Notes: a model not told the origin generated them from the sequence alone. A stretch of 64,000 nt of DNA from Hirschia baltica ATCC 49814 (GCF_000023785.1 NC_012982.1:1984001-2048000), one strand, 5' to 3'. Counted from the stretch's first letter, positions 1 to 64,000 are shown. A program made the numbers and translations.

Positions 1-345
1 TCTTTTTGCTCTTTTATCAGCCGCAATTAGAATAATTTCTACAATTTTCCCGCGCGTTGGCCGACTTCCAAGTTGATTGGACGGATCTATATTGTGCCGT
101 TCAACTATCTTTTTCAATGCAGCAATTGATCTGTTTTTTAAAGCAAATTTTAGACCCTCAGCACCCGCTTCTTTAAACACAACATTAGGATTAAAGCCTG
201 TAACCTGCTCTTCTAATTCACGCGCTTTGGTAACATCTTTTGCTTGCTTTAAGATTTCATCTTCCAGCTTACGGGCAAATGCACGATTTCTTGCTGCTTC
301 ATCTGCCACGATACCAAATAATGATTTAAGCGACTTTTCGATCAT
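1..345 (-). CDS. uncharacterised protein downstream of ParA (3' end outside window)
   Basis: A minus-strand frame opens with ATG at 345 and runs without a stop for 115 codons to the window edge, so the C-terminus is missing. Its start overlaps the parA stop in an ATGA arrangement (start 345-343, stop 344-342), which indicates translational coupling to the ATPase. The visible part begins MIEKSLKSLFGIVADEAARN, is rich in Lys, Glu and Ala, is predicted to be mostly helical, and shows no signal peptide or membrane segment. I do not recognise the family. A partner or adaptor of the ParA ATPase is the natural guess from the coupling, but nothing in the sequence shows a DNA-binding motif or a ParB signature. 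Confidence 0.7.
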   Translation of the reverse strand, partial: MIEKSLKSLFGIVADEAARNRAFARKLEDEILKQAKDVTKARELEEQVTGFNPNVVFKEAGAEGLKFALKNRSIAALKKIVERHNIDPSNQLGSRPTRGKIVEIILIAADKRAKR

Positions 346-1193
346 AAAAGTCCAACCTTTTCCTGAAACTCAGCTGCAAGGTCTCTAACAATGCCTGCAG
401 CATCTCCATATTTTTGATCAAAACTTCGAGGCGTTTCTGACCACTCACCAGCACGTGCAATATTTTCGTTTTGAGGAACGACTATATCAAAAGTCTTAAA
501 GTCCGACCGTAATGACAGCACTTCACTCTCATGAAGAACGATATTGGGATCATATTTAGTAATCAGAGTCAGAATATTGTCTTCTGTGAAACGTCGTTTT
601 TCCATAGATCGCACTGCGCGGCGACGAAAAGCAAAAATACCTAATCGAGAAACATAGTCAGGGATTGTCGGGATCACCACATACTCAGACATTGTGATAG
701 CCGCTTCAGCAAATAACGATATTCCTGGTGGACAATCAAACAGCACAACATCGTAATTTGATGCAACACTTTCTACAGCTGAAGCCATTAAACGCGTCAA
801 GCGCTCCTGAACGGCAGTAATTGTGAAACCTTGACGAATAAATTTATCCAAAGCGTCACGCTCAACATACCGAAATTCGGGTGTCGCAACGACTAGGTCG
901 ACGACAGGCTCCCCTTGTAAGTCACTAATTCGCGGCGCGATAAATTCATGAAATCTGCGTGGCTCAGTGCCATGCACAAACTGCGCAAAATATGCATCGA
1001 GTGTGCGCTCAGACTCCCGCAGCTCAGACCATTTATCCAAACCACACAAAATCATGGATGCATTAGATTGTGGATCTAAATCAACGACCAATACGCGCAT
1101 TGAAGCTTGAGATGCTAACGCTTCAGCCAACATGCAGACGCTCGTGGATTTCCCAACGCCACCCTTCATGTTCATCACAGACACAATACGCAT
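342..1193 (-). CDS. ParA/MinD-family ATPase
   Basis: A 283-residue cytoplasmic P-loop ATPase of the ParA type. The deviant Walker A motif KGGVGKST lies at residues 10-17, with the signature lysine (Lys10) that separates ParA/MinD/Soj proteins from other P-loop ATPases. A hydrophobic strand ending VVLFDCPPG supplies the Walker B aspartate. Such proteins position DNA, plasmids or protein clusters by ATP-dependent patterning on the nucleoid. No parB follows: the next gene is an unknown protein overlapping by 3 nt, and the upstream neighbour is gor. It is therefore more likely an orphan ParA for a cellular cargo than the chromosomal parA, which normally sits beside parB, rsmG and mnmG. A GAGGAG about 12 nt upstream supports the start. 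Confidence 0.85.
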   Translation of the reverse strand: MRIVSVMNMKGGVGKSTSVCMLAEALASQASMRVLVVDLDPQSNASMILCGLDKWSELRESERTLDAYFAQFVHGTEPRRFHEFIAPRISDLQGEPVVDLVVATPEFRYVERDALDKFIRQGFTITAVQERLTRLMASAVESVASNYDVVLFDCPPGISLFAEAAITMSEYVVIPTIPDYVSRLGIFAFRRRAVRSMEKRRFTEDNILTLITKYDPNIVLHESEVLSLRSDFKTFDIVVPQNENIARAGEWSETPRSFDQKYGDAAGIVRDLAAEFQEKVGLL

Positions 1194-1286
1194 AATTAGT
1201 GATGACTCCTCAAACTAAACAATTCGCAATACAGCCAACAACGAAACCGGTGTATTTACCATATTCTTGGTTCAACGGAATGAAGC

Positions 1287-1347
1287 ACAGGTCAACCACC
1301 TTAAGATTACAGCTTGTGTATATTCTAGGCTGACCTGTACTTTTTTT
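1287..1347. repeat. 8-bp inverted repeat with T-run in the parA upstream region
   Basis: ACAGGTCA at 1287-1294 is matched by TGACCTGT at 1331-1338, separated by 36 nt and followed on the plus strand by seven T residues. No plus-strand gene lies upstream, so a terminator role is doubtful. A binding site for a dimeric regulator near the parA promoter, or chance, are the alternatives. Confidence 0.3.
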
Positions 1348-1392
1348 GCAAAAAAGTCTGTTTATGAATTTTTTTTAAGAACCGTATTTTTT

Positions 1393-2766
1393 CTATGTCG
1401 GTACAAATTTAGTCCGCATAGTCACCAACTCTTCTGCAAGAGAAGGGTGCAATGCACATGTATTGTCAAAATCCTGCTTCGTCGCATTCATTTTTACTGC
1501 AATACCGACTGCTTGAATGATTTCAGGTGAATCAGGTCCTACGATATGACATCCCAATACAACCTGATCACTGGCGCGAACAACTATCTTCATCAACACA
1601 CGAGATTGATCTCCAGAAAGCGCATTCTTCATGGGTTTGAAATCTGACTTATAGATATCAATTTCACCATGTTCAGCTCTAGCTTGTTCTTCACTAAGGC
1701 CAACCGTTCCGACAGGAGGTTGAGTAAATACTGCTGTCGCTATCTTATCATGATCAAAATGGTGCGGCTTTCCACCAAATTCTGTGTCTGCAAAAGCATG
1801 CCCCTCGCGGATGGCAACTGGTGTTAGATTGACGCGGTCAGTCACATCACCAACAGCCCAAATGGTCGGCACGTTTGTTTTTGACCACTCGTCAACTTTA
1901 ATCGATCCATTCGCTGCCAACTCAACACCGGCGTTTTCCAGTCCAAGTCCTTTTGTATAGGGTGATCGCCCAAAGGCCCCCATGACAATATCAGCATCTA
2001 TCGCATGTCCATTAGACAGTTCCACTTTGTATTGGTGGTCACTATCAGATGTTTTAGAAACCTTTTCAAAAACAGCACTCGTCACAACATGAACACCAGC
2101 CTGAACCATGCCCTGATGCACAGCAGTACGGATATCATCGTCAAACCCGCGAAGTACGGTATCACCGCGATAAACAAGGTGCGTTTCAACACCAAGTCCC
2201 GCAAAAATATGTGCAAATTCTACCGCAATATATCCGCCGCCACCTATCACAATGGATTTAGGCAATTCTTCAACATCAAAAATTTGATCTGATGAAATAC
2301 AGTGTTCGGCACCTTCAAATTCACCTGGAACAAATGGCGTCCCACCAACAGCAACAAGAATACGTTCCGCTGTTACCGTTTTACCTGACTTCACAAGTTT
2401 TATCGTGTGCGCGTCTACTATTTCAGCGCGCTCATGAATTAGCTCAACGCCCGCATTATTTAAGTTGCGCGCGTAAATCCCTGAAAGGCGATCTACTTCA
2501 GAACCAAGAGATGTGATAAACGCTTTGTGATCATATGATATCTCGGGAATAGTGTACCCAAACCCTTTGGCATCCTTAAATGCCTTCCGGTATTCGGACG
2601 CATAAACCATGAATTTTTTGGGAACGCATCCTCGAATCACACACGTACCACCGGTACGAAATTCTTCAGCTATGGCAACTTTAGCACCCGTTAACGCAGC
2701 AATACGGGATGCACGCACACCACCAGATCCAGCTCCAATGGTGAACAAGTCATAATCATAGCTCAT
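1393..2766 (-). CDS. gor: glutathione-disulfide reductase
   Basis: An FAD- and NADPH-dependent flavoenzyme that reduces glutathione disulfide to GSH in the cytoplasm. The FAD-binding GAGSGG lies at residues 11-16 and the redox-active disulfide is Cys42/Cys47 in GGTCVIRGCVPKK, the form typical of alphaproteobacterial glutathione reductases rather than lipoamide dehydrogenases. A second Rossmann motif (VIGGGYIAVEFA) binds NADPH, and the catalytic His sits in the C-terminal CALHPSLAEE. I chose ATG 2766 (457 aa) over an in-frame ATG at 2784 because GGGAG lies 9 nt upstream of the former. It lies 49 nt beyond rpiA on the same strand, so the two may be co-transcribed and link NADPH use to the pentose phosphate pathway. 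Confidence 0.95.
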   Translation of the reverse strand: MSYDYDLFTIGAGSGGVRASRIAALTGAKVAIAEEFRTGGTCVIRGCVPKKFMVYASEYRKAFKDAKGFGYTIPEISYDHKAFITSLGSEVDRLSGIYARNLNNAGVELIHERAEIVDAHTIKLVKSGKTVTAERILVAVGGTPFVPGEFEGAEHCISSDQIFDVEELPKSIVIGGGGYIAVEFAHIFAGLGVETHLVYRGDTVLRGFDDDIRTAVHQGMVQAGVHVVTSAVFEKVSKTSDSDHQYKVELSNGHAIDADIVMGAFGRSPYTKGLGLENAGVELAANGSIKVDEWSKTNVPTIWAVGDVTDRVNLTPVAIREGHAFADTEFGGKPHHFDHDKIATAVFTQPPVGTVGLSEEQARAEHGEIDIYKSDFKPMKNALSGDQSRVLMKIVVRASDQVVLGCHIVGPDSPEIIQAVGIAVKMNATKQDFDNTCALHPSLAEELVTMRTKFVPT

Positions 2767-2815
2767 GTGCGATAGCTCCCGCATTCTATTCTTGGCAAAC
2801 TCAAAGCGTCGAAGT

Positions 2816-3517
2816 TTATTCTTCTCTAGCTATCGTTTCTGCGCCAGTTTCTGTTCCAATGATCACCGCGTCAGCAATATCCAGAAATAATCCGTGCTCA
2901 ACAACGCCTGGAATTTGATCCAACACGGCACCTAGCATATCTGGGTCTGGAATAGCCTTACAATGTAGATCCAGAATGTGGTGACCGCCATCGGTAAGTA
3001 AAGGTCCCCCCCCCTCATTTAAACGTACATTGACGTGAATACCGTACATTCCTAGAATTTCTAATGTCTCTTCAATACGCGCTTTTGTGAGCGCCATACC
3101 AAATGGATTAACTTCTACAGGAAGTGGAAAGGCACCCAACTGAGCCACTTGTTTGGAAGCATCAGTGATCACAACCATCATGTCAGAAGAGTCGGCAATA
3201 ATTTTTTCACGTAACAAAGCAGCACCGCCACCTTTTATAAGGCGAAGTTCAGGATCAAACTCATCTGCCCCATCTATAGTAAGATGTATTGTTGGTGCTG
3301 TATCTAAATCAGCCATCGGGATATTCAACGAACGCGCCTGAGCTTCTGTAACTTCAGAAGTAGATACACAGATAACATCCAGTCCCAATTGCACCTTCTT
3401 ACCAAGCTCTTCAACGAAAAATGCTGCTGTAGAGCCAGTTCCAAGGCCAAGCGTCATTCCATCTTCGACGAGTTTGAGAGCTTCGATTGCGGCATTACGT
3501 TTAGCAATATCTGACAT
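2816..3517 (-). CDS. rpiA: ribose-5-phosphate isomerase A
   Basis: A cytoplasmic aldose-ketose isomerase interconverting ribose-5-phosphate and ribulose-5-phosphate in the non-oxidative pentose phosphate pathway. At 233 aa it has full family length. Visible landmarks are the phosphate-binding [12 protein letters not shown] near residue 25, the catalytic TIDGADEFD around residue 82 and [11 protein letters not shown] around 95-105, which carries the catalytic glutamate. It lies between glmU and gor, all on the minus strand, with 82 nt to glmU. A GGAA about 8 nt before the ATG is a plausible ribosome-binding site. No anomalies. Confidence 0.95.
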
Positions 3518-3599
3518 GTTCTAGATTTCCATTCCATTATTTCTTCAAACTCAAGGAGCATATTTAAAAGCAAAACAAAGGCTTTCTCATTCACCAAAT

Positions 3600-4946
3600 T
3601 TATTGCTTCTTTTTGCGTGCGCTCATCACTTCACGAAATTTGGCACTCCATCCCGTTTTTGTAATCTGCTGCCCTCGCGCTAATGCCAAATCACCTGCAT
3701 TCACATTTTTTGTTACAACAGATCCAGAACCAACCATCGCTCCGTCTCCTATTTTGACTGGAGCCACCAATGATGAATTGGAACCTACAAATGCGTCCTT
3801 TCCGACTTCAGTTCTATGTTTGAAATACCCATCATAATTACAAAAAATCGTCCCCGCTCCAATGTTGGCATTTTCACCGACAACACCATCACCTAAATAC
3901 GCTAAATGGTTGGCTTTAGAACCCTTTTCCATTGTCGTGTTTTTAACTTCGACAAAGTTTCCAACACGCACGTCCTCTCCAATAGATGCGCCTGGACGCA
4001 AACGCGCATATGGACCAAGCACAGCGCCCTCAGAAACACTAGCGCCTTCAAAATGGCAAAACGCTTTTATAGTAACATTACTCGCAATTGATACGCCTGG
4101 GCCAAACACCACATTTGGCTCGACAAACACATCATTGCCGATTTGTGTATCCCATGAAAAATACACTGTGTTCGGGTCTATCATGCCGACACCTTCTTCC
4201 ATGAAACGAATGCGTGCTCTTTGTTGGAAAACGGCTTCTGCTTCGGCTAATTGCACACGAGAATTCACGCCGAGAACATCATCTTCCCGACACGAAACAG
4301 CTGCAGCTTTCAGTGAACGCTTACGTGCTAATCCAACTAGATCAGTGAGGTAATATTCACCTTTAGCGTTGTCGTTTTTAACCTCACCAAGCAGCTCTTC
4401 CATAAGTGGCCACGGCGCAGCCATCACGCCAGAATTACATAAACGAACAGCATATTCTTCAGGAGACGCATCTTTTGCTTCAACGATGCGATCTAAACCA
4501 CCATCTTCCCCGAGAATTAAACGACCATACCCGCCCGGATCATCCGCCTCAAAGCCCAGAACACTTATCGAAGCGCCTTCCTCAATCGAAGTAAAAGCAC
4601 CCAATACTACCTCTTCAGGAATTAGTGGTGTGTCAGCATAAAGGACGATAGCTTCGCCTTCAAAACCCTTCAGAGCAGAAGATGCAGCCTGTACAGCAGT
4701 CGCTGTTCCAGATTGTGTTTCCTGAACACAAACATTTTCTGCACCAACCAATGTGACAGCAGCTTGATGAACATCTTCAAACTGAGGCCCAACGACAATA
4801 ATCGTTTTTTCGCACCCTAATTTTGTCGCAAGATCGGCTGTCCAAGCCATCATCGCACGTCCACCAACCTTGTGTAGGACTTTCGGCGTCGCCGATTTCA
4901 TGCGTGTGCCTTTACCGGCGGCCAAAATAATTGCTGCTCTAGACAT
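3600..4946 (-). CDS. glmU: bifunctional GlmU: GlcNAc-1-P uridylyltransferase / GlcN-1-P acetyltransferase
   Basis: Makes UDP-N-acetylglucosamine from glucosamine-1-phosphate, acetyl-CoA and UTP, the entry point to peptidoglycan and LPS. The N-terminal nucleotidyltransferase domain has the signature LAAGKGTRM (residues 8-16), while the C-terminal half is a left-handed beta-helix of hexapeptide repeats with the acetyltransferase region near NHLAYLGD. The frame could begin at a GTG at 4952, but ATG 4946, preceded by GAGGGGTGG, is better placed and gives 448 aa. The divergent neighbour gph begins 134 nt away, so the 4947-5080 interval holds both promoters. Confidence 0.95.
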   Translation of the reverse strand: MSRAAIILAAGKGTRMKSATPKVLHKVGGRAMMAWTADLATKLGCEKTIIVVGPQFEDVHQAAVTLVGAENVCVQETQSGTATAVQAASSALKGFEGEAIVLYADTPLIPEEVVLGAFTSIEEGASISVLGFEADDPGGYGRLILGEDGGLDRIVEAKDASPEEYAVRLCNSGVMAAPWPLMEELLGEVKNDNAKGEYYLTDLVGLARKRSLKAAAVSCREDDVLGVNSRVQLAEAEAVFQQRARIRFMEEGVGMIDPNTVYFSWDTQIGNDVFVEPNVVFGPGVSIASNVTIKAFCHFEGASVSEGAVLGPYARLRPGASIGEDVRVGNFVEVKNTTMEKGSKANHLAYLGDGVVGENANIGAGTIFCNYDGYFKHRTEVGKDAFVGSNSSLVAPVKIGDGAMVGSGSVVTKNVNAGDLALARGQQITKTGWSAKFREVMSARKKKQ

Positions 4947-5080
4947 ATCCACCCCTCGCTGTCAGTAACTAAATCCCTTAAGATTGCCGGACATTCCTTC
5001 AATTGGCTCTCTGTAGCAAGCTTTTCTGTTGCATTTTTTAGCGCCCCAACCAACTCCACTATAAAGAGGTCTCACGCATC

Positions 5081-5764
5081 ATGTTTTTAGAAGGTTACAC
5101 AATAGTTTTCGACCTTGATGGAACATTGGTTGAAACTGCCCCAGACCTACACAGGGCCACGAATGAAATCATGCGAACCGAAGGTCTAAAGGAAGTTAGC
5201 CTCAAAAATGTCAGAGCTTTTGTCGGTCAGGGGGCACGAGCACTCATAGAACGAGGTGCCGCGATTTCTGGCAAAGTATTCAAATCCGATAAGCTGGATG
5301 AATTAACTTCCAAATTTGTTGAAATATACCAAGCCGACATTGCTGGTCGCAGTCATCTTTTTGATAATGTTGAAACTACACTAGATGCCTTGGAAGCTGC
5401 AGGCGCTCAATTTTGTGTATGCACCAACAAAAAAACACATCTAGCGGTTCGTTTACTAGAAACTCTTAACATCGCTCATAGGTTTAAAAGTATTGTGGGT
5501 GCAGATTCTGCTATTCATGCCAAACCACACCAACAACATTATTTGCAAGCAGTGGAAGAAGCAGGAGGCGACCCAAAACGATCGATTATGATCGGCGATT
5601 CACACTCTGACGTTGGCGCAGCCCGCAATGCCGGTGCGCCAATTGTCTTAGTCTCATTTGGTTACACCGACATCGCACCAATAGATCTAAATCCAGATGC
5701 GATAATCGATGACTTCAATGAATTACCTAGTTCACTTTTGTCTCTTTTGAAGCAAGTAAATTAG
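5081..5764 (+). CDS. gph: phosphoglycolate phosphatase, HAD family
   Basis: A HAD-superfamily phosphatase of 227 aa. Motif I is FDLDGTL with the nucleophile Asp11 and general acid Asp13. Motif II is the Thr of CTNKK, the motif III lysine is in AKPHQQHY, and motif IV is MIGDSHSDVGAA. The alpha-helical cap inserted after motif I matches the Gph subgroup, which clears 2-phosphoglycolate from DNA repair or oxygenase side reactions. Other small phosphorylated substrates cannot be excluded. Its stop overlaps that of the next minus-strand gene by 4 nt in a convergent arrangement (TTAG). Confidence 0.85.
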   Translation: MFLEGYTIVFDLDGTLVETAPDLHRATNEIMRTEGLKEVSLKNVRAFVGQGARALIERGAAISGKVFKSDKLDELTSKFVEIYQADIAGRSHLFDNVETTLDALEAAGAQFCVCTNKKTHLAVRLLETLNIAHRFKSIVGADSAIHAKPHQQHYLQAVEEAGGDPKRSIMIGDSHSDVGAARNAGAPIVLVSFGYTDIAPIDLNPDAIIDDFNELPSSLLSLLKQVN

Positions 5765-6021
5765 TTCATCATCTGACGGTCTACTCTTTGGGCGTAGTCG
5801 AAGTTTTTCTCTGAGCTTCCCCTAAGTGAGCCTCCCACACCGGGAGTTGGCATACCGTTCACCATATTGGAACGAATATCAGTTCTAGCTGATCGCATTG
5901 CAGGAATAAATCCAGCATCAACCAGATTGATATTCACGTCATAACCGCGGTTTTTCCAATATTCTTCGATCTTGTTTTTAATGCGCATAGCGCCGTCTTC
6001 AGTACAAAAATCGCTGGCCAT
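5761..6021 (-). CDS. small hypothetical protein
   Basis: An 86-residue, probably cytoplasmic protein that I do not recognise by name. It begins MASDFCTEDGAMRIKNKIEE, contains a basic helix and a Gly-rich stretch (GMPTPGVGGSLRGSSEKN), and ends in a polar tail. The stop overlaps that of gph by 4 nt. Clean start spacing after GGAGAAG, even codon use and the tight 3' overlap with a real gene argue that it is coding. The small size and lack of motifs leave its role open. Confidence 0.65.
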   Translation of the reverse strand: MASDFCTEDGAMRIKNKIEEYWKNRGYDVNINLVDAGFIPAMRSARTDIRSNMVNGMPTPGVGGSLRGSSEKNFDYAQRVDRQMMN

Positions 6022-6522
6022 TTTACTTTACTTCTCCAAACCTATCCATTGAATTTACTTCTTGCGTCAATGGTAGAGACAAGTCCCTCTAAATAAACAA
6101 GCACTGATATTTGTTGTTTTCTTCACTACTTGAATGAGTTAAATATATCTCATCAAATGGTAAATTCAATAGTTTAAATTAAACTGCATAAAACTTTCAA
6201 CAAAACTGAACCTAAGCTGAACAATCTTTTATTTGTTCATATTCTATTCATGTAGAGATACATTTTTTATTGATTATCATTATGATTTAACAAAAATTTG
6301 AATTTTATTCTGAACGAATAACGGATACAAATTCGAACGGAACAGACATTCATTTTCTGCATCAATTCATTGAGATAGAAATGGTATTGAAAGGCTCGAT
6401 TGCGAATCAAGCAAAATGCGTACACGCAAGAAAATGCGTGATCCATCGAAATGGGTACAACATTAAAAAATGAACAAGCCCACACTACAGTACAGCGCAG
6501 ATCAACGATTTTGAAAAGGAGA
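6022..6522. other. 500-bp AT-rich intergenic gap with no convincing gene
   Basis: The most AT-rich stretch of the window. A minus-strand open frame of 72 codons (6267-6485) lacks a ribosome-binding site and family-like composition. On the plus strand a short frame near 6376-6459 reads coding-like (ending MRTRKKMRDPSKWVQH) but has no start context and could be a gene remnant. A Fur-like palindrome at 6267-6284 is listed separately. No terminator or RNA gene is evident. Confidence 0.6.
6267..6284. promoter_or_regulatory. Fur-like box (candidate)
   Basis: Read on the minus strand, the 18-mer CATAATGATAATCAATAA matches the classical Fur box core GATAATGATAATCATTAT at 15 of 18 positions. It sits in a gene-poor AT-rich gap about 245 nt upstream of the small gene that starts at 6021. 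Chance similarity is a real risk in such AT-rich sequence, and alphaproteobacteria often use Irr or RirA instead of Fur for iron control. Confidence 0.3.
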
Positions 6523-7398
6523 TTAATTCAATATCTCTATCGAAAAGCTTGTTGAAAAATGCTCTCCAGCCGGCAGATTAACGCCGCCCAATTTATCGAA
6601 ATTTTCGGAATTAAACGCACCTGCTGAATGCGTCGTCGGTTCAAAGCAAAAATAACCTTCATTGGGAGGCGAATAAACCATAGCCCGTCGCATATTCTGA
6701 TCAGCCCTAATCAAAAGGTCGATCGTATCATTGCATTTTTCAATATGAGCTACACCATCCCAATTGTCATAATTGTGATCAATCAATTCGAGCTGTTTAA
6801 TGGGCTTTGATTGCGAAAAATCTAACCGTTCTTGTGCAGCTGTAGGCAAAGCAATTGCTTCAGATTGCATAAATGGAAAATAAACTTCTTTAGCAAAAAA
6901 ATGTAGCTTCGTATTTTCAGTTCCCAAAAAATAAGGATGAAACCCACATCCTAACGGCATTGTTTGACCCCCCGCATTCTCCACGTCGAGACTCATCGTC
7001 AACACACGTCCCTCAAGAGAAAACGACATTTTAGCGTGATACGGCCACGGCCACCATTCAGTGCCGCTATCAAATACAAGTTCACAAGATGAACTGGTCT
7101 GACTCTTAATCTGCCAAACACTCTGCCATCCATTACCATGAATAGCATGCTCATCAGCATCCCAATTTATATCAAGTTGGATTTGCTTCCCTTCATATTC
7201 AAAAGCACCGTGATGAATGCGATTGGAAAAAGGAATAAGCGGAAACGACCCGGAATTGAGCGGTGATTGATCGACATCAGGAGCCAGCGGACGAAAAACA
7301 TCACGCCCGTGTGCTTTAAAGAAAGTAACCATTCCGCCAAATTGTGGTGAAAGCCCAAATTCCAAGAATTCATTCTTGAGAATAACAGTCGAGATCAT
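6523..7398 (-). CDS. aldose 1-epimerase (galactose mutarotase-like)
   Basis: A 291-residue member of the GalM/aldose epimerase beta-sandwich superfamily, which interconverts alpha and beta anomers of free sugars. Recognisable blocks are the N-terminal substrate-binding FSNRIHHGAFEYEG, HGNGWQSVWQI carrying a conserved His, GCGFHPYFLG with a second His, and the C-terminal CFEPTTHSAGAFN. A GTG at 7434 also opens the frame but lacks a ribosome-binding site, so ATG 7398 is preferred. It follows the LacI-family gene on the same strand, with a candidate operator in between, so it is probably a sugar-responsive target. The exact sugar cannot be read from the sequence. Confidence 0.8.
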   Translation of the reverse strand: MISTVILKNEFLEFGLSPQFGGMVTFFKAHGRDVFRPLAPDVDQSPLNSGSFPLIPFSNRIHHGAFEYEGKQIQLDINWDADEHAIHGNGWQSVWQIKSQTSSSCELVFDSGTEWWPWPYHAKMSFSLEGRVLTMSLDVENAGGQTMPLGCGFHPYFLGTENTKLHFFAKEVYFPFMQSEAIALPTAAQERLDFSQSKPIKQLELIDHNYDNWDGVAHIEKCNDTIDLLIRADQNMRRAMVYSPPNEGYFCFEPTTHSAGAFNSENFDKLGGVNLPAGEHFSTSFSIEILN

Positions 7399-7530
7399 AT
7401 TTCGCTCTAAAAAAAAGGGGAAGAGATCGTCCACACTTACAGGACTTCTCTTCCCACTAAAAGATACGAGAGGTTATACGGGACGATACTCCTCCAGAAC
7501 GCGAATTGGGAATGCAACCACTCCACGTTA

Positions 7531-7544
7531 TGATAGCGTTACCA
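7531..7544. promoter_or_regulatory. candidate LacI-family operator upstream of the epimerase gene
   Basis: TGATAGCGTTACCA is an imperfect 14-bp palindrome (10 of 14 positions symmetric) with the central CG typical of LacI/GalR-family operators. It lies between the regulator's stop and the epimerase start, 133 nt upstream of ATG 7398. An almost identical site, 13 of 14 bases on the opposite strand, occurs upstream of the regulator itself at 8910-8923. Confidence 0.5.
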
Positions 7545-7614
7545 TATTATCATATCATTTGACAAGCATTTTTACGCATTTTCATTTTCAAAAAATTTTA
7601 GAGAAATTATAATT

Positions 7615-8655
7615 TTACGAAATAGGTGCCGAAGCTGACTCTCTTTTGATCAAAGAATAATCTAACAAGCTGGTTGTTTTAGGGATAACGTTATTATTGC
7701 CTTCGTTGATAATCTCACTCAGCAATCTAACAGCCTGCTCAGTCATTTCAGACAGAGGTTGCCTAATTGTCGTCAGGTTTGGCCAAACTGTCGTCGCGAT
7801 TGGCGAATCATCAAAACCAACAACAGACACATCTCGTGGAACTTTCAGCCCTAATTCAGACGCAGCTGCAAGGACACCTGCGGCCATATCATCATTACTT
7901 GCGAAAATTGCGGTTGGAGGGTTATCTGACTTTAGCAATTGAAGTCCCGCTTCTATTCCTGACCGGTAAGTAAAGAAACCCGGAGTCATTAATTCACCAC
8001 CAAACGGTAGGCCAGCTTTGCTGACACTATCCTCAAAACCCGCCTGACGAAGAACACTTGTTCTGTGATTTGGGTGACCCTGAATATACCCGATCCGTTT
8101 ATGCCCAAGACCGATCAAGAAGTCTGTCATATCTTTAGAAGCTTGAAAATCATCGATTCCAATCTCGTGAGCACGCCCTTCTACGCCGCCACTTTCCAAA
8201 AATACAGCGGGAAAACCTTCTGCATCCATAAGGCGTCGAATACCCGCTACATCACTGATTGGAGCAGGAATTATGAGGCCATCCCATGTACTATGAAGGT
8301 CTTTTTTTAGAGTGTCGGGAGAAATATCCTCGGGCACGCGGTTCACGATAAGCTGAAATCCGAGCTTACCAACCGCTTCCAAAGCCCCAAGAAGCAATTC
8401 TCCTAAATATGCTGATGATGGGTTACCGTACAGAAGACAAATGCGTGTTGTACGACCACTGGCTAAACTGCGTGCCGCCTGATTTGGAGAGTATTTTAAT
8501 TCCTCCACAGACGACAATACTTTTTCTCGCGTTGCAGATTTTACAATGGAAAGATTATTAAGCACACGTGACACAGTCATTGGTGATACGCCTGCGTGTT
8601 TTGCAACATCGATTAAAGTAATGGATGCTTTTCCACGCTCTTTTTTTGTGGTCAC
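7615..8655 (-). CDS. LacI-family transcriptional regulator
   Basis: A sugar-responsive repressor. The N-terminal helix-turn-helix [20 protein letters not shown] is textbook LacI/GalR, followed by the hinge-helix region [14 protein letters not shown] and a periplasmic-binding-like effector domain with the [12 protein letters not shown] and VVGFDDSP motifs. The frame extends upstream to 8709, but GTG 8655, with AGGA 8 nt before it, gives an N-terminus starting just before the HTH (346 aa), as usual in the family. The aldose epimerase follows on the same strand. Paired operators at 7531 and 8910 suggest control of both that gene and itself. The effector is unknown. Confidence 0.88.
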
Positions 8656-9084
8656 AAATTTGATCCTAATCTCGAAAAATCCTGCAACACCCTCCAAAGA
8701 CAAATGCATATTGTCAATTTGTACGTGAATTTTTCTTCATATCCATAGACTTAAAATCCAGCGCTACCAGACATGGAAACGACTTTCTCTTGAATTCTAT
8801 AACTATCTAACAAAATTAGCTTAGACCAAATCCTGAGAACAATTAGATATATATTCTATCCAATTGCTAATTTTAGAATCAGCAAAGCACCCGACTTATT
8901 TGAAATTTATGCTAACGCTATCAGCATTACGGGTCAAAGCACTTTTGCAAGCAAGCACACATCTCGCCAACTCAACTCAAGCTAGCGCAATCATTTTGAT
9001 CAGACTCAGTTTCAAACAGCTTTAAATTGAGCACTACCTAAACGATTACATCACTGCACTTGATACCTTGATATCGAATCAGCT
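8656..9084. other. intergenic region upstream of the LacI-family gene
   Basis: About 430 nt between the regulator's start and the 3' end of the DUF885 gene. It carries the candidate operator at 8910-8923 and should hold the regulator's promoter. I see no open frame with a ribosome-binding site and no RNA gene. Confidence 0.6.
8910..8923. promoter_or_regulatory. candidate LacI-family operator upstream of the regulator gene
   Basis: TGCTAACGCTATCA is the reverse complement of TGATAGCGTTAGCA and differs from the 7531-7544 site at a single position. It lies about 255 nt upstream of GTG 8655, consistent with autoregulation if the promoter is distal. Confidence 0.5.
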
Positions 9085-10848
9085 CTACTTTTCTTCTAGA
9101 TAAGGGTCTTTGCCAGCTCCCTCAATAAAGCGCTGAATATGTTCTTCCAGCACAGGCAATGGCACTGAGCCTATCTGCAACACGGCATCATGAAAATAAC
9201 GAAGATCAAACTGCGCACCCAACGCATCTTCAGCTTGAGCACGCAGTTTCAATATAGTCATTTCACCAAGATAATAAGACAATGCTTGGCCAGGCCATGA
9301 GATATAACGATCAACTTCAGTGACAATTTCATGTTCTGCTAATGCTGTATTTGTACGCAGAAAAGCCTGCGCCTCATCACGGCTCCACCCCTGGGCATGA
9401 ACACCAGTATCTACCACCAATCTGGAAGCACGCCACATTTGATAGCTCAGCATCCCAAAAATTTCATAGGGCGTCTCATATATCCCCATTTCTTCACCAA
9501 GCGTCTCAGCATATAATGCCCAACCTTCACCATATGCAGAAATATAGTCCTTACGTCGAAATTCTGGCTGGTCATCTTGTTCATGACTTAAAGGTATTTG
9601 AAACGCATGCCCTGGAGCTGCTTCATGTAAGGTCAGCGCAGGCAATGAATAAAGAGGCCTTGAAGGAAGGTTATATGTGTTTATCCAATATGTACCAGGC
9701 CCACCTCTGCCAGAGGTGTAAAACGGCGCGATGTCTGCCGCAACTGGCCTTATTGCAAATGGCTTACGCGGTATCCGACCAAAATATTCTTCAGCTTTTG
9801 CATCAAACTTTTTTGCCGTCCATGCACCACGCATAAGCAATTCTCGTTCAGTCTTCGCGTAAAACTGAGGATCTGTTCGCAAAAAATGTAAGAAATCTTC
9901 AAAGCTGCCCTTAAATCCCGTTTCAGCAATAACCTCATCCATTCGAGACCGTATTTTTGCAACTTCAGACAATCCAATACTGTGTATTTCATCTGGAGTG
10001 AGGTCCAAAGTCGTGTATTTGCGAATTTGAGCCTGATAGTAATTGGCTCCATCAGGTAAGTCTGTCGCGGCTATAGAAACAACCGTTTGCGGAAGATACT
10101 CCTCGATATAAAACTGCGCCAACTTTTCATAAGCTGGTTTTATTTCATCTCGAATAACTCTGCGCGCATCTGCCTTGAGAATGTCAGCTTTCTCCGGTGG
10201 AACGCCCGCACCTAAATTTTCAAATGGCGCATAAAAGCTAGTGTCTTCTTCATTCGTATCTACAATATTGAGTATGGATTGTTCTCGCCCCTTTAATGTC
10301 ACTCTGGGAGGTGTGAAGCCACGCTCCAAGCCTGCCCTCATATTATCCATCTGTTGATCAAAAAATCTGGGCAAGTCCTCAAGCTTAGCAATAAATTTTA
10401 TTGCATCTTGTTCGGTTTCCAGTTTTTTAGGAAAGCCGTAAGCAATTCCAGACCAAAAAGACGAATCAGAATTTAGCGGTTTTTCAAAGTCACGGAATTT
10501 CAGCTCGTCGAGCTTAACAGCAATTTGCCTAGCATAGATTTGGAAATTTATCTGATCTTCTATCGACAATAATGACCGATCAATTTTTTGCAGTTTTACC
10601 TGCACACCTTCAAGATATTTTCTCGTCGCGTCCATTCGCACTGAAGAAACGTCATCAAATCTTTGCGAACTATCTATATCAGCTGACTCAAGATAACTCT
10701 TGCCTCTTAAGTCCCACTCTTCCTGATATATACCTTCAAACTGAGCGATCGCAGAATTATCGGTAGGAACGGCTACACAACCCGACAAAATGACGAGACA
10801 CACGCCGCTCACAGCGCTCAATATTTTTGAAGTTCCATAATTGCGCAT
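9085..10848 (-). CDS. DUF885 family lipoprotein (putative metallopeptidase)
   Basis: A 587-residue exported protein. The N-terminus has a hydrophobic segment ending in the lipobox LSGC, with the lipidated Cys at about residue 24, so it should be anchored in the periplasmic or outer membrane face. The rest matches the DUF885 family, whose members carry a zinc-peptidase-like HExxxxH motif, here His408-Glu409-Ala-Ala-Pro-Gly-His414, with a downstream SAYGEGWALYAE helix that supplies another glutamate. Family members are inferred carboxypeptidase-like enzymes, and the substrate is unknown. It has no obvious operon partner, and tRNA-Arg follows upstream. Confidence 0.85.
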   Translation of the reverse strand: MRNYGTSKILSAVSGVCLVILSGCVAVPTDNSAIAQFEGIYQEEWDLRGKSYLESADIDSSQRFDDVSSVRMDATRKYLEGVQVKLQKIDRSLLSIEDQINFQIYARQIAVKLDELKFRDFEKPLNSDSSFWSGIAYGFPKKLETEQDAIKFIAKLEDLPRFFDQQMDNMRAGLERGFTPPRVTLKGREQSILNIVDTNEEDTSFYAPFENLGAGVPPEKADILKADARRVIRDEIKPAYEKLAQFYIEEYLPQTVVSIAATDLPDGANYYQAQIRKYTTLDLTPDEIHSIGLSEVAKIRSRMDEVIAETGFKGSFEDFLHFLRTDPQFYAKTERELLMRGAWTAKKFDAKAEEYFGRIPRKPFAIRPVAADIAPFYTSGRGGPGTYWINTYNLPSRPLYSLPALTLHEAAPGHAFQIPLSHEQDDQPEFRRKDYISAYGEGWALYAETLGEEMGIYETPYEIFGMLSYQMWRASRLVVDTGVHAQGWSRDEAQAFLRTNTALAEHEIVTEVDRYISWPGQALSYYLGEMTILKLRAQAEDALGAQFDLRYFHDAVLQIGSVPLPVLEEHIQRFIEGAGKDPYLEEK

Positions 10849-11018
10849 CTTTATCGCACTCTAGATTGGGACAAGTCCAAACGTGCGCGAGAACAAGATT
10901 ACAATCAAGACTGGTATAAAACTGAAATTGCTAGAATGCTCTTCTGATTGAATGTCAGAAGGAACTAAAATTTTGGATTCAAACTCCAAAATTGTCTTTA
11001 TATTTCAAAGAGAAAGAA

Positions 11019-11095
11019 TGGTGGTCCCTGCAGGATTCGAACCTGCGACCATCCGCTTAGAAGGCGGGCGCTCTATCCAGCTGAGCTAAGGAACC
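11019..11095 (-). tRNA. tRNA-Arg (TCT anticodon)
   Basis: A 77-nt cloverleaf on the minus strand with the CCA tail encoded. The acceptor arms GGTTCCT and AGGGACC pair with one G-U, the D-arm is GCTC...GAGC, the anticodon loop CTTCTAA gives anticodon TCT (position 33 is T), and the T-arm contains GGTTCGAATCC. The outermost anticodon-stem pair is a C-A mismatch. Confidence 0.95.
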
Positions 11096-11198
11096 ATTAT
11101 TCAAGACGTCTCATACCAAAACAGATTATAAAATGCACCTGTCAAATGGCAATTAAAACCAGATTAATTCAAACAAACTTTTCGTCTCAACCAGCCCA

Positions 11199-11504
11199 CT
11201 AGTGTGTCCAAGGGTTTTTACGGTCTGCCGAAAAGTTTTCTGCGTAAGTTTTAATGATTCGTTTTGGCGCTCTGGGTGTCACGACAGTGAACTCAAGGCC
11301 TTCACGTTTCGCATAAGAGATCGCTTCTTCAGAACTATCAAACTTCATCCGCAACTGAGTTTCAGTGCTGTCTGTGCTCGTCCATCCCATTAGCGGATCA
11401 ATGCTACGTGATGCTGCTACATCCATTTCCAATACCCAAGTATCAGATTTTGCTTTACCAGACTGCATGGCATTTTTAGATGGCTTGTATATTTTGGCCA
11501 GCAT
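11199..11504 (-). CDS. NDUFS4-like NADH dehydrogenase accessory subunit (ETC complex I region)
   Basis: A 101-residue cytoplasmic/peripheral-membrane protein of the 'ETC complex I subunit conserved region' family, the bacterial counterpart of the 18-kDa mitochondrial complex I subunit NDUFS4. The typical start MLAKIYKPSKNAMQSGKAK, the central WVLEMDV and GWTSTDSTETQLRMKF, and the C-terminal YAENFSADRKNPWTH ending are all present. These accessory subunits are known in alphaproteobacteria and mitochondria. The frame opens at GTG 11525, but ATG 11504 matches family N-termini. It stands alone between tRNA-Arg and the CbiX-like gene, away from any nuo operon. Confidence 0.85.
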   Translation of the reverse strand: MLAKIYKPSKNAMQSGKAKSDTWVLEMDVAASRSIDPLMGWTSTDSTETQLRMKFDSSEEAISYAKREGLEFTVVTPRAPKRIIKTYAENFSADRKNPWTH

Positions 11505-11593
11505 GGACTTACGCACGCTCCTCACTGAATTGAAACTATTCCTAGTGAATGCCCGTAAACGGGTTAAAATTCAATATCCTTATCGAGAATTAC

Positions 11594-12289
11594 CTACTCA
11601 TCATCGATAGCACACTGAATTTTACTTACGACTAACGGACATAACTCTGCCATTGAACCGATAGTAGAGGCGCGAATGGGCGTTTCTTTGGCCTTATGCA
11701 ATACAGCTTGCCAATCTTCATCTCCATGCAACCCCTCGCCCATAAATAAGCCCACCACATTTATTGCTTCAGAAAAAGTTTGAATCGATTCTTCAGCAAA
11801 TGGTTCCTCTTCAAGATAAGCGCATTCAACCGATCGGCCATATTTTTGTTTCAACCGGTCAGCCAAGCGCTCATTGGCAAGACGTGAAGCAGAAGATTTT
11901 TTTGATCCGTGCGCGACTAAAAGAATCGGCCCTAAAGGAAAACTAATATTGATTGCTTGGGCCAACTCCGGCCAATCGCAAAGAGGGGGCATCACATTAA
12001 TCGACTTATAGGAATGATTCGCGACAGGCTCATTAACCGCATTTGTGATTTTAGTGAAAAAGTAACCGTCAGAAAAAATCATCGGAATAATAATGAAGCG
12101 GCTCCCCGAAGCTGCATCTAGTTTGCGCTCCAAATCACCTTCTTCAGATAACAATGCTATATCACAAGAATGAGGATTGAGTTGCTGTGTGACTTTAGCC
12201 GCCAACTCTTTCAAATTTGAGTTGCGTTGCGCACCACGCCTATCGCCATGTGCACAAAAAAGAATATCGGTTTTTGAAAAATCTCTCAT
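11594..12289 (-). CDS. two-domain CbiX/SirB-like protein
   Basis: A 231-residue cytoplasmic protein related to the class II tetrapyrrole metal chelatases (CbiX/SirB). It looks like two tandem halves: residues 9-30 contain FCAHGDRRGAQRNSN and the second half begins ILLVAHGSKKSSASRLANERL, each with the His-Gly after a hydrophobic strand where the catalytic His of chelatases lies. A GLFMGEGLHGDED segment near the C-terminus echoes the second active-site region. No sirohaem or cobalamin genes lie nearby, and the sequence is divergent, so chelatase activity is an inference. Confidence 0.65.
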   Translation of the reverse strand: MRDFSKTDILFCAHGDRRGAQRNSNLKELAAKVTQQLNPHSCDIALLSEEGDLERKLDAASGSRFIIIPMIFSDGYFFTKITNAVNEPVANHSYKSINVMPPLCDWPELAQAINISFPLGPILLVAHGSKKSSASRLANERLADRLKQKYGRSVECAYLEEEPFAEESIQTFSEAINVVGLFMGEGLHGDEDWQAVLHKAKETPIRASTIGSMAELCPLVVSKIQCAIDDE

Positions 12290-12342
12290 CTTCTCTGTAT
12301 ATCAGCCATTGGATATTTTGTGAGGATGATTTTAATTTAAAA

Positions 12343-12419
<77 letters not shown>

Positions 12420-12613
12420 ACTATTTTAAATAATCTGCCTAAGCAGTTTAATCTGAACATTTTAGCTAATTCGAAAATCAACTGCGTTGCTCAGAGGACG
12501 CTTTGTATCTAAATTTTCGCAGAACAAAAGACCCTAATTCAAGTTTTTTTGCTTAAAAGCGAAAAAACTTTGTCTAAGCTCATCATTAAACGATATTTCT
12601 GTCGATAAACGCC

Positions 12614-13108
12614 CTATTCGGCCGCTTCCACATTGTTGAATATAGCGTGATGCACCACATCGCCCGGTGAAATATCCAAAGTGCCTGTTGCACCACCAGC
12701 CAACTCCAACACACCTTTTACAGCCATTCCTGGAGAAATACGGCGCTCAGAGTGAGGACGTGCATTACGTGCGATAGCAACCACGACACCATTATCATCC
12801 AGAAAAAGCATATCTAATGGGATGAGGGTGTTTTTCATCCACATATTTGGTTCACGCGGCTCGCCAAAATCAAACAACATGCCTGCGTCTTCGGCTAAAT
12901 TTTCACGAAACATGAGGCCTTGAGATGTTTCTTCCGGACTGTCTGCAATTTCAATATTGATTAGGTGTTCAGCTTCACCTGTATCAACAACCAATGTTCC
13001 AGTTTCAAATTTAACACCACTATCTTGAGCACTCACATGTGGAATCGCCATACACACAACAGAGAAAACAGCGATTGCAGAAAACAGATTCTTCAATTTA
13101 GGCCTCAC
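12614..13108 (-). CDS. DUF192 family secreted protein
   Basis: A 164-residue exported protein. A Sec signal peptide (basic MRPKLKNLF, hydrophobic core to about residue 24, cleavage after HVSA) precedes a DUF192 domain recognised by SPEETSQGLMFRENL, the MWMKNTLIPLDMLFLD block and the GVLELAGGATGTLDISPGD ending. DUF192 proteins are small beta-rich periplasmic proteins of unknown biochemical role. The double cold-shock gene lies upstream on the same strand, 123 nt away, with no obvious terminator between. An AT-only hairpin at 12541-12570 downstream may be a weak terminator. Confidence 0.88.
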   Translation of the reverse strand: MRPKLKNLFSAIAVFSVVCMAIPHVSAQDSGVKFETGTLVVDTGEAEHLINIEIADSPEETSQGLMFRENLAEDAGMLFDFGEPREPNMWMKNTLIPLDMLFLDDNGVVVAIARNARPHSERRISPGMAVKGVLELAGGATGTLDISPGDVVHHAIFNNVEAAE

Positions 13109-13231
13109 AAAGCAATTTACTAGACAACCAGAACAGTTTGGCTTCCTTTGCTACCAATTACCGAAAAAACCTTAGACGACAAGCCCAAGCCTGCTTAAAC
13201 AGCAAATAGTGATTTAAAAACAAATCGAAAA

Positions 13232-13732
13232 CTACGGCTCGAGACTAGCATCAACGACGTAACTACCTTTAGGGCCTTTACCAATCGTCACCCAAACTTT
13301 TTGACCAGGTTCTGCTTCTTCAAGCCCTGCTTTGCGCAGAGTCACCATGTGAAGAAATATATCTTCTACTTCGCCGACGCGATGAACAAAACCATACCCT
13401 TTTGTACGGTTGAACCATTTGATAAGAACAGCTTCACGTTCTGCATTGACCGGTGCGACGACAACTTCGCCGCCCTCTAATGATTTAACTTCTGTTACTT
13501 GATATCCGCGTTCACGTTTCACAACATCGCAGGAAATCAGCATGCCTTCAACAACTTGTTCGACACCAAATTCACGCAAAATCGAAATGTGTAGCAAAGC
13601 TTCCTGACCATCTAATCCATCATCAGGAATAATGAACCCAAAGCCTTTGACAGAATCAAACCACTTTACGCGCCCTGAAATTGAGACTTTCGGTACTTCA
13701 TTATTGGTAGCTTCGTTTGACCCCTGCTCCAT
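13232..13732 (-). CDS. double cold-shock-domain protein
   Basis: A 166-residue RNA/ssDNA-binding protein with two cold-shock domains in tandem. The first spans about residues 17-85 with RNP1 KGFGFI and an RNP2-like LLHISIL. The second spans about 98-164 with [12 protein letters not shown] and IFLHMVTL. This two-domain architecture is characteristic of alphaproteobacteria, where such proteins act as stationary-phase or cold-responsive chaperones, in contrast to the 70-residue single-domain CspA. The first ~15 residues are polar and probably disordered. The gene has a 300-nt upstream region containing a stem-loop (13773-13800) that could lie in the 5' leader. Confidence 0.9.
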
Positions 13733-14034
13733 ATTTTCTCTTACTTAAGTCCCTGCCGCCTTTAAACCAATTCCTATCCCTATACTAACGCAAGGATAGG
13801 CCCCTACAAGACCGACAGCCCATCAGTCTGATCTTAATCAAATAAGTTGTTTTTTTAATATGTCAAAGGCTAAACATTTCCGTGTTTAACCCTACCAAGC
13901 AATTCACCAGTCTGAAAAAGCCGAGAAAACATATTTTTTCAACAATAGTCATGCACACAAAGTCGCACGACGCACAAAAAATCAGCTTTATGAATGAGAA
14001 AAATCCCAGATCGGGAATTAAGTTTTCAAACACC
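13733..14034. other. upstream region of the double cold-shock gene
   Basis: About 300 nt between the cold-shock gene and tRNA-Glu. It contains an inverted repeat CCTATCC/GGATAGG at 13773-13800 (14-nt loop), 41-68 nt before the start codon. No open frame with a ribosome-binding site is convincing. A 62-codon plus-strand frame at 13882 runs into the tRNA and is rejected. Confidence 0.5.
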
Positions 14035-14109
14035 TGGCAGTCCCTAGGGGAATCGAACCCCTCTTTCTAGGTTGAAAACCTAGCGTCCTAACCGATAGAC
14101 GAAGGGACC
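14035..14109 (-). tRNA. tRNA-Glu (TTC anticodon)
   Basis: A 75-nt minus-strand cloverleaf with encoded CCA. The acceptor GGTCCCT pairs with AGGGACT (first pair G-U), the anticodon arm CTAGG TTTTCAA CCTAG gives anticodon TTC, and the T-arm contains GGTTCGATTCC. The cognate synthetase gene gltX is in the same window at 47766-49106. Confidence 0.95.
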
Positions 14110-14169
14110 GCATCGGTGTGAGAGCGCTGTATACAAATGTGCCTTTTTAGATGCAAGTTCTTTTTTCAA

Positions 14170-15999
14170 TTATTTAGAAAAAAAACCATCTGACACCTCA
14201 AACTGAACTTTTCCGGCTCCTCTCCACTCATCAGGCTTCAACTTACCGGCCAAATGCATCATTTGCCCCGAAAGAATCGCTTGGCCAAGATCAGCATCTG
14301 CAGCTCGAAACGCTATTGCTCTAAGTTTTCCACCGTCTTCTCCTAATATTTCAAAGCTTAAGTGGTCCACTCCAACACGTCGCACATTGTGTGACCGCAC
14401 ATTCGCCATAGCAAATATCGGCTCTGGAGAACCTGCACCATATGGTCCAGCCCCATCCACTGAGAGCAATAATTCTCCATCCGCTGACGCAGGAGACAAT
14501 AATCCATCAAGCTCCAGAACACGCGCCTGCTCTAATTCCTTTTTAGCTTCAGCTGTGCTCTCTTCCATATAATCTCGAAAAGCTTCCAGTTGGGAAGGTT
14601 CAAGTGACAATCCCGCCGCCATAGCATGACCACCTCCTGAAAGAATGATTCCCTCTTTAGACGCCTTAGCAATCAAATTCCCTAAATTTACACCAGCCAC
14701 AGAACGACCAGACCCTTTTGCAACAGGGCCAAGCTCTTCTCCCCACCCAATAACGATTGTTGGCCTATGAAATTTTTCTTTTAAACGTCCCGCCACAATT
14801 CCGATAACGCCTGGGTGCCATCCCTCGCCGCCCACAACTATGGCACCTGCATCAGGTTTTTCGACTAGACGTGATTCGGCGATTCGTGTTGCTTCATCTA
14901 AAATCTCAGCTTCAATTTCTTTTCTAGCTTCGTTTAGAGCCTGAAGTCGTTCAGCTAATGCAAGCGCTTCTTTTCTGTCTTCAGTCGCAAGCAATTTGGC
15001 CGCAATCCAAGGATCACCGATTCGCCCGCCTGCATTTAGCCTAGGACCAAGTAGAAAAGTCGCGTGATAAACGGATTTAGGGGCCTCAACGCCCGATACT
15101 TGAGACAAAGCTGCCAATCCAACATTGTCCATGCGTTGCAAAACCTTCAAGCCCGCATTTACAAATGCTCTGTTAACGCCCTTAAGCGGTGCCATGTCAC
15201 ACAATGTACCTAATGCGCAAAGGTCCAGCCACTTCATTGGATCAGGCAAACCACCAGCTGGAGCCACTGACTTTTGCCTCGCCAACCTATTCAATCCCGC
15301 TGTAAGGACGAACACAACTCCCGCCGCCGCCATATGCCCGCAACCTGACTTACAATCAGGTCGGTTGGGATTAACAACAGCTGCCGCAGGGGGAGGCTCA
15401 CTTTGCATCAAATGGTGATCAAGCACCACAACATCCAAACCCAGACTATGCGCTGCCTCTAGTGCTTCTACAGCAGCAGCTCCACAATCCACAGTCATAA
15501 CAAGCTCTGCGCCTTGTTCCTTTAGCGATTCAAACGCTTCCACAGAAGGGCCATAGCCCTCCGTTAGGCGGTCTGGAACATATAAAATCAGCTCTCGGTC
15601 CCAAGCTTTGAAATACTTCGTCAAAATTGCCGCCGACGTACCACCATCAACATCATAATCTGCAAGCACCGCACATTTTCGGCCACTCACCAATGCCTCT
15701 AATATCACTTCGCAAGCAGCGTCCATGTCAGCAAAGCTAGAAGGATCAGGAAAAAGGGCCTTCAGAGTTGGAGAAAAATAAGTATCAGCCTCATCCAAAG
15801 TCACCCCTCGACCAGCCAGTAGCTTCCCAATCAGGTCTGGCTTAGAGAGTCTGCGCGAAATTTCAGTGGCTTTTTCATCATCAACAGGCCGAACTCTCCA
15901 TCGTCGCCCTGTCAAAGAATGCTCAACACCCAAAAAAGCTGGCCCAGTATCTTCGACATCAAGGTCTTGCGACGGATCAAGGAATGGGGAACGAGACAT
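14170..15999 (-). CDS. recJ: single-stranded-DNA-specific exonuclease RecJ
   Basis: A 5'-3' ssDNA exonuclease for recombination and mismatch repair, 609 aa. The DHH phosphoesterase core is clear: VLADYDVDGGTSAAIL (metal-binding Asp residues) near residue 113, VMTVDCGAAAVEAL, VVLDHHLM carrying the DHH signature, and NPNRPDC. The DHHA1 region ends with LSGGGHAMAAGLSL near residue 455, followed by an OB-fold. It precedes (in transcription, follows) glpX and hom on the same strand, a neighbourhood conserved in alphaproteobacteria. A strong hairpin separates it from glpX. Confidence 0.95.
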   Translation of the reverse strand: MSRSPFLDPSQDLDVEDTGPAFLGVEHSLTGRRWRVRPVDDEKATEISRRLSKPDLIGKLLAGRGVTLDEADTYFSPTLKALFPDPSSFADMDAACEVILEALVSGRKCAVLADYDVDGGTSAAILTKYFKAWDRELILYVPDRLTEGYGPSVEAFESLKEQGAELVMTVDCGAAAVEALEAAHSLGLDVVVLDHHLMQSEPPPAAAVVNPNRPDCKSGCGHMAAAGVVFVLTAGLNRLARQKSVAPAGGLPDPMKWLDLCALGTLCDMAPLKGVNRAFVNAGLKVLQRMDNVGLAALSQVSGVEAPKSVYHATFLLGPRLNAGGRIGDPWIAAKLLATEDRKEALALAERLQALNEARKEIEAEILDEATRIAESRLVEKPDAGAIVVGGEGWHPGVIGIVAGRLKEKFHRPTIVIGWGEELGPVAKGSGRSVAGVNLGNLIAKASKEGIILSGGGHAMAAGLSLEPSQLEAFRDYMEESTAEAKKELEQARVLELDGLLSPASADGELLLSVDGAGPYGAGSPEPIFAMANVRSHNVRRVGVDHLSFEILGEDGGKLRAIAFRAADADLGQAILSGQMMHLAGKLKPDEWRGAGKVQFEVSDGFFSK

Positions 16000-16101
16000 C
16001 TAAACAACCAATCTGTAAAACGCATCTAAGCTTTTAAAAGCAAAATGCTTGATCAAGACCTGTTCTACCCCTTCACACACACTTGTCATCTCATCAGATG
16101 C

Positions 16102-16140
16102 AAAAGAGGCGATTTCCCTATGAGAAACCGCCTCTTTTTA
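16102..16140 (-). terminator. intrinsic terminator after glpX
   Basis: AAAAGAGGCGATTTC and GAGAAACCGCCTCTTTT form a long stem with a short loop, flanked by A-runs and T-runs on both sides, so it could work in both directions. It sits 37 nt past the glpX stop. Confidence 0.75.
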
Positions 16141-16176
16141 ATTCTATTCAAACGAATAATTTTCAACCGGCCACGT

Positions 16177-17130
16177 TTAGCCTGGGTATGTAGACTTCAC
16201 AGTACGCACAACACCATCAAAAGAAGACATCACGACTGAGTCGGTATAAACTTTCCCATTGCGACGTTTCACACCAGAAAGCAGGCCACCATCTGTTACA
16301 CCAGTTGCGGCAAAGACTGCATCTTTTGAACAAAGCTCGTGAAGATCGTATTTTTTGTCAAAATCTGTAATACCGATACGTGACGCACGTCCGCGCTCAT
16401 CATCATTGCGGAATGTAAGACGACCTTGCATCTGCCCACCCACACATTTTAGCGCAGCCGCTGCAAGAACACCTTCAGGCGCCCCACCAGAACCGATATA
16501 CATGTCAATGCCAGTGTCAGGGTTGGTTGTGTTGATAATACCAGCCACATCCCCATCAGAAATCAAAGAGATGCGGATACCCAATGAACGCAGGTCTTCA
16601 ATTATTTTTGCGTGACGCGTCCGGTCCAGAACACATACGTTTAACTGATCAACTGAAACACCTTTAGCAGCGGCAACAGATTTAGCGTTTTCAATTGTTG
16701 ATTTATCTAAATCGATAACACCTTCAGGATAACCGGGACCAACCGCAATTTTATCCATGTAGACGTCTGGCGCGTGCAGCAAACCGCCGCGTGGCGCGAT
16801 AGCAAGAACTGCCAATGCATTCGGCATTGCTTTCGCTGTTAGTGTTGTGCCTTCCAATGGGTCAAGCGCAATATCAATTTCAGCGCCTTTACCCGTTCCA
16901 ACTTCTTCACCAATGTAAAGCATTGGAGCTTCGTCGCGCTCACCTTCACCAATAACAATGCGGCCCTGCATAACAACTTCGTTCAAAGCTGTACGCATCG
17001 CATCCACCGCAGCTTGATCAGCTGCTTTTTCATCGCCGCGACCGACCATTGTCTCTGACGCAACAGCTGCACGTTCTGTTACGCGCACCATCGCATCTGC
17101 ATATGTTGGATTCAAAGCATTAGAAGTCAT
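16177..17130 (-). CDS. glpX: class II fructose-1,6-bisphosphatase
   Basis: A 317-residue metal-dependent, lithium-sensitive FBPase hydrolysing fructose-1,6-bisphosphate to fructose-6-phosphate in gluconeogenesis. The family hallmarks are the IGEGERDEAPMLYIGE block near residue 60, the metal-binding DPLEGTTL around residue 88, and the substrate-binding GSGGAPEGVLAAAALKC near 215. It lies 51 nt after hom on the same strand and before recJ, with a terminator downstream. This would feed hexose phosphates toward the glycogen and glucosylglycerate genes of this window. Confidence 0.95.
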   Translation of the reverse strand: MTSNALNPTYADAMVRVTERAAVASETMVGRGDEKAADQAAVDAMRTALNEVVMQGRIVIGEGERDEAPMLYIGEEVGTGKGAEIDIALDPLEGTTLTAKAMPNALAVLAIAPRGGLLHAPDVYMDKIAVGPGYPEGVIDLDKSTIENAKSVAAAKGVSVDQLNVCVLDRTRHAKIIEDLRSLGIRISLISDGDVAGIINTTNPDTGIDMYIGSGGAPEGVLAAAALKCVGGQMQGRLTFRNDDERGRASRIGITDFDKKYDLHELCSKDAVFAATGVTDGGLLSGVKRRNGKVYTDSVVMSSFDGVVRTVKSTYPG

Positions 17131-17181
17131 TATTGTCCCATTCTTTATTTAGTATCTTAATTACGGCTCTCTATGCGAAAC

Positions 17182-18471
17182 TCATGCCTCAACGCGTAAC
17201 ACACGCGGTTTATCAACACATGTATCCAATTCTTCAACCATGGCAGCTGCAGATTCTGCCGCTTTTCTTGTACATGGATGAGTCATTATAGCTATCGGTG
17301 CACCCAATTGCCCTGCACTTGAATCTTGATGCATCTGATCAATCGAAACATCACAAACTGCTAAAGCTTTAGACAAAGACGCCAATGCACCAGATTTATC
17401 AGATAAACGGGTACGAATAAACCATGTGGTCTCGGGACCATCACCGACAGCACGCACCATTCTCTCATTCAATTTGGCAACAGGTGTACCAAATGGGGGC
17501 GTTGCGGGGCCTTGCAGCACACGCGCAATGTCTCCCATCACAGCTGAAGCAGTTGGACCTTCACCCGCACCCGGACCAGCCATAGTCACGCTTCCCAAAG
17601 GCTCACCTTCTACCATAACGGCATTCGTTGGGCCTGTGATTTGCGCAAGAGGGTGCTCAGCTTTGTACAGAACTGGAGCAACATTACAGCGCACACCTGA
17701 ATCGTTTTTGACAGCCTCAGCGACCAGCCTGATACGATATCCCATTTTTTGCGATAAAAGGATATCAACCCCGTCAATCTGGTCCACACCAGAAACCAAC
17801 ACTTTTGAGAAATCTGGTTTCGCACCAAATGCCAATACCGACAGGATAAGTGCTTTATGAGCTGCATCCATACCAGAGACATCCAGATATGGATCTGATT
17901 CGGCATAACCAAGCTTCTGGGCTTCTGCTAGAACAGGTGAGTATTCCTGCCCGGTCGTCAACATTTCAGATAAAATGTAATTACATGTTCCATTCAAAAT
18001 ACCCGACACGCGCGAGATATTTACGCTGGATAAGCTATCGCGAATAACGCGAACAATAGGAACACCGCCAGCAACAGCTGCATCAAAAAGAAGATGCACA
18101 TTGTTTTCTTCAGCTAACCTAGCCAACTCTTCACCATGCTCTGCAACGACTGCTTTGTTCGCCGTAACAACATGCTTTCCTGCCTTTAGAGCAGCCTCAA
18201 TAGAAAGCCGCGCCGGCCCATCAGATCCACCAATCAATTCAACATAAACATCTATATCATCTGATATTGCCAGTTTCACTGGATCATCTTCCCAGCGGAT
18301 ACCTGAAAGGTCGATACCGCGATCGCGTGTCTTACTTCTCGCTGATACAGCAGAAATTACCATTTCACCCGGCAGACGAAGTGATTCCTGATCATTGACG
18401 AGTTTTACAAGCCCAACACCGACATTACCCAGCCCAGCTATTCCTATGCGAAGTTTATTTTGTTCTGTCAT
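17182..18471 (-). CDS. hom: homoserine dehydrogenase
   Basis: Reduces aspartate-semialdehyde to homoserine with NAD(P)H in threonine and methionine synthesis. The 429-aa protein has an N-terminal Rossmann fold (IGIAGLGNVGVGLVKL, residues 8-23), the catalytic domain with GILNGTCNYIL and the conserved EAQKLGYAESDPYLDVSG, and a C-terminal ACT domain (about 350-425) expected to bind threonine for feedback inhibition. It begins 3 nt after the aminotransferase stop codon, so the two form an operon. GAGAG upstream of the ATG is its ribosome-binding site. Confidence 0.96.
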   Translation of the reverse strand: MTEQNKLRIGIAGLGNVGVGLVKLVNDQESLRLPGEMVISAVSARSKTRDRGIDLSGIRWEDDPVKLAISDDIDVYVELIGGSDGPARLSIEAALKAGKHVVTANKAVVAEHGEELARLAEENNVHLLFDAAVAGGVPIVRVIRDSLSSVNISRVSGILNGTCNYILSEMLTTGQEYSPVLAEAQKLGYAESDPYLDVSGMDAAHKALILSVLAFGAKPDFSKVLVSGVDQIDGVDILLSQKMGYRIRLVAEAVKNDSGVRCNVAPVLYKAEHPLAQITGPTNAVMVEGEPLGSVTMAGPGAGEGPTASAVMGDIARVLQGPATPPFGTPVAKLNERMVRAVGDGPETTWFIRTRLSDKSGALASLSKALAVCDVSIDQMHQDSSAGQLGAPIAIMTHPCTRKAAESAAAMVEELDTCVDKPRVLRVEA

Positions 18472-18474
18472 TTT

Positions 18475-19686
18475 CTACTCTCCAGCACTTATGACTGGTT
18501 CTGAATTATTTGGGCCAGCTTCAATGAAGCGACGTATATTTCTAGCAGCCTGTCTTATCCGTTGTTCGTTTTCAACAAGTGCAATACGAACATGACCATC
18601 ACCATACTCGCCAAACCCTGCGCCCGGTGCGACAGCAACATGCGCTTGCTCAATTAAGCGAAGTGAAAACTCCAATGAACCTAGATGACGAAATTCTTCT
18701 GGAATAGGAGCCCAAGCGAACATAGATGCGCGTGGTGATGGAACCTCCCAACCAGCTCTTGTGAAACTCTCGATCAGCACATCACGGCGGGAACGATATA
18801 TCTCACGCATTTCCACAACACATTCTTGCGGCCCATTCAAAGCAGCAGCAGCGGCAACTTGAACGGGCGTAAAAGCACCATAATCAAGATAAGATTTTAC
18901 GCGCGCGAGAGCTGCAACAAGACGCTCATTACCTGCAGCAAACCCCATTCTCCAACCAGCCATTGCATAGGTTTTAGACAATGATGTTGTCTCAATTGCT
19001 ATGTCCATAGCACCTTCTACTTGAAGGACTGATGGTGGTGGATCGTCAAAATATATCTCTGTGTATGCCAGATCCGACAAAATCCAGATTTCATGCTGCT
19101 TCGCAATCCGCACCGCTTCTTTATAGAAATCCAAATCCGCAACCTGCGCTGTCGGGTTTGCAGGGTAACACAATACCATAGCGGTCGGTTTAGGCACGGA
19201 ATGGCGAATCGCCTTATCCATTCCAGCTAAATATTCTTCCGGTGAATTAGCTTTGATATGACGCATGGAAGCACCAGCTATCAAAAACCCAAATGTATGC
19301 AGAGGGTATGATGGGTTTGGCGCAATAATCACATCACCCGGCGCAGAAATAGCCTGCGCTAGATTCGCAAAGCCCTCTTTAGATCCTAATGTCGCAACAA
19401 TATGCTTATTCGGGTCCAATTCCACGCCGAAACGGCGATCATAATAGGCTGCAGCAGCGCGCCGTAATCCGGGAATCCCTCTAGAGGCGGAATACCGATT
19501 CGCTTTTGGCTTGTATGCAGTTTCACATAATTTATCGATAATGTGCTTGGGTGTCGGTAAATCTGGATTTCCCATACCAAGATCAATAATGTCCGCGCCC
19601 GCCGCTCGTAGCTCGGCCGCTTTGCGGTTTACCTGCTCGAACACGTAGGGAGGAAGACGTCTGATCTTGTGAAATTCCAACTTCAT
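18475..19686 (-). CDS. class I/II PLP-dependent aminotransferase (AlaC / LL-diaminopimelate aminotransferase-like)
   Basis: A fold-type I aminotransferase of 403 aa. The PLP lysine is in ETTSLSKTYAMAGWRMG, the N-terminus carries DLGMGNPDLPTP, and the YPANPTAQV and SDLAYTEIYFDD motifs supply the PLP-contacting Asn, Asp and Tyr. This subgroup is annotated either as glutamate-pyruvate aminotransferase AlaC or as LL-diaminopimelate aminotransferase. Its close coupling to hom (3 nt gap) recurs in alphaproteobacteria and hints at an aspartate-family or alanine role. The sequence alone does not decide the substrate. Confidence 0.85.
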   Translation of the reverse strand: MKLEFHKIRRLPPYVFEQVNRKAAELRAAGADIIDLGMGNPDLPTPKHIIDKLCETAYKPKANRYSASRGIPGLRRAAAAYYDRRFGVELDPNKHIVATLGSKEGFANLAQAISAPGDVIIAPNPSYPLHTFGFLIAGASMRHIKANSPEEYLAGMDKAIRHSVPKPTAMVLCYPANPTAQVADLDFYKEAVRIAKQHEIWILSDLAYTEIYFDDPPPSVLQVEGAMDIAIETTSLSKTYAMAGWRMGFAAGNERLVAALARVKSYLDYGAFTPVQVAAAAALNGPQECVVEMREIYRSRRDVLIESFTRAGWEVPSPRASMFAWAPIPEEFRHLGSLEFSLRLIEQAHVAVAPGAGFGEYGDGHVRIALVENEQRIRQAARNIRRFIEAGPNNSEPVISAGE

Positions 19687-19802
19687 TAGGACACCAGTAT
19701 TATACTTTCAAAGAGCCTCGCACAATTACAGAGGCTTAGGATAAAAGGTCTTAAACGGTCATCCTGCGCTTTGCACGTAAAATATCTTTTTTTTGCGCGA
19801 AA

Positions 19803-20186
19803 TTAGTTTTCTAAGATACCTTTTTCAACTTCGTCCCGCATTCGTTGTGCCCAAACGCTAGGATCTTCTAATCCATCTTCCAAAGCAGTCTTCGCTTTTG
19901 GGTCAGATTCTAGGGCTTCTAACTCAGCGTCAAGTTGCGCTTCACCATCAAGTATATGCTGTGGAATAGGCCCGCGCTGAGATTCAGTTGGAATACTGGA
20001 AAACTCAGGATAACCTCGGTCTATGGTTTCTTGTTTTTGTTGCTCATACCAAGTTGGTGCATTTTCCTCAGCTGCTTCCAGACGCTCTTTAACACCTGAA
20101 GCACACCCCGCGACAAAAACAGGGATTGCCAATGCGATCGCAATTCGACAAAATTTCAACATATGTTTAACAAACCCTCGAGTCAT
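19803..20186 (-). CDS. small hypothetical lipoprotein
   Basis: A 127-residue predicted lipoprotein. After a basic N-terminus a hydrophobic segment ends in the lipobox VAGC (Cys at about 28), and the mature part is acidic, Glu-rich and helical, with an SSIPTESQRGPIPQHILDGE block in the middle. A second in-frame ATG at residue 9 (20162) could be the true start and still leaves a full signal peptide. I do not recognise a named family. It lies upstream of the aminotransferase-hom pair on the same strand and diverges from phaC. Confidence 0.7.
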   Translation of the reverse strand: MTRGFVKHMLKFCRIAIALAIPVFVAGCASGVKERLEAAEENAPTWYEQQKQETIDRGYPEFSSIPTESQRGPIPQHILDGEAQLDAELEALESDPKAKTALEDGLEDPSVWAQRMRDEVEKGILEN

Positions 20187-20238
20187 TCCTGCGAAGCTGA
20201 ATGAGTGAAAAGAAACACTTACCGAAAGTCTGATTAGC

Positions 20239-22056
20239 GTGACGATGGAATATGATAAACCTCAAAATCCAGAATTTCATCAATCTGATGAAAATGAAGA
20301 TTTAAAAGAACGCTTAGTCAGTCTTTCGACAGAGTTTCACAGACTCTTAGCTGAAATTATACATTATGACGACACTACATCCACACAAACTGTGCACATG
20401 TTTATGGCTCTGGACACATTACAGCGCAGTTTTGGCACAAATTCTAAAAAACTCATTCAAGCCCAACAAGATTTAGCACAACGCCTTGCAAATGCAGCAA
20501 AAATCACTCTAGACCAAGACACAAATGCCCTTCAGGAAAACAATCATTCTGAAGTACAACGTATTGAAAACTCTATGTTTTCAGATGATCTTTGGCAAAA
20601 ATATCCCTTGTTTGACTTTCTCAGTCAGTCCTATCTTGTCTGTACAGAATGGTTGAGAGATCTAATTACTCAGGCTGAAAATCTATCTGATTCCGAAAGA
20701 CAAGAAATTCAATACTATTTGCATCAATTGATGACCTCTCTTTCACCGGCAAATAATTTTTTCACAAACCCGGTCGCCATTCAAAAATTTGTTGAAACAA
20801 AAGGCCGTTCACTCGAAAAAGGGCTTGAGAATTTAATTCAAGATTATGACAGTGATTACAAACACTTAAACATCAGCCAAAGTGATATGAATGCATTTGA
20901 AATTGGCAAGCATGTCGCCACCACCAAAGGCCAGATAGTCTTTAAAAACGAGCTGATCGAACTCATTCGTTTCGATGCATCTCAAGGTGAGGTTTATGAA
21001 CGGCCCCTTTTGATTTTTCCACCTTGGATCAACAAATATTATGTTCTTGATTTACAAGCAAAAAATTCACTTATTGCATGGTTACGCGACCAAGGATTTA
21101 CGGTGTATGTCATTTCTTGGCGCAATGGCGATAACGTCACCCGCGACCTCAATTGGGACGATTATGCAGGACTAGGCGGATTAGCTGCAATCGAATATGT
21201 TTATGAAGCGCACAAAACTGCCATTAATATCGCCGGATATTGCATTGGTGGCACAATGCTTTCAACGCTATCTGCATATCTATTTAAGAAAAAAGACCAG
21301 CGTATCAACAGCTTAACATTTATGTCAGCTCAAACTGACTTTTCTCAAGCTGGCATGATGAATGTCGTGGTTAGCGAAAAAACATTTTCCGACACTGCCG
21401 CCGCAATAGTCAAAAATAAAGGCCTAATGCCCGGTGAACTTATGTCGGATGGGTTCAACACATTACGGCCTCAAAGGCTTATCTGGCAGTGCGTTGAAAA
21501 CAACTATCTTCTGGGAAATGACGTAAAGCCATTCGATTTATTATTTTGGAATGGTGACCAAACCAATATTCCCGGTCCTCTTCACCTTACTTACTTGCAA
21601 AATTTTTATCTAGAGAATCAACTCCCTAAAGGTGAATTTACGATTTTTGACGAGAAAGTTTCACTTTCAGATGTTACCTGCCCAGTCTTTATTCACGCTG
21701 CCGCAGGCGATCACATTGCGCCTTATGAATCAGTCTACAAAGGCAGGCACCTATTTGGAGGACCGACAAAATTCATCCTCGCAGAATCAGGGCATATTGC
21801 AGGCGTCGTGAACCCTCCTATCAATAATAAATATGGCCACTGGAGCGGCGGAACGCCTACTTTAAAAACGGGTGCGGAATGGAAGGCATCAGCAAAGTAC
21901 CAAAAACGCAGCTGGTGGCCCGCTTTGGCCGAATGGTTATCCCAACACTCAGGCGAGAAAACAGCTCCTCCCCAAACTATTCCAGGTGCACCTCCAGCAC
22001 CCGGCGAATATGTCAGAACCAAATTAGCGGATATTCACCAATGGCGAAAAAGTTAA
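20239..22056 (+). CDS. phaC: class I polyhydroxyalkanoate synthase
   Basis: Polymerises (R)-3-hydroxyacyl-CoA into PHA storage granules. At 605 aa it matches class I PhaC. The lipase-like box GYCIGG places the nucleophile at Cys335, with Asp491 (in AAGDHIAP) and His519 (in ESGHIAGVVNPP) completing the catalytic triad, at spacings close to those of known class I enzymes. The N-terminal ~200 residues are the variable region, here acidic and Gln-rich. The frame opens with GTG 20239, and ATG 20245 is an equally possible start because neither has a clear Shine-Dalgarno. No phaA, phaB or phasin gene is adjacent. Confidence 0.95.
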   Translation: MTMEYDKPQNPEFHQSDENEDLKERLVSLSTEFHRLLAEIIHYDDTTSTQTVHMFMALDTLQRSFGTNSKKLIQAQQDLAQRLANAAKITLDQDTNALQENNHSEVQRIENSMFSDDLWQKYPLFDFLSQSYLVCTEWLRDLITQAENLSDSERQEIQYYLHQLMTSLSPANNFFTNPVAIQKFVETKGRSLEKGLENLIQDYDSDYKHLNISQSDMNAFEIGKHVATTKGQIVFKNELIELIRFDASQGEVYERPLLIFPPWINKYYVLDLQAKNSLIAWLRDQGFTVYVISWRNGDNVTRDLNWDDYAGLGGLAAIEYVYEAHKTAINIAGYCIGGTMLSTLSAYLFKKKDQRINSLTFMSAQTDFSQAGMMNVVVSEKTFSDTAAAIVKNKGLMPGELMSDGFNTLRPQRLIWQCVENNYLLGNDVKPFDLLFWNGDQTNIPGPLHLTYLQNFYLENQLPKGEFTIFDEKVSLSDVTCPVFIHAAAGDHIAPYESVYKGRHLFGGPTKFILAESGHIAGVVNPPINNKYGHWSGGTPTLKTGAEWKASAKYQKRSWWPALAEWLSQHSGEKTAPPQTIPGAPPAPGEYVRTKLADIHQWRKS

Positions 22057-22144
22057 TGCTGAAATCCCGCCTCATGCATTGAACGCTTTGAGAATCCTCA
22101 TTGCAGGCGTACAAGCACTTCGCCACATAGAGGATGGGAAAGCT

Positions 22145-22720
22145 ATGTCTAAGATTAGGTTCACACTTGAGCACCTAAAGCCTCATTTAACGACAAGTTT
22201 TCTTATCTGTTTTGCATTCCTGCTCAGTTATGCATCTGCCCATTTTGTTGCCCTGCAAAGTAGTCAAATCTCTGCTAAACAGGAGATTGAAACGGATGCA
22301 GTGCTTTTGAATGCTGCATTAGAAAAAACTGACGCTGACTTACAAGACCTTATCGAATGGATAGATTCGCAAGTGCAAATGCAACGCTACCCTGCTGAAA
22401 AATTGTATTTTTTAGCCGATTCCGAACGCAACCGAATCACTGGTAATTTAAAGGCTTGGCCTGAACACGCCCAACCTTACAATGGTTGGCATCAATTTAA
22501 TGGATCTGAGACAGGTATTACAATTGGTCCATCGTATGCGCGAGTTTCTTCCATTAATATTGATGAGACAACAAAACCATACAAATTACTTATCGGACGC
22601 CAAACCCCTTCTACGCCGTTTGTTTTTCAGAAAATCTGGCCAGTATTTTTATCTTTGGCACTTATTTTTGGAATTTGTGGTGGATTTATTTTTCAAGCTC
22701 AAAAACCAAACAAGGATTAA
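22145..22720 (+). CDS. stand-alone membrane sensor module resembling histidine-kinase N-termini
   Basis: A 191-residue membrane protein with TM1 at about residues 17-37, a periplasmic domain of ~125 residues, TM2 at about 163-183 and only a short basic cytoplasmic tail (QAQKPNKD). The extracytoplasmic part has KLYFLADSERNRITGNLKAWP, an ITIGPSYARVS stretch and LLIGRQT, a pattern I associate with sensor domains of alphaproteobacterial histidine kinases, but HAMP, DHp and ATPase domains are absent and the 125 nt downstream cannot hold them. ATG 22145, with GGGA just upstream, is preferred over an earlier frame start at 22079. It follows phaC by 88 nt on the same strand. Confidence 0.7.
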   Translation: MSKIRFTLEHLKPHLTTSFLICFAFLLSYASAHFVALQSSQISAKQEIETDAVLLNAALEKTDADLQDLIEWIDSQVQMQRYPAEKLYFLADSERNRITGNLKAWPEHAQPYNGWHQFNGSETGITIGPSYARVSSINIDETTKPYKLLIGRQTPSTPFVFQKIWPVFLSLALIFGICGGFIFQAQKPNKD

Positions 22721-22845
22721 AAATCAAGGGAAGTTCTAGCTCTATAATTAGGCATTAAAAGTGATGTTCACCAAATCTACTTGTATTTTTTTTTGTAAAA
22801 CACCCTAATGTAATCAAAAAACATTCAAGGGAATAGGAGCCAATA

Positions 22846-23646
22846 ATGTCCAGCATTGATCAATACTTCAAAGACTGGGCTAGCAAAGTAATTTTATCCT
22901 CGGATGACGCTCCGCTCATATTTGTATCCGGCGCACAGGGAATTGGTAAATCAACAGCGATGAATGCAATCGCAAATGCTTTTGATAACCAAATAGCCAT
23001 TCTGGGAATTGACGACTTCTATCTCACAAAAGCTGAACGCCAAGCCTTAGCAAAGGACACATCCCCCCTTTTTGAGACTCGCGGCCCTCCGGGTACGCAT
23101 GATCTTGTATTATTGAACAAAAAAATTGACGAATTACAGTCAACAGATTCTGCATCTATAACGAAAATTCCATCATTTGACAAAATTACAGATGATCGCA
23201 AATCAGAGAAGAATGACCATATTTTCAATGGAAAAGCCAAAGCCATAATTGTTGAAGGCTGGCTAGTTGGTGCAAATGCTGAACCAGACAGCGTCACTGA
23301 ATCTCCTATGAATGAAATTGAAAACACCGAATCAGCATTAAATTGGCGCAAATACCAAGAAGACCAATTAAGTGGCCCGTACGCAAAATTATGGAATCGT
23401 TCACCACATTTTTTTCATTTGAACGCCCCAAGTTTCGAAACTGTTTTAAATTGGCGAATAGAACAAGAAGAAACCACACGAGGACTTCATAAAGGAGAGC
23501 TTCCGGAGGAAATACGCGACTGGGTTAGAAGCTTTATCCTTTATTATGAAAGGATCACTCGCCGTATGCTAGACGGAAAAAAAATGTCAGGTGCTCAATT
23601 GTTTGTAGACAAAAACAGAACCGTCATCAAATTCGAGGAAAGGTAG
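22846..23646 (+). CDS. glycerate kinase (P-loop, D-glycerate 3-kinase type)
   Basis: A 266-residue P-loop kinase of the phosphoribulokinase/uridine-kinase-like fold, resembling plant and fungal D-glycerate 3-kinases. Walker A is GAQGIGKS at residues 29-36, followed by the substrate-site IDDFYLTKAERQ, the RGPPGTHD block near residue 84 and IVEGWLVG with the catalytic acid. It would phosphorylate D-glycerate to 3-phosphoglycerate. Its stop is 1 nt before the start of the phosphatase gene, and the operon continues with the synthase. This fits recycling of the glycerate released by a glucosylglycerate phosphorylase. GGAG precedes the ATG at a good distance. Confidence 0.85.
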   Translation: MSSIDQYFKDWASKVILSSDDAPLIFVSGAQGIGKSTAMNAIANAFDNQIAILGIDDFYLTKAERQALAKDTSPLFETRGPPGTHDLVLLNKKIDELQSTDSASITKIPSFDKITDDRKSEKNDHIFNGKAKAIIVEGWLVGANAEPDSVTESPMNEIENTESALNWRKYQEDQLSGPYAKLWNRSPHFFHLNAPSFETVLNWRIEQEETTRGLHKGELPEEIRDWVRSFILYYERITRRMLDGKKMSGAQLFVDKNRTVIKFEER

Positions 23647-23647
23647 A

Positions 23648-24493
23648 ATGCCCAACCTTATCGTTTTTACTGATTTGGACGGTACTTTACTCGATCATTC
23701 AAACTATAGCTATGTTTCAGCTAAGCCTGCTTTGATTGCACTTAAAGAGCTTCAAATACCTCTAATTCTTGCCAGTTCAAAAACATCCGTTGAGATCAAT
23801 TCACTACGTGAAGAAATTGGTTTCAGTGATTGTCCTGCCATTGTTGAAAATGGTGCCGGTCTACTTGCCCCAGGGCAAACCAGTTTTGAAACGCAAGATG
23901 CATCCGATTATACACGGCTTACACAAATCATAGCCAATGCCCCGGAAAAACTTCGCCAATTCTATAAAGGCTTTAATGACTGGTCCATTGAAGAACTAGT
24001 GGAAATTACAGGCCTGCCCCGTGAGAGTGCCTTCAACGCTGCTAAACGCCAATTTTCTGAACCTGGCCTATGGACTGGGACAGACGAAATGAAAGAAGCA
24101 TTCTCCGAATATTTATCTCAAAACGGTGTAAGTTACCGCCATGGTGGCCGCTTCATGACTTTGTCCTTTGGTGCAACAAAAGGCCAGCGCATAGAAGAAA
24201 TCTGCCTTCGATACACAAAACCTGACAAACAGATTATTTCTCTGTCTTTAGGAGATGCTCCAAACGACGTCGAAATGCTGCTAGCTACAGACTATGGTGT
24301 TATTATCTCTAATGAGCATTCAGTTGGCATTCCCGAGCTACCTGAAGAATCTAATGGCAAAATTATACGTACGACTAAAACTGGGCCAGCTGGTTGGAAT
24401 GATGCCGTGCTTGACTTCATCTCCAAACATTCAGGCTCTAACCCCCAAATAAAAAACACCCCAAAGACCGAAAGCGAGAAAGACATTGGCTGA
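23648..24493 (+). CDS. glucosyl/mannosyl-3-phosphoglycerate phosphatase (HAD-IIB)
   Basis: A 281-residue HAD-IIB phosphatase of the MPGP family. Motif I is FTDLDGTLLD with Asp9 and Asp11, motif II is in LASSKTSVEI, and motif IV is LSLGDAPNDVEMLL, with the cap domain containing the family's VENGAGLL and the GGRFMTLSFGATKGQ lysine region. It removes the phosphate from glucosyl- or mannosyl-3-phosphoglycerate to give the free glycoside. Because the next gene is a glucosyl-type synthase, glucosyl-3-phosphoglycerate is the expected substrate. It overlaps the synthase start by 8 nt and follows the kinase by 1 nt, so translation of all three is probably coupled. Confidence 0.85.
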   Translation: MPNLIVFTDLDGTLLDHSNYSYVSAKPALIALKELQIPLILASSKTSVEINSLREEIGFSDCPAIVENGAGLLAPGQTSFETQDASDYTRLTQIIANAPEKLRQFYKGFNDWSIEELVEITGLPRESAFNAAKRQFSEPGLWTGTDEMKEAFSEYLSQNGVSYRHGGRFMTLSFGATKGQRIEEICLRYTKPDKQIISLSLGDAPNDVEMLLATDYGVIISNEHSVGIPELPEESNGKIIRTTKTGPAGWNDAVLDFISKHSGSNPQIKNTPKTESEKDIG

Positions 24494-25709
24494 TTTTCAT
24501 CAAAACGGACACGTCGCAACGCTCCATGATCTACGCCGCGTGAATCCTGAGACAATGGAACGCGAATTAGAACAGTTTGCTGAAACGCGTAAAATCACAC
24601 TTATTCTGCCATCTTTATATTCAGAATTACAAGGTGAAGCACTCGGCAAAATCATTGATGAGTTGAGTTCTGCAAAATTTATCAACAGGATCGTAATTGG
24701 TCTTGATCGGGCAAATGAAGCCGAATATCGCCATGCAAAAGAATTCTTCTCGCGATTACCTCAAGAGCATGTCGTTTTATGGAATGACGGTCCTCGTTTA
24801 AAGGACGTTGATTTACGATTAGCTGAAATGGGACTTTCACCAATTGAACCAGGAAAAGGACGTAATGTCTGGTTTTGTATTGGACACACTCTTTCACGTG
24901 GAGATAGCGACATTGTTGCCCTTCATGATTGTGATATCGTCACATACACTAAGGAGATGCTGGTTAAGCTGCTATACCCAGTTGCAAACCCTAGCTTCCC
25001 TTACCTGCTTTCAAAAGGTTTCTACCCAAGAATTGCCGATGGTAAGTTCAACGGGCGCGTCAGCCGTCTTCTCGTAACTCCCATACTTATCGCTCTCTCA
25101 AAAGTTATTGGGGAACGTGATTATCTGGACTACTTATCTGCGTTTAGATATCCTCTCGCTGGTGAGTTTGCCATGCGCACGTCAATTCTTTCCGACATGC
25201 GTATCCCGTCCGATTGGGGACTGGAGATTGGTGTTTTATCTGAGGCTTGGCGAAATCTAGCTCCCAAAACCACTTGTCAGGTGGAAATATCTGATGCTTA
25301 TGATCACAAGCATCAACCGCTGTCTGAAGAAGATGCGTCAACCGGCCTTTCTCGAATGTCGATTGATATATGCAAAGCTCTGTATCGCAAGCTAGCGGCC
25401 GATGGCACAGTTTTCACTATGGAAACATTCCGCAGCCTGAAAGCAACCTACTACCGTCTCGCTCTGGACCTGATCGAGAATTATTACAATGATGCGATTA
25501 TGAATGGTCTTCACGTAGACCGTCACGCTGCTGAAAAATCAGTTGAGTTATTTGCTTCTAACATCATGGAAGCTGGTGAAATATTCCTTGAAAACCCAAT
25601 GGAAACACCTTTCATTCCCAATTGGAGCAGGGTGCACGCAGCAGACCAAGACCTCATGCGTGTGATGTCAGAATCAATTATGCAAGATAATGAAGACTAC
25701 CAACCCTAA
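24486..25709 (+). CDS. gpgS: glucosyl-3-phosphoglycerate synthase (GT81-like)
   Basis: A retaining glycosyltransferase of GT-A fold, 407 aa, that transfers glucose from a nucleotide sugar to D-3-phosphoglycerate. The metal-binding triad Asp148-Cys-Asp150 in VALHDCDIV corresponds to the DxD motif, and ITLILPSLYSE with GKGRNVWFCIG near residue 130 form the nucleotide-sugar pocket. The acceptor-side block is FRYPLAGEFAMR, followed by PSDWGLEIGVL and DHKHQPLS, all recognisable GpgS landmarks. The frame starts with TTG inside the phosphatase gene (8-nt overlap). A strong terminator follows at 25729, which ends the operon and faces the convergent GH13_18 gene. Confidence 0.88.
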   Translation: MADFHQNGHVATLHDLRRVNPETMERELEQFAETRKITLILPSLYSELQGEALGKIIDELSSAKFINRIVIGLDRANEAEYRHAKEFFSRLPQEHVVLWNDGPRLKDVDLRLAEMGLSPIEPGKGRNVWFCIGHTLSRGDSDIVALHDCDIVTYTKEMLVKLLYPVANPSFPYLLSKGFYPRIADGKFNGRVSRLLVTPILIALSKVIGERDYLDYLSAFRYPLAGEFAMRTSILSDMRIPSDWGLEIGVLSEAWRNLAPKTTCQVEISDAYDHKHQPLSEEDASTGLSRMSIDICKALYRKLAADGTVFTMETFRSLKATYYRLALDLIENYYNDAIMNGLHVDRHAAEKSVELFASNIMEAGEIFLENPMETPFIPNWSRVHAADQDLMRVMSESIMQDNEDYQP

Positions 25710-25728
25710 GCTAAGCCACGCAGAGTCC

Positions 25729-25755
25729 GCCCCGCTATAATATGCGGGGCTTTTT
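25729..25755 (+). terminator. intrinsic terminator of the glycerate kinase-phosphatase-gpgS operon
   Basis: GCCCCGC (25729-25735) pairs perfectly with GCGGGGC (25744-25750) across an 8-nt AT loop, followed directly by TTTTT. It lies 20 nt past the gpgS stop and just before the stop of the convergent gene. Confidence 0.9.
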
Positions 25756-25756
25756 C

Positions 25757-27508
25757 CTATTTTGAACGATTGGTTATCCACCGACACTGATATGGCGCAA
25801 AAGTGATTTCAGATGTGTGCTCGTTCACTTTTTCTCCAGATAGTAAATCAAACCAGTCATGTCCACCAATCAGATTGATCGATACAGCTGGAATGGTCAG
25901 CTCTCTATCTGTTACATTATGCAATGCGAATATTGATTGCGAACGGTCATAGCTTTGACGCCAGAAACCAAAAATATCATCCCCAAGCTGCATGGTAAAT
26001 TGAGTAGCGTTTGGATGAAATGCCTCTTGTTTACGGCGGATCTGAATACGGGCTGTCATTTCTGATAATACACGTGCATGAGAGCTATTTTCATCGTCAA
26101 GATAAGCTCGCAAATCAGGATAATTCCAGCGCCGTCTATTAATTGCGCGATTTATACCCGTCTTTTCAACACCAGCCATGTGATTGTGCGTTCCAATCAA
26201 TGAATGGATGTAGAAAGCTGGAATTCCTTCCAGTGCCATAACAATAGACTGACTGCACAAGAAACGTTGAAGCTGAAGATCATCCTCACCTTTGAGCGTC
26301 CCCTTCAATGCATCGAAAAACGTGACGTTCAACTCATAAGGTTTCTGACCACCATCTGGCGTCGAGCGCATGGAAACCAAGCCACCAAATGATTTTACTG
26401 TTTCAATAACATCATTGATTTCTTCTTCATTTAGCAAGCCTTCAGCCGGTCTCATTCCTATACCATCATGAGATGCTGAGAAATTTAGATAAGCACACCC
26501 CATTTGCGCAGGTGGCATCGCCATTTGCCATTGGTTTAAATGACGTGAAGACCCACTCAGCAAAGCCTGCAAAATCAATGGCGGTAGAGAAAAATTGTAA
26601 ACTGCATGCGCTTCATTCCTATTTCCAAAATAGGATAGGTTTTCTGTGTTTGGCACATTCGTTTCTGTCAGAAGGATCACGTCTTCTTTGGCAAAATCCA
26701 ACAACAAACGCATGAGCTGAACGATTGCATGAGTTTGAGGAAGATGAATGCAATTCGTGCCAATTTCTTTCCAGATAAATGCAACAGCATCCAGCCTGAT
26801 TATTCTAACACCATTATCGACATGCAGGCGCATTATCCGCAAAAATTCCAGCAGAACTTCAGGATTGGTAAAATCAACATCAACTTGATCGTGGCTAAAT
26901 GTGCACCAAACGTGCTTACTACCTGAAGGAGTTTGCACTTCCCGCAACAATTCATTGGTACGCGGACGGACAACCTCACTCAAATCATCATCAGGACGCG
27001 CCTCAAAGAAAAATTTGTCATAAGGCTCATGACCTTGCCGATAGTCGTTAAACCACTTGCTTTGGCTAGATACGTGGTTCAACACTAAGTCTGACATCAG
27101 TTTAAAACGCTTTCCAATACGTTTTATATCTTCCCACTCTCCAAGCTCACTATTGACTGAACGATAGTCAGTTACCGCAAAACCATCGTCTGATGTAAAT
27201 GGGAAAAAAGGTAAAATGTGTACGCTAGTTATAGTGTCCCCTAAATAGCGCCTTAAAAAATCCTGTAATAAATCTAACGGCTTATGCTTCCCGTCTTTTA
27301 TCGAATTTCCATAGGTGATAATCACAGCATCATCTTCGGACCACAGTCCGATATTGCTTGGCTGACGTTGATCAGTGCGTATTAAATCACTGTCTTCCCA
27401 ATACGCTTCGATAATCTGCTCGATAAGGGAATCGCAGTCATGCTCAGGATAAATGAAGCTCACTAATTCAGTCAGCTTAGTCTTAAATGCTACAGAAATA
27501 TCCAGCAT
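25757..27508 (-). CDS. GH13 subfamily 18 phosphorylase, probably glucosylglycerate phosphorylase
   Basis: A sucrose-phosphorylase-like alpha-amylase-family enzyme of 583 aa. The TIM-barrel residues are intact: nucleophile Asp240 in IIRLDAVAF, acid/base Glu282 in LLTETNVPN, and transition-state Asp348 in SASHDGIG. GH13_18 enzymes cleave alpha-glucosides with phosphate to give alpha-glucose-1-phosphate. This one is longer than typical sucrose phosphorylases (~490-505 aa), and its convergent neighbours are gpgS, its phosphatase and a glycerate kinase. Glucosylglycerate plus phosphate giving Glc-1-P plus glycerate is therefore the most economical assignment, with sucrose as the alternative. ATG 27508, preceded by GGCGGAG, is preferred over a TTG at 27574 with no ribosome-binding site. 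Confidence 0.85.
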   Translation of the reverse strand: MLDISVAFKTKLTELVSFIYPEHDCDSLIEQIIEAYWEDSDLIRTDQRQPSNIGLWSEDDAVIITYGNSIKDGKHKPLDLLQDFLRRYLGDTITSVHILPFFPFTSDDGFAVTDYRSVNSELGEWEDIKRIGKRFKLMSDLVLNHVSSQSKWFNDYRQGHEPYDKFFFEARPDDDLSEVVRPRTNELLREVQTPSGSKHVWCTFSHDQVDVDFTNPEVLLEFLRIMRLHVDNGVRIIRLDAVAFIWKEIGTNCIHLPQTHAIVQLMRLLLDFAKEDVILLTETNVPNTENLSYFGNRNEAHAVYNFSLPPLILQALLSGSSRHLNQWQMAMPPAQMGCAYLNFSASHDGIGMRPAEGLLNEEEINDVIETVKSFGGLVSMRSTPDGGQKPYELNVTFFDALKGTLKGEDDLQLQRFLCSQSIVMALEGIPAFYIHSLIGTHNHMAGVEKTGINRAINRRRWNYPDLRAYLDDENSSHARVLSEMTARIQIRRKQEAFHPNATQFTMQLGDDIFGFWRQSYDRSQSIFALHNVTDRELTIPAVSINLIGGHDWFDLLSGEKVNEHTSEITFAPYQCRWITNRSK

Positions 27509-27660
27509 AGAATGCTCCGCCTTATGCACGCGCGTCTTAATTGAAAAATTGCGCCCTCGTCCTACTGACATCAATAGATGGCAATAACAGTCAATAATTT
27601 AATAGACGACTGCCAGAAGATTGAACGATGGTTTGAGTTTATATTGAAATTACGTACATA

Positions 27661-27695
27661 AAGAAGGCAGACAATCAATATCACCTGCCTTTCTT
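27661..27695 (-). terminator. possible terminator after the alpha-glucosidase gene
   Basis: On the minus strand AGAAAGGCAG pairs with CTGCCTTCTTT across an AT-rich loop, 11 nt past the glucosidase stop. The T-run is interrupted, so termination may be partial, letting some transcription continue into the GH13_18 gene. Confidence 0.5.
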
Positions 27696-27705
27696 ATTTA
27701 TCGGG

Positions 27706-29364
27706 TTATTTAGTAAGTTTTGCCCAATACGCAGAGTAAGCTGGTAAATCATGAGGCACTTCCCAGCCATCACTCATACCGTCATGACTAAACATGACCT
27801 TCCAACCCTTTCCAAGATGGTGATTCCATTTTGAATGTTTATCGCTGAAATTGTAGACACACATAATGTGCTCTTCGTCATGTCGTCGCATAAACGCCAA
27901 TACAGAGGAATTATGCGTATCCATAAATGTCATCGAGCCGAGTCGAAGCGCCAAAGTTCTCTTTCTTACACCCATCGCATATTTGGTGAAGCGCAGCATG
28001 CAGGGAATATCATCAGTTTGAGTATCAACAGCTAATTCAGCTTGTTTTGGATCGACTGGTATCCAAGGTGTCCCTGTTGTGAAGCCCGCATGATCTGCAT
28101 TTTTATTCCACGGCATCGGCACCCGCGCACCATCTCTCCCCAACGTCCTTGGCCAATTCGCAATAGCTTCTGGATCTTTCAGATGTTCAAAAGCAACCTC
28201 ACCCTGAGGTAATCCCAATTCCTCACCTTGATAGATAAACGCGTTCCCACGCAGTGAAAGCAGCAACATCATATAATTACGCGCTGCGAACCAACGGTTT
28301 TCTGGCTTTGCCCACCGACTAACCGCACGTGGTGCATCATGGTTTTCAAAAGCCCAAGACGGCCAACCTTCGCCGTCTTCACCTATCCAATTTCCAAGAG
28401 TTCCTCGAACCTTGTCCGCAGAAACGGGAGGCCCATCAAGAAAATCAAAACTATATGCAGAGTTCAAACGTTTATCACCATACGTGTAATCGCGCATTTC
28501 CGATAAAGCTTCATCTCCTCCAATTTCGGCAACAGTAAAAATCTCGCCGTGCTTATCAAGCTCTTTACGAATACGTTCCATAAAAAGCGGGATTTCTGGT
28601 TGTGACTGATTGTGGATACGCTTTTGCATATCAAAAGGACGCGTAACACGAGACCTTTCCAAATTTGAAGGAGGGTTATCTGTCATCGCACGGTTATGCA
28701 TAGCAAAGTTTATGGCATCCATACGAAAACCATCAACACCGCGATCTATCCAGAAACGCATAATTTCCAAAATGGCATTCTGCACATCCAAATTATGCAC
28801 ATTCAATTGCGGTTGTTCTTTTAGAAAATTGTGCATGAAATACTGTTGGCGGCGTGCATCCCATTCCCATGCTGGTCCACCAAAAACAGATTGCCAATTA
28901 TTGGGCGGCATTCCATCAATTTTTGGATCAGCCCATACATACCAGTCAGATTTTACATTCTTTCTGCTTTGGCGGCTCTCTTCAAACCAAGCGTGTTGAT
29001 CCGAAGTATGAGCATAAACTTGGTCAATAATAATCTTCAGCCCACGACTATGAGCCTGTTCAACCAAGTCATCAAAATCATCTAAGGTTCCAAATGTGGG
29101 ATCAATCTCTTTATAGTCAGAAATATCGTACCCATAGTCAGCCTGTGGAGACTTAAAAAACGGTGATAACCAGATGGCATCGACACCCAATGATGCAATA
29201 TGGTCCAATTTTTCAATACACCCTCTCAAATCTCCAATACCATCACCGTTGGAGTCGTAGAAGCTGCGCGGATAAATGTGATAAATAACAGCCCCTTTCC
29301 ACCAAGGAGCTTTGTCTGAGCTCTTATGTCCAAGTTCAATTTCTGAAGGGGTCACAATATTCAT
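27706..29364 (-). CDS. alpha-glucosidase, GH13 (oligo-1,6-glucosidase/GH13_23-like)
   Basis: A 552-residue retaining alpha-glucosidase that releases glucose from alpha-glucosides. It starts with the family-typical WWKGAVIYHIYPRSFYDSNG, carries a GIGDLRG calcium-site-like motif, the nucleophile in GVDGFRMDAINF, the acid/base Glu in FTVAEIGGDEAL, and the stabilising Asp in FENHDAPRAVSRW. No signal peptide is present, so it acts in the cytoplasm, most likely on maltodextrins released by GlgX and GlgP, though small alpha-glucosides such as glucosylglycerate are possible. It lies 96 nt after glgX on the same strand. Confidence 0.9.
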   Translation of the reverse strand: MNIVTPSEIELGHKSSDKAPWWKGAVIYHIYPRSFYDSNGDGIGDLRGCIEKLDHIASLGVDAIWLSPFFKSPQADYGYDISDYKEIDPTFGTLDDFDDLVEQAHSRGLKIIIDQVYAHTSDQHAWFEESRQSRKNVKSDWYVWADPKIDGMPPNNWQSVFGGPAWEWDARRQQYFMHNFLKEQPQLNVHNLDVQNAILEIMRFWIDRGVDGFRMDAINFAMHNRAMTDNPPSNLERSRVTRPFDMQKRIHNQSQPEIPLFMERIRKELDKHGEIFTVAEIGGDEALSEMRDYTYGDKRLNSAYSFDFLDGPPVSADKVRGTLGNWIGEDGEGWPSWAFENHDAPRAVSRWAKPENRWFAARNYMMLLLSLRGNAFIYQGEELGLPQGEVAFEHLKDPEAIANWPRTLGRDGARVPMPWNKNADHAGFTTGTPWIPVDPKQAELAVDTQTDDIPCMLRFTKYAMGVRKRTLALRLGSMTFMDTHNSSVLAFMRRHDEEHIMCVYNFSDKHSKWNHHLGKGWKVMFSHDGMSDGWEVPHDLPAYSAYWAKLTK

Positions 29365-29460
29365 AACTTACATTTCTATCGGTAATTGAAGTCTAATTGG
29401 TTTCAAATTGAATTTAGTATTGATAATATCATCTGTGCAGCCTGTTAAAATAAGGGCCGT

Positions 29461-31380
29461 TTAATAAAAAACGACGTTCACAGTCCGCGGACTTATGGTT
29501 TGGGTACTTCCACAACGAATAAATGTCTGATGACGATCAGTCCTGTTGAAAAGTATTAATGCATTTTTAGAGGTCAATTCCATAACAAACGCCCCCATAT
29601 CAGGCTTTTCCCAATCAAGAACAGTCATTTCTTCACCATCAAAGCGCCGCCAGACAACATCTTGCTCCGCCCAAAAGTGAACATCATCATGTAGACCTAG
29701 TTTTTTTCGAACTTCAGACAATTCTGAAACATGACGCTCAAGCTTCTTGTCCCGCTTTGACCAGTCTAACCAAGTAATCTCATTATCCTGAGCGTAAGCA
29801 TTATTATTACCTGATTGACTGCGTCCGAATTCGTCACCGGCTGTCAGCATAATACAACCTTTGGAAAGGAAAAGTGTCGATAATATCGCTTTTAAATCAA
29901 CACGCCTTTTATTCAAAACAGACTGATCGGCAGTATCGCCTTCTACGCCATTATTCCATGAAATATTATCATTGTGGCCGTCGCGATTATTCTCTCCATT
30001 TGCATAATTATGCTTGTCTTCAAATGCCACCAAGTCAGCGAGTGTAAATCCATCATGAGCGGCGACAAAATTCACAGAACGCGTCTTTGAAGGTTTATCC
30101 TCATCCAGATTTTGATAAACATCAGACGATCCACAAAGCCGCGTTGCAAATTTCCCAAGTGCATCGGCGTCACCTCGCCAAAAACGTCTTACATCGTCAC
30201 GATAAGCATCATTCCATTCGAGGAAACGTGACGGAAAATTACCAAGCTGATAACCACCAGGTCCGATATCCCAAGGCTCTGCAATTAGAACGCAATCATT
30301 GAGCACATCATCTGCCAACATCTCCTGAATGAGACTGGCTTTGGCGTTGAAATGGCCCCCATTCGCATCTTCACGGCCCAGTGCTGGCCCTAAATCAAAC
30401 CGATACCCGTCTATACCTGCGAATTTCACGAAGTACCGCATGGAATCAAGTATCAAACGGCGTACAACAGGATGGCTACAATCAATGGAATTGCCGCATC
30501 CAGTATCATTTATCAAATGTCCAGGCTGACCATCATGTGTTCTAAAATATGATTTGGCATCTAAGCCTCTAAAACTCAGTGTTGGTCCGTAGACGTCGCT
30601 TTCTCCATTATGATTAAAAACAACATCTAGAAACACACTAATATCCGCGTCGTGCAACGCTTTCACCGCAGCTTTTAATTCCTCTAAGCCACCCGGCGCT
30701 AATTTGGGATCAAGTGCAAAATAGCTAACAGGATTATACCCCCATCCATTGTGCAGGTTCAAAGGTGCAAGATGACGTTCATCTATCCATGCATTGATTG
30801 GCATAAGCTCCACAGCATCGACACCAACCCGTTTTAAATGCTTAATCACAGATGGATGCGTAAGGGCAGCAAGAGTGCCTTTTTTAGTCTTTGGTATTTT
30901 GGGGTTTAGTTTTGAAAAACTATTGACCTGAAGCTCATAAATCAAACCGCCATCAGGAAACTTTTTATGAGCGTTTTCAACTTCAAGCGGAGGCACGCAA
31001 ACAACCGCTTTGGGCATCAATGCAGCTGTATCAATTTTTGCATCACGATGCGCCGCCAGATCCGCATGATATACGAAAGCTTGATTGATTTGGGTTGCAT
31101 AAGGATCCAAAAGCAATTTGTTTGGATCAAACCACAAACCATTTTCTGGGTCCCAGACACCATCAGCTCGATAGCCGTATAAACTTCCTTCGTCAGCATT
31201 TTCGATGAATGCTGACCAATACCCCTCTTCATCCTTTGTCATCAGAATGCGATCAGTTTCATGATCACCATCAAATAAGCAAACATGCATACTTGATGCT
31301 TCAGGAGACCATACGCAGAAACGCACCCCATTGGGAAGTAAACGCGATCCAAGGTGTAATTTTAGATCAGGGTTGATCAT
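29461..31380 (-). CDS. glgX: glycogen debranching enzyme GlgX
   Basis: Hydrolyses alpha-1,6 branch points of phosphorylase-limit glycogen. The 639-aa protein has an N-terminal CBM48-type domain (CVWSPEASSMHVCLFDGD) followed by the GH13 barrel: VVFNHNGESDV, the nucleophile in GIDGYRFDLGPALGRE, the acid/base Glu in VLIAEPWDIGPGGYQ, and AAHDGFTLADLV with the third acid. NYANGENNRDGHNDN is a GlgX/isoamylase hallmark. It begins 17 nt after the glgA stop, so it belongs to the glgP-glgB-glgA-glgX operon. Confidence 0.95.
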   Translation of the reverse strand: MINPDLKLHLGSRLLPNGVRFCVWSPEASSMHVCLFDGDHETDRILMTKDEEGYWSAFIENADEGSLYGYRADGVWDPENGLWFDPNKLLLDPYATQINQAFVYHADLAAHRDAKIDTAALMPKAVVCVPPLEVENAHKKFPDGGLIYELQVNSFSKLNPKIPKTKKGTLAALTHPSVIKHLKRVGVDAVELMPINAWIDERHLAPLNLHNGWGYNPVSYFALDPKLAPGGLEELKAAVKALHDADISVFLDVVFNHNGESDVYGPTLSFRGLDAKSYFRTHDGQPGHLINDTGCGNSIDCSHPVVRRLILDSMRYFVKFAGIDGYRFDLGPALGREDANGGHFNAKASLIQEMLADDVLNDCVLIAEPWDIGPGGYQLGNFPSRFLEWNDAYRDDVRRFWRGDADALGKFATRLCGSSDVYQNLDEDKPSKTRSVNFVAAHDGFTLADLVAFEDKHNYANGENNRDGHNDNISWNNGVEGDTADQSVLNKRRVDLKAILSTLFLSKGCIMLTAGDEFGRSQSGNNNAYAQDNEITWLDWSKRDKKLERHVSELSEVRKKLGLHDDVHFWAEQDVVWRRFDGEEMTVLDWEKPDMGAFVMELTSKNALILFNRTDRHQTFIRCGSTQTISPRTVNVVFY

Positions 31381-31397
31381 TGATTTTCTCTAAATCT

Positions 31398-32987
31398 CTA
31401 TAGAGCAGCTCGAATTGCTCGAGAAAGTGGCCGAAACGTTTTCTTGGCATCGTAATTTGCAATAACTTGACGATATAGATCTACATAGCGCGCTGCACTT
31501 CGTCCCCAAGAAAAGTCTGACCTCATACCGGCGCGCTGCATAGATTTCCAAGCAGTTTTGTCATTGTACAATTTTATCGTCCGAACGACAGCTTGTTTCA
31601 AATGAAATGGGTCAGGCGGGTAAAATTGCACACCAGTCGCACACCCAAGAGATACCGATGCTTCATTGGCGTCAATAATCGTGTCTGCAAGCCCGCCAAC
31701 ACGCGTAACCACTGGAACACACCCATAACGAAGCCCATACAATTGCGTCAGCCCACACGGCTCAAAACGCGATGGAATTAAGATTGCATCACCACCAGCC
31801 TGCATGCGATGGGCAATTGGCTCTTCATAGCCAACTTTGACTCCAATCCTGCCTGGGTGACGTTGCGATGCAGCAAGAAAACCACGTTCAATTGCATTAT
31901 CTCCCTGACCGAGCACCGCAAATTTTGCACCCATCGGAACCAGCTCATCCAACAGCTCGAGGAGCATATCTACGCCCTTTTGCCATGTCATGCGGGAGCA
32001 AATAACAAACAGAGGGTCTTCATCATGAAACAGGCCAAACTCTGTTTCCAGATCAAACCTGTTCTGACGCCTCATCTGATAATTACGTGCCGAATATTGT
32101 TTCGTAATATAAGGGTCTTCAGGCGGGTTCCAGACATCATCATCGATCCCATTCAAAATACCATATAGATCATTCTCACGATGATTAATTAGTCCATCCA
32201 GACCCATGCCATTTTCAGGGCGCCGAATTTCACGCGCATAAGTCGGACTAACAGTCGTAATTACATCAGCCGAACTTAGCCCTGCTTTCATATAGCCAAT
32301 GCCGCCATAATATTCGACGCCATTCATAGCCCAAGCTTTTTTAGGGAGACCAAGCTTTTTGAATATTTTAGCATCATACCTGCCTTGAAAAGCAAGGTTA
32401 TGAATCGTCATGATCCGAGGAATATTACCAAAGTTGGCGTATCGCACATATGCAAGCGACAACGCAGACTGCCAGTCATGCGCATGAATGACTTGCGGCT
32501 CCCACTCTTTCAACTTTCCAAGTGCAACGTCCGCAGCAGCTTTAGACAATGCCCCAAACCGTTGCCAATTATCTTCCCAGTCCGCACCATTTTCATCAAG
32601 ATAGGGCCCACCTGATCGATCAAAGAAATCAGGACAATCCAATACATAAATTTTATGGCCAGCTACTTCATCTGCCAAAATAGCAGCTTTGCTTCCAAAT
32701 AAGTTGTTGTAGGTTTTCACTACACGTGGATTTTCCAATTTACTCATCACCGAACGATATCCGGGAATGAATGAACGCACTTCCACGCCCTGATCTTTTA
32801 GTGCTAACGGCAGCGCACCAGTGACATCAGCCAAACCGCCGGTTTTGATCAAAGGATACAGTTCCGAAGTCACAGATAACACACGAATGGGACCACTCAT
32901 CCCACTATCAGATTTCTGCGTATTAATCTGCGACTCTAAAAAATCGAAACTTTCTTTTGTCTTCAAAGCTGGTGCGGCCACAATCAT
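31398..32987 (-). CDS. glgA: glycogen synthase GlgA (GT5)
   Basis: Transfers glucose from ADP-glucose to the non-reducing ends of glycogen. GT5 landmarks are the nucleotide-binding LIKTGGLADVTGALP and, in the C-terminal lobe, IPSRFEPCGLTQLYGLRYG with the catalytic glutamate. At 529 aa it is longer than the usual ~480 because about 33 residues precede the normal start of the family. An internal ATG (residue 30, MSGPIRVLS) is the conventional alternative. The upstream ATG overlaps the glgB stop in TAATG, which supports coupled translation from 32987. No ADP-glucose pyrophosphorylase gene (glgC) occurs in the window. Confidence 0.94.
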   Translation of the reverse strand: MIVAAPALKTKESFDFLESQINTQKSDSGMSGPIRVLSVTSELYPLIKTGGLADVTGALPLALKDQGVEVRSFIPGYRSVMSKLENPRVVKTYNNLFGSKAAILADEVAGHKIYVLDCPDFFDRSGGPYLDENGADWEDNWQRFGALSKAAADVALGKLKEWEPQVIHAHDWQSALSLAYVRYANFGNIPRIMTIHNLAFQGRYDAKIFKKLGLPKKAWAMNGVEYYGGIGYMKAGLSSADVITTVSPTYAREIRRPENGMGLDGLINHRENDLYGILNGIDDDVWNPPEDPYITKQYSARNYQMRRQNRFDLETEFGLFHDEDPLFVICSRMTWQKGVDMLLELLDELVPMGAKFAVLGQGDNAIERGFLAASQRHPGRIGVKVGYEEPIAHRMQAGGDAILIPSRFEPCGLTQLYGLRYGCVPVVTRVGGLADTIIDANEASVSLGCATGVQFYPPDPFHLKQAVVRTIKLYNDKTAWKSMQRAGMRSDFSWGRSAARYVDLYRQVIANYDAKKTFRPLSRAIRAAL

Positions 32988-35164
32988 TACGACTCCAGTT
33001 TTAAGATCAGCGTTCCTAGCGGCGGAATATTCAAATCGGCAATTCCATTTTGATCAGTTTGTATTTTACCCAAATTCCCCACCCCCGATCCTCCATAAGT
33101 ATGCGCATCTGTATTCAAAATTTCTTTCCAAATACCTGCATGAGGCAATTTAATTTTGTAACTATTGCGCACTATGGGTGTAAAATGACTAATTATTAGG
33201 ATTGTTGGCGCATCCGGTGCTTTTCTTTGCCACGCAAAAACTGAATCTGCCGCAGCATCCACAAGCACCCAATCAAAGCCTTCTCCTTCACAATCACGTG
33301 CATGCAGCGCAGGCTCAGACTTATAGATATTGTTCAGATCACGTACCAAGCTTTGTACACCTTGGTGCGGCCCATATTCGAGTAAATGCCAATCAAGAGA
33401 GCGTTTTTCACTCCACTCATCTCGTTGAGCAAACTCTTGCCCCATGAATAAAAGTTTCTTACCTGGATACCCCCACATAAAGGCAAAATAAGCGCGAAGA
33501 GTTGCAAATTTTTGCCAATCATCCCCCGCCATTTTATTCAGCAAGGATCCTTTGCCGTGCACAACTTCGTCATGGCTTAAAGGCAATACAAAATTTTCAG
33601 TAAAGGCATACATCAATCCAAATGTAATTTCATTGTGGTGATGTTGGCGATGAACTGGATCACGTGCGAGATAACGCAACGTGTCATTCATGAACCCCAT
33701 ATTCCATTTGAACCCAAAACCAAGCCCGCCTTCATGCACTGGATGAGAAACTTTAGGCCAAGAGGTAGATTCTTCAGCCATTGTCAAAATACCTGGATGA
33801 CGGCCGTAAACTTCCTTATTCATCAATTTTAGAAAATCGACAGCCTCTAGGTTTTCACGACCACCAAATTCATTTGGTATCCACTCACCCTGTTCCCGCG
33901 AATAATCCAAATATAACATCGACGCCACTGCATCAACGCGAAGACCATCAACATGAAAATGTTCAGCCCAAAACAAAGCATTGTTGACCAGATAGGACAC
34001 AACCTCTTTGCGACCAAAATTAAATATCGCGGTATTCCAGTCAGGGTGAAATCCTTTGCGTGGATCTTCATGCTCATAAAGGGCAGTCCCATCAAACCGA
34101 GAGAGACCATGAGCATCCGTTGGAAAATGCGCTGGCACCCAATCAATCAAGACACTTAAACCAGCTTTGTGTGCGCCTTCCACAAAACGCGCAAACCCGT
34201 CAGGGTCTCCAAAGCGTGCTGTGGGTGCATATAAGCCAGTCGTTTGATATCCCCAACTTGGATCGTATGGAAATTCACTGATTGGCAAAAATTCGATGTG
34301 CGTAAATCCCATATCTAAAACATATGGAATTAGTTGCTCCGCCATTTCATCCCAGCTTAAAAAGCCGCCATAGCCATTTTTGCGCCATGAACCTGGATGC
34401 ACTTCATAGATGGATATCGGCAATCTACGCGCATCCGCATCTGCCCAATATTTACGATGCTCATCATCATTCCATGTGCGTTCTGACGGACCTTTAACAA
34501 TAGAAGCAGTATTGGGCCTTAATTCTGATTTATAGGCAAAAGGGTCGGCTTTCAACGGAAGCGTATTTCCGTCTGGCCCTACGATCTCATATTTATACGC
34601 TGCACCATCACCAATGTCGGGTAAGAAGATTTCCCATATACCCGTGTCCACTCGTTTGCGCATTTGATTGCGGCGATTGTCCCATTTATTAAAATCCCCA
34701 ACGACAGATACGCGTTGAGCATTTGGGGCCCACACAGCAAAATGAACACCTTTAGCTCCTTCGTGTTCAATCACATGTGCGCCGAGTTTATCAAACAATC
34801 GCAAATGCGAGCCCTCTGAAAGATAATAATCATCCATCGGGCCAAGAACTGGACCAAAACTGTAGGCATCAGCTATTTCATATGTGCCGCCATTTTCATA
34901 TTTCGCCACATACCGAATGGGTTGACGTTTCTTCAATGCAACTGAGCCTTCAAAGAGGCCTGCATCATCAATTCTAGTCAACTCACCAACGCTTTTTCCT
35001 GCCAAAGTGTATGCTTCCACATGAATAGCATCGGGAAATAGCGCACGCGCAATAAACCGCTTCGTTTTATTGCCATTATTTTCAGGATGAACCCCCAAAA
35101 CAGAAAAGGGATCATTTTCCTGCGCAGAGATCAGTGCATGAATGCGGTCTGATCCTAGTGTCAT
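32987..35164 (-). CDS. glgB: 1,4-alpha-glucan branching enzyme
   Basis: Creates alpha-1,6 branches in glycogen by transferring short chains. At 725 aa it has the full arrangement: N-terminal beta domain (NDPFSVLGVHPE), CBM48 (GVHFAVWAPNAQRVSVVGDFN), GH13 barrel with nucleophile in FHVDGLRVDAVASML, acid/base Glu in ILTMAEESTSWP and LPLSHDEVVHGKGSLL, and a C-terminal all-beta domain. Both its ends overlap neighbours by one base (TAATG with glgP upstream and glgA downstream), a strong sign of translational coupling across the operon. Confidence 0.97.
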   Translation of the reverse strand: MTLGSDRIHALISAQENDPFSVLGVHPENNGNKTKRFIARALFPDAIHVEAYTLAGKSVGELTRIDDAGLFEGSVALKKRQPIRYVAKYENGGTYEIADAYSFGPVLGPMDDYYLSEGSHLRLFDKLGAHVIEHEGAKGVHFAVWAPNAQRVSVVGDFNKWDNRRNQMRKRVDTGIWEIFLPDIGDGAAYKYEIVGPDGNTLPLKADPFAYKSELRPNTASIVKGPSERTWNDDEHRKYWADADARRLPISIYEVHPGSWRKNGYGGFLSWDEMAEQLIPYVLDMGFTHIEFLPISEFPYDPSWGYQTTGLYAPTARFGDPDGFARFVEGAHKAGLSVLIDWVPAHFPTDAHGLSRFDGTALYEHEDPRKGFHPDWNTAIFNFGRKEVVSYLVNNALFWAEHFHVDGLRVDAVASMLYLDYSREQGEWIPNEFGGRENLEAVDFLKLMNKEVYGRHPGILTMAEESTSWPKVSHPVHEGGLGFGFKWNMGFMNDTLRYLARDPVHRQHHHNEITFGLMYAFTENFVLPLSHDEVVHGKGSLLNKMAGDDWQKFATLRAYFAFMWGYPGKKLLFMGQEFAQRDEWSEKRSLDWHLLEYGPHQGVQSLVRDLNNIYKSEPALHARDCEGEGFDWVLVDAAADSVFAWQRKAPDAPTILIISHFTPIVRNSYKIKLPHAGIWKEILNTDAHTYGGSGVGNLGKIQTDQNGIADLNIPPLGTLILKLES

Positions 35165-37629
35165 TAGAGGCCTACTTTCCAGATTTCTTCAGCATATTGC
35201 CTTATTGTTCTATCCGACGAAAACCAACCAGCATTAGCGGTATTTTTAATCGCCATTTTAGCCCAGAGTTTCTTATCTTTCCAGATTTCGTCAACACGTC
35301 GCTGCGCCAACGAATAACTATCAAAGTCCGCTGCGACCATAAACCAATCGTGCTCGACAATTCCATCAATAAGTCCAGAATATCTGAAAGTATCATCTGG
35401 TGAGAATGTACCAGTCTGGATTGCCGTAAGCGCCTGCTTCAGCTCTGGTGAATTAGCGATGATTTCTTTGGGGTCATAATTACCTTCACGTTTGGCCGCA
35501 ACTTCATCTGCAGTCATTCCGAATATAACTATATTGTCGTCACCGACATTTTCTTTAATCTCAACATTCGCACCATCTAGCGTACCGATAGTGATAGCGC
35601 CATTGACTTGGAATTTCATGTTTCCAGTACCTGAAGCTTCCATACCCGCTGTCGAAATTTGCTCAGAAAGGTCTGCAGCAGGAAATAATCTCTCTGCTTG
35701 CGAAACATTATAGTTTGGCACGAATACAACTTTCAACAGTCCCTGAACTGCTGGATCTTGATTGATAACCCGCGCAACGTCATTGGCAAGTTTGATGATC
35801 AGCTTGGCGTTGTGGTAGCTAGACGCCGCCTTACCACCAAAGATTTTCACCCGCGGTGCCCAGTCCTTTTCAGGGTGGGTACGAATTTGATCGTATAATG
35901 CAACGGCGTGAATAATGTTGAGCAATTGACGTTTATATTCATGGATCCGTTTGATCTGAATATCAAACATCGACGCAGGATCAATTTTCGCACCACAATA
36001 TGAAGCAAGGTGATTAGAAAGTTGAATTTTTTTCTCCAACTTCACAGCCATAAACTTTTCTTGAAACGCTGTATCATCCGCAAACTTATTCAAGTCGATA
36101 AGACGTTCCGCATCATCTTTAAATGCAGGTCCGATCGCCTCTTCAATCAAATTAGTAAGTTCAGGGTTACACTGCATCAACCAGCGCCGGAAAGTCACAC
36201 CATTTGTTTTGTTGTTGATGCGGTCCGGATAGAGTTTATGAAGATCTTTAAATACGGTTTGTTTCATCAATTCCGTATGTAGCGCCGAGACCCCATTGAC
36301 CTTATGAGAGCCAACAAAAGCCAGATTTCCCATTCTAACGCGGCGTTCGCCAGCTTCATCAATAAGTGAAATGGCAGATACAGCCGCATCGTCAAACCCT
36401 TTGGTTTTACGCGCAACTTTAAGAATGTGGGCATTGATAGCATATACAAGCTGCATGTGACGCGGCAATAAACGTTCAAACAATGGCACAGACCAGCTTT
36501 CCAAAGCTTCAGGCAGCAATGTGTGGTTTGTGTAAGAGAATGTTTCTCGCGCGATATCCCAAGCTTCTTCAAACTCAATATCATGCACATCAACGAGAAG
36601 ACGCACCAACTCCGCGACTCCAACAGCTGGATGAGTATCATTTAGCTGAATTGACGCACGCTCATGCAGAGTACGAATGTCTCCAAAATCCTGAATATGA
36701 CGGCGCACAATGTCTTGCAAAGATGCTGAGGTGAAGAAGTATTCCTGACGCAAACGCAAAGACTGCCCAGCAACGGATGAATCTGCAGGGTATAAAACAC
36801 GCGTCAAAGAACTCGCCCTATTGCTGTCGCGCAGGGCTCCCTGATGCTCTCCGGCATTAAATTGATCGAGCAAAATCGGATCAATAGGCTGTGCACTCCA
36901 CAAGCGAAGTGTATTCACCTGATTGCCGCGCCAACCAACAATTGGCGTATCATATGGCGTCGCAATAACACGCTCTTGCGGGTTCCATGTCATTTTACCC
37001 GGTGTACCTAGCGTTTCCTCAGCTGCTTCAACCACTCCGGCGAAGCCAACTTCGTAAGAACACTCTCGACGTTCAAATTCCCATGGGTTTCCGTGTGCGA
37101 GCCATGTTTCAGGAAGCTCAACTTGCCAGCCATCCGAAATTTCCTGACGGAACATACCGTTGATATAGCGAATTCCATACCCATAGGCTGGTACACCAAT
37201 GGTTGCCATGCTTTCCATGAAACACGCAGCCAAGCGACCAAGCCCACCATTACCTAACGCCGCATCAGGCTCTAATTCAGCGACAACATTTAGATCTACC
37301 CCAAGGCTTCCTAGTGCTTCTTGCATCTGCTCAAGCATTTCCATGTTGGAAACGGCATCACGCATCAAGCGACCAATAAGAAATTCAAGGCTGAGATAAT
37401 AAACCCGCTTACCTTTATCTTCATGAAACTCTTGTTTCGTTCGAATCCATGCATCAATAATACGGTCACGAATAACGAGAATGACCGCATGCAACCAGTC
37501 ATGCTTGTGTGCATTGGCAGCATCCTTACCAACACGGTAAGTCAGACGTTCAACAATTTCTGTAGCAAGTATCGAAGAGTCAAATTTGCGAGGCTCGGGA
37601 CGTGGCAGTCCCTCTGACTTCAGTTTCAT
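35164..37629 (-). CDS. glgP: glycogen/starch phosphorylase
   Basis: Releases glucose-1-phosphate from glycogen ends. The 821-residue enzyme has full family length. The PLP-binding signature EASGTGNMKFQVNGA is clear near residue 665, as are the glycine-rich ALGNGGLGRLAACFMES and YGIRYINGMFRQ near 130-160 and SIQLNDTHPAVGVAEL. It is the first gene of the operon, with a 226-nt upstream gap to argC that should hold the promoter. Together with the GH13_18 phosphorylase it makes this region a double source of Glc-1-P. Confidence 0.97.
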   Translation of the reverse strand: MKLKSEGLPRPEPRKFDSSILATEIVERLTYRVGKDAANAHKHDWLHAVILVIRDRIIDAWIRTKQEFHEDKGKRVYYLSLEFLIGRLMRDAVSNMEMLEQMQEALGSLGVDLNVVAELEPDAALGNGGLGRLAACFMESMATIGVPAYGYGIRYINGMFRQEISDGWQVELPETWLAHGNPWEFERRECSYEVGFAGVVEAAEETLGTPGKMTWNPQERVIATPYDTPIVGWRGNQVNTLRLWSAQPIDPILLDQFNAGEHQGALRDSNRASSLTRVLYPADSSVAGQSLRLRQEYFFTSASLQDIVRRHIQDFGDIRTLHERASIQLNDTHPAVGVAELVRLLVDVHDIEFEEAWDIARETFSYTNHTLLPEALESWSVPLFERLLPRHMQLVYAINAHILKVARKTKGFDDAAVSAISLIDEAGERRVRMGNLAFVGSHKVNGVSALHTELMKQTVFKDLHKLYPDRINNKTNGVTFRRWLMQCNPELTNLIEEAIGPAFKDDAERLIDLNKFADDTAFQEKFMAVKLEKKIQLSNHLASYCGAKIDPASMFDIQIKRIHEYKRQLLNIIHAVALYDQIRTHPEKDWAPRVKIFGGKAASSYHNAKLIIKLANDVARVINQDPAVQGLLKVVFVPNYNVSQAERLFPAADLSEQISTAGMEASGTGNMKFQVNGAITIGTLDGANVEIKENVGDDNIVIFGMTADEVAAKREGNYDPKEIIANSPELKQALTAIQTGTFSPDDTFRYSGLIDGIVEHDWFMVAADFDSYSLAQRRVDEIWKDKKLWAKMAIKNTANAGWFSSDRTIRQYAEEIWKVGL

Positions 37630-37855
37630 GAAATTCCCCAGGGTCTAATTGGTCATCGTTCAAATAGTATGCGCCTTTTGCGCCATGAACTCTACCGGAT
37701 TAGTTAACAAGACCGTGTGATATTCACTTTTTCGCCATTAGATAGCATTTTTTTTGTAAACTGCCCGCTCAACAGACAAACATTGAGCATTTCTATCTCA
37801 ATTGCTTGAACAATCACTACACACCATTTGGTGTATGAGAGAGACTGGCTGACGA

Positions 37856-38797
37856 TTAAAGTCCTGAATTTTCTGGAAATCCAAGCGCAATATTCATATT
37901 CTGGACTGCCGCCCCTGAAGCACCTTTGCCAAGGTTATCCAAGCGCGCAACCAAGCGAACTTGTTCATCACTTCCAAAAGTGAACAATTCCATCTTATTT
38001 GTGCCATTCAAAGCTTCAGGTTCAACACTACCTAGCGCATCACAATCATCCAGTGATTTCACCTCAACAAATTGCTCACCAATATAAGATTTTTCTAGCA
38101 CTGATTGAATAGCCGCACGTGTCGGCTTGTTGGGCAATGCGCGCGTGATCAGCGGCAATTCAACCAACATACCTTGAGCGTAACGCCCTACAGCAGGTGC
38201 AAACATTGGTAGATATTCCAAACCAGCATGTACTTGCATTTCAGGCGGGTGTTTATGCACTTGCCCGAGCGCATACGCGCGAAATGCTTCTGTGGTATAG
38301 TGTTCAGATGCTTCATCTTCGAACATAGAAATCATCCCTTTACCACCGCCTGTATAACCAGAAACAGCGTTCACAGTAATGGGATGACTTGCAGGAATAA
38401 TTCCCGCCTCAACTAGCGGACGCACCAATCCGATAAAACCTGTTGGATAGCATCCCGGGTTTGAAATACGTTTGGATTTAGCAATTGCCTCTCGCTGGTC
38501 TTTAGCCATTTCAGCAAAACCATAAACCCATCCATCAGCGACACGGTGCGCTGTTGAAGCATCAATAATAACCGTATCGGGATTGTCTACCAAAGACACA
38601 GCTTCAATCGCGGCGTCATCCGGCAAACACAATATAACGACATTCGCGCTATTAATAAGACGCGCACGCTCAGATGCGTCTTTGCGTTTTTCTTGCGCAA
38701 TTGAAATAAGCTCCAGATCAGACCGGTCACGTAGTCTATCTGCGATCTGAAGACCTGTCGTTCCAGCTTCACCATCAATAAAAACTGTCGGGGCCAT
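37856..38797 (-). CDS. argC: N-acetyl-gamma-glutamyl-phosphate reductase (type 2)
   Basis: Third step of arginine synthesis: NADPH-dependent reduction of N-acetylglutamyl-phosphate to the semialdehyde. At 313 aa it is the short type 2 form. The N-terminus has the type 2 signature FIDGEAGTTGLQI, the catalytic cysteine is in ISNPGCYPTGFIGL, and the GYTGGGKGM and HKHPPEMQVHAGL blocks include the substrate-binding His. It follows rpsI on the same strand, a neighbourhood common in alphaproteobacteria, but a terminator lies between. Confidence 0.94.
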   Translation of the reverse strand: MAPTVFIDGEAGTTGLQIADRLRDRSDLELISIAQEKRKDASERARLINSANVVILCLPDDAAIEAVSLVDNPDTVIIDASTAHRVADGWVYGFAEMAKDQREAIAKSKRISNPGCYPTGFIGLVRPLVEAGIIPASHPITVNAVSGYTGGGKGMISMFEDEASEHYTTEAFRAYALGQVHKHPPEMQVHAGLEYLPMFAPAVGRYAQGMLVELPLITRALPNKPTRAAIQSVLEKSYIGEQFVEVKSLDDCDALGSVEPEALNGTNKMELFTFGSDEQVRLVARLDNLGKGASGAAVQNMNIALGFPENSGL

Positions 38798-38843
38798 GAC
38801 AAATACCTCTTAAATTCAGCTTGCAAAGAAATTGAGACAAAGA

Positions 38844-38876
38844 AAAGGGCGCTGTGACATAAGCCAAGCGCCCTTT
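38844..38876 (-). terminator. intrinsic terminator of the rplM-rpsI operon
   Basis: AAAGGGCGCT (38844-38853) pairs with AGCGCCCTTT (38867-38876) across a 13-nt loop, and on the minus strand a T-rich run (TTTTCTTTG) follows. It lies just after the rpsI stop. Confidence 0.8.
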
Positions 38877-38898
38877 CCAGAATATATTGTTTCGAAAC

Positions 38899-39390
38899 TT
38901 AACGTTTGGAGAACTGGAAAGAACGACGCGCTTTAGCACGACCGTATTTCTTACGCTCAACCTCACGTGAGTCACGTGTCATGAAGCCGTGTGGTTTCAA
39001 CGCAGCACGAAGAGTTGGCTCATAAGCCACCAATGCGCGAGAGATACCGTGACGAACCGCACCAGCTTGTCCAGAAAGGCCAGAACCTTTAACAGTACAA
39101 ACAACGTCAAACTCTGTACGACGCTCAGCGGCGATCAAAGGTTGCTCAAGGATCAAACGCAAAACCGGGCGAGCAAAATACTCTGTCTGGTCTTTACCAT
39201 TCACTGTAATCTTACCAGTACCCGGTTTAATCCAAACACGAGCAACAGCAGATTTACGACGTCCAGTACCGTATGCACGACCTTGTGCATCGATAGTTGG
39301 CTCAACAGGAATCAACGGAGCAGCAGCAACAGCGCCAGCTTCAGAGTTCAAGTTTTTTAGGTCTTCTAGGCTTTCTACAGCGTCGGACAT
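38899..39390 (-). CDS. rpsI: 30S ribosomal protein S9
   Basis: A 163-residue small-subunit protein whose C-terminal tail reaches the P-site tRNA. The family features are [21 protein letters not shown], the [14 protein letters not shown] region, [17 protein letters not shown] and the conserved end [17 protein letters not shown]. The N-terminal ~33 residues, acidic and Ala-rich, are an extension beyond E. coli S9 as seen in alphaproteobacteria. It starts 2 nt after rplM, its usual operon partner. Confidence 0.97.
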
Positions 39391-39392
39391 AT

Positions 39393-39860
39393 TTAAGCAG
39401 CTTTCACGTTTTTGCTGTTCATAGCTGCGAAGTCGACAACTTCTGGCTGTTGAGCATCATGTGGGTGCTCTGTGCCAGCGTAAACACGCAACTTAGAAAA
39501 TTGTGTACGAGCCAAAGAGCTTTCTCTTGGCATCATACGCTCGACGGCCTTCTTAAGAACGCGTTCTGGGAAACGTCCATCAAGAATTTCTTCAGCGCGG
39601 CGAGATTTGATCCCACCAGGGTGGCCAGTGTGCCAATAGTAAGTCTTGTCACGGCGTTTGTTACCAGTGAAGACAGCTTTATCAGCGTTGATAATTACAA
39701 TATGGTCGCCAGTGTCGATGTGCGGTGTAAAGTCAGCACGGTGCTTGCCACGCAGGCGCTTTGCAACGTAAGACGCTAGACGTCCTACAACAACGCCTTC
39801 AGCGTCAATCACGACCCATTTGTGTTCGACCTCGGAAGGTTTTGCAGAATAAGTTTTCAT
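39393..39860 (-). CDS. rplM: 50S ribosomal protein L13
   Basis: An early-assembly large-subunit protein, 155 aa from the chosen start [20 protein letters not shown]. Conserved L13 blocks are [41 protein letters not shown], and the [31 protein letters not shown] ending. ATG 39860 is preceded by GAGGGAG at ideal spacing, which makes the frame's earlier ATG at 39881 unlikely. It heads the rplM-rpsI operon and diverges from a lipoprotein gene only 45 nt away. Confidence 0.96.
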
Positions 39861-39904
39861 CGCTCCCTCACGGGGCCTCATATAATAGAAAGTTGATTGT
39901 TCAA

Positions 39905-40960
39905 ATGAACGAGCGAGTGTGGCTACAGTCCAGTGTAACCTTTGTCAACACAAAGCTAGCAATCTCATTAGGATTCCTTGCAACATTTTTGACATTTAGC
40001 TGTTCACCAGCCGAAAATAGCGAAGAAATCGCGCCTGTTCAACCCAATATTGAAACTGAAACGCCTCAAAACACCCTTCCAATAATCTGGGAATCTAAGC
40101 CTGCGGCCGCGCCAATTATAGACATTGCTATTGGAAAATCAGAATCAGGTGCCTTTTATACTACGGCAATTCTAGAAGACGGCTCTGCCCAGACTTTTGA
40201 TATGGATGGAATCCCAGTCGCAAGATCAAAACCCGATCTATTTGCCGAAATTTCCTCTAGCAAACCAATCTCTGTTTCCGGCACGGACTTAATCGCACAC
40301 ATCGCAAAATCTCAAGATGATCTTTTATCCTTGGCACTCGTTTCTCCAGAAAACAAGATAGTTGGATTTTCTGCTTTAAATACATCGCCCACGATCGATA
40401 CTTTATGCGAAGCAAAGTCCGACCAGCCAATGGACAAAATGCAGATCAACTATGAAAGTGATGATGCAATTTTTAAAGCGGCGATAGATTTATCGACAGA
40501 CACGCCTGTATTGGCGGCTGCTCAAACACCTAACATCTCAGAAACTGATATAATTTGCGGTCCAACTCAGACGCTATCCACCTCTGCGCAATCTTTGGAG
40601 CGCAAAGCTCTTGCTATATCAAAACAATCTCAGTCCACTTTATTAGTAACAGACATTCAAAATGGCTCTAGACAAACCTACTCTCTCAAAGAAGGAATGT
40701 CCGTTAACGCACCCCAAGCGCTATCAAGCGTCGCAACCTATCCAGACTTTATCTCCATAGACTACCCGCAAGGGCTTTTGGTCGTAGCAGGTGAGCACAA
40801 TGACGGCAGCTCCAAGCTGTCATACATTAGCATGGAGACATTATTGGATGATTTTTCAGACGATGCAGACACACCCCAAGAAGAAGATGCCACAAATACA
40901 ATTTCACCAGAAATTAAAGCGCTTCAAGATGCACTAAAAGCGGTGAGCGAAGAAAACTAA
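39905..40960 (+). CDS. hypothetical lipoprotein
   Basis: A predicted lipoprotein of about 352 aa starting at ATG 39905. A hydrophobic stretch [16 protein letters not shown] ends in the lipobox Cys near residue 32, and the mature protein is Ser/Thr/Asp-rich with repeating short beta-prone segments and an acidic C-terminal tail ([14 protein letters not shown]). I recognise no family. The frame is open well upstream, across rplM in antisense, but translation from there would bury the signal peptide. It diverges from rplM, and its stop overlaps the convergent ctaA stop by 4 nt. Confidence 0.75.
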
Positions 40961-42021
40961 CGTTCTCTTTGCCCCGAGCACTGCCAGACAAGTATAACTG
41001 TCGAGAGCAACACTATCGTACCAAGGGCCTGGTGAAACAAGCCAAGCCCAATGGGTGCTCCAAATAGAAGTGTCACGACACCTAGAACCGACTGCCCCGC
41101 TACAGCATGCGCCGTACGTTTAAACCAACCACCCGCAGCACGTGGAAATTTAAAGGCAGCATAAACACTTAATCCCAACAGAATATACGCCATGACTCTG
41201 TGGTTAAACTGCACTGTTGCCACATTTTCAAAGAAATTGCGTAGCCCTAATTCACTGACCCAATATCCTGCTGGCACAACGGATCCATCCATCATCGGCC
41301 AGTCTGTATATGTGCGTCCCGCATCCAGTCCTGCTACAAGTGCGCCCAGCATCATCTGCAAACTAGCTGCAACAAGCAGAATAATAGCCCATTTTTGAGA
41401 TCTGTTATCATCAATGAAGCGCGGACGCTCTCGCATGGAAAACCACGTCCACACACAACCGCCTATAATAAGTAGAGCAAGTGAAAAGTGCGTCATCAAA
41501 CGATAGGGCGCGACATCCACACGCGAGGTTTCACCCACACCTGAAGAGACCATCCACCAGCCGATAAAACCTTGCAAACCACCTAAAGCAAACAATGCCC
41601 ACAACCGGCGGCGCAGTTTTGGTGTCGTGTAGCCCAATGCCCAAAAAGCCAGAAACGGCAACAAGAAAACCACACCGACAAGCCGCCCAAGCAATCTATG
41701 GCTCCACTCCCACCAGTATATATATTTAAACTCAGATAACTCCATGCCAACATTCTGGAGTTTGTATTCATCTGTCTGGGTTTTGTACTTCTCAAATTCA
41801 GCCGCCCAATGCTCACTATTCATTGGCGGCAAAGCGCCCGTCACTGGTTTCCATTCCGTAATTGAAAGCCCGCTATCCGTCAGGCGCGTTGCCCCTCCCA
41901 CCAAAATCATCGCATAAACCATAGCAGCAATTATAAGAAGCCAAATGCGAACAGCATTGGCTCCCTTTTGAGGGCGAATACCTTTTAAACCGACATCTTC
42001 AGAAGAAACTTGAGTACGCAT
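40957..42021 (-). CDS. ctaA: haem A synthase (COX15/CtaA type 2)
   Basis: An inner-membrane protein of 354 aa with about eight TM helices that oxidises haem O to haem A for cytochrome aa3 oxidase. The four haem-ligand histidines typical of the family are visible in WWEWSHRLLGR, YRLMTHFSLAL, VQFNHRVMAYI and GLFHQALGTI. The alphaproteobacterial/mitochondrial type shows in GGATRLTDSGLSITEWKPV near residue 42. It is separate from any cta oxidase operon here, and its 3' end overlaps that of the lipoprotein gene by 4 nt. Confidence 0.95.
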   Translation of the reverse strand: MRTQVSSEDVGLKGIRPQKGANAVRIWLLIIAAMVYAMILVGGATRLTDSGLSITEWKPVTGALPPMNSEHWAAEFEKYKTQTDEYKLQNVGMELSEFKYIYWWEWSHRLLGRLVGVVFLLPFLAFWALGYTTPKLRRRLWALFALGGLQGFIGWWMVSSGVGETSRVDVAPYRLMTHFSLALLIIGGCVWTWFSMRERPRFIDDNRSQKWAIILLVAASLQMMLGALVAGLDAGRTYTDWPMMDGSVVPAGYWVSELGLRNFFENVATVQFNHRVMAYILLGLSVYAAFKFPRAAGGWFKRTAHAVAGQSVLGVVTLLFGAPIGLGLFHQALGTIVLLSTVILVWQCSGQRER

Positions 42022-42151
42022 GTGTGTTTAGATATGCCTGTGACAATATTTAAGTAGTGAACTATTTTGCATACAAGCAATTTTTGTGCTCACTGCAAAC
42101 AAATAGCTTCATGCAGCTATGATTTGCCGCAGCTATATTTGGAGATACGCA

Positions 42152-42367
42152 TTGCGCAAGGTATTTGGATCAGTCGCCCTTTTAGCATTTTTAGCCGTCT
42201 ATATCGTCGTCGCAGTACACCTTGGTGAAATGCTTCAAGGCAAAAAAATCCTGTCTATCCTATTTTACTGTATCGCAGGTATTGGCTGGGCACTTCCCCT
42301 CAAGCCTCTCTTGCAATGGATGCATGCCAAGGACGAAGTGCTACCAAAGAACGAGATTGGCGAATAA
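42152..42367 (+). CDS. DUF2842 small membrane protein
   Basis: A two-TM-helix protein of 71 aa (82 if begun at ATG 42119). The motif LRKVFGSVALLAFLAVYIVV followed by a second hydrophobic segment GIGWALPLKPLLQWM matches the DUF2842 family of alphaproteobacteria. I prefer the TTG at 42152 because GGAG at 42141-42144 is correctly spaced for it, while ATG 42119 lacks a ribosome-binding site. It lies divergent from ctaA. Function is unknown. Confidence 0.75.
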   Translation: MRKVFGSVALLAFLAVYIVVAVHLGEMLQGKKILSILFYCIAGIGWALPLKPLLQWMHAKDEVLPKNEIGE

Positions 42368-42371
42368 CGGA

Positions 42372-44228
42372 CTAAACTCTTTTAAACGCCGTAACACTGC
42401 CTTCTGCTTCACTGCCTTTCGATTGCCGCTCCCACATTTGAGCATAAATGCCATGAAAAGCGAGCAAATCATCATGCTTGCCATGCTCAGCAACATGTCC
42501 GTCTTTCAACACAATAATCTCATCTGCATCTGCAATTGTTGAAAGTCGGTGCGCAACCACCAAAGTTGTGCGCCCTTTTGATGCTAATTCCAGTGCATGC
42601 TGCACTTCTGCCTCAGTCGTCGAATCAAGCGCTGAAGTCGCTTCATCCAAAACAAGCACGGGCGGGTTTTTCAAAATTGCCCGCGCAATACCTAAGCGTT
42701 GTTTTTCTCCACCGGATAATTTAAGGCCGCGTTCCCCAACGCGTGTTTCCCATTTATCCGGCAAACCATTTATGAAATCGAGCAATTGAGCCTGATCCGC
42801 TGCCGCTTCAATTTCTTCTTGGCTAGCATCAGGCGCACCATAAATGAGGTTCTCTTTGATCGTGGTATTAAAAAGAACCACCTCTTGAGGCACCAGCCCT
42901 AACGCTTCTCGAAGAGACTTTTGTGTCACGGACCGCAAATCCTGTCCATCAAACAGCACTTGTCCTTTTTCAACATCAAAAAATCGAAATGCCAGCTTAA
43001 GCAATGTCGATTTCCCCGAACCAGACGGCCCCACAATCGCAAGCTTCTTGCCGGCCTCAGCCACAAAACTCACATCCTCTAGCCCTGCAGAACGACCATC
43101 ATGTGAGAAAGCCGCATTTTTAAATTCAACACGGCCACCCCCCACTTTTAGCTCTTTGGCATCTGGCGCATCCGCAACTTCGGGCACCATATCCATCAAG
43201 CCAAACAATTTTTCTAAATCAACACTGCCTTGTTTGATCTCCCGCCATGCCCAACCAAGAATGTTCAGTGGTCTATATAAATTCATCAAAATTAACGTCA
43301 CCGCCGCAACATCGCCGGGTTTCAAACCACCATTAATAGCCGCCCATACGCCCAGTCCCGCCACACCAAACAGCCCTAAATTCATAATAAATTCTTGGCC
43401 AGCATTGAGCAAAGCCAAGGAACGCGCCGTCGCGACGAATGATTTATTATAGCTCAAAAAGGATTGATTATGCCGTTCAGTTTCGCGCTCTTCAGCGGCA
43501 AAAGCTTTAACGGTCTCAAAATTGGTGAGGCTATCAACAGCACGCCCGCGAAGTTCTGTATCTTCTTCATTCAGAACACGGCGCTGCCTTACCCGCCATT
43601 CGGTGATTGAGAGCGTAAAAATCACATACACCACTACAGTCACCACAGCTATGAGCGACATGCCGATACCAAACTTCACGCCCAACACAACCGACGCCAA
43701 CACCAATTCAATAATAGTCGGGCCGATATTGAATGCCAAAAACCGAATCAAAAAATCAATCGCACCTGCCCCCCGCTCGATCATCCGATTGAGTGCGCCT
43801 GTGCGCCGCGTCAAATGAAAACGCAGAGATAATTTCTGCGCATGTCCAAATGCTTCAACAGCCACAACGCGCATCGCATCCTGACTGATCGGCGCAAATA
43901 AAACATCGCGAAGATATGGGAAGCCCGTCGACAGAAAACGCGCACCAACCCACAACGCCATGCCCATTAGCACCGAATAAAATACCGAATCACCATCAGA
44001 AAGTGCGTTAATTGCATCTCCAAAAAACAATGGTGCTGACACCGCAAACAGCTTTGCAATCACCGTCAGGGCAAACGCAACAATCATCAAAGGGCGCCAT
44101 TTCGACAATTCAGGCCGCGCCAACACAATCAATATGCGACCGATAGACGAGATCAGCCCTGCATCGGAACTTTCAATACCATCATTGTCGGCACTTGCTG
44201 CCATTTTTCCGTGTCCGCGTGGGCTCAT
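42372..44228 (-). CDS. Atm1-type ABC transporter, fused permease-ATPase
   Basis: A half-transporter of ~618 aa related to Atm1/HMT1 (ABCB7-type) exporters, which in alphaproteobacteria move glutathione-linked compounds or contribute to Fe-S/heavy-metal handling. An N-terminal six-TM domain (about residues 45-330) includes the Atm1-typical FLIRFLAFNIGPTIIEL, SLTNFETVKAFAAEERE and LNILGWAWREIKQGSVDLEKLF. The nucleotide-binding domain has Walker A GPSGSGKST, LSGGEKQR and Walker B VLVLDEATSALDS. ATG 44228 with GGA upstream is preferred to a frame start at 44297, which would overlap the divergent gene's leader. Confidence 0.9.
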   Translation of the reverse strand: MSPRGHGKMAASADNDGIESSDAGLISSIGRILIVLARPELSKWRPLMIVAFALTVIAKLFAVSAPLFFGDAINALSDGDSVFYSVLMGMALWVGARFLSTGFPYLRDVLFAPISQDAMRVVAVEAFGHAQKLSLRFHLTRRTGALNRMIERGAGAIDFLIRFLAFNIGPTIIELVLASVVLGVKFGIGMSLIAVVTVVVYVIFTLSITEWRVRQRRVLNEEDTELRGRAVDSLTNFETVKAFAAEERETERHNQSFLSYNKSFVATARSLALLNAGQEFIMNLGLFGVAGLGVWAAINGGLKPGDVAAVTLILMNLYRPLNILGWAWREIKQGSVDLEKLFGLMDMVPEVADAPDAKELKVGGGRVEFKNAAFSHDGRSAGLEDVSFVAEAGKKLAIVGPSGSGKSTLLKLAFRFFDVEKGQVLFDGQDLRSVTQKSLREALGLVPQEVVLFNTTIKENLIYGAPDASQEEIEAAADQAQLLDFINGLPDKWETRVGERGLKLSGGEKQRLGIARAILKNPPVLVLDEATSALDSTTEAEVQHALELASKGRTTLVVAHRLSTIADADEIIVLKDGHVAEHGKHDDLLAFHGIYAQMWERQSKGSEAEGSVTAFKRV

Positions 44229-44330
44229 AACTTTCTTTCCGAGTGCAAATAGTTGATTTTCTACAACCTGCACTCTCCCTTTTGGTTTCAAACCCATATA
44301 TATGATTCAGAGTATAAATGGAGATGGTAT

Positions 44331-44891
44331 ATGTCCGGAATCAAGTCTGTATGCGTTTATTGTGGGTCATCTAACGATGCTGATCCATCCTACACCAAGC
44401 TTGCACAAGAATTAGGTAGAGCAATTGCCAAGCGCGGCTGGAGACTTGTTTATGGCGGTGGAACTGTCGGGTTAATGTTCGCCGCAGCTGAAGCCGCGCA
44501 TAAAGCAGGCGGCGAAGTTCTAGGCGTTATCCCGCAATTCCTGCAACGCATTGAAGGCAATTATGAAGACGTGCCGCACATTGTTGTTGAAACCATGCAC
44601 GAGCGCAAAAAACTTCTATTGGATGAATCTGAAGCATTTGTCGTACTACCCGGCGGTATTGGCACGCTTGAAGAAGCTGTTGAGACGCTTTCTTGGGCCA
44701 AACTTTCCCTACACGCCAAACCAATGGGTTTCCTTTCCAAAAATGAATATTGGACACCGTTTTTTGAGTGTATGGAAAAAATGGTCGACGCAAAATTCGC
44801 ACCGCCATCCATGCTCGATCTCGCATTCACATCAGATGACGCAGACCACACACTCGATGAACTGAAAAAGCGGTATGTGAATGTGGGTTAG
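44331..44891 (+). CDS. LOG family protein (TIGR00730, cytokinin riboside 5'-monophosphate phosphoribohydrolase-like)
   Basis: A 186-residue Rossmann-fold protein. Both family signatures are present: the PGGIGTLEE motif near residue 109 and the ETMHERKK segment before it. LOG proteins hydrolyse nucleoside 5'-monophosphates, classically cytokinin nucleotides, to the base and ribose-5-phosphate, and bacterial members also act on AMP. ATG 44331 with GGAG upstream matches family N-termini (SVCVYCGSS). A longer frame to 44253 is not needed. Confidence 0.9.
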   Translation: MSGIKSVCVYCGSSNDADPSYTKLAQELGRAIAKRGWRLVYGGGTVGLMFAAAEAAHKAGGEVLGVIPQFLQRIEGNYEDVPHIVVETMHERKKLLLDESEAFVVLPGGIGTLEEAVETLSWAKLSLHAKPMGFLSKNEYWTPFFECMEKMVDAKFAPPSMLDLAFTSDDADHTLDELKKRYVNVG

Positions 44892-44901
44892 AAATTGAAT
44901 T

Positions 44902-45228
44902 ATGAGTAAGTCAGCATTCGTATTAATTTTTCTAATTATACGAGTGCTTTATAACAATCCCGCCTATGCGCATTCTGGGGGCAAAGATAAAAATGGCTGT
45001 CACACAGACCGGAAAACTGGAAATTACCATTGCCATAATGGAGGAAAAGGAAACCCTCCGCTATCTCCAAATCGTTCATCTGCTCCAAACCTAAATTCCA
45101 ATTCTGCCGCCCCATTCTTCAGAAGCTGCAAAGAAGCTCGCGCGTCTGGGTATTACCGTATGAAACGTTCTGACCCGGGTTATCGTCCTGCCTTAGATCG
45201 AGATAATGATGGTATCGCTTGCGAATAG
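44902..45228 (+). CDS. secreted excalibur-domain protein
   Basis: A 108-residue exported protein. A hydrophobic signal (AFVLIFLIIRVLYNN) ends near AYA, then the HSGGKDKNGCHTDRKTGNYHCHNGG block appears, with Cys/His residues suited to metal binding. A Pro/Ser/Asn-rich linker leads to a C-terminal excalibur calcium-binding domain: SCKEARASGYYRMKR, then the Asp-rich DRDNDGIACE at the very end. This arrangement often accompanies secreted nucleases, and a secreted nuclease gene is present at 49216. It begins 10 nt after the LOG gene. Confidence 0.85.
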   Translation: MSKSAFVLIFLIIRVLYNNPAYAHSGGKDKNGCHTDRKTGNYHCHNGGKGNPPLSPNRSSAPNLNSNSAAPFFRSCKEARASGYYRMKRSDPGYRPALDRDNDGIACE

Positions 45229-45268
45229 CCATAAACTGACGCTTTCTATTTACTGACAACTCTCACCT

Positions 45269-45961
45269 CTACCCAGCCGTTACTGCCGGAATAACTGCAG
45301 CAGCCACAATAACCGATATAATCGCTGCTTCTGTCTCCTTGATGACCTTCACAAAAGCTTCCGAATTCATAAACTCGGCTTTCTTCATCTCTTTTAACCG
45401 CGTCTTTGAAGACTTGTATAAGTCCTTGTCTAAATTGTGCCTCAAAATACCTGCCGCTTCAGAAAGAATGATGAGCAATCCGATTTTATCATCAATTTGA
45501 GAGATAGGGAGATTAGGATTTAAAGCCGCTTTAATTTCTTCAATCAGTCCCGCCTCTATTCTGCCATTCACAGTTGGCCATTTGGTTTGTGGGATCAATC
45601 CAAACAGTTTTGATTTCTCTTCACTCACTGCGCCAATTTCACACAATTCCTGCGCTAATATTTTTATGAATTTAGATTTTTGAGATATTCGCTCCGCCCA
45701 CGATTTTATAGGACGCGCTTTGCCATCTGTTTGCATGTAATTAGCAATCGTCGACAGGAACTGACCCTGAACAATTGCATCAGGTTTACATGTGTATTTT
45801 GGTGTCTTGCCACTGTCACTTACTAATACACCCGACAATAATAATTCAGTCAGACCTACCCCCGCCAAAGCCTGCGGAAAATATCCAGAATACAAAGTCC
45901 CTTTTTCATCCTGCAATGCCAGCAACATGAGTGCTTGAGATAATGTCAGAGAAGATTTCAT
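45269..45961 (-). CDS. GPP34 (GOLPH3-like) family protein
   Basis: A 230-residue protein whose N-terminus (SLTLSQALMLLALQDEKGTLY) matches the GPP34 family, named for the eukaryotic Golgi PI4P-binding protein GOLPH3/Vps74. The helix-rich body follows the family pattern with a small ELLLSGVLV strand-turn region. The last ~20 residues (IISVIVAAAVIPAVTAG) are hydrophobic and could insert in a membrane. ATG 45961 is preceded by AGGAG at 8 nt. Bacterial GPP34 proteins are known mainly from actinobacteria and myxobacteria, with no settled function. Confidence 0.75.
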   Translation of the reverse strand: MKSSLTLSQALMLLALQDEKGTLYSGYFPQALAGVGLTELLLSGVLVSDSGKTPKYTCKPDAIVQGQFLSTIANYMQTDGKARPIKSWAERISQKSKFIKILAQELCEIGAVSEEKSKLFGLIPQTKWPTVNGRIEAGLIEEIKAALNPNLPISQIDDKIGLLIILSEAAGILRHNLDKDLYKSSKTRLKEMKKAEFMNSEAFVKVIKETEAAIISVIVAAAVIPAVTAG

Positions 45962-46202
45962 GTACTGCACTCCTAGATGAATTTTTATTCATATAAGAAA
46001 CACCTCAAATTTGCTGAAAAGAAGGCAGCTCAGCATACAATTTACCCCACCAGTCACACATCCATTCACCCTCGCCCTCTTTAAAACATCTATCACTATG
46101 CATCTGACAGATCATACAGTTTGACGCTGTGATTTACCTCAGATAACAAATACGACAACGATAGACTTATATGTTTTATAATCTACATTTTGGGAGGGAA
46201 TT

Positions 46203-47663
46203 ATGCTTCGAGGACTTTCGCTTATTGCATTGTCAGTCGTGCTCAACATGGCTGCCTGTGCTCAGACACCTACTATTTCAAATCACAGTAAAATTTCAAA
46301 CAATCACGCTGATCGCGTCATTATCCTGACCGACATTGAAGCTGATCCTGATGATACACAAAGCCTCGTAAGATTATTGCTCTATGCCAACCAGATCGAC
46401 ATTGAAGGCCTGATTGCAACGACGTCTGTACATCAAAAAAATAGAATAGCCCCCGAAACAATCCAAAAAGTCATCCATGCTTATGATCAAGTTCACGAAA
46501 ATCTAGAAAAGCATGAAACAGGATACCCGACAGCTTCAGCATTGATGGAACTTATTAAAAATGGTCAACCCAGTTATGGTATGGAGGCTATTGGTGAAGG
46601 TAAAGATACTGAAGGTTCAGACTGGATCATTCAGGCTTTGAAAAAAGATGATGACCGCCCATTATGGATTAGCGTCTGGGGTGGTCCCAACACTTTGGCG
46701 CAGGCGCTCCTAACAATAAAATCAACCCATTCAGCACAAGAGACAAAACGATTAGTTGAAAAACTACGCGTTTATACAATCTCAGACCAAGACGATAGCG
46801 CCATCTGGATAAGACGTAACTTCCCAGACCTATTTTACATCGTAAGCCCAGGCGGATATTCAGCAAGCACTTGGGGCGCTATCAACCAGACATTCGAACG
46901 GATAGAAAATGATACAATCAGTAATCAATGGTTTGCTGACAACATCCAACAAGGTCACGGGCCATTGGGCGCTATATATCCGGATGTCGCCTATGGCGTA
47001 GAGGGTGACACACCCGCTTTTCTATCTCTCATACCCAATGGCTTAAACGAATCAGAAAAACCAAATTGGGGCGGCTGGGGAGGCCGTTACGAACTCTATC
47101 GCCCTAAATTAGCGGATTTAGATCCTAACGGATTTACTGGGGGTGTTCCCGTTGAAGAGGAACCTCGCCCGATTTGGACCAATGCAATTGATAAAATGGC
47201 ATTGTGGGAAAAACCAACGCATGGCCGTGCTGATGTCATGACCGAGGAATTTGTTTCTGGAAACCGTATAACTCTAGCACGCTGGCGCGAAGAATTTCAA
47301 AATGACTTTGCTGCTCGCATGGATTGGACGACTAAATCTTATGACGAAGCCAATCACCCTCCCGTTCCAGTTTTATCTCACCCTACTCAGATAACGGCTA
47401 AATCTGGTGACACAATCACTTTGGATGCAAGTAGCTCAACCGACCCGGATGGCGACAGTCTATCTTTCGTCTGGTTTCACTATCCTGAAGCTGGCACTTT
47501 TGAAGGCGTTATTCCGGTCGGCACAGAAAATCTGTACACGAAACACATCCAACTTCCGGAAGTTGAAAAAACTGAAACAGCCCATTTCATCTTAAAAGTC
47601 ACAGACAAAGGAAGTCCAGCACTCACGCGTTATAAACGCGTCATTGTGACTATAGAACCTTGA
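46203..47663 (+). CDS. DUF1593 nucleoside-hydrolase-like lipoprotein
   Basis: A 486-residue lipoprotein: hydrophobic N-terminus and lipobox MAAC (Cys at about residue 19-20). The main domain matches DUF1593 (Sde_0182 type), with a nucleoside-hydrolase-like Asp cluster ILTDIEADPDDTQSLVRLLL near residue 41, WISVWGGPNTLAQALL and EGDTPAFLSLIPNGLN. The C-terminal ~90 residues are an Ig-like domain (DASSSTDPDGDSLSFVWFHYPEAG). The homologue in Saccharophagus is annotated as cellulose-binding, so a role with extracellular polysaccharides is plausible but unproven. The terminator at 47709 ends the gene. Confidence 0.85.
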   Translation: MLRGLSLIALSVVLNMAACAQTPTISNHSKISNNHADRVIILTDIEADPDDTQSLVRLLLYANQIDIEGLIATTSVHQKNRIAPETIQKVIHAYDQVHENLEKHETGYPTASALMELIKNGQPSYGMEAIGEGKDTEGSDWIIQALKKDDDRPLWISVWGGPNTLAQALLTIKSTHSAQETKRLVEKLRVYTISDQDDSAIWIRRNFPDLFYIVSPGGYSASTWGAINQTFERIENDTISNQWFADNIQQGHGPLGAIYPDVAYGVEGDTPAFLSLIPNGLNESEKPNWGGWGGRYELYRPKLADLDPNGFTGGVPVEEEPRPIWTNAIDKMALWEKPTHGRADVMTEEFVSGNRITLARWREEFQNDFAARMDWTTKSYDEANHPPVPVLSHPTQITAKSGDTITLDASSSTDPDGDSLSFVWFHYPEAGTFEGVIPVGTENLYTKHIQLPEVEKTETAHFILKVTDKGSPALTRYKRVIVTIEP

Positions 47664-47708
47664 TATAAACGCGACAGCCATTCCACATTATATCAACACC
47701 AGAGACAC

Positions 47709-47747
47709 AAAAAACCGCAGATTATTTATACATCTGCGGCCTTTTTT
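47709..47747. terminator. bidirectional terminator between the DUF1593 gene and gltX
   Basis: CCGCAGA (47715-47721) and TCTGCGG (47733-47739) form the stem, with an A-run before and TTTTTT after. It lies between convergent genes and can serve both. Confidence 0.88.
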
Positions 47748-47765
47748 ATCTTTAATTGTCAGATA

Positions 47766-49106
47766 TTACCCTAGACGTGCCAACACTTTTTCACGTCCGA
47801 GCAGCGCGATCACCTTATTCATTTGCGGGCCATGGGCCTGTCCTGTCAGCGCCAAGCGAAGCGGCATAAACAAGCCTTTTCCTTTGCGACCAGTTTCACT
47901 TTTCAGAGCATTCGTCCACTCTTTCCAAGTATCCTCATTGATCGCACCTTCCGGCAAATGTTCAGCAGCACCAGCAATGAAAGCCGCATCTTCAGCTTCA
48001 AGGTCAACTTTCTCAATTTCTCCAAAGAAAACAGGAAGCCAGACCGCCGCATCATCAACTTTTTGCAAATTCTCAGCGACTAATGTCCAAAATTCCGGTG
48101 TCGCTTTATCCCCCATCGGCAAAGCATTTAGACGCTCTTTTGCATCCTCAAATGTCAGCCCATGCGTGATTTCAGCATTAAGGCCCATCAGCTCTTTTTC
48201 ATCAAAACGCGCAGGCGCACGCCCAATCTTATCAAAAGAGAATTCAGACGCCAAAGTTTCTAGACTATCTTTCAGCTCAACCGCGTCAGATGTCCCGATT
48301 TTCGCCAGTAAAGAAGCAATGGCTATAGGCTCAATTCCATCTTGTCCTAATTGCTGAATAGATAACGATCCCAGACGCTTAGACAGCCCCTGACCATCAG
48401 CCCCAATCAATAAAGGCGTGTGCGCCATTTGAGGTGTTGTGCCACCAAGCGCACGGAAAATCTCAATCTGCGCGCCAGAATTTGTCACGTGATCTTCACC
48501 GCGCACAACATGCGTAATCTTAGCGTCAATATCATCCACAACTGACGGTAATGTATAAAGATACGATCCATCTGCACGGATCAGCACAGGATCAGAAATC
48601 GACGCTGTATCAATAGATTGCGGGCCGCGCACAAGGTCAGTCCATTCACATGGTTGACCCGATAATTTAAAGCGCCAGTGCGGTTTACGCCCTTCTGCTT
48701 CAAGCTTGGCTTTCTCAACGTCCGTCAGCTTCAGGCCTGCTCTATCATAAACAGGCGGACGACCACGAGACAAAGCAATCTTACGTTTGCGGTCTAATTC
48801 TTCAGATGTTTCATAACACGCATATAGCAAACCTTCGGCTTTTAGCTTTTGGGTCGCTTTATCATATTCAGCAAAACGCTCGGATTGTTTGAACGTGTCA
48901 TCCCATTTCAAACCCAACCAAGATAAGTCTTCTTTGATACCGTCTTCATATTCCTTTGTGGAACGCTCAAGATCCGTATCATCAATACGCAATACAAACT
49001 CACCACCCTGTCCTTTTGCGAACAACCAGTTGATCAGTGCTGTACGCACATTACCTACGTGAAGACGACCAGTTGGGGACGGTGCGAAACGAACTTTGCA
49101 AGACAT
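47766..49106 (-). CDS. gltX: glutamate-tRNA ligase
   Basis: Charges tRNA-Glu (and in organisms with GatCAB also tRNA-Gln) with glutamate. The class I HIGH-equivalent is in FAPSPTGRLHVGN at the N-terminus and the KMSKS-equivalent is GLSKRLGS. At 446 aa it is near the short end of the family, and alphaproteobacteria often carry two gltX copies with split specificity, so this could be either. Its cognate tRNA-Glu occurs at 14035-14109. It converges on the DUF1593 gene. Confidence 0.93.
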   Translation of the reverse strand: MSCKVRFAPSPTGRLHVGNVRTALINWLFAKGQGGEFVLRIDDTDLERSTKEYEDGIKEDLSWLGLKWDDTFKQSERFAEYDKATQKLKAEGLLYACYETSEELDRKRKIALSRGRPPVYDRAGLKLTDVEKAKLEAEGRKPHWRFKLSGQPCEWTDLVRGPQSIDTASISDPVLIRADGSYLYTLPSVVDDIDAKITHVVRGEDHVTNSGAQIEIFRALGGTTPQMAHTPLLIGADGQGLSKRLGSLSIQQLGQDGIEPIAIASLLAKIGTSDAVELKDSLETLASEFSFDKIGRAPARFDEKELMGLNAEITHGLTFEDAKERLNALPMGDKATPEFWTLVAENLQKVDDAAVWLPVFFGEIEKVDLEAEDAAFIAGAAEHLPEGAINEDTWKEWTNALKSETGRKGKGLFMPLRLALTGQAHGPQMNKVIALLGREKVLARLG

Positions 49107-49215
49107 GTATGATTTCTCAGATATTAGACACGGCGATTTTCGCCAAAACTAGCGCATGTATTCCCGCAACATGAGGAAATACGCAAGAGCTAGCGTTAAT
49201 TTTGACTGATTTGAA

Positions 49216-49941
49216 TTAGCGCGAAGCTTTTCGCCAACCAGCTGCCCAAGATTCTTCTTCGGTACAAAACCATTGCTCACCGTTTTTCACATTGATGCTC
49301 GTGCGCTCATAGTCCCGCTGTCCACGCACATGAAAAATACGATTACCAGATCCAGAAGAAATATTGCCTTTAATATCGCATCCTATTTTCACTGGTTTTG
49401 CCTGATTAGCTTTAGCCCGCGCTTCATTTACTTCACGAATGTGCTTTCGGTATTCATGCGGTCTTACAAACTCTGAACGCCAGATCCCACGATTATTAGC
49501 ATGTGCATCTTTTTCAGCCTCTACATATCGCGTCGAATATTGCGTATAGGCAACCGCCCAACCATTGCGAACCTGAGCTTCATTCAGATCGATCTCACCC
49601 ACACGACAAATAGAAACAGCACGTTTATAACGATCAGTGTCATAGACCGTACACGCCACAAGCTTGTTTCCAATAGCGCGCTCTAATGCTTTACGGGATG
49701 AACGACCACACGCCCATTCTTCACCGCGATAATTACAAGTTTGCTTGCCTTCCAGTGCATCAATTCCAAATAAACGGATACGCTCAGCACCAATTCGCAA
49801 ACTATCACCATCCGTGACATCAGCGCGCCCTGATATGACTTGTAACGCCCCGTTCGTAGTGTTGGCTTTATCAGTAGCAAACACACTCAAAGACGCTAAC
49901 GCACCCAACGCAACAGAGAAGACAAAAGAGAGTATTTTCAT
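49216..49941 (-). CDS. secreted thermonuclease-family (SNase) protein
   Basis: A 241-residue exported nuclease. The signal peptide (to about SVFA, residue 22) is followed by a staphylococcal-nuclease-like domain with VTDGDSLRIGAERIRLFGIDALE, YDTDRYKRAVSICRVG (catalytic-site Arg region) and RNGWAVAYTQYS. The ~55-residue C-terminal extension has GCDIKGN, IFHVRGQRDYERTSIN and the Cys-containing GEQWFCTEEESWAAGWRKA block, a module that recurs at the ends of secreted SNases. Acts outside the cytoplasm on nucleic acids. No operon partner is visible. Confidence 0.9.
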   Translation of the reverse strand: MKILSFVFSVALGALASLSVFATDKANTTNGALQVISGRADVTDGDSLRIGAERIRLFGIDALEGKQTCNYRGEEWACGRSSRKALERAIGNKLVACTVYDTDRYKRAVSICRVGEIDLNEAQVRNGWAVAYTQYSTRYVEAEKDAHANNRGIWRSEFVRPHEYRKHIREVNEARAKANQAKPVKIGCDIKGNISSGSGNRIFHVRGQRDYERTSINVKNGEQWFCTEEESWAAGWRKASR

Positions 49942-50160
49942 ACCCTCAAACTAACGTGCAAGCCTTAACGAAAGGCTGATACCAAACCTATTTTCAAAGC
50001 AATGCTACGCCATGAAGCACAGCAATTTGCGCCCTATTGTCCCATACGACCTAAGGCCAATTCAAAGCCCAACACATAAACTGATAGATTGTCATCGAAA
50101 ACTTCGCAGAATGATAAGCGAGAATTACAAGCTTTAAAGCTTTTGGGGCAGGACAACAAA

Positions 50161-52047
50161 ATGAATGCAACTTTATCGGTGGAAACACTTCGCGAGAACG
50201 CAATAAACTCACCGCAAGAATACTGGGCTGAAGCTTCTAAACTCGTCGACTGGATGATACCACCAGAAACCATTTTAGATGACTCAAACCCGCCTTTCTA
50301 TCGTTGGTATCGTGGCGGCGTCATGAACACTTGCTACAATGCAGTTGATCGCCATGTGGATGCTGGCAGAGGTGAACAAATTGCTATTATCTATGATAGT
50401 CCCGTTACCGGAAAAAAACGCCAATACACTTATAAAGACCTTCAAATAGCCGTTGCTAGAACCGCCGGAATGTTGGTCAAATACGGTGTTTCAAAAGGTG
50501 ACCGTGTCATCATCTATATGCCAATGGTGCCTGAAGCCATGTTCGCTATGCTTGCCTGTGCGCGCATTGGCGCTGTTCATTCTGTTGTCTTTGGCGGATT
50601 TGCACCAAAAGAACTTGCCAAACGTATAGAGGATGCCAAACCTAAAATTGTCATGTCGGCATCTTGCGGCATCGAACCAAACCGCATTGTGCATTATTCT
50701 CCGCTTTTAAAAGAAGCACTCGCTTTATGCGAACACCAAGTTGACAAATGTATTATTCTCGAACGCCCACAAAGCCCTGTTACCTTGAATGAAGAGACGG
50801 ATGTCGATTGGCTAACCGAGATGCAATTCAATCGGCAAGTTGATTGCGTACCTGTTATGGCGACTGACCCGCTATACATCTTGTATACATCCGGTACGAC
50901 GGGTGTGCCTAAAGGCGTCGTCCGTGACAATGGCGGACATGCTGCTGCACTTTGTTGGTCCATGAAACATATTTATGGCACAAACCCGGGCGATGTATAT
51001 TGGGCCGCTTCAGACATAGGCTGGGTCGTAGGTCATTCCTATATCACCTACGCCCCCTTATTGGCTGGCTGCACGACAATAATCTATGAAGGCAAACCTG
51101 TAGGCACTCCTGATCCTGGTGCATTCTGGCGTATCATAGAAGAATACCACGTAGATATCTTCTTCACTGCCCCAACTGCAATCCGTGCAATCAAATGCGA
51201 AGATTCAGAAGGTAAATATCTCAAAAACAAAGACCTCTCATCTCTAAAAGCTTTATTCCTTGCAGGTGAACGCGCCGACCCAGACACATTGCAATGGGCC
51301 GAAACCATGTTGAAAAAACCGGTTATCGACCATTGGTGGCAAACTGAGCTTGGCTGGCCTGCTCTGGCAGCTTGTTTAGGGCTTGGTGATACGCATACAA
51401 AACACGGCGCAGCAGGGCGCGCTGTTCCTGGCTTTGATATTCAGATAATTGATGAAAACAACGATCCCGTACCCACTGGAGAAACCGGAGATATAGTAAT
51501 CAAACTTCCTCTTCCACCAGGGTGTTTGCCAACACTTTGGCAAGGCAATGATAAAATGCTGGAAAGCTACCTTATTGAACATGAGGGATTTTACTCCACA
51601 GGTGACGCCGGATACATTGATGATGAAGGCTTTGTGCATGTGATGAGCAGAACCGACGACCTCATTAATGTTGCTGGTCACCGCTTATCCACGGGCGGCA
51701 TGGAACAAGTTCTCGCTAGCCATCCAAGCGTTGCTGAATGCGCCGTTGTTGGCGCTGCAGATTCCTTAAAGGGGCAAACACCAGTTGGCTTTGTTGTGCT
51801 AAAAAAGGCAAACACCATCCAAGATGATATTCTCATCAAAGAACTAGTTGCCAAAGTTCGAGACACGATAGGTCCTGTCGCTGCGTTCAAGCGAGTCCAC
51901 ATCGTCTCCAAACTTCCTAAAACACGCAGTGGAAAAATCTTACGAAAAACCATTCGTCAGATTATTGATGGTGAAGATTGGGTCACACCCGCAACCCTTG
52001 ATGACCCTGCCGGACTAGATTCCATTGCCGCAGCTTGCGCTTCATAA
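50161..52047 (+). CDS. prpE: propionyl-CoA synthetase (acyl-CoA synthetase, PrpE-type)
   Basis: An ANL-family adenylating enzyme of 628 aa that activates propionate (also acetate) to the CoA thioester. The AMP-binding P-loop is LYTSGTTGVPKGVV near residue 242, followed by WWQTELGWPALA, STGDAGYIDDEGFVHVMSRTDD and the catalytic acylatable Lys in KTRSGKILRK near the C-terminus. The length and SVVFGGFAPKELAKRIEDAKPK segment match PrpE. A TTG at 50089 opens the frame, but ATG 50161 with AGGAC upstream gives the canonical length. The terminator at 52090 follows. Supplying short acyl-CoA links it to PHA synthesis by inference only. Confidence 0.9.
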   Translation: MNATLSVETLRENAINSPQEYWAEASKLVDWMIPPETILDDSNPPFYRWYRGGVMNTCYNAVDRHVDAGRGEQIAIIYDSPVTGKKRQYTYKDLQIAVARTAGMLVKYGVSKGDRVIIYMPMVPEAMFAMLACARIGAVHSVVFGGFAPKELAKRIEDAKPKIVMSASCGIEPNRIVHYSPLLKEALALCEHQVDKCIILERPQSPVTLNEETDVDWLTEMQFNRQVDCVPVMATDPLYILYTSGTTGVPKGVVRDNGGHAAALCWSMKHIYGTNPGDVYWAASDIGWVVGHSYITYAPLLAGCTTIIYEGKPVGTPDPGAFWRIIEEYHVDIFFTAPTAIRAIKCEDSEGKYLKNKDLSSLKALFLAGERADPDTLQWAETMLKKPVIDHWWQTELGWPALAACLGLGDTHTKHGAAGRAVPGFDIQIIDENNDPVPTGETGDIVIKLPLPPGCLPTLWQGNDKMLESYLIEHEGFYSTGDAGYIDDEGFVHVMSRTDDLINVAGHRLSTGGMEQVLASHPSVAECAVVGAADSLKGQTPVGFVVLKKANTIQDDILIKELVAKVRDTIGPVAAFKRVHIVSKLPKTRSGKILRKTIRQIIDGEDWVTPATLDDPAGLDSIAAACAS

Positions 52048-52089
52048 ATTGATACGACACACGAATGTTTCCAGCCATGGAAACATCTA

Positions 52090-52136
52090 GCCTGCTTCCA
52101 ACCTCCCCCAGAAAACTTGGAAGCAGGCATTTTTTT
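52090..52136 (+). terminator. intrinsic terminator after prpE
   Basis: GCCTGCTTCCAA pairs perfectly with TTGGAAGCAGGC across a 15-nt loop and is followed by ATTTTTTT. It sits between convergent prpE and prfB. Confidence 0.92.
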
Positions 52137-52143
52137 ACCAAAA

Positions 52144-53257
52144 CTAAGTTTCGTTATCGCCGCCGACAGCCGCAGATAGTGACGCTGCTAGGAATTTATC
52201 CAAATCCCCATCAAGAACACCTTTAGTATCTGATGTTTCGACACCCGTACGAAGATCTTTAATCATCTGATAAGGCTGAAGCACGTACGATCGGATTTGA
52301 TGCCCCCATCCGATATCGGTTTTTGCATCCGCATTCGCTTGTGCTGCTTCAGCACGTTCTCGCATTTTCAGTTCATAAATACGTGCGCGAAGCATGTTCC
52401 AAGCCGAAGCTCTGTTTTTATGCTGCGAACGATCTGACTGACACGCCACTACAATACCTGTTGGCGCATGCGTTAAACGAATAGCTGAGTCGGTTTTGTT
52501 GATGTGCTGACCACCTGAACCAGAAGCACGATAAGTATCTGTTCGTACATCTTTATCTTCAATTTCAACTTCAATTGTATCATCCAATACCGGAGAAACC
52601 GCAACAGAAGAAAAACTCGTATGACGTTTCGCATTTGAATCAAACGGCGATATTCGAACAAGGCGATGCACACCAGATTCGCTTTTCAGCCAGCCATAGG
52701 CATTCTCTCCAGACACTTTCAGGGTCGCAGATTTAATACCCGCTTCCTCACCATCATGACTGTCTAATTCTTCAACCTTCATACCATGTGCATTCGCCCA
52801 ACGCACATACATACGCCGAAGCATATTAGCCCAGTCCTGACTTTCCGTTCCTCCTGCTCCCGCATTGATCTCAACGAAACAATCATTGCCATCAACTTCG
52901 CCAGACAGCAGCGCACTTAATTCAGCGCGTTCCGCACGGATAAGAGCCGCTTTCATGGACTCAACGATATCCTCCAGAAGGCTATCATCACCTTCCATCT
53001 CGGCCATCTCTGCCATTTCTTCCGCGTCAGAAATCTCTGTTTCCAATGCTGTGATGTCGTCCATCGCAGTCACGATCTTGGTGCGTTCTCGCATTAATTT
53101 CTGAGCGTTTTCAGCATCATTCCAAAAATCAGGATCTTCAGAAAGAGCATTCAATTCTTCTAGTCTTTTGCTGGATACATCCCAGTCAAAGACGCCTCCT
53201 CAGCAGTTCAATAGACTGCTGGATTTTATCGGCCATTGCCTGAAGTTCAGGGGTCAT
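52144..53257 (-). CDS. prfB: peptide chain release factor 2 (with programmed +1 frameshift)
   Basis: Recognises UGA and UAA stop codons and releases the finished peptide. The main frame carries the UGA-specific SPF tripeptide in [13 protein letters not shown] and the catalytic GGQ loop in [10 protein letters not shown]. The first 23 codons lie in another frame: ATG at 53257 reads [19 protein letters not shown] and on to Arg-Arg-Arg-Leu, then meets an in-frame TGA at 53188-53186. A +1 slip on CTT T continues as [11 protein letters not shown] into the main frame, giving 370 aa in all. This is the classical autoregulatory frameshift: low RF2 slows termination at the TGA and favours slipping. The next gene upstream, mrcA, lies on the same strand. 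Confidence 0.95.
53186..53200 (-). promoter_or_regulatory. prfB: prfB programmed +1 frameshift site
   Basis: On the minus strand AGGAGG (53200-53195), CGT, then the slippery CTT TGA C. The internal Shine-Dalgarno-like AGGAGG is 3 nt before CTT, exactly the spacing of the E. coli prfB site. In-frame TGA at 53188-53186 is bypassed by a +1 shift into GAC. Confidence 0.95.
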
Positions 53258-53350
53258 AAATATCTCAATCGCATTAAATTAAAGTCCGATTTCACCTTGT
53301 TATACCAAGGTTGAATCGGTTCAGAAAACGAAGAACGCCAGCAATAGCCC

Positions 53351-56263
53351 TTAATACGTGCCGTATTCAAGCTCTTGATCCGGCTCTTCTTCTCGAACGG
53401 GTGGTTGATAGGGGGTAGCCTGCCCTGAATTTGGAGATTGTGATTGTTGCGTATCAGCGCCAAACCCTAAATCTCGAAATGGTGTTGCCGCTGGTGTTGG
53501 ACTGGCCACATCACCCACAGAAAGATCACCTAAACCGTCAGCTTCCTCCCCTAATTGGACACGACCATTCAGCGGCGCTGAATTATCATTCGCCGTCGAT
53601 GAAGAATCATAAGGTGAAAAATCACCGTTTCCATTCGAGGTCACACCATCCTGATCATCATATTCATATGTTGGTTCATTCACTGCATTGTCACCATATG
53701 TAGAAGCGTCAGGTCCAGAATATGTACCCTCGCTACCAGATTGCGATTGGTTACGCTGTGCTTCGAGTGATGCAATCCATGAATCTAGATCTTCTGAATT
53801 TCCACCAGGTTCCGTGCCGGGTTTAAATGCTTCAAGAATAGTTACTCGCGTATTGTGATCGGGCAGTTTTCCTGTCTTCGCATCTACTTCCACCAAGCGT
53901 ACACCTGACGGCAAACGGAAAGGCATTGATGGGGCCTCTTGCAACGCCTTCATCATAAAGTCTCTGAAGATTGGCGCTGCAACCCGACCACCAGATTCTC
54001 CGTTCCCGAGCGTCTGAGGCGTGTCATACCCAACCCATACTGCGACGACGAGATCAGGTGAAAAGCCAACGAACCACGCATCCATATAATCATTCGTTGT
54101 ACCGGTTTTTCCGGCAACTGGCTTACCGATTACCCGTAATCTTGATGCCGTTCCACGCTGAACAACTCCCTCCATCAATGAGACGGTCTGATAAGCTGTA
54201 ATCGGATCGAGAACTTGTTCGCGCATATCTTCAAAAACAGGCGGCAATTGGCCAGACCATGGCGCATTACAATCTACACATTCTTGTGTTTTACGACGCT
54301 GAATTGTCTTTCCATATCTGTCTTGAATACGGTCAAGGAAAACTGGTTCAATCCGCTTACCGCCATTGACGAACATAGCATAAGCCGTCGCCATTTTTAT
54401 TGGCGTTGTATCTCCTGCCCCAAGAGTGCGAGATAAATATGTCTGAGGTCCAAGAATTCGGCGTGCTTCTTCTTCTGTCGCATCTGCCGGAGGATATGGA
54501 TAAATTCCAAGTTTACGGCCATATTCTGCAATTTTTTCCATCCCCACATCCTGCGCCAATCGCGCAGTCATTAGGTTTCTCGATTTCTCAATTCCCAACC
54601 GTAAAGTCGACTCACCATAAAAACTTCCAGCAGCATAATTGCCCGGCTTCCACAAACCTTGCGGCGTATCAACAACAAAAGGAGCATCAAGAACCGTGCT
54701 TGCAGGTGTGAAATTTTTACCGGTTTTCGGGTCAATACTATCTAGAGCCGCCGCATAAACGACAGGCTTAAAAGATGATCCAGGCTGACGATAAGCTTGA
54801 ACAGCACGGTTATATTGTGATCGCCAGAATGAATATCCGCCCGCCATAGACAAAACCCGACCTGTGTGCGGGTCCATCGCAATCAACGCCCCTTCAACAC
54901 CGGGCAATTGTCTTACGTGATAAGGCGCATCTTCTTTAGGCGTAACTTCATCCATAATAGTCCGCTCAAGGACGTTAGGAGGAAGCTGCTGCGTTACAAG
55001 AATAACATCCCCAACCTTTAAACCTGATGATTTTCCATCGGCTGATTTGTAGGTTTTTACCCATTTTCGACTTTCTTCGGCCAACCAACCTGTCTTGTTT
55101 TCTTCTAACCCTAGTTTAACTGCTTTATCATCTACAGCGAGGACAACCGCTTTTTTCCAATGTCCTGAACCACTTGGCGTACTAATTTCAAAAAGGGCAT
55201 TATCCCAGTCATCGGTAGGCTTTTCAATTTTCGCAAACGGACCGCGATAGAATTTCGTTCGGCGATCATAGGTTTCTAATCCCATTTGCAAAGCAGTTTG
55301 GGCCGCCAACTGAAAACGCGAATCGAGTGTTGAACGAACTGATAGCCCCTCCTCATATAATAGCTTTTCAGCTGCAACTTGTTGCTCAGCTTCTTCTGCA
55401 TAAGGATCAAAATCGACGCCTTTAAGCTCACCCTCTTTTGCACGGCGCAGAATATCTCTGCGCACTTCTTCAACGAAATAAGCCGATGCGAGCACTTCGT
55501 CGCTTCTGAGCCCATCAACAGTGGTGAGTGGTTCTTTTTGAGCCTCTTCAGCCTCTTCTTCAGTGATGTAACCATTCACCGCCATCCGTGAGATAACCCA
55601 ATTACGTCGCGCCACAGCAGCGTCTGCTCTTCGGTAGGGGTTTACTTTACCGGGTGCTTTAGGCATCGCACCAAGCAATGCTGCCTCAGCAATTGTGAGA
55701 TCACGCAGAGGTTTTCCAAAATAATTTATTGCAGCCGCACCCACACCATATGAGCGCCCACCCAAATAAATTTCATTCAGATAAAGTTCCAAAATTTGAT
55801 CTTTAGTAAAAATGCTTTCCAGACGGCGGGCAACAAACGCCTCGCGCACTTTACGTACAATCGAACGTTCAGATCCAACCAGCATGTTTTTGACGGTTTG
55901 TTGGGTAATTGTAGAACCACCCGTAATACGTCTTCCGCGTATACCATTTAATATGACACCACGTATTATACCTTTAGGGTCAATTCCATTGTGTTCGTAG
56001 AAATCCTTATCTTCAGCTGACAAGAAAGCTTGAATAACCCGATTTGGTAATTCTTCTTTGGGAATAAATACGCGGTGCTGACGCGCAAATTCTGCAACGA
56101 GCGTTCCATCACCGGCATGAACACGGCTAGTAATAGGCGGCTCATATGTTTTGAGTTCACGGGGCGCAGGCAAGTCGCGTGTGACTGAATAAACCCATCC
56201 AAGAATACCTGCCCCTACAAGGCCGGCACAAAAAGCTGCGAGAAAAAGCAGTTTTCTAAACAT
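53351..56263 (-). CDS. mrcA: penicillin-binding protein 1A (bifunctional transglycosylase/transpeptidase)
   Basis: A class A PBP of about 970 aa that polymerises and crosslinks peptidoglycan. A single TM segment near residues 5-25 anchors it. The GT51 domain has AFLSAEDKDFYEHNGIDPKG with the catalytic Glu and GGSTITQQTVKNML. The transpeptidase domain has the acylated Ser in QPGSSFKPVVYAA, SRN as the second motif and KTGTTNDYMDAWFVGF. The C-terminal ~140 residues are low-complexity, rich in Ser, Gly, Asp and Pro, probably periplasmic linker. An alternative GTG start at 56284 adds seven residues. The prfB-mrcA-amiC order is conserved in alphaproteobacteria. Confidence 0.95.
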   Translation of the reverse strand: MFRKLLFLAAFCAGLVGAGILGWVYSVTRDLPAPRELKTYEPPITSRVHAGDGTLVAEFARQHRVFIPKEELPNRVIQAFLSAEDKDFYEHNGIDPKGIIRGVILNGIRGRRITGGSTITQQTVKNMLVGSERSIVRKVREAFVARRLESIFTKDQILELYLNEIYLGGRSYGVGAAAINYFGKPLRDLTIAEAALLGAMPKAPGKVNPYRRADAAVARRNWVISRMAVNGYITEEEAEEAQKEPLTTVDGLRSDEVLASAYFVEEVRRDILRRAKEGELKGVDFDPYAEEAEQQVAAEKLLYEEGLSVRSTLDSRFQLAAQTALQMGLETYDRRTKFYRGPFAKIEKPTDDWDNALFEISTPSGSGHWKKAVVLAVDDKAVKLGLEENKTGWLAEESRKWVKTYKSADGKSSGLKVGDVILVTQQLPPNVLERTIMDEVTPKEDAPYHVRQLPGVEGALIAMDPHTGRVLSMAGGYSFWRSQYNRAVQAYRQPGSSFKPVVYAAALDSIDPKTGKNFTPASTVLDAPFVVDTPQGLWKPGNYAAGSFYGESTLRLGIEKSRNLMTARLAQDVGMEKIAEYGRKLGIYPYPPADATEEEARRILGPQTYLSRTLGAGDTTPIKMATAYAMFVNGGKRIEPVFLDRIQDRYGKTIQRRKTQECVDCNAPWSGQLPPVFEDMREQVLDPITAYQTVSLMEGVVQRGTASRLRVIGKPVAGKTGTTNDYMDAWFVGFSPDLVVAVWVGYDTPQTLGNGESGGRVAAPIFRDFMMKALQEAPSMPFRLPSGVRLVEVDAKTGKLPDHNTRVTILEAFKPGTEPGGNSEDLDSWIASLEAQRNQSQSGSEGTYSGPDASTYGDNAVNEPTYEYDDQDGVTSNGNGDFSPYDSSSTANDNSAPLNGRVQLGEEADGLGDLSVGDVASPTPAATPFRDLGFGADTQQSQSPNSGQATPYQPPVREEEPDQELEYGTY

Positions 56264-56392
56264 AAAGTATTCAAACCTATTCACTTAGACGGACTCAAAC
56301 CTGAGACCAATTATGACGCTGAGCTGCAAACCTGTCGAGAATCACCTCGCAATTAGGTAACTTTATGGCGTGTCTTGAAAAACTTTAAAAGC

Positions 56393-57592
56393 TTAACGTT
56401 GCGCGACGTAAAATTCCTGATCTGCGAAAAAGATATCTATAGCTTCTGCAATACCCTTTATAAGTTTTTTTCGTTCGCGTGGAGAAGTTAAAATCGCTTC
56501 ATCTGCTGCATTCGTCATAAAGCCCATCTCAAATAGGACTGCTGGAACGTCTGGTGCTAACAGCACAAAAAAACCGGCCTTTCGGTGCGTGTTGCGTAAA
56601 GTAGGCCATCTATTTTTGGTGATTGAAGGGATTAATAACTCTGCAAACTCTGCTGACCGGCTTTTTGTTTCCCGTTTGACCAGATCAACCAGTATCGCCG
56701 TCACCTCTTCTGAGCGCTCTTCATCTTTTTCAATCTCTAACATCCAATTGTTAGAATTTTTTAATCTGTCAGAACGTTTCTCACCGGAAGCAGACAAAGT
56801 GTAAACTGAAGCACCACGCGTTTCTGGTTTTTTCCCAGCATCTGCGTGCAGAGAAACAAACAAATCGACATTATAAGAGCGAGCTATTTTAACGCGATCT
56901 TCCAGCTCAATAAAAACGTCTGTGTCTCGTGTCATAGCAACATCAAAACGTTTGGTCGCTAGTAACATTTGTCTAAGGTCTAGCGCCGCAGCTAACGCGA
57001 CATCCTTTTCCCTAGTATTGTGTACACCAATAGCACCGGGGTCTTTGCCTCCATGACCCGCATCTATGAATACAAGTGGTTTTCTTGTTTTGTAGTTTTT
57101 AGCCAGACTTTTATGACTTTTCGAACCATCATCATTAGCTTTGGCTTCAAATTCCACATCTGAAATTTTCTTCAGATCAAGGACAATCCGGTGACTTTTT
57201 TCATCACCTTTAGGTTTAATTCGAAAAGCATTTACGATGTCAGCAGGCTGATCTAAATCTAATACAAGCCGAGATGTAGACGGTGAATTGTGGCCATATC
57301 GGTATTGCATAACCAGACCTCCACCATCTCCTTTGCCAGCCTCACTTGTTAGGCCATTTATACTCCATCGCAGACGCGGCATATCCAAAACAATGCGCTT
57401 TGAGCCATTTGAGAGGGTGAAATATTCATAATTTAGAGGCTCATTTGCATCAATAACGACACGCGTCGCAGCCCCGTTTTCGCCGAATCGCACTTCGGTG
57501 ATTCTTGCTATTTTATTTGAATCTGCAGATGCAACGCTGCCTAGAATGCCATAAACCAAGCATCCAACAACAAAAATTACGTGTCGCAACAA
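56393..57592 (-). CDS. amiC: N-acetylmuramoyl-L-alanine amidase (AMIN + Amidase_3)
   Basis: A periplasmic cell-division amidase, 399 aa, that cleaves the lactyl-Ala bond to separate daughter-cell septa. A signal peptide (to about SVASA, residue 23) precedes an AMIN domain (residues ~28-135, for localisation) and the zinc Amidase_3 domain (~170-390) with IDAGHGGKDPGAIG (first Zn His), the second metal-binding Glu in HNTREKDVALAA, and DLFVSLHADAG (another Zn His). The C-terminal VLFEMGFMTNAADEAIL has the catalytic Glu. It sits 109 nt upstream of mrcA on the same strand and diverges from rne. Confidence 0.94.
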   Translation of the reverse strand: MLRHVIFVVGCLVYGILGSVASADSNKIARITEVRFGENGAATRVVIDANEPLNYEYFTLSNGSKRIVLDMPRLRWSINGLTSEAGKGDGGGLVMQYRYGHNSPSTSRLVLDLDQPADIVNAFRIKPKGDEKSHRIVLDLKKISDVEFEAKANDDGSKSHKSLAKNYKTRKPLVFIDAGHGGKDPGAIGVHNTREKDVALAAALDLRQMLLATKRFDVAMTRDTDVFIELEDRVKIARSYNVDLFVSLHADAGKKPETRGASVYTLSASGEKRSDRLKNSNNWMLEIEKDEERSEEVTAILVDLVKRETKSRSAEFAELLIPSITKNRWPTLRNTHRKAGFFVLLAPDVPAVLFEMGFMTNAADEAILTSPRERKKLIKGIAEAIDIFFADQEFYVAQR

Positions 57593-58012
57593 AACTGCAT
57601 TCCTCCGCCAAGATCAGCCTAAAATAGTAGCTTTATCTATACGAACAATGAATTAAGGCAGATTAAACACCAATTAGCGGCAAAGTTTATCTTTCTTTTT
57701 TCTAAAAGATTGTGCAAGTTAGTAACCTGTTGCGTTTATGCAGCACTAATGAAGCAAGTCCATATTAGCGAAAAAACGCTAGACTGCTCCATTTTAGATA
57801 TTCGAGTTTCAAACGTGCGAAGCTGGCAGATCCAAATAGCAAGGAAGCCAGCCGCCGGATAAGGAAAAAGATGGGCAAGACCCTATCACAATCTGAAATC
57901 TGCTTTGCGCGCTCTGGAAAGCGTCAAATGACGCATACCCTATTCAGACATAGCGGGATGCTGGTCGCCAACAATTGCGCCGCCCCGCCTAATAACAATG
58001 AGGCTAACCTAC
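57593..58012 (+). promoter_or_regulatory. long leader/promoter region of rne
   Basis: About 420 nt between the divergent amiC and rne starts. It contains an inverted repeat GCTGGC (57822-57827) / GCCAGC (57847-57852) and, 18 nt later, an ATG at 57871 preceded by AAGGA that opens a 77-codon frame ending inside rne in another frame. Long structured leaders control rne in other bacteria through cleavage by RNase E itself. No other gene is seen. Confidence 0.5.
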
Positions 58013-60727
58013 ATGAGCAAGCTCATGTTGATCGACGCTGCTCACCCAGAGGAAACTCGGGTGACGGTCGTCGCCGACGGACAAATCGAAGACTTCGACT
58101 TTGAGGCACGTGATAAACGACAACTAAGAGGGAACATATATCTTGCAAAAGTAACCCGCGTGGAGCCATCGCTCCAAGCAGCTTTTGTTGAGTATGGTGG
58201 TAACCGTCACGGGTTTCTTGCTTTTTCTGAGATCCACCCAGATTATTATCAGATCCCTAAAGAGGATCGTGAAGCCCTTCTTGCTGAAACAATGGCGTCA
58301 TCTCGTCATGATGATGACGATGATGTTGATGAAGAAGATACCGTTGAACACAATCACGATTCAGAGGACTCTTCGGAAGAAAATTCTGAGACAGAAAATC
58401 TGTCATCTGAAGGCGATGATACGCTTATAGATGAAGACACTGACTCAAGTTCTGATGATGACAATGCAAAACAACGCGCGCCTAAGCCGCGTCATCAAAA
58501 GCCATCTCGTCGCTATAAAATCCAAGAGGTTATCAAGCGCCGCCAGGTCTTGCTCATTCAAGTGGTTAAAGAAGAGCGCGGCAATAAAGGTGCGGCTGTC
58601 ACAACATATCTATCCCTTGCGGGACGTTATGGTGTTCTCATGCCGAACACGGCGCGTGGCGGTGGTATCAGCCGTAAAATCGCAAACGCCGCAGATCGCA
58701 AACGCCTCAAAAAAATCATGGGCGAATTCTCTGTGCCAGAAGGCATGGGTCTGATTATCAGAACTGCCGGTGCCAAGCGCACGAAATCTGAAATCAGCAG
58801 AGACTATGATTACCTTATAAGATTATGGTCAACCATTCGAGATCAAACGCTAGACTCGATGGCCCCCTGCCTTATCCATGAGGAAGGCGATCTTGTTCTA
58901 AGAGCTATTCGTGACCTTTATGATCGCGACATCGACAACATAATCGTCGAAGGCAAAGAAGCATACGTTCAGGCGAAAAACGTCATCAGCATGCTAATGC
59001 CGGATCACGCCGAAAAGGTGATAGAACACAATCACAAAGCGCCGCTATTTATATCTCAAGCGGTTGAAGCTCAGCTTGATAATATTTTCTCACCAGTCGT
59101 CCAGCTACCTTCTGGTGGATATCTGGTGATTAATCAGACAGAAGCGCTTGTCGCAGTTGATGTAAACTCGGGTAAAGCAACACGCGAACGCAATATCGAA
59201 GCAACCGCAGTCAAGACAAACCTTGAAGCCGCAGCTGAAGTATGTCGCCAAATGCGCCTTCGTGATTTAGCAGGCCTCGTTGTTATCGACTTTATCGATA
59301 TGGAAGAGTCCAAAAACAATCGCGCTGTTGAAAAGAAAATGAAGGATTGTCTTTCTATTGACCGCGCACGCGTTCAAACAGGACGTATCAGTCAATTTGG
59401 ATTATTCGAAATCTCGCGCCAACGTCGTCGTGCAGGAGTCCTCGAATTATCATCTGAGCCTTGTAAAGCATGTCAAGGAACAGGACGTAACCGCTCCATT
59501 GAATCAGCTGCATTGCAATTACTTCGTGCTATCGAAGAACGCGGCGCTGATGGACGCGTGGATAGCGTTGCAGCAAAAGCACCTTCTGAAGTTGCTCTCT
59601 ACATCCTAAACCATAAACGCGATTCCATAACATCAATGGAAGCAAGTACAGGCGCAGACATTCTCATCAGTGCTGATGATGAAATGATGCCTGGTGATTT
59701 TGCAATTGAAGCAACAGGTGATGGCAATATCATTGCCTACAAGCCAATTGTTCCAATTGATGCAACGCCAAAGAAACGTCGTCGTCGTCGCCCAGAAGAA
59801 GACGAAGAAGCAGTTGATAATTCTGAACAAAACGACACCTCAGACGAGGAAGACGATGATGAATTAGATGAAAACTCACGCCGTCGCAGACGTGGTCGCC
59901 GTGGCGGCCGTCGTCGCCGTGGAAACGAGACTGGTTCAGAAGTTTCTGCTGACGGTATGGAAGTCATAGATGGAGATAGTGAAGAAGAAAGCGAAGACAC
60001 AAATAATTCTTCCAACGCTTCAAAATCACGTCGCCCTCGCCGTCGTCGCCCCCGTCGTCGCACACCAGATGTTGCAATGGATGGAGGAGAAATGTTGGAT
60101 GCTGTTGCATCTGCGCCCTTTCTCGCAATCGTCTCCCCAGAAGAAGAAGAGGATGAGGCGGAACAAGAAGTCACAGCAGAATCACAGTCCAACTCTGAAG
60201 ACAACAACAGTGAAAACGGGCGTTCCAGAAATGGAAAACGTCGTAGACGACGTCGCAAAAACGGCAACACTGACACAAATGAAAGCAACACTTCAGAAGA
60301 AAGCCAAGCAATTGCTTCGGACGTTTCTAAAGAAGAAACCGTAGAGGCTTCAACTAAAGAAGAAGCTAAACCAGCGGAAACTGAAGTGCCAGCTCCTACT
60401 ATGTCAGAGCCAACAACAGACGTGTCTCATGAAGCAAATGACGCTTCGACTCCTCTAACCAAAGAAGAGCCGGCAAAGAGCGAATCAGATTCTGAGACTT
60501 CAAAATCAGATGAGTCCTCTTCTGAACCTAAAAATTTAGAAGAAGCTCCCGTTGAGCCAGTTGCTGAAGTAAAAATAGACGCACCTGCAAAAGCAGAGAC
60601 GGCAGAAACAGAACCTGCACCAGCGGAAGAAACGGCTTCTCTCCACTCCTTGCACGCGAACACCTCTACAATCGCGGAAGAGAAAGCGCCTAAAAAACGC
60701 AAAATTGGTTGGTGGAACAGAAAATAG
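58013..60727 (+). CDS. rne: ribonuclease E
   Basis: The endonuclease core of the RNA degradosome, about 904 aa. The N-terminal S1 domain (RGNIYLAKVTRVEPSLQAAFVEYGG) is interrupted by a ~75-residue acidic insertion (near residues 95-170), as in alphaproteobacteria. Catalytic Asp residues lie in ALVAVDVNSGKATRE and GLVVIDFIDME, and the Zn-link Cys pair is in EPCKACQGTG. The C-terminal ~300 residues alternate Arg-rich tracts (RRRRRRP) with acidic stretches, ending in KRKIGWWNRK. That GWW is the PNPase-binding signature described for Caulobacter RNase E. ATG 58013 with GAGG upstream is preferred to 57998. Confidence 0.95.
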   Translation: MSKLMLIDAAHPEETRVTVVADGQIEDFDFEARDKRQLRGNIYLAKVTRVEPSLQAAFVEYGGNRHGFLAFSEIHPDYYQIPKEDREALLAETMASSRHDDDDDVDEEDTVEHNHDSEDSSEENSETENLSSEGDDTLIDEDTDSSSDDDNAKQRAPKPRHQKPSRRYKIQEVIKRRQVLLIQVVKEERGNKGAAVTTYLSLAGRYGVLMPNTARGGGISRKIANAADRKRLKKIMGEFSVPEGMGLIIRTAGAKRTKSEISRDYDYLIRLWSTIRDQTLDSMAPCLIHEEGDLVLRAIRDLYDRDIDNIIVEGKEAYVQAKNVISMLMPDHAEKVIEHNHKAPLFISQAVEAQLDNIFSPVVQLPSGGYLVINQTEALVAVDVNSGKATRERNIEATAVKTNLEAAAEVCRQMRLRDLAGLVVIDFIDMEESKNNRAVEKKMKDCLSIDRARVQTGRISQFGLFEISRQRRRAGVLELSSEPCKACQGTGRNRSIESAALQLLRAIEERGADGRVDSVAAKAPSEVALYILNHKRDSITSMEASTGADILISADDEMMPGDFAIEATGDGNIIAYKPIVPIDATPKKRRRRRPEEDEEAVDNSEQNDTSDEEDDDELDENSRRRRRGRRGGRRRRGNETGSEVSADGMEVIDGDSEEESEDTNNSSNASKSRRPRRRRPRRRTPDVAMDGGEMLDAVASAPFLAIVSPEEEEDEAEQEVTAESQSNSEDNNSENGRSRNGKRRRRRRKNGNTDTNESNTSEESQAIASDVSKEETVEASTKEEAKPAETEVPAPTMSEPTTDVSHEANDASTPLTKEEPAKSESDSETSKSDESSSEPKNLEEAPVEPVAEVKIDAPAKAETAETEPAPAEETASLHSLHANTSTIAEEKAPKKRKIGWWNRK

Positions 60728-60753
60728 GCGCTCGATTGCCTTAAGTTAGACAT

Positions 60754-60807
60754 ACACCCTTGAGATTAGTTGATAATTATTGATCAGTCTCAGGGGTGTT
60801 TCTTTTT
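60754..60807 (+). terminator. intrinsic terminator after rne
   Basis: ACACCC-TTGAGA pairs with TCTCAG-GGGTGT, with an additional inner stem, followed by TTTCTTTTT. It starts 26 nt past the rne stop. Confidence 0.85.
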
Positions 60808-60881
60808 GTATTCGTAATTTAAGATACAAAAAACACAGGGATATAGTTGTATACCGTGGGGTTATGAAGGAGACCGTCTAA

Positions 60882-62270
60882 ATGGGCGTGTTTAAACGTT
60901 TGCCACATGTCGTGGCTCTGGCCGCGGCATTGCTTTTCGTCCCACTTCTTTCTGCAAATGCACAAAGTTTGGTGCGTGATGCTGAAATCGAAACGACACT
61001 AAAAAAATATGGAAAGCCGCTATTTGAAGCTGGCGGTCTTAATCCTGATGAAGTGAATATATACATCGTCAATGACAATAGCTTGAATGCTTTTGTAAGT
61101 GGCGGACAAAATATGTTCTTTCATACAGGGCTTCTTATTAAAGCAGAGACACCCCAAGAAATTCTCGGCGTCATGGCGCACGAAGCTGGCCACATTATTG
61201 GCGGTCACAATATTACCCGTACACAAGCCATGGGATCAGCACAGGGCTCTTCATGGATCGCACTAGGTCTTGGTGTTCTAGCTGTTGCAGCAGGCGCACC
61301 AGATGCAGGTATCGCTTTGATGGCATCTTCCCAACAGGCAGCAGCCCTGACTTTCTTTAAATACACTCGAATTGAAGAAAGCTCTGCCGACCAAACTGGG
61401 TTAAGGTTATTAGAGCAAACAGGCATCCCAGCTGATGGTCTGGTCTCCTTCATGGAGAAAATTCGCGTGTCTGAAGTTATGTCGACAATGCGCCAAGACC
61501 CCTATTATCGCACACACCCAGAAACTGGGCCGCGTATTGGTGCATTACGTCATCGCGCAGAAACAATCACAGCCAAATCCGCTCCACTTTCACCCGATTA
61601 CCAGCGTGAACTGGATATGATGCAAGCTAAGTTGATTGGTTTCTTGCAGCCACGTTCAACTTACATCAAATATCCATTGACTGATTTATCTACACCGGCG
61701 CGTTATGCCAGAGCCATTGCCGCCCACCGTAATCATGATGAAACAGCTGCTTTAAAAGAAATAGCTGCACTTGTAGAAATCGAGCCAGACAACCCATATT
61801 TTGAAGAACTATTTGGACAGATTTTGTTTGAGAACGGCAAGTTTGAAGATTCAATTCCTCACCACAGAAAAGCTTTAGAACTTTCAACAAAACACTCTCT
61901 ATTATATGTAAACCTTGCCCAGTCTTTAATTTCTTTAAAGACGAAAGAAGCAAACGAAGAAGCAGAAACCCTGCTTCACCAAGCTCTCATACTAGAACCA
62001 GATAATGGTTATGCTTGGCAACAAATGTCATTCGCACTTGGTGCATTGGGTCGCAATGCCGAAGCAGAACTCGCGACGGCTGAATCAGCCTATGCGATAG
62101 GTGACTATGTCCGTGCGAATGTATTTGCTAGTCGTGCCAAAGAAGACTTAGCTGAAAGCACACCAAAATGGCGTCGAGCTGATGACATCTCGGCCATCAC
62201 TCAGGTTCAAATGCGATCAGGTAGACAGGGCAACCGTTTCAGTCAGCAGCTCACAGTAACTGCTCACTAA
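60882..62270 (+). CDS. M48 family metalloprotease with C-terminal TPRs (BepA-like)
   Basis: A periplasmic zinc protease of 462 aa. A signal peptide (to about SANA, residue 26) precedes the M48 catalytic domain, where the HExxH is His100-Glu101-Ala-Gly-His104 in GVMAHEAGHIIGGHN and the third ligand Glu follows in RIEESSADQTGLRLL. The C-terminal half (about 275-450) has TPR-like helices (AAHRNHDETAALKEIAAL, HHRKALELSTKHSLLYVNLA). This architecture matches BepA/YfgC, which assists or degrades outer-membrane proteins such as LptD. A strong GAAGGAG precedes the ATG. Confidence 0.92.
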   Translation: MGVFKRLPHVVALAAALLFVPLLSANAQSLVRDAEIETTLKKYGKPLFEAGGLNPDEVNIYIVNDNSLNAFVSGGQNMFFHTGLLIKAETPQEILGVMAHEAGHIIGGHNITRTQAMGSAQGSSWIALGLGVLAVAAGAPDAGIALMASSQQAAALTFFKYTRIEESSADQTGLRLLEQTGIPADGLVSFMEKIRVSEVMSTMRQDPYYRTHPETGPRIGALRHRAETITAKSAPLSPDYQRELDMMQAKLIGFLQPRSTYIKYPLTDLSTPARYARAIAAHRNHDETAALKEIAALVEIEPDNPYFEELFGQILFENGKFEDSIPHHRKALELSTKHSLLYVNLAQSLISLKTKEANEEAETLLHQALILEPDNGYAWQQMSFALGALGRNAEAELATAESAYAIGDYVRANVFASRAKEDLAESTPKWRRADDISAITQVQMRSGRQGNRFSQQLTVTAH

Positions 62271-62358
62271 GTTGTGATTATCTGCTAATATATTCGCAAG
62301 TGTTTACACACTATGTATGAACCAACAGCACAAATTTTGCCTAAAGGACTGATAACGA

Positions 62359-63102
62359 ATGAACATGGGTTCCACAATAAAAACGACACTCGCGAGTGCC
62401 GCGCTCATATTTGCGGCATCTTGCTCACAAGCGGTATCGGAACCCGCGGGCAAAGTTTCAACAACCGATAAAGCGGCAATTGAAAAAATCGTTCATGAAT
62501 ATTTGGTCGCCAATCCTGAAGTCCTCGTTGAAGCCTTTCAAGCCTTAGAAGCGAAACAAGAGCTAGCAGAAGCAGAACAAAAAAAGCAATTCCTGCCCGC
62601 TTTCCTTGCACTGGAAAACGCGCCGATCCTTGGTGATAAAGACGCGCCAATCACCATTGTGGAATTTTTTGATTACAATTGCGGATTCTGTAAAAAATCA
62701 ACGGATTGGGTGATGACGCAAGTCGCTTCCAAAGATGTAAAAGTAATATTCATGGAATTGCCCGTTCTAGATTCTAGAACTAAAACCTCAGCACTCGCCG
62801 CAAGAGCATCTGTAGCTGCCAGCATGCAAGACAAGTATAAAGAACTACACATTGCTATGATGAAAGCAAACGGCCTAACAAAAGGCAGGATACTTTCAAT
62901 TGCTGAAAAAGAAGGGCTAGACGTTCAGCAGCTCTCTAAAGACATGGAAAGCGCTACTGTATACCGCCTTTTAGAAGATACGATGAAACTAGCCGAACAA
63001 GCAGATATACTAGCAACGCCGAGCTTTTACGTGAATGGGAAATTTGTATCAGGTGCCAACTTCCCTATGTTGGACAAATACATTTCCGAAGCCCGTGGCT
63101 AA
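62359..63102 (+). CDS. DsbA-family thiol-disulfide oxidoreductase (lipoprotein)
   Basis: A 247-residue thioredoxin-fold protein. The N-terminus ends in a lipobox-like FAASC (Cys at about 22), so it is probably tethered in the periplasm. A helical region (residues 35-80, Glu/Ala-rich) precedes the thioredoxin domain with the active site Cys108-Gly-Phe-Cys111 in YNCGFCKKS and the cis-Pro loop in ILATPSFYVNGKFVSG. This matches the DsbA/ScsC-BdbD-like subgroup with an N-terminal helical arm. It follows the M48 protease by 88 nt on the same strand, and both act in envelope protein quality control. Confidence 0.9.
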   Translation: MNMGSTIKTTLASAALIFAASCSQAVSEPAGKVSTTDKAAIEKIVHEYLVANPEVLVEAFQALEAKQELAEAEQKKQFLPAFLALENAPILGDKDAPITIVEFFDYNCGFCKKSTDWVMTQVASKDVKVIFMELPVLDSRTKTSALAARASVAASMQDKYKELHIAMMKANGLTKGRILSIAEKEGLDVQQLSKDMESATVYRLLEDTMKLAEQADILATPSFYVNGKFVSGANFPMLDKYISEARG

Positions 63103-63139
63103 TTATGTAAGCATTGATTTTTAAAGAGAATATCAAAAT

Positions 63140-63175
63140 AAAACGGCGGCACTATCTAAATAGTGCCGCCGTTTT
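63140..63175. terminator. perfect 16-bp bidirectional terminator
   Basis: AAAACGGCGGCACTAT and ATAGTGCCGCCGTTTT form a perfect stem with the 4-nt loop CTAA, giving A/T flanks in both directions. It separates convergent DsbA-like and thiG genes. Confidence 0.93.
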
Positions 63176-63209
63176 AAATTAGATAAAAGCTAATCCTATC
63201 AACGTTTGG

Positions 63210-63998
63210 CTAAATCAAACCAGCCAAAGGCGAAGAAGGATCCGCATACATTTTCTTCTTCATACGCCCCGCCAAATAAGCTTCGCGTCCAGCGATAACA
63301 GCGTGTTTCATAGCTCGCGCCATCCGAATCGGGTCTTTCGCTTCAGCAATTGCCGTATTCATCAACACGCCATCGCAACCAAGCTCCATTGCAATCGCAG
63401 CCTCTGACGCTGTTCCAACGCCGGCATCAACCAGCACAGGCACTTTAGATTGCTCGACGATCAAGCGAATATTTATCGGGTTTTGGATTCCCAAACCAGA
63501 TCCAATCGGCGCGCCTAAAGGCATTATCGCGCAACATCCCACATCCTCAAGGCGGCGTGCATATACAGGATCATCCGTGCAATACACCATGACCTCAAAG
63601 CCTTCTTTTATAAGAACTTCCGCAGCCCGCAGTGTTTCCACCATATCAGGATAAAGTGTTTTCTGGTCAGCAAGCACTTCTAATTTCACTAGCTTCCAGC
63701 CACCCGCTTCACGCGCTAAGCGTAAAGTACGCAGTGCATCTTCAGCTGTAAAACAGCCCGCAGTGTTGGGAAGATATGTAAATTTTTCAGGGCTTAAATG
63801 ATCACTCAAACGCTCCTGTGTAGGGTCCATCACATTTACGCGCCGAATAGCAACCGTTACGATTTCAGCCCCTGCAGCCTCTGCTGCTTTTGCATTTTGT
63901 TCATAGCTAGCATACTTACCCGTCCCGATAATCAAACGGGAATTAAACTCGCGCCCAGCAATTGTTAGAACATCTTTGGGGTTGGTCTCAGCGTGCAT
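63210..63998 (-). CDS. thiG: thiazole synthase ThiG
   Basis: Forms the thiazole phosphate of thiamine from deoxyxylulose-5-phosphate, ThiS-thiocarboxylate and dehydroglycine. The 262-aa TIM-barrel has the standard start [19 protein letters not shown], the catalytic Lys in [12 protein letters not shown], the [12 protein letters not shown] loop and the phosphate-binding [20 protein letters not shown]. The ATG (63998) overlaps a TGA at 64000-63998, so an upstream gene, most likely thiS, ends at the very edge of the window and is translationally coupled. Confidence 0.95.
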
Positions 63999-64000
63999 CA

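Follow-up and report, generated by a model that had tools for sequence, protein, structure and literature searches.

A predicted glucosylglycerate synthesis-and-recycling gene set adjoining a glycogen operon without glgC in Hirschia baltica ATCC 49814

Clusters of glucosylglycerate phosphorylase (GGaP; GH13_18, EC 2.4.1.352) genes have been described for E. coli YcjM, Meiothermus silvanus and Spirochaeta thermophila (Franceus, Pinel, Desmet 2017). The specificity of GGaP was first inferred from its neighbours, namely glycerate kinase, gpgS and gpgP (PMC7178133), and two sequence diagnostics have been published for the enzyme, a (T/S)ETN motif and a loop-A Glu where the other clades have Gln (PMC7178133; PMC6720575). 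The reading of PYELN and TETN together with a GT81 enzyme has been published for the marine alphaproteobacterium Rhodalgimonas (PMC10608839), and a Prochlorococcus glucosylglycerate recycling operon giving G1P and 3PG has been drawn together with glycogen metabolism (PMC11631117). Here we analysed a stretch of 64,000 nucleotides from Hirschia baltica ATCC 49814 (the window), in which the enzyme signatures are identical to those of the described GGaP clusters. In comparison to these clusters, the synthesis genes of the window are convergent to ggaP, as in the Roseobacteraceae, and a glycogen operon is adjoining.

Roseobacteraceae and Paracoccaceae carry gpgP-gpgS convergent with ggaP in a layout like that of the window, and their GGaP shows 60-71% identity; however, a GLYK-type kinase could not be detected within 10 kb at these loci, whereas the window has one. 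The glyK-gpgP-gpgS-ggaP operons of Alteromonas, Salinimonas and Cellvibrio have all four gene families in common with the window, the kinase included, but their four genes are co-directional while ggaP of the window is present on the opposite strand. The window layout mixes features of the Roseobacter and Alteromonas versions and is a clean alphaproteobacterial full set. The adjoining glycogen genes follow the order of the alphaproteobacterial glgP-glgB-glgC-glgA-glgX operon, as present in a genome of the same genus (G001, which is without ggaP and in which an alpha-glucosidase gene also follows glgX) and in one of the same order (G042). Unlike these two, the window and its sister species (G002) have lost glgC from the glgB/glgA junction (31398-35164 in the window), where glgB and glgA abut with an overlap or nearly so.

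Coordinates of the features are presented in Table 1. The original prediction had described a tight plus-strand operon of kinase, phosphatase and synthase genes facing a GH13_18 gene, and this layout could be reproduced in all its parts: the three ORFs are located where they had been placed (plus-strand span 22846-25709), glyK and gpgP are separated by 1 nt, gpgP and gpgS overlap by 8 nt, ggaP is convergent with them on the minus strand, and the glycogen operon with the GH13 alpha-glucosidase gene adjoins on that same strand. The longest GH13_18 ORF, read from the first possible start, covers 25757-27574 (minus strand). Because the similarity begins at residue 20 for the sister-species protein and at residue 30 for E. 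coli YcjM, Met23 (ATG at 27508) is likely to be the start, in agreement with the boundary given earlier. The hairpin behind gpgS has the most G-C pairs among all the scanned sites (z -2.1) and, with its U-tract, makes a good intrinsic terminator of glyK-gpgP-gpgS. Just upstream of the glucosylglycerate operon, as in the sister species, lies a gene for a class I PHA synthase (20239-22056), so that three carbon-storage/osmolyte systems are neighbours. An ORF of 213 aa with no Pfam or NCBIfam matches (22079-22720) separates this synthase gene from glyK; it was not seen at this position in the sister species, where the gap is ~200 nt.

Table 1. Features of the predicted glucosylglycerate locus and the adjoining glycogen operon (positions counted from the first letter of the window)
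Feature	Position	Strand	Description
glyK	22846-23646	+	D-glycerate 3-kinase, plant/yeast GLYK-Tda10 type, 266 aa
gpgP	23648-24493	+	glucosyl/mannosyl-3-phosphoglycerate phosphatase, HAD-IIB, 281 aa
gpgS	24486-25709	+	glucosyl-3-phosphoglycerate synthase, GT81 type, 407 aa, TTG start
predicted intrinsic terminator, end of glyK-gpgP-gpgS	25729-25750	+	7 G-C pairs then TTTTTCC
ggaP	25757-27508	-	GH13_18 glucosylglycerate phosphorylase; start = Met23 of longest ORF
terminator-like hairpin, alpha-glucosidase gene/ggaP gap	27664-27691	-	hairpin scan
GH13 alpha-glucosidase gene	27706-29364	-	Pfam PF00128 415 bits + Malt_amylase_C; after glgX
glgP-glgB-glgA-glgX glycogen operon	29461-37629	-	NCBIfam
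glgX	29461-31380	-	NCBIfam
glgA	31398-32987	-	NCBIfam
glgB	32987-35164	-	NCBIfam
glgP	35164-37629	-	NCBIfam

Gene identity, layout, diagnostic motifs and conservation were read from the sequence, and on these grounds glyK, gpgP, gpgS and ggaP very probably represent the known glucosylglycerate synthesis-and-recycling pathway. All four enzyme assignments made in the original prediction and its synthesis and recycling logic are supported, and the phosphorylase passes both of the published sequence tests. The GH13_18 enzyme, GpgS, GpgP and the kinase would have the activities of their families, and their regulation and a role under salt or nitrogen stress are predicted. In the proposed mechanism, Glc-1-P supplied through GlgP or a phosphoglucomutase would be activated, probably by GalU, GpgS would join the glucose of NDP-glucose to 3-phosphoglycerate, and GpgP would dephosphorylate the product to glucosylglycerate, a compatible solute that carries a charge. 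For recycling, GGaP would convert glucosylglycerate and phosphate to glucose-1-phosphate and D-glycerate, and the kinase would turn the glycerate into 3-phosphoglycerate; the glucose-1-phosphate may then enter glycolysis through phosphoglucomutase or be converted to UDP-glucose by GalU. The synthesis genes and the kinase would be expressed as a single operon with its own terminator, while the convergent ggaP, located downstream of the glycogen operon, probably has its own promoter. The description of this pathway as a 'closed, reversible' cycle has to be given up. Of the steps of the cycle, none but that of the phosphorylase can readily run backwards, and one NTP and one ATP are used per turn. 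As GpgP is a phosphatase, the loop is one-way and, consuming NTP and ATP, must be controlled rather than 'reversible'.

For the conservation of the gene set, 80 ggaP loci were taken from named genomes and neighbours were counted within 10 kb. gpgS is present in 65 of the 80 loci, gpgP in 63 and glyK in 17, and by these counts the gene set is widespread. The synthase gene is located downstream of ggaP and convergent with it, like in the window, in 37 of the 80 loci, and the co-directional glyK-gpgP-gpgS-ggaP order occurs in 17. Distribution of ggaP itself is patchy (3/61 genomes of close relatives and 7/241 genomes of the class). No gpgS is present up to 10 kb away, or up to the end of the contig, at 15 of the 80 loci, five of them cyanobacterial, in agreement with the literature, where accumulation of glucosylglycerate is not assumed for many carriers of ggaP. 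The gene set of the window is therefore not new but an ordinary member of a known pathway.

It had also been claimed that the gene set is built into a glycogen locus. Adjacency of the glg operon and ggaP is common to the window and the sister species, but clear glycogen-operon genes are found within 10 kb of ggaP in none of the 80 other loci; glgA and glgP were never seen at that distance, and the lone glgX/glgB match is a 25-27% match to a GH13-like protein. Moreover, a terminator-like hairpin divides ggaP from the glycogen operon in the window, and the sister species has a hairpin with a T-run at the same position between the alpha-glucosidase gene and ggaP, which is clearer than that of the window. 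Presence of the hairpin in both species makes separate transcription of ggaP likely, and the 'built into' description is not supported.

The associated claim of osmolyte/glycogen exchange is supported in part. The route from glycogen through Glc-1-P and UDP-Glc to glucosylglycerate is encoded, while the return would lack GlgC: as the complete genome is without this enzyme, reverse flow into glycogen would have to occur without the standard ADP-glucose step, and conversion of glucosylglycerate to glycogen would need a GlgA donor other than ADP-glucose made by GlgC. A two-way exchange with the glycogen operon as a partner of the pathway has in its favour the adjacency seen in two sister species and the presence in the genome of GlgP, GalU and a PGM/PMM-family protein in a frame of 544 aa. 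Conversion of an osmolyte to a storage polymer has been suggested for Synechococcus (Baran 2017, as cited in PMC11009771), and the Aeromonas hydrophila GlgA, working without a true GlgC, is able to take UDP-glucose as its donor (PMC4301808). Against it are the absence of GlgC, the hairpin, the missing linkage in the 80 other ggaP genomes, and a genome of the same family (G020) which has the convergent ggaP and gpgS-gpgP-glyK set and is without GlgA. We therefore consider two-way exchange doubtful, and exchange with glycogen in general may only tentatively be suggested.

No GlgC could be identified in the complete genome, where TIGR02091 scores 38.6 at best (cut-off 424.9), and the classical GlgC-GlgA glycogen pathway, which needs GlgC to be encoded, is accordingly not complete. 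None of the six NTP-transferase proteins of the genome is GlgC: four are annotated as GalU, RmlA, glucose-1-phosphate cytidylyltransferase and MurU, GlmU was assigned by its window sequence, and the sixth does not match the GlgC model. RmlA, a dTDP-glucose pyrophosphorylase, is located on the 84-kb second contig of the window's own genome (G000:C2:7214-7924). Sucrose synthase was considered as a source of ADP-glucose, and a genome search gave zero matches over the cut-off. A second route of the trehalose/GlgE type was likewise rejected, as the genes at G000:C1:2.63-2.65 Mb code for amylases, a paralogous alpha-glucosidase and a protein resembling sugar symporters. GlgA retains the KTGGL and FEPCGLTQ motifs. 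Compared to E. coli GlgA, the protein has an N-terminal extension of ~33 residues, which is also present in the sister species.

Of the 241 genomes of the class, 33 bear GlgA, and 11 of these are without GlgC, so the absence of glgC is notable but not specific. Loss of GlgC is not a hallmark of ggaP genomes either, as only the window's own genome has ggaP among the 11 without GlgC. The missing glgC beside the pathway is the only mildly surprising element of the locus. The lineage may have lost glgC with GlgA now sharing the donor of GpgS (e.g. UDP-glucose from GalU), although we regard this as rather improbable. If it were true, glycogen and glucosylglycerate would be made from one nucleotide-sugar pool and linked through Glc-1-P by GGaP and GlgP, and the shared donor pool would replace the allosteric control point at GlgC.

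Families of the enzymes were confirmed with NCBIfam, Pfam and PDB searches. In a phmmer search against the PDB, the matches of the glyK product, for which there is no informative Pfam match, are confined to D-glycerate kinases and yeast YGR205W (1odf). With the family profile, 6ckg (1.6e-41), 7xpc (9e-33) and 1odf (2e-30) come before uridine kinase (2.3e-10), so that D-glycerate 3-kinases top the kinase profile ranking by at least 20 orders of magnitude in E-value. Neither uridine kinase nor phosphoribulokinase comes as close to the protein as the solved GLYK, and the P-loop G.QG.GKST of the protein is invariant. Kinases of the GLYK-Tda10 family give 3-phosphoglycerate, the acceptor of GpgS.

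The gpgP product scores above the cut-offs of NF001216 (450.4 bits, cut-off 353) and TIGR01486 (192.7, cut-off 164.75), and its PDB matches are MPGP (3ztw and 1xvi). Phosphatases of the GPG/MPG family take both glucosyl and mannosyl substrates. The synthase matches NF040724 (GpgS_Meth) with 345 bits, which is under the 700-bit equivalog cut-off; it is 58-69% identical to gpgS beside ggaP in other genomes, and the conserved donor-site residues PGKG (122-125) and DCD (148-150) argue for its homology to GpgS. Best PDB matches of the synthase are the mycobacterial GpgS structures, while 3f1y, a mannosyl-3-phosphoglycerate synthase (MpgS) of GT81, is far weaker. Since GT81 holds this MpgS as well, membership of the family does not prove which sugar donor is used, nor is the donor provable in silico, and the name MPGP of the phosphatase family would also be compatible with mannosylglycerate as the product of the operon. 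However, GpgS structures outscore 3f1y, the synthase has zero Pfam matches and thus no match to a GT55-type MpgS, and the family of the partner phosphorylase is glucosyl-specific. Mannosylglycerate is therefore a very improbable product, and the glucosylglycerate reading is favoured.

The phosphorylase is assigned on its motifs and a tree. All three GH13_18 catalytic acids are intact, as had been predicted, namely D262 (RLDA), E304 (TETN) and D370 (SHDG). The protein has TETN at 303-306 on the acid/base strand and PYELN at 412-416 in loop A, with Glu in place of Gln. This motif pair is present in 84 of the 84 ggaP sequences compared (the window, two relatives, YcjM and the 80 genome loci), whereas two sucrose phosphorylases (SP) and one glucosylglycerol phosphorylase (GGoP) are without it and carry PE[IV]H and IYQ. 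Over 573 aa the window protein shares 38% identity with E. coli YcjM, which is annotated as glucosylglycerate phosphorylase. In a tree with characterised GH13_18 members it is placed with YcjM and the other ggaP products, apart from SP and GGoP, with a branch support of 100, although the branches to YcjM and the outgroup are long. Its best NCBIfam name is sucrose phosphorylase (TIGR03852), with a score of 207 bits below the cut-off of 334, and its PDB matches are sucrose and glucosylglycerol phosphorylases, sucrose phosphorylases being the best. That the enzyme is a sucrose, sucrose-6-phosphate (SPP) or glucosylglycerol phosphorylase with the gpg genes as incidental neighbours, for which these matches and the action of the GH13_18 enzyme XpGP on both sucrose and glycerate (PMC11009771) might speak, is extremely improbable, as the protein has TETN and PYE in place of the SP, SPP and GGoP loop-A motifs (for SP, N(L/V)D(I/L/V)YQ), no sucrose synthase scores above the cut-off in the genome, and gpgS and gpgP stand close to ggaP in most genomes.

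The role of GGaP in vivo is still described as unproven (PMC7178133). With its small genome and all the parts in one 15-kb block, Hirschia baltica would be a convenient test system for this role. Loss of glgC beside the pathway raises a further testable question, namely which donor is used by GlgA.
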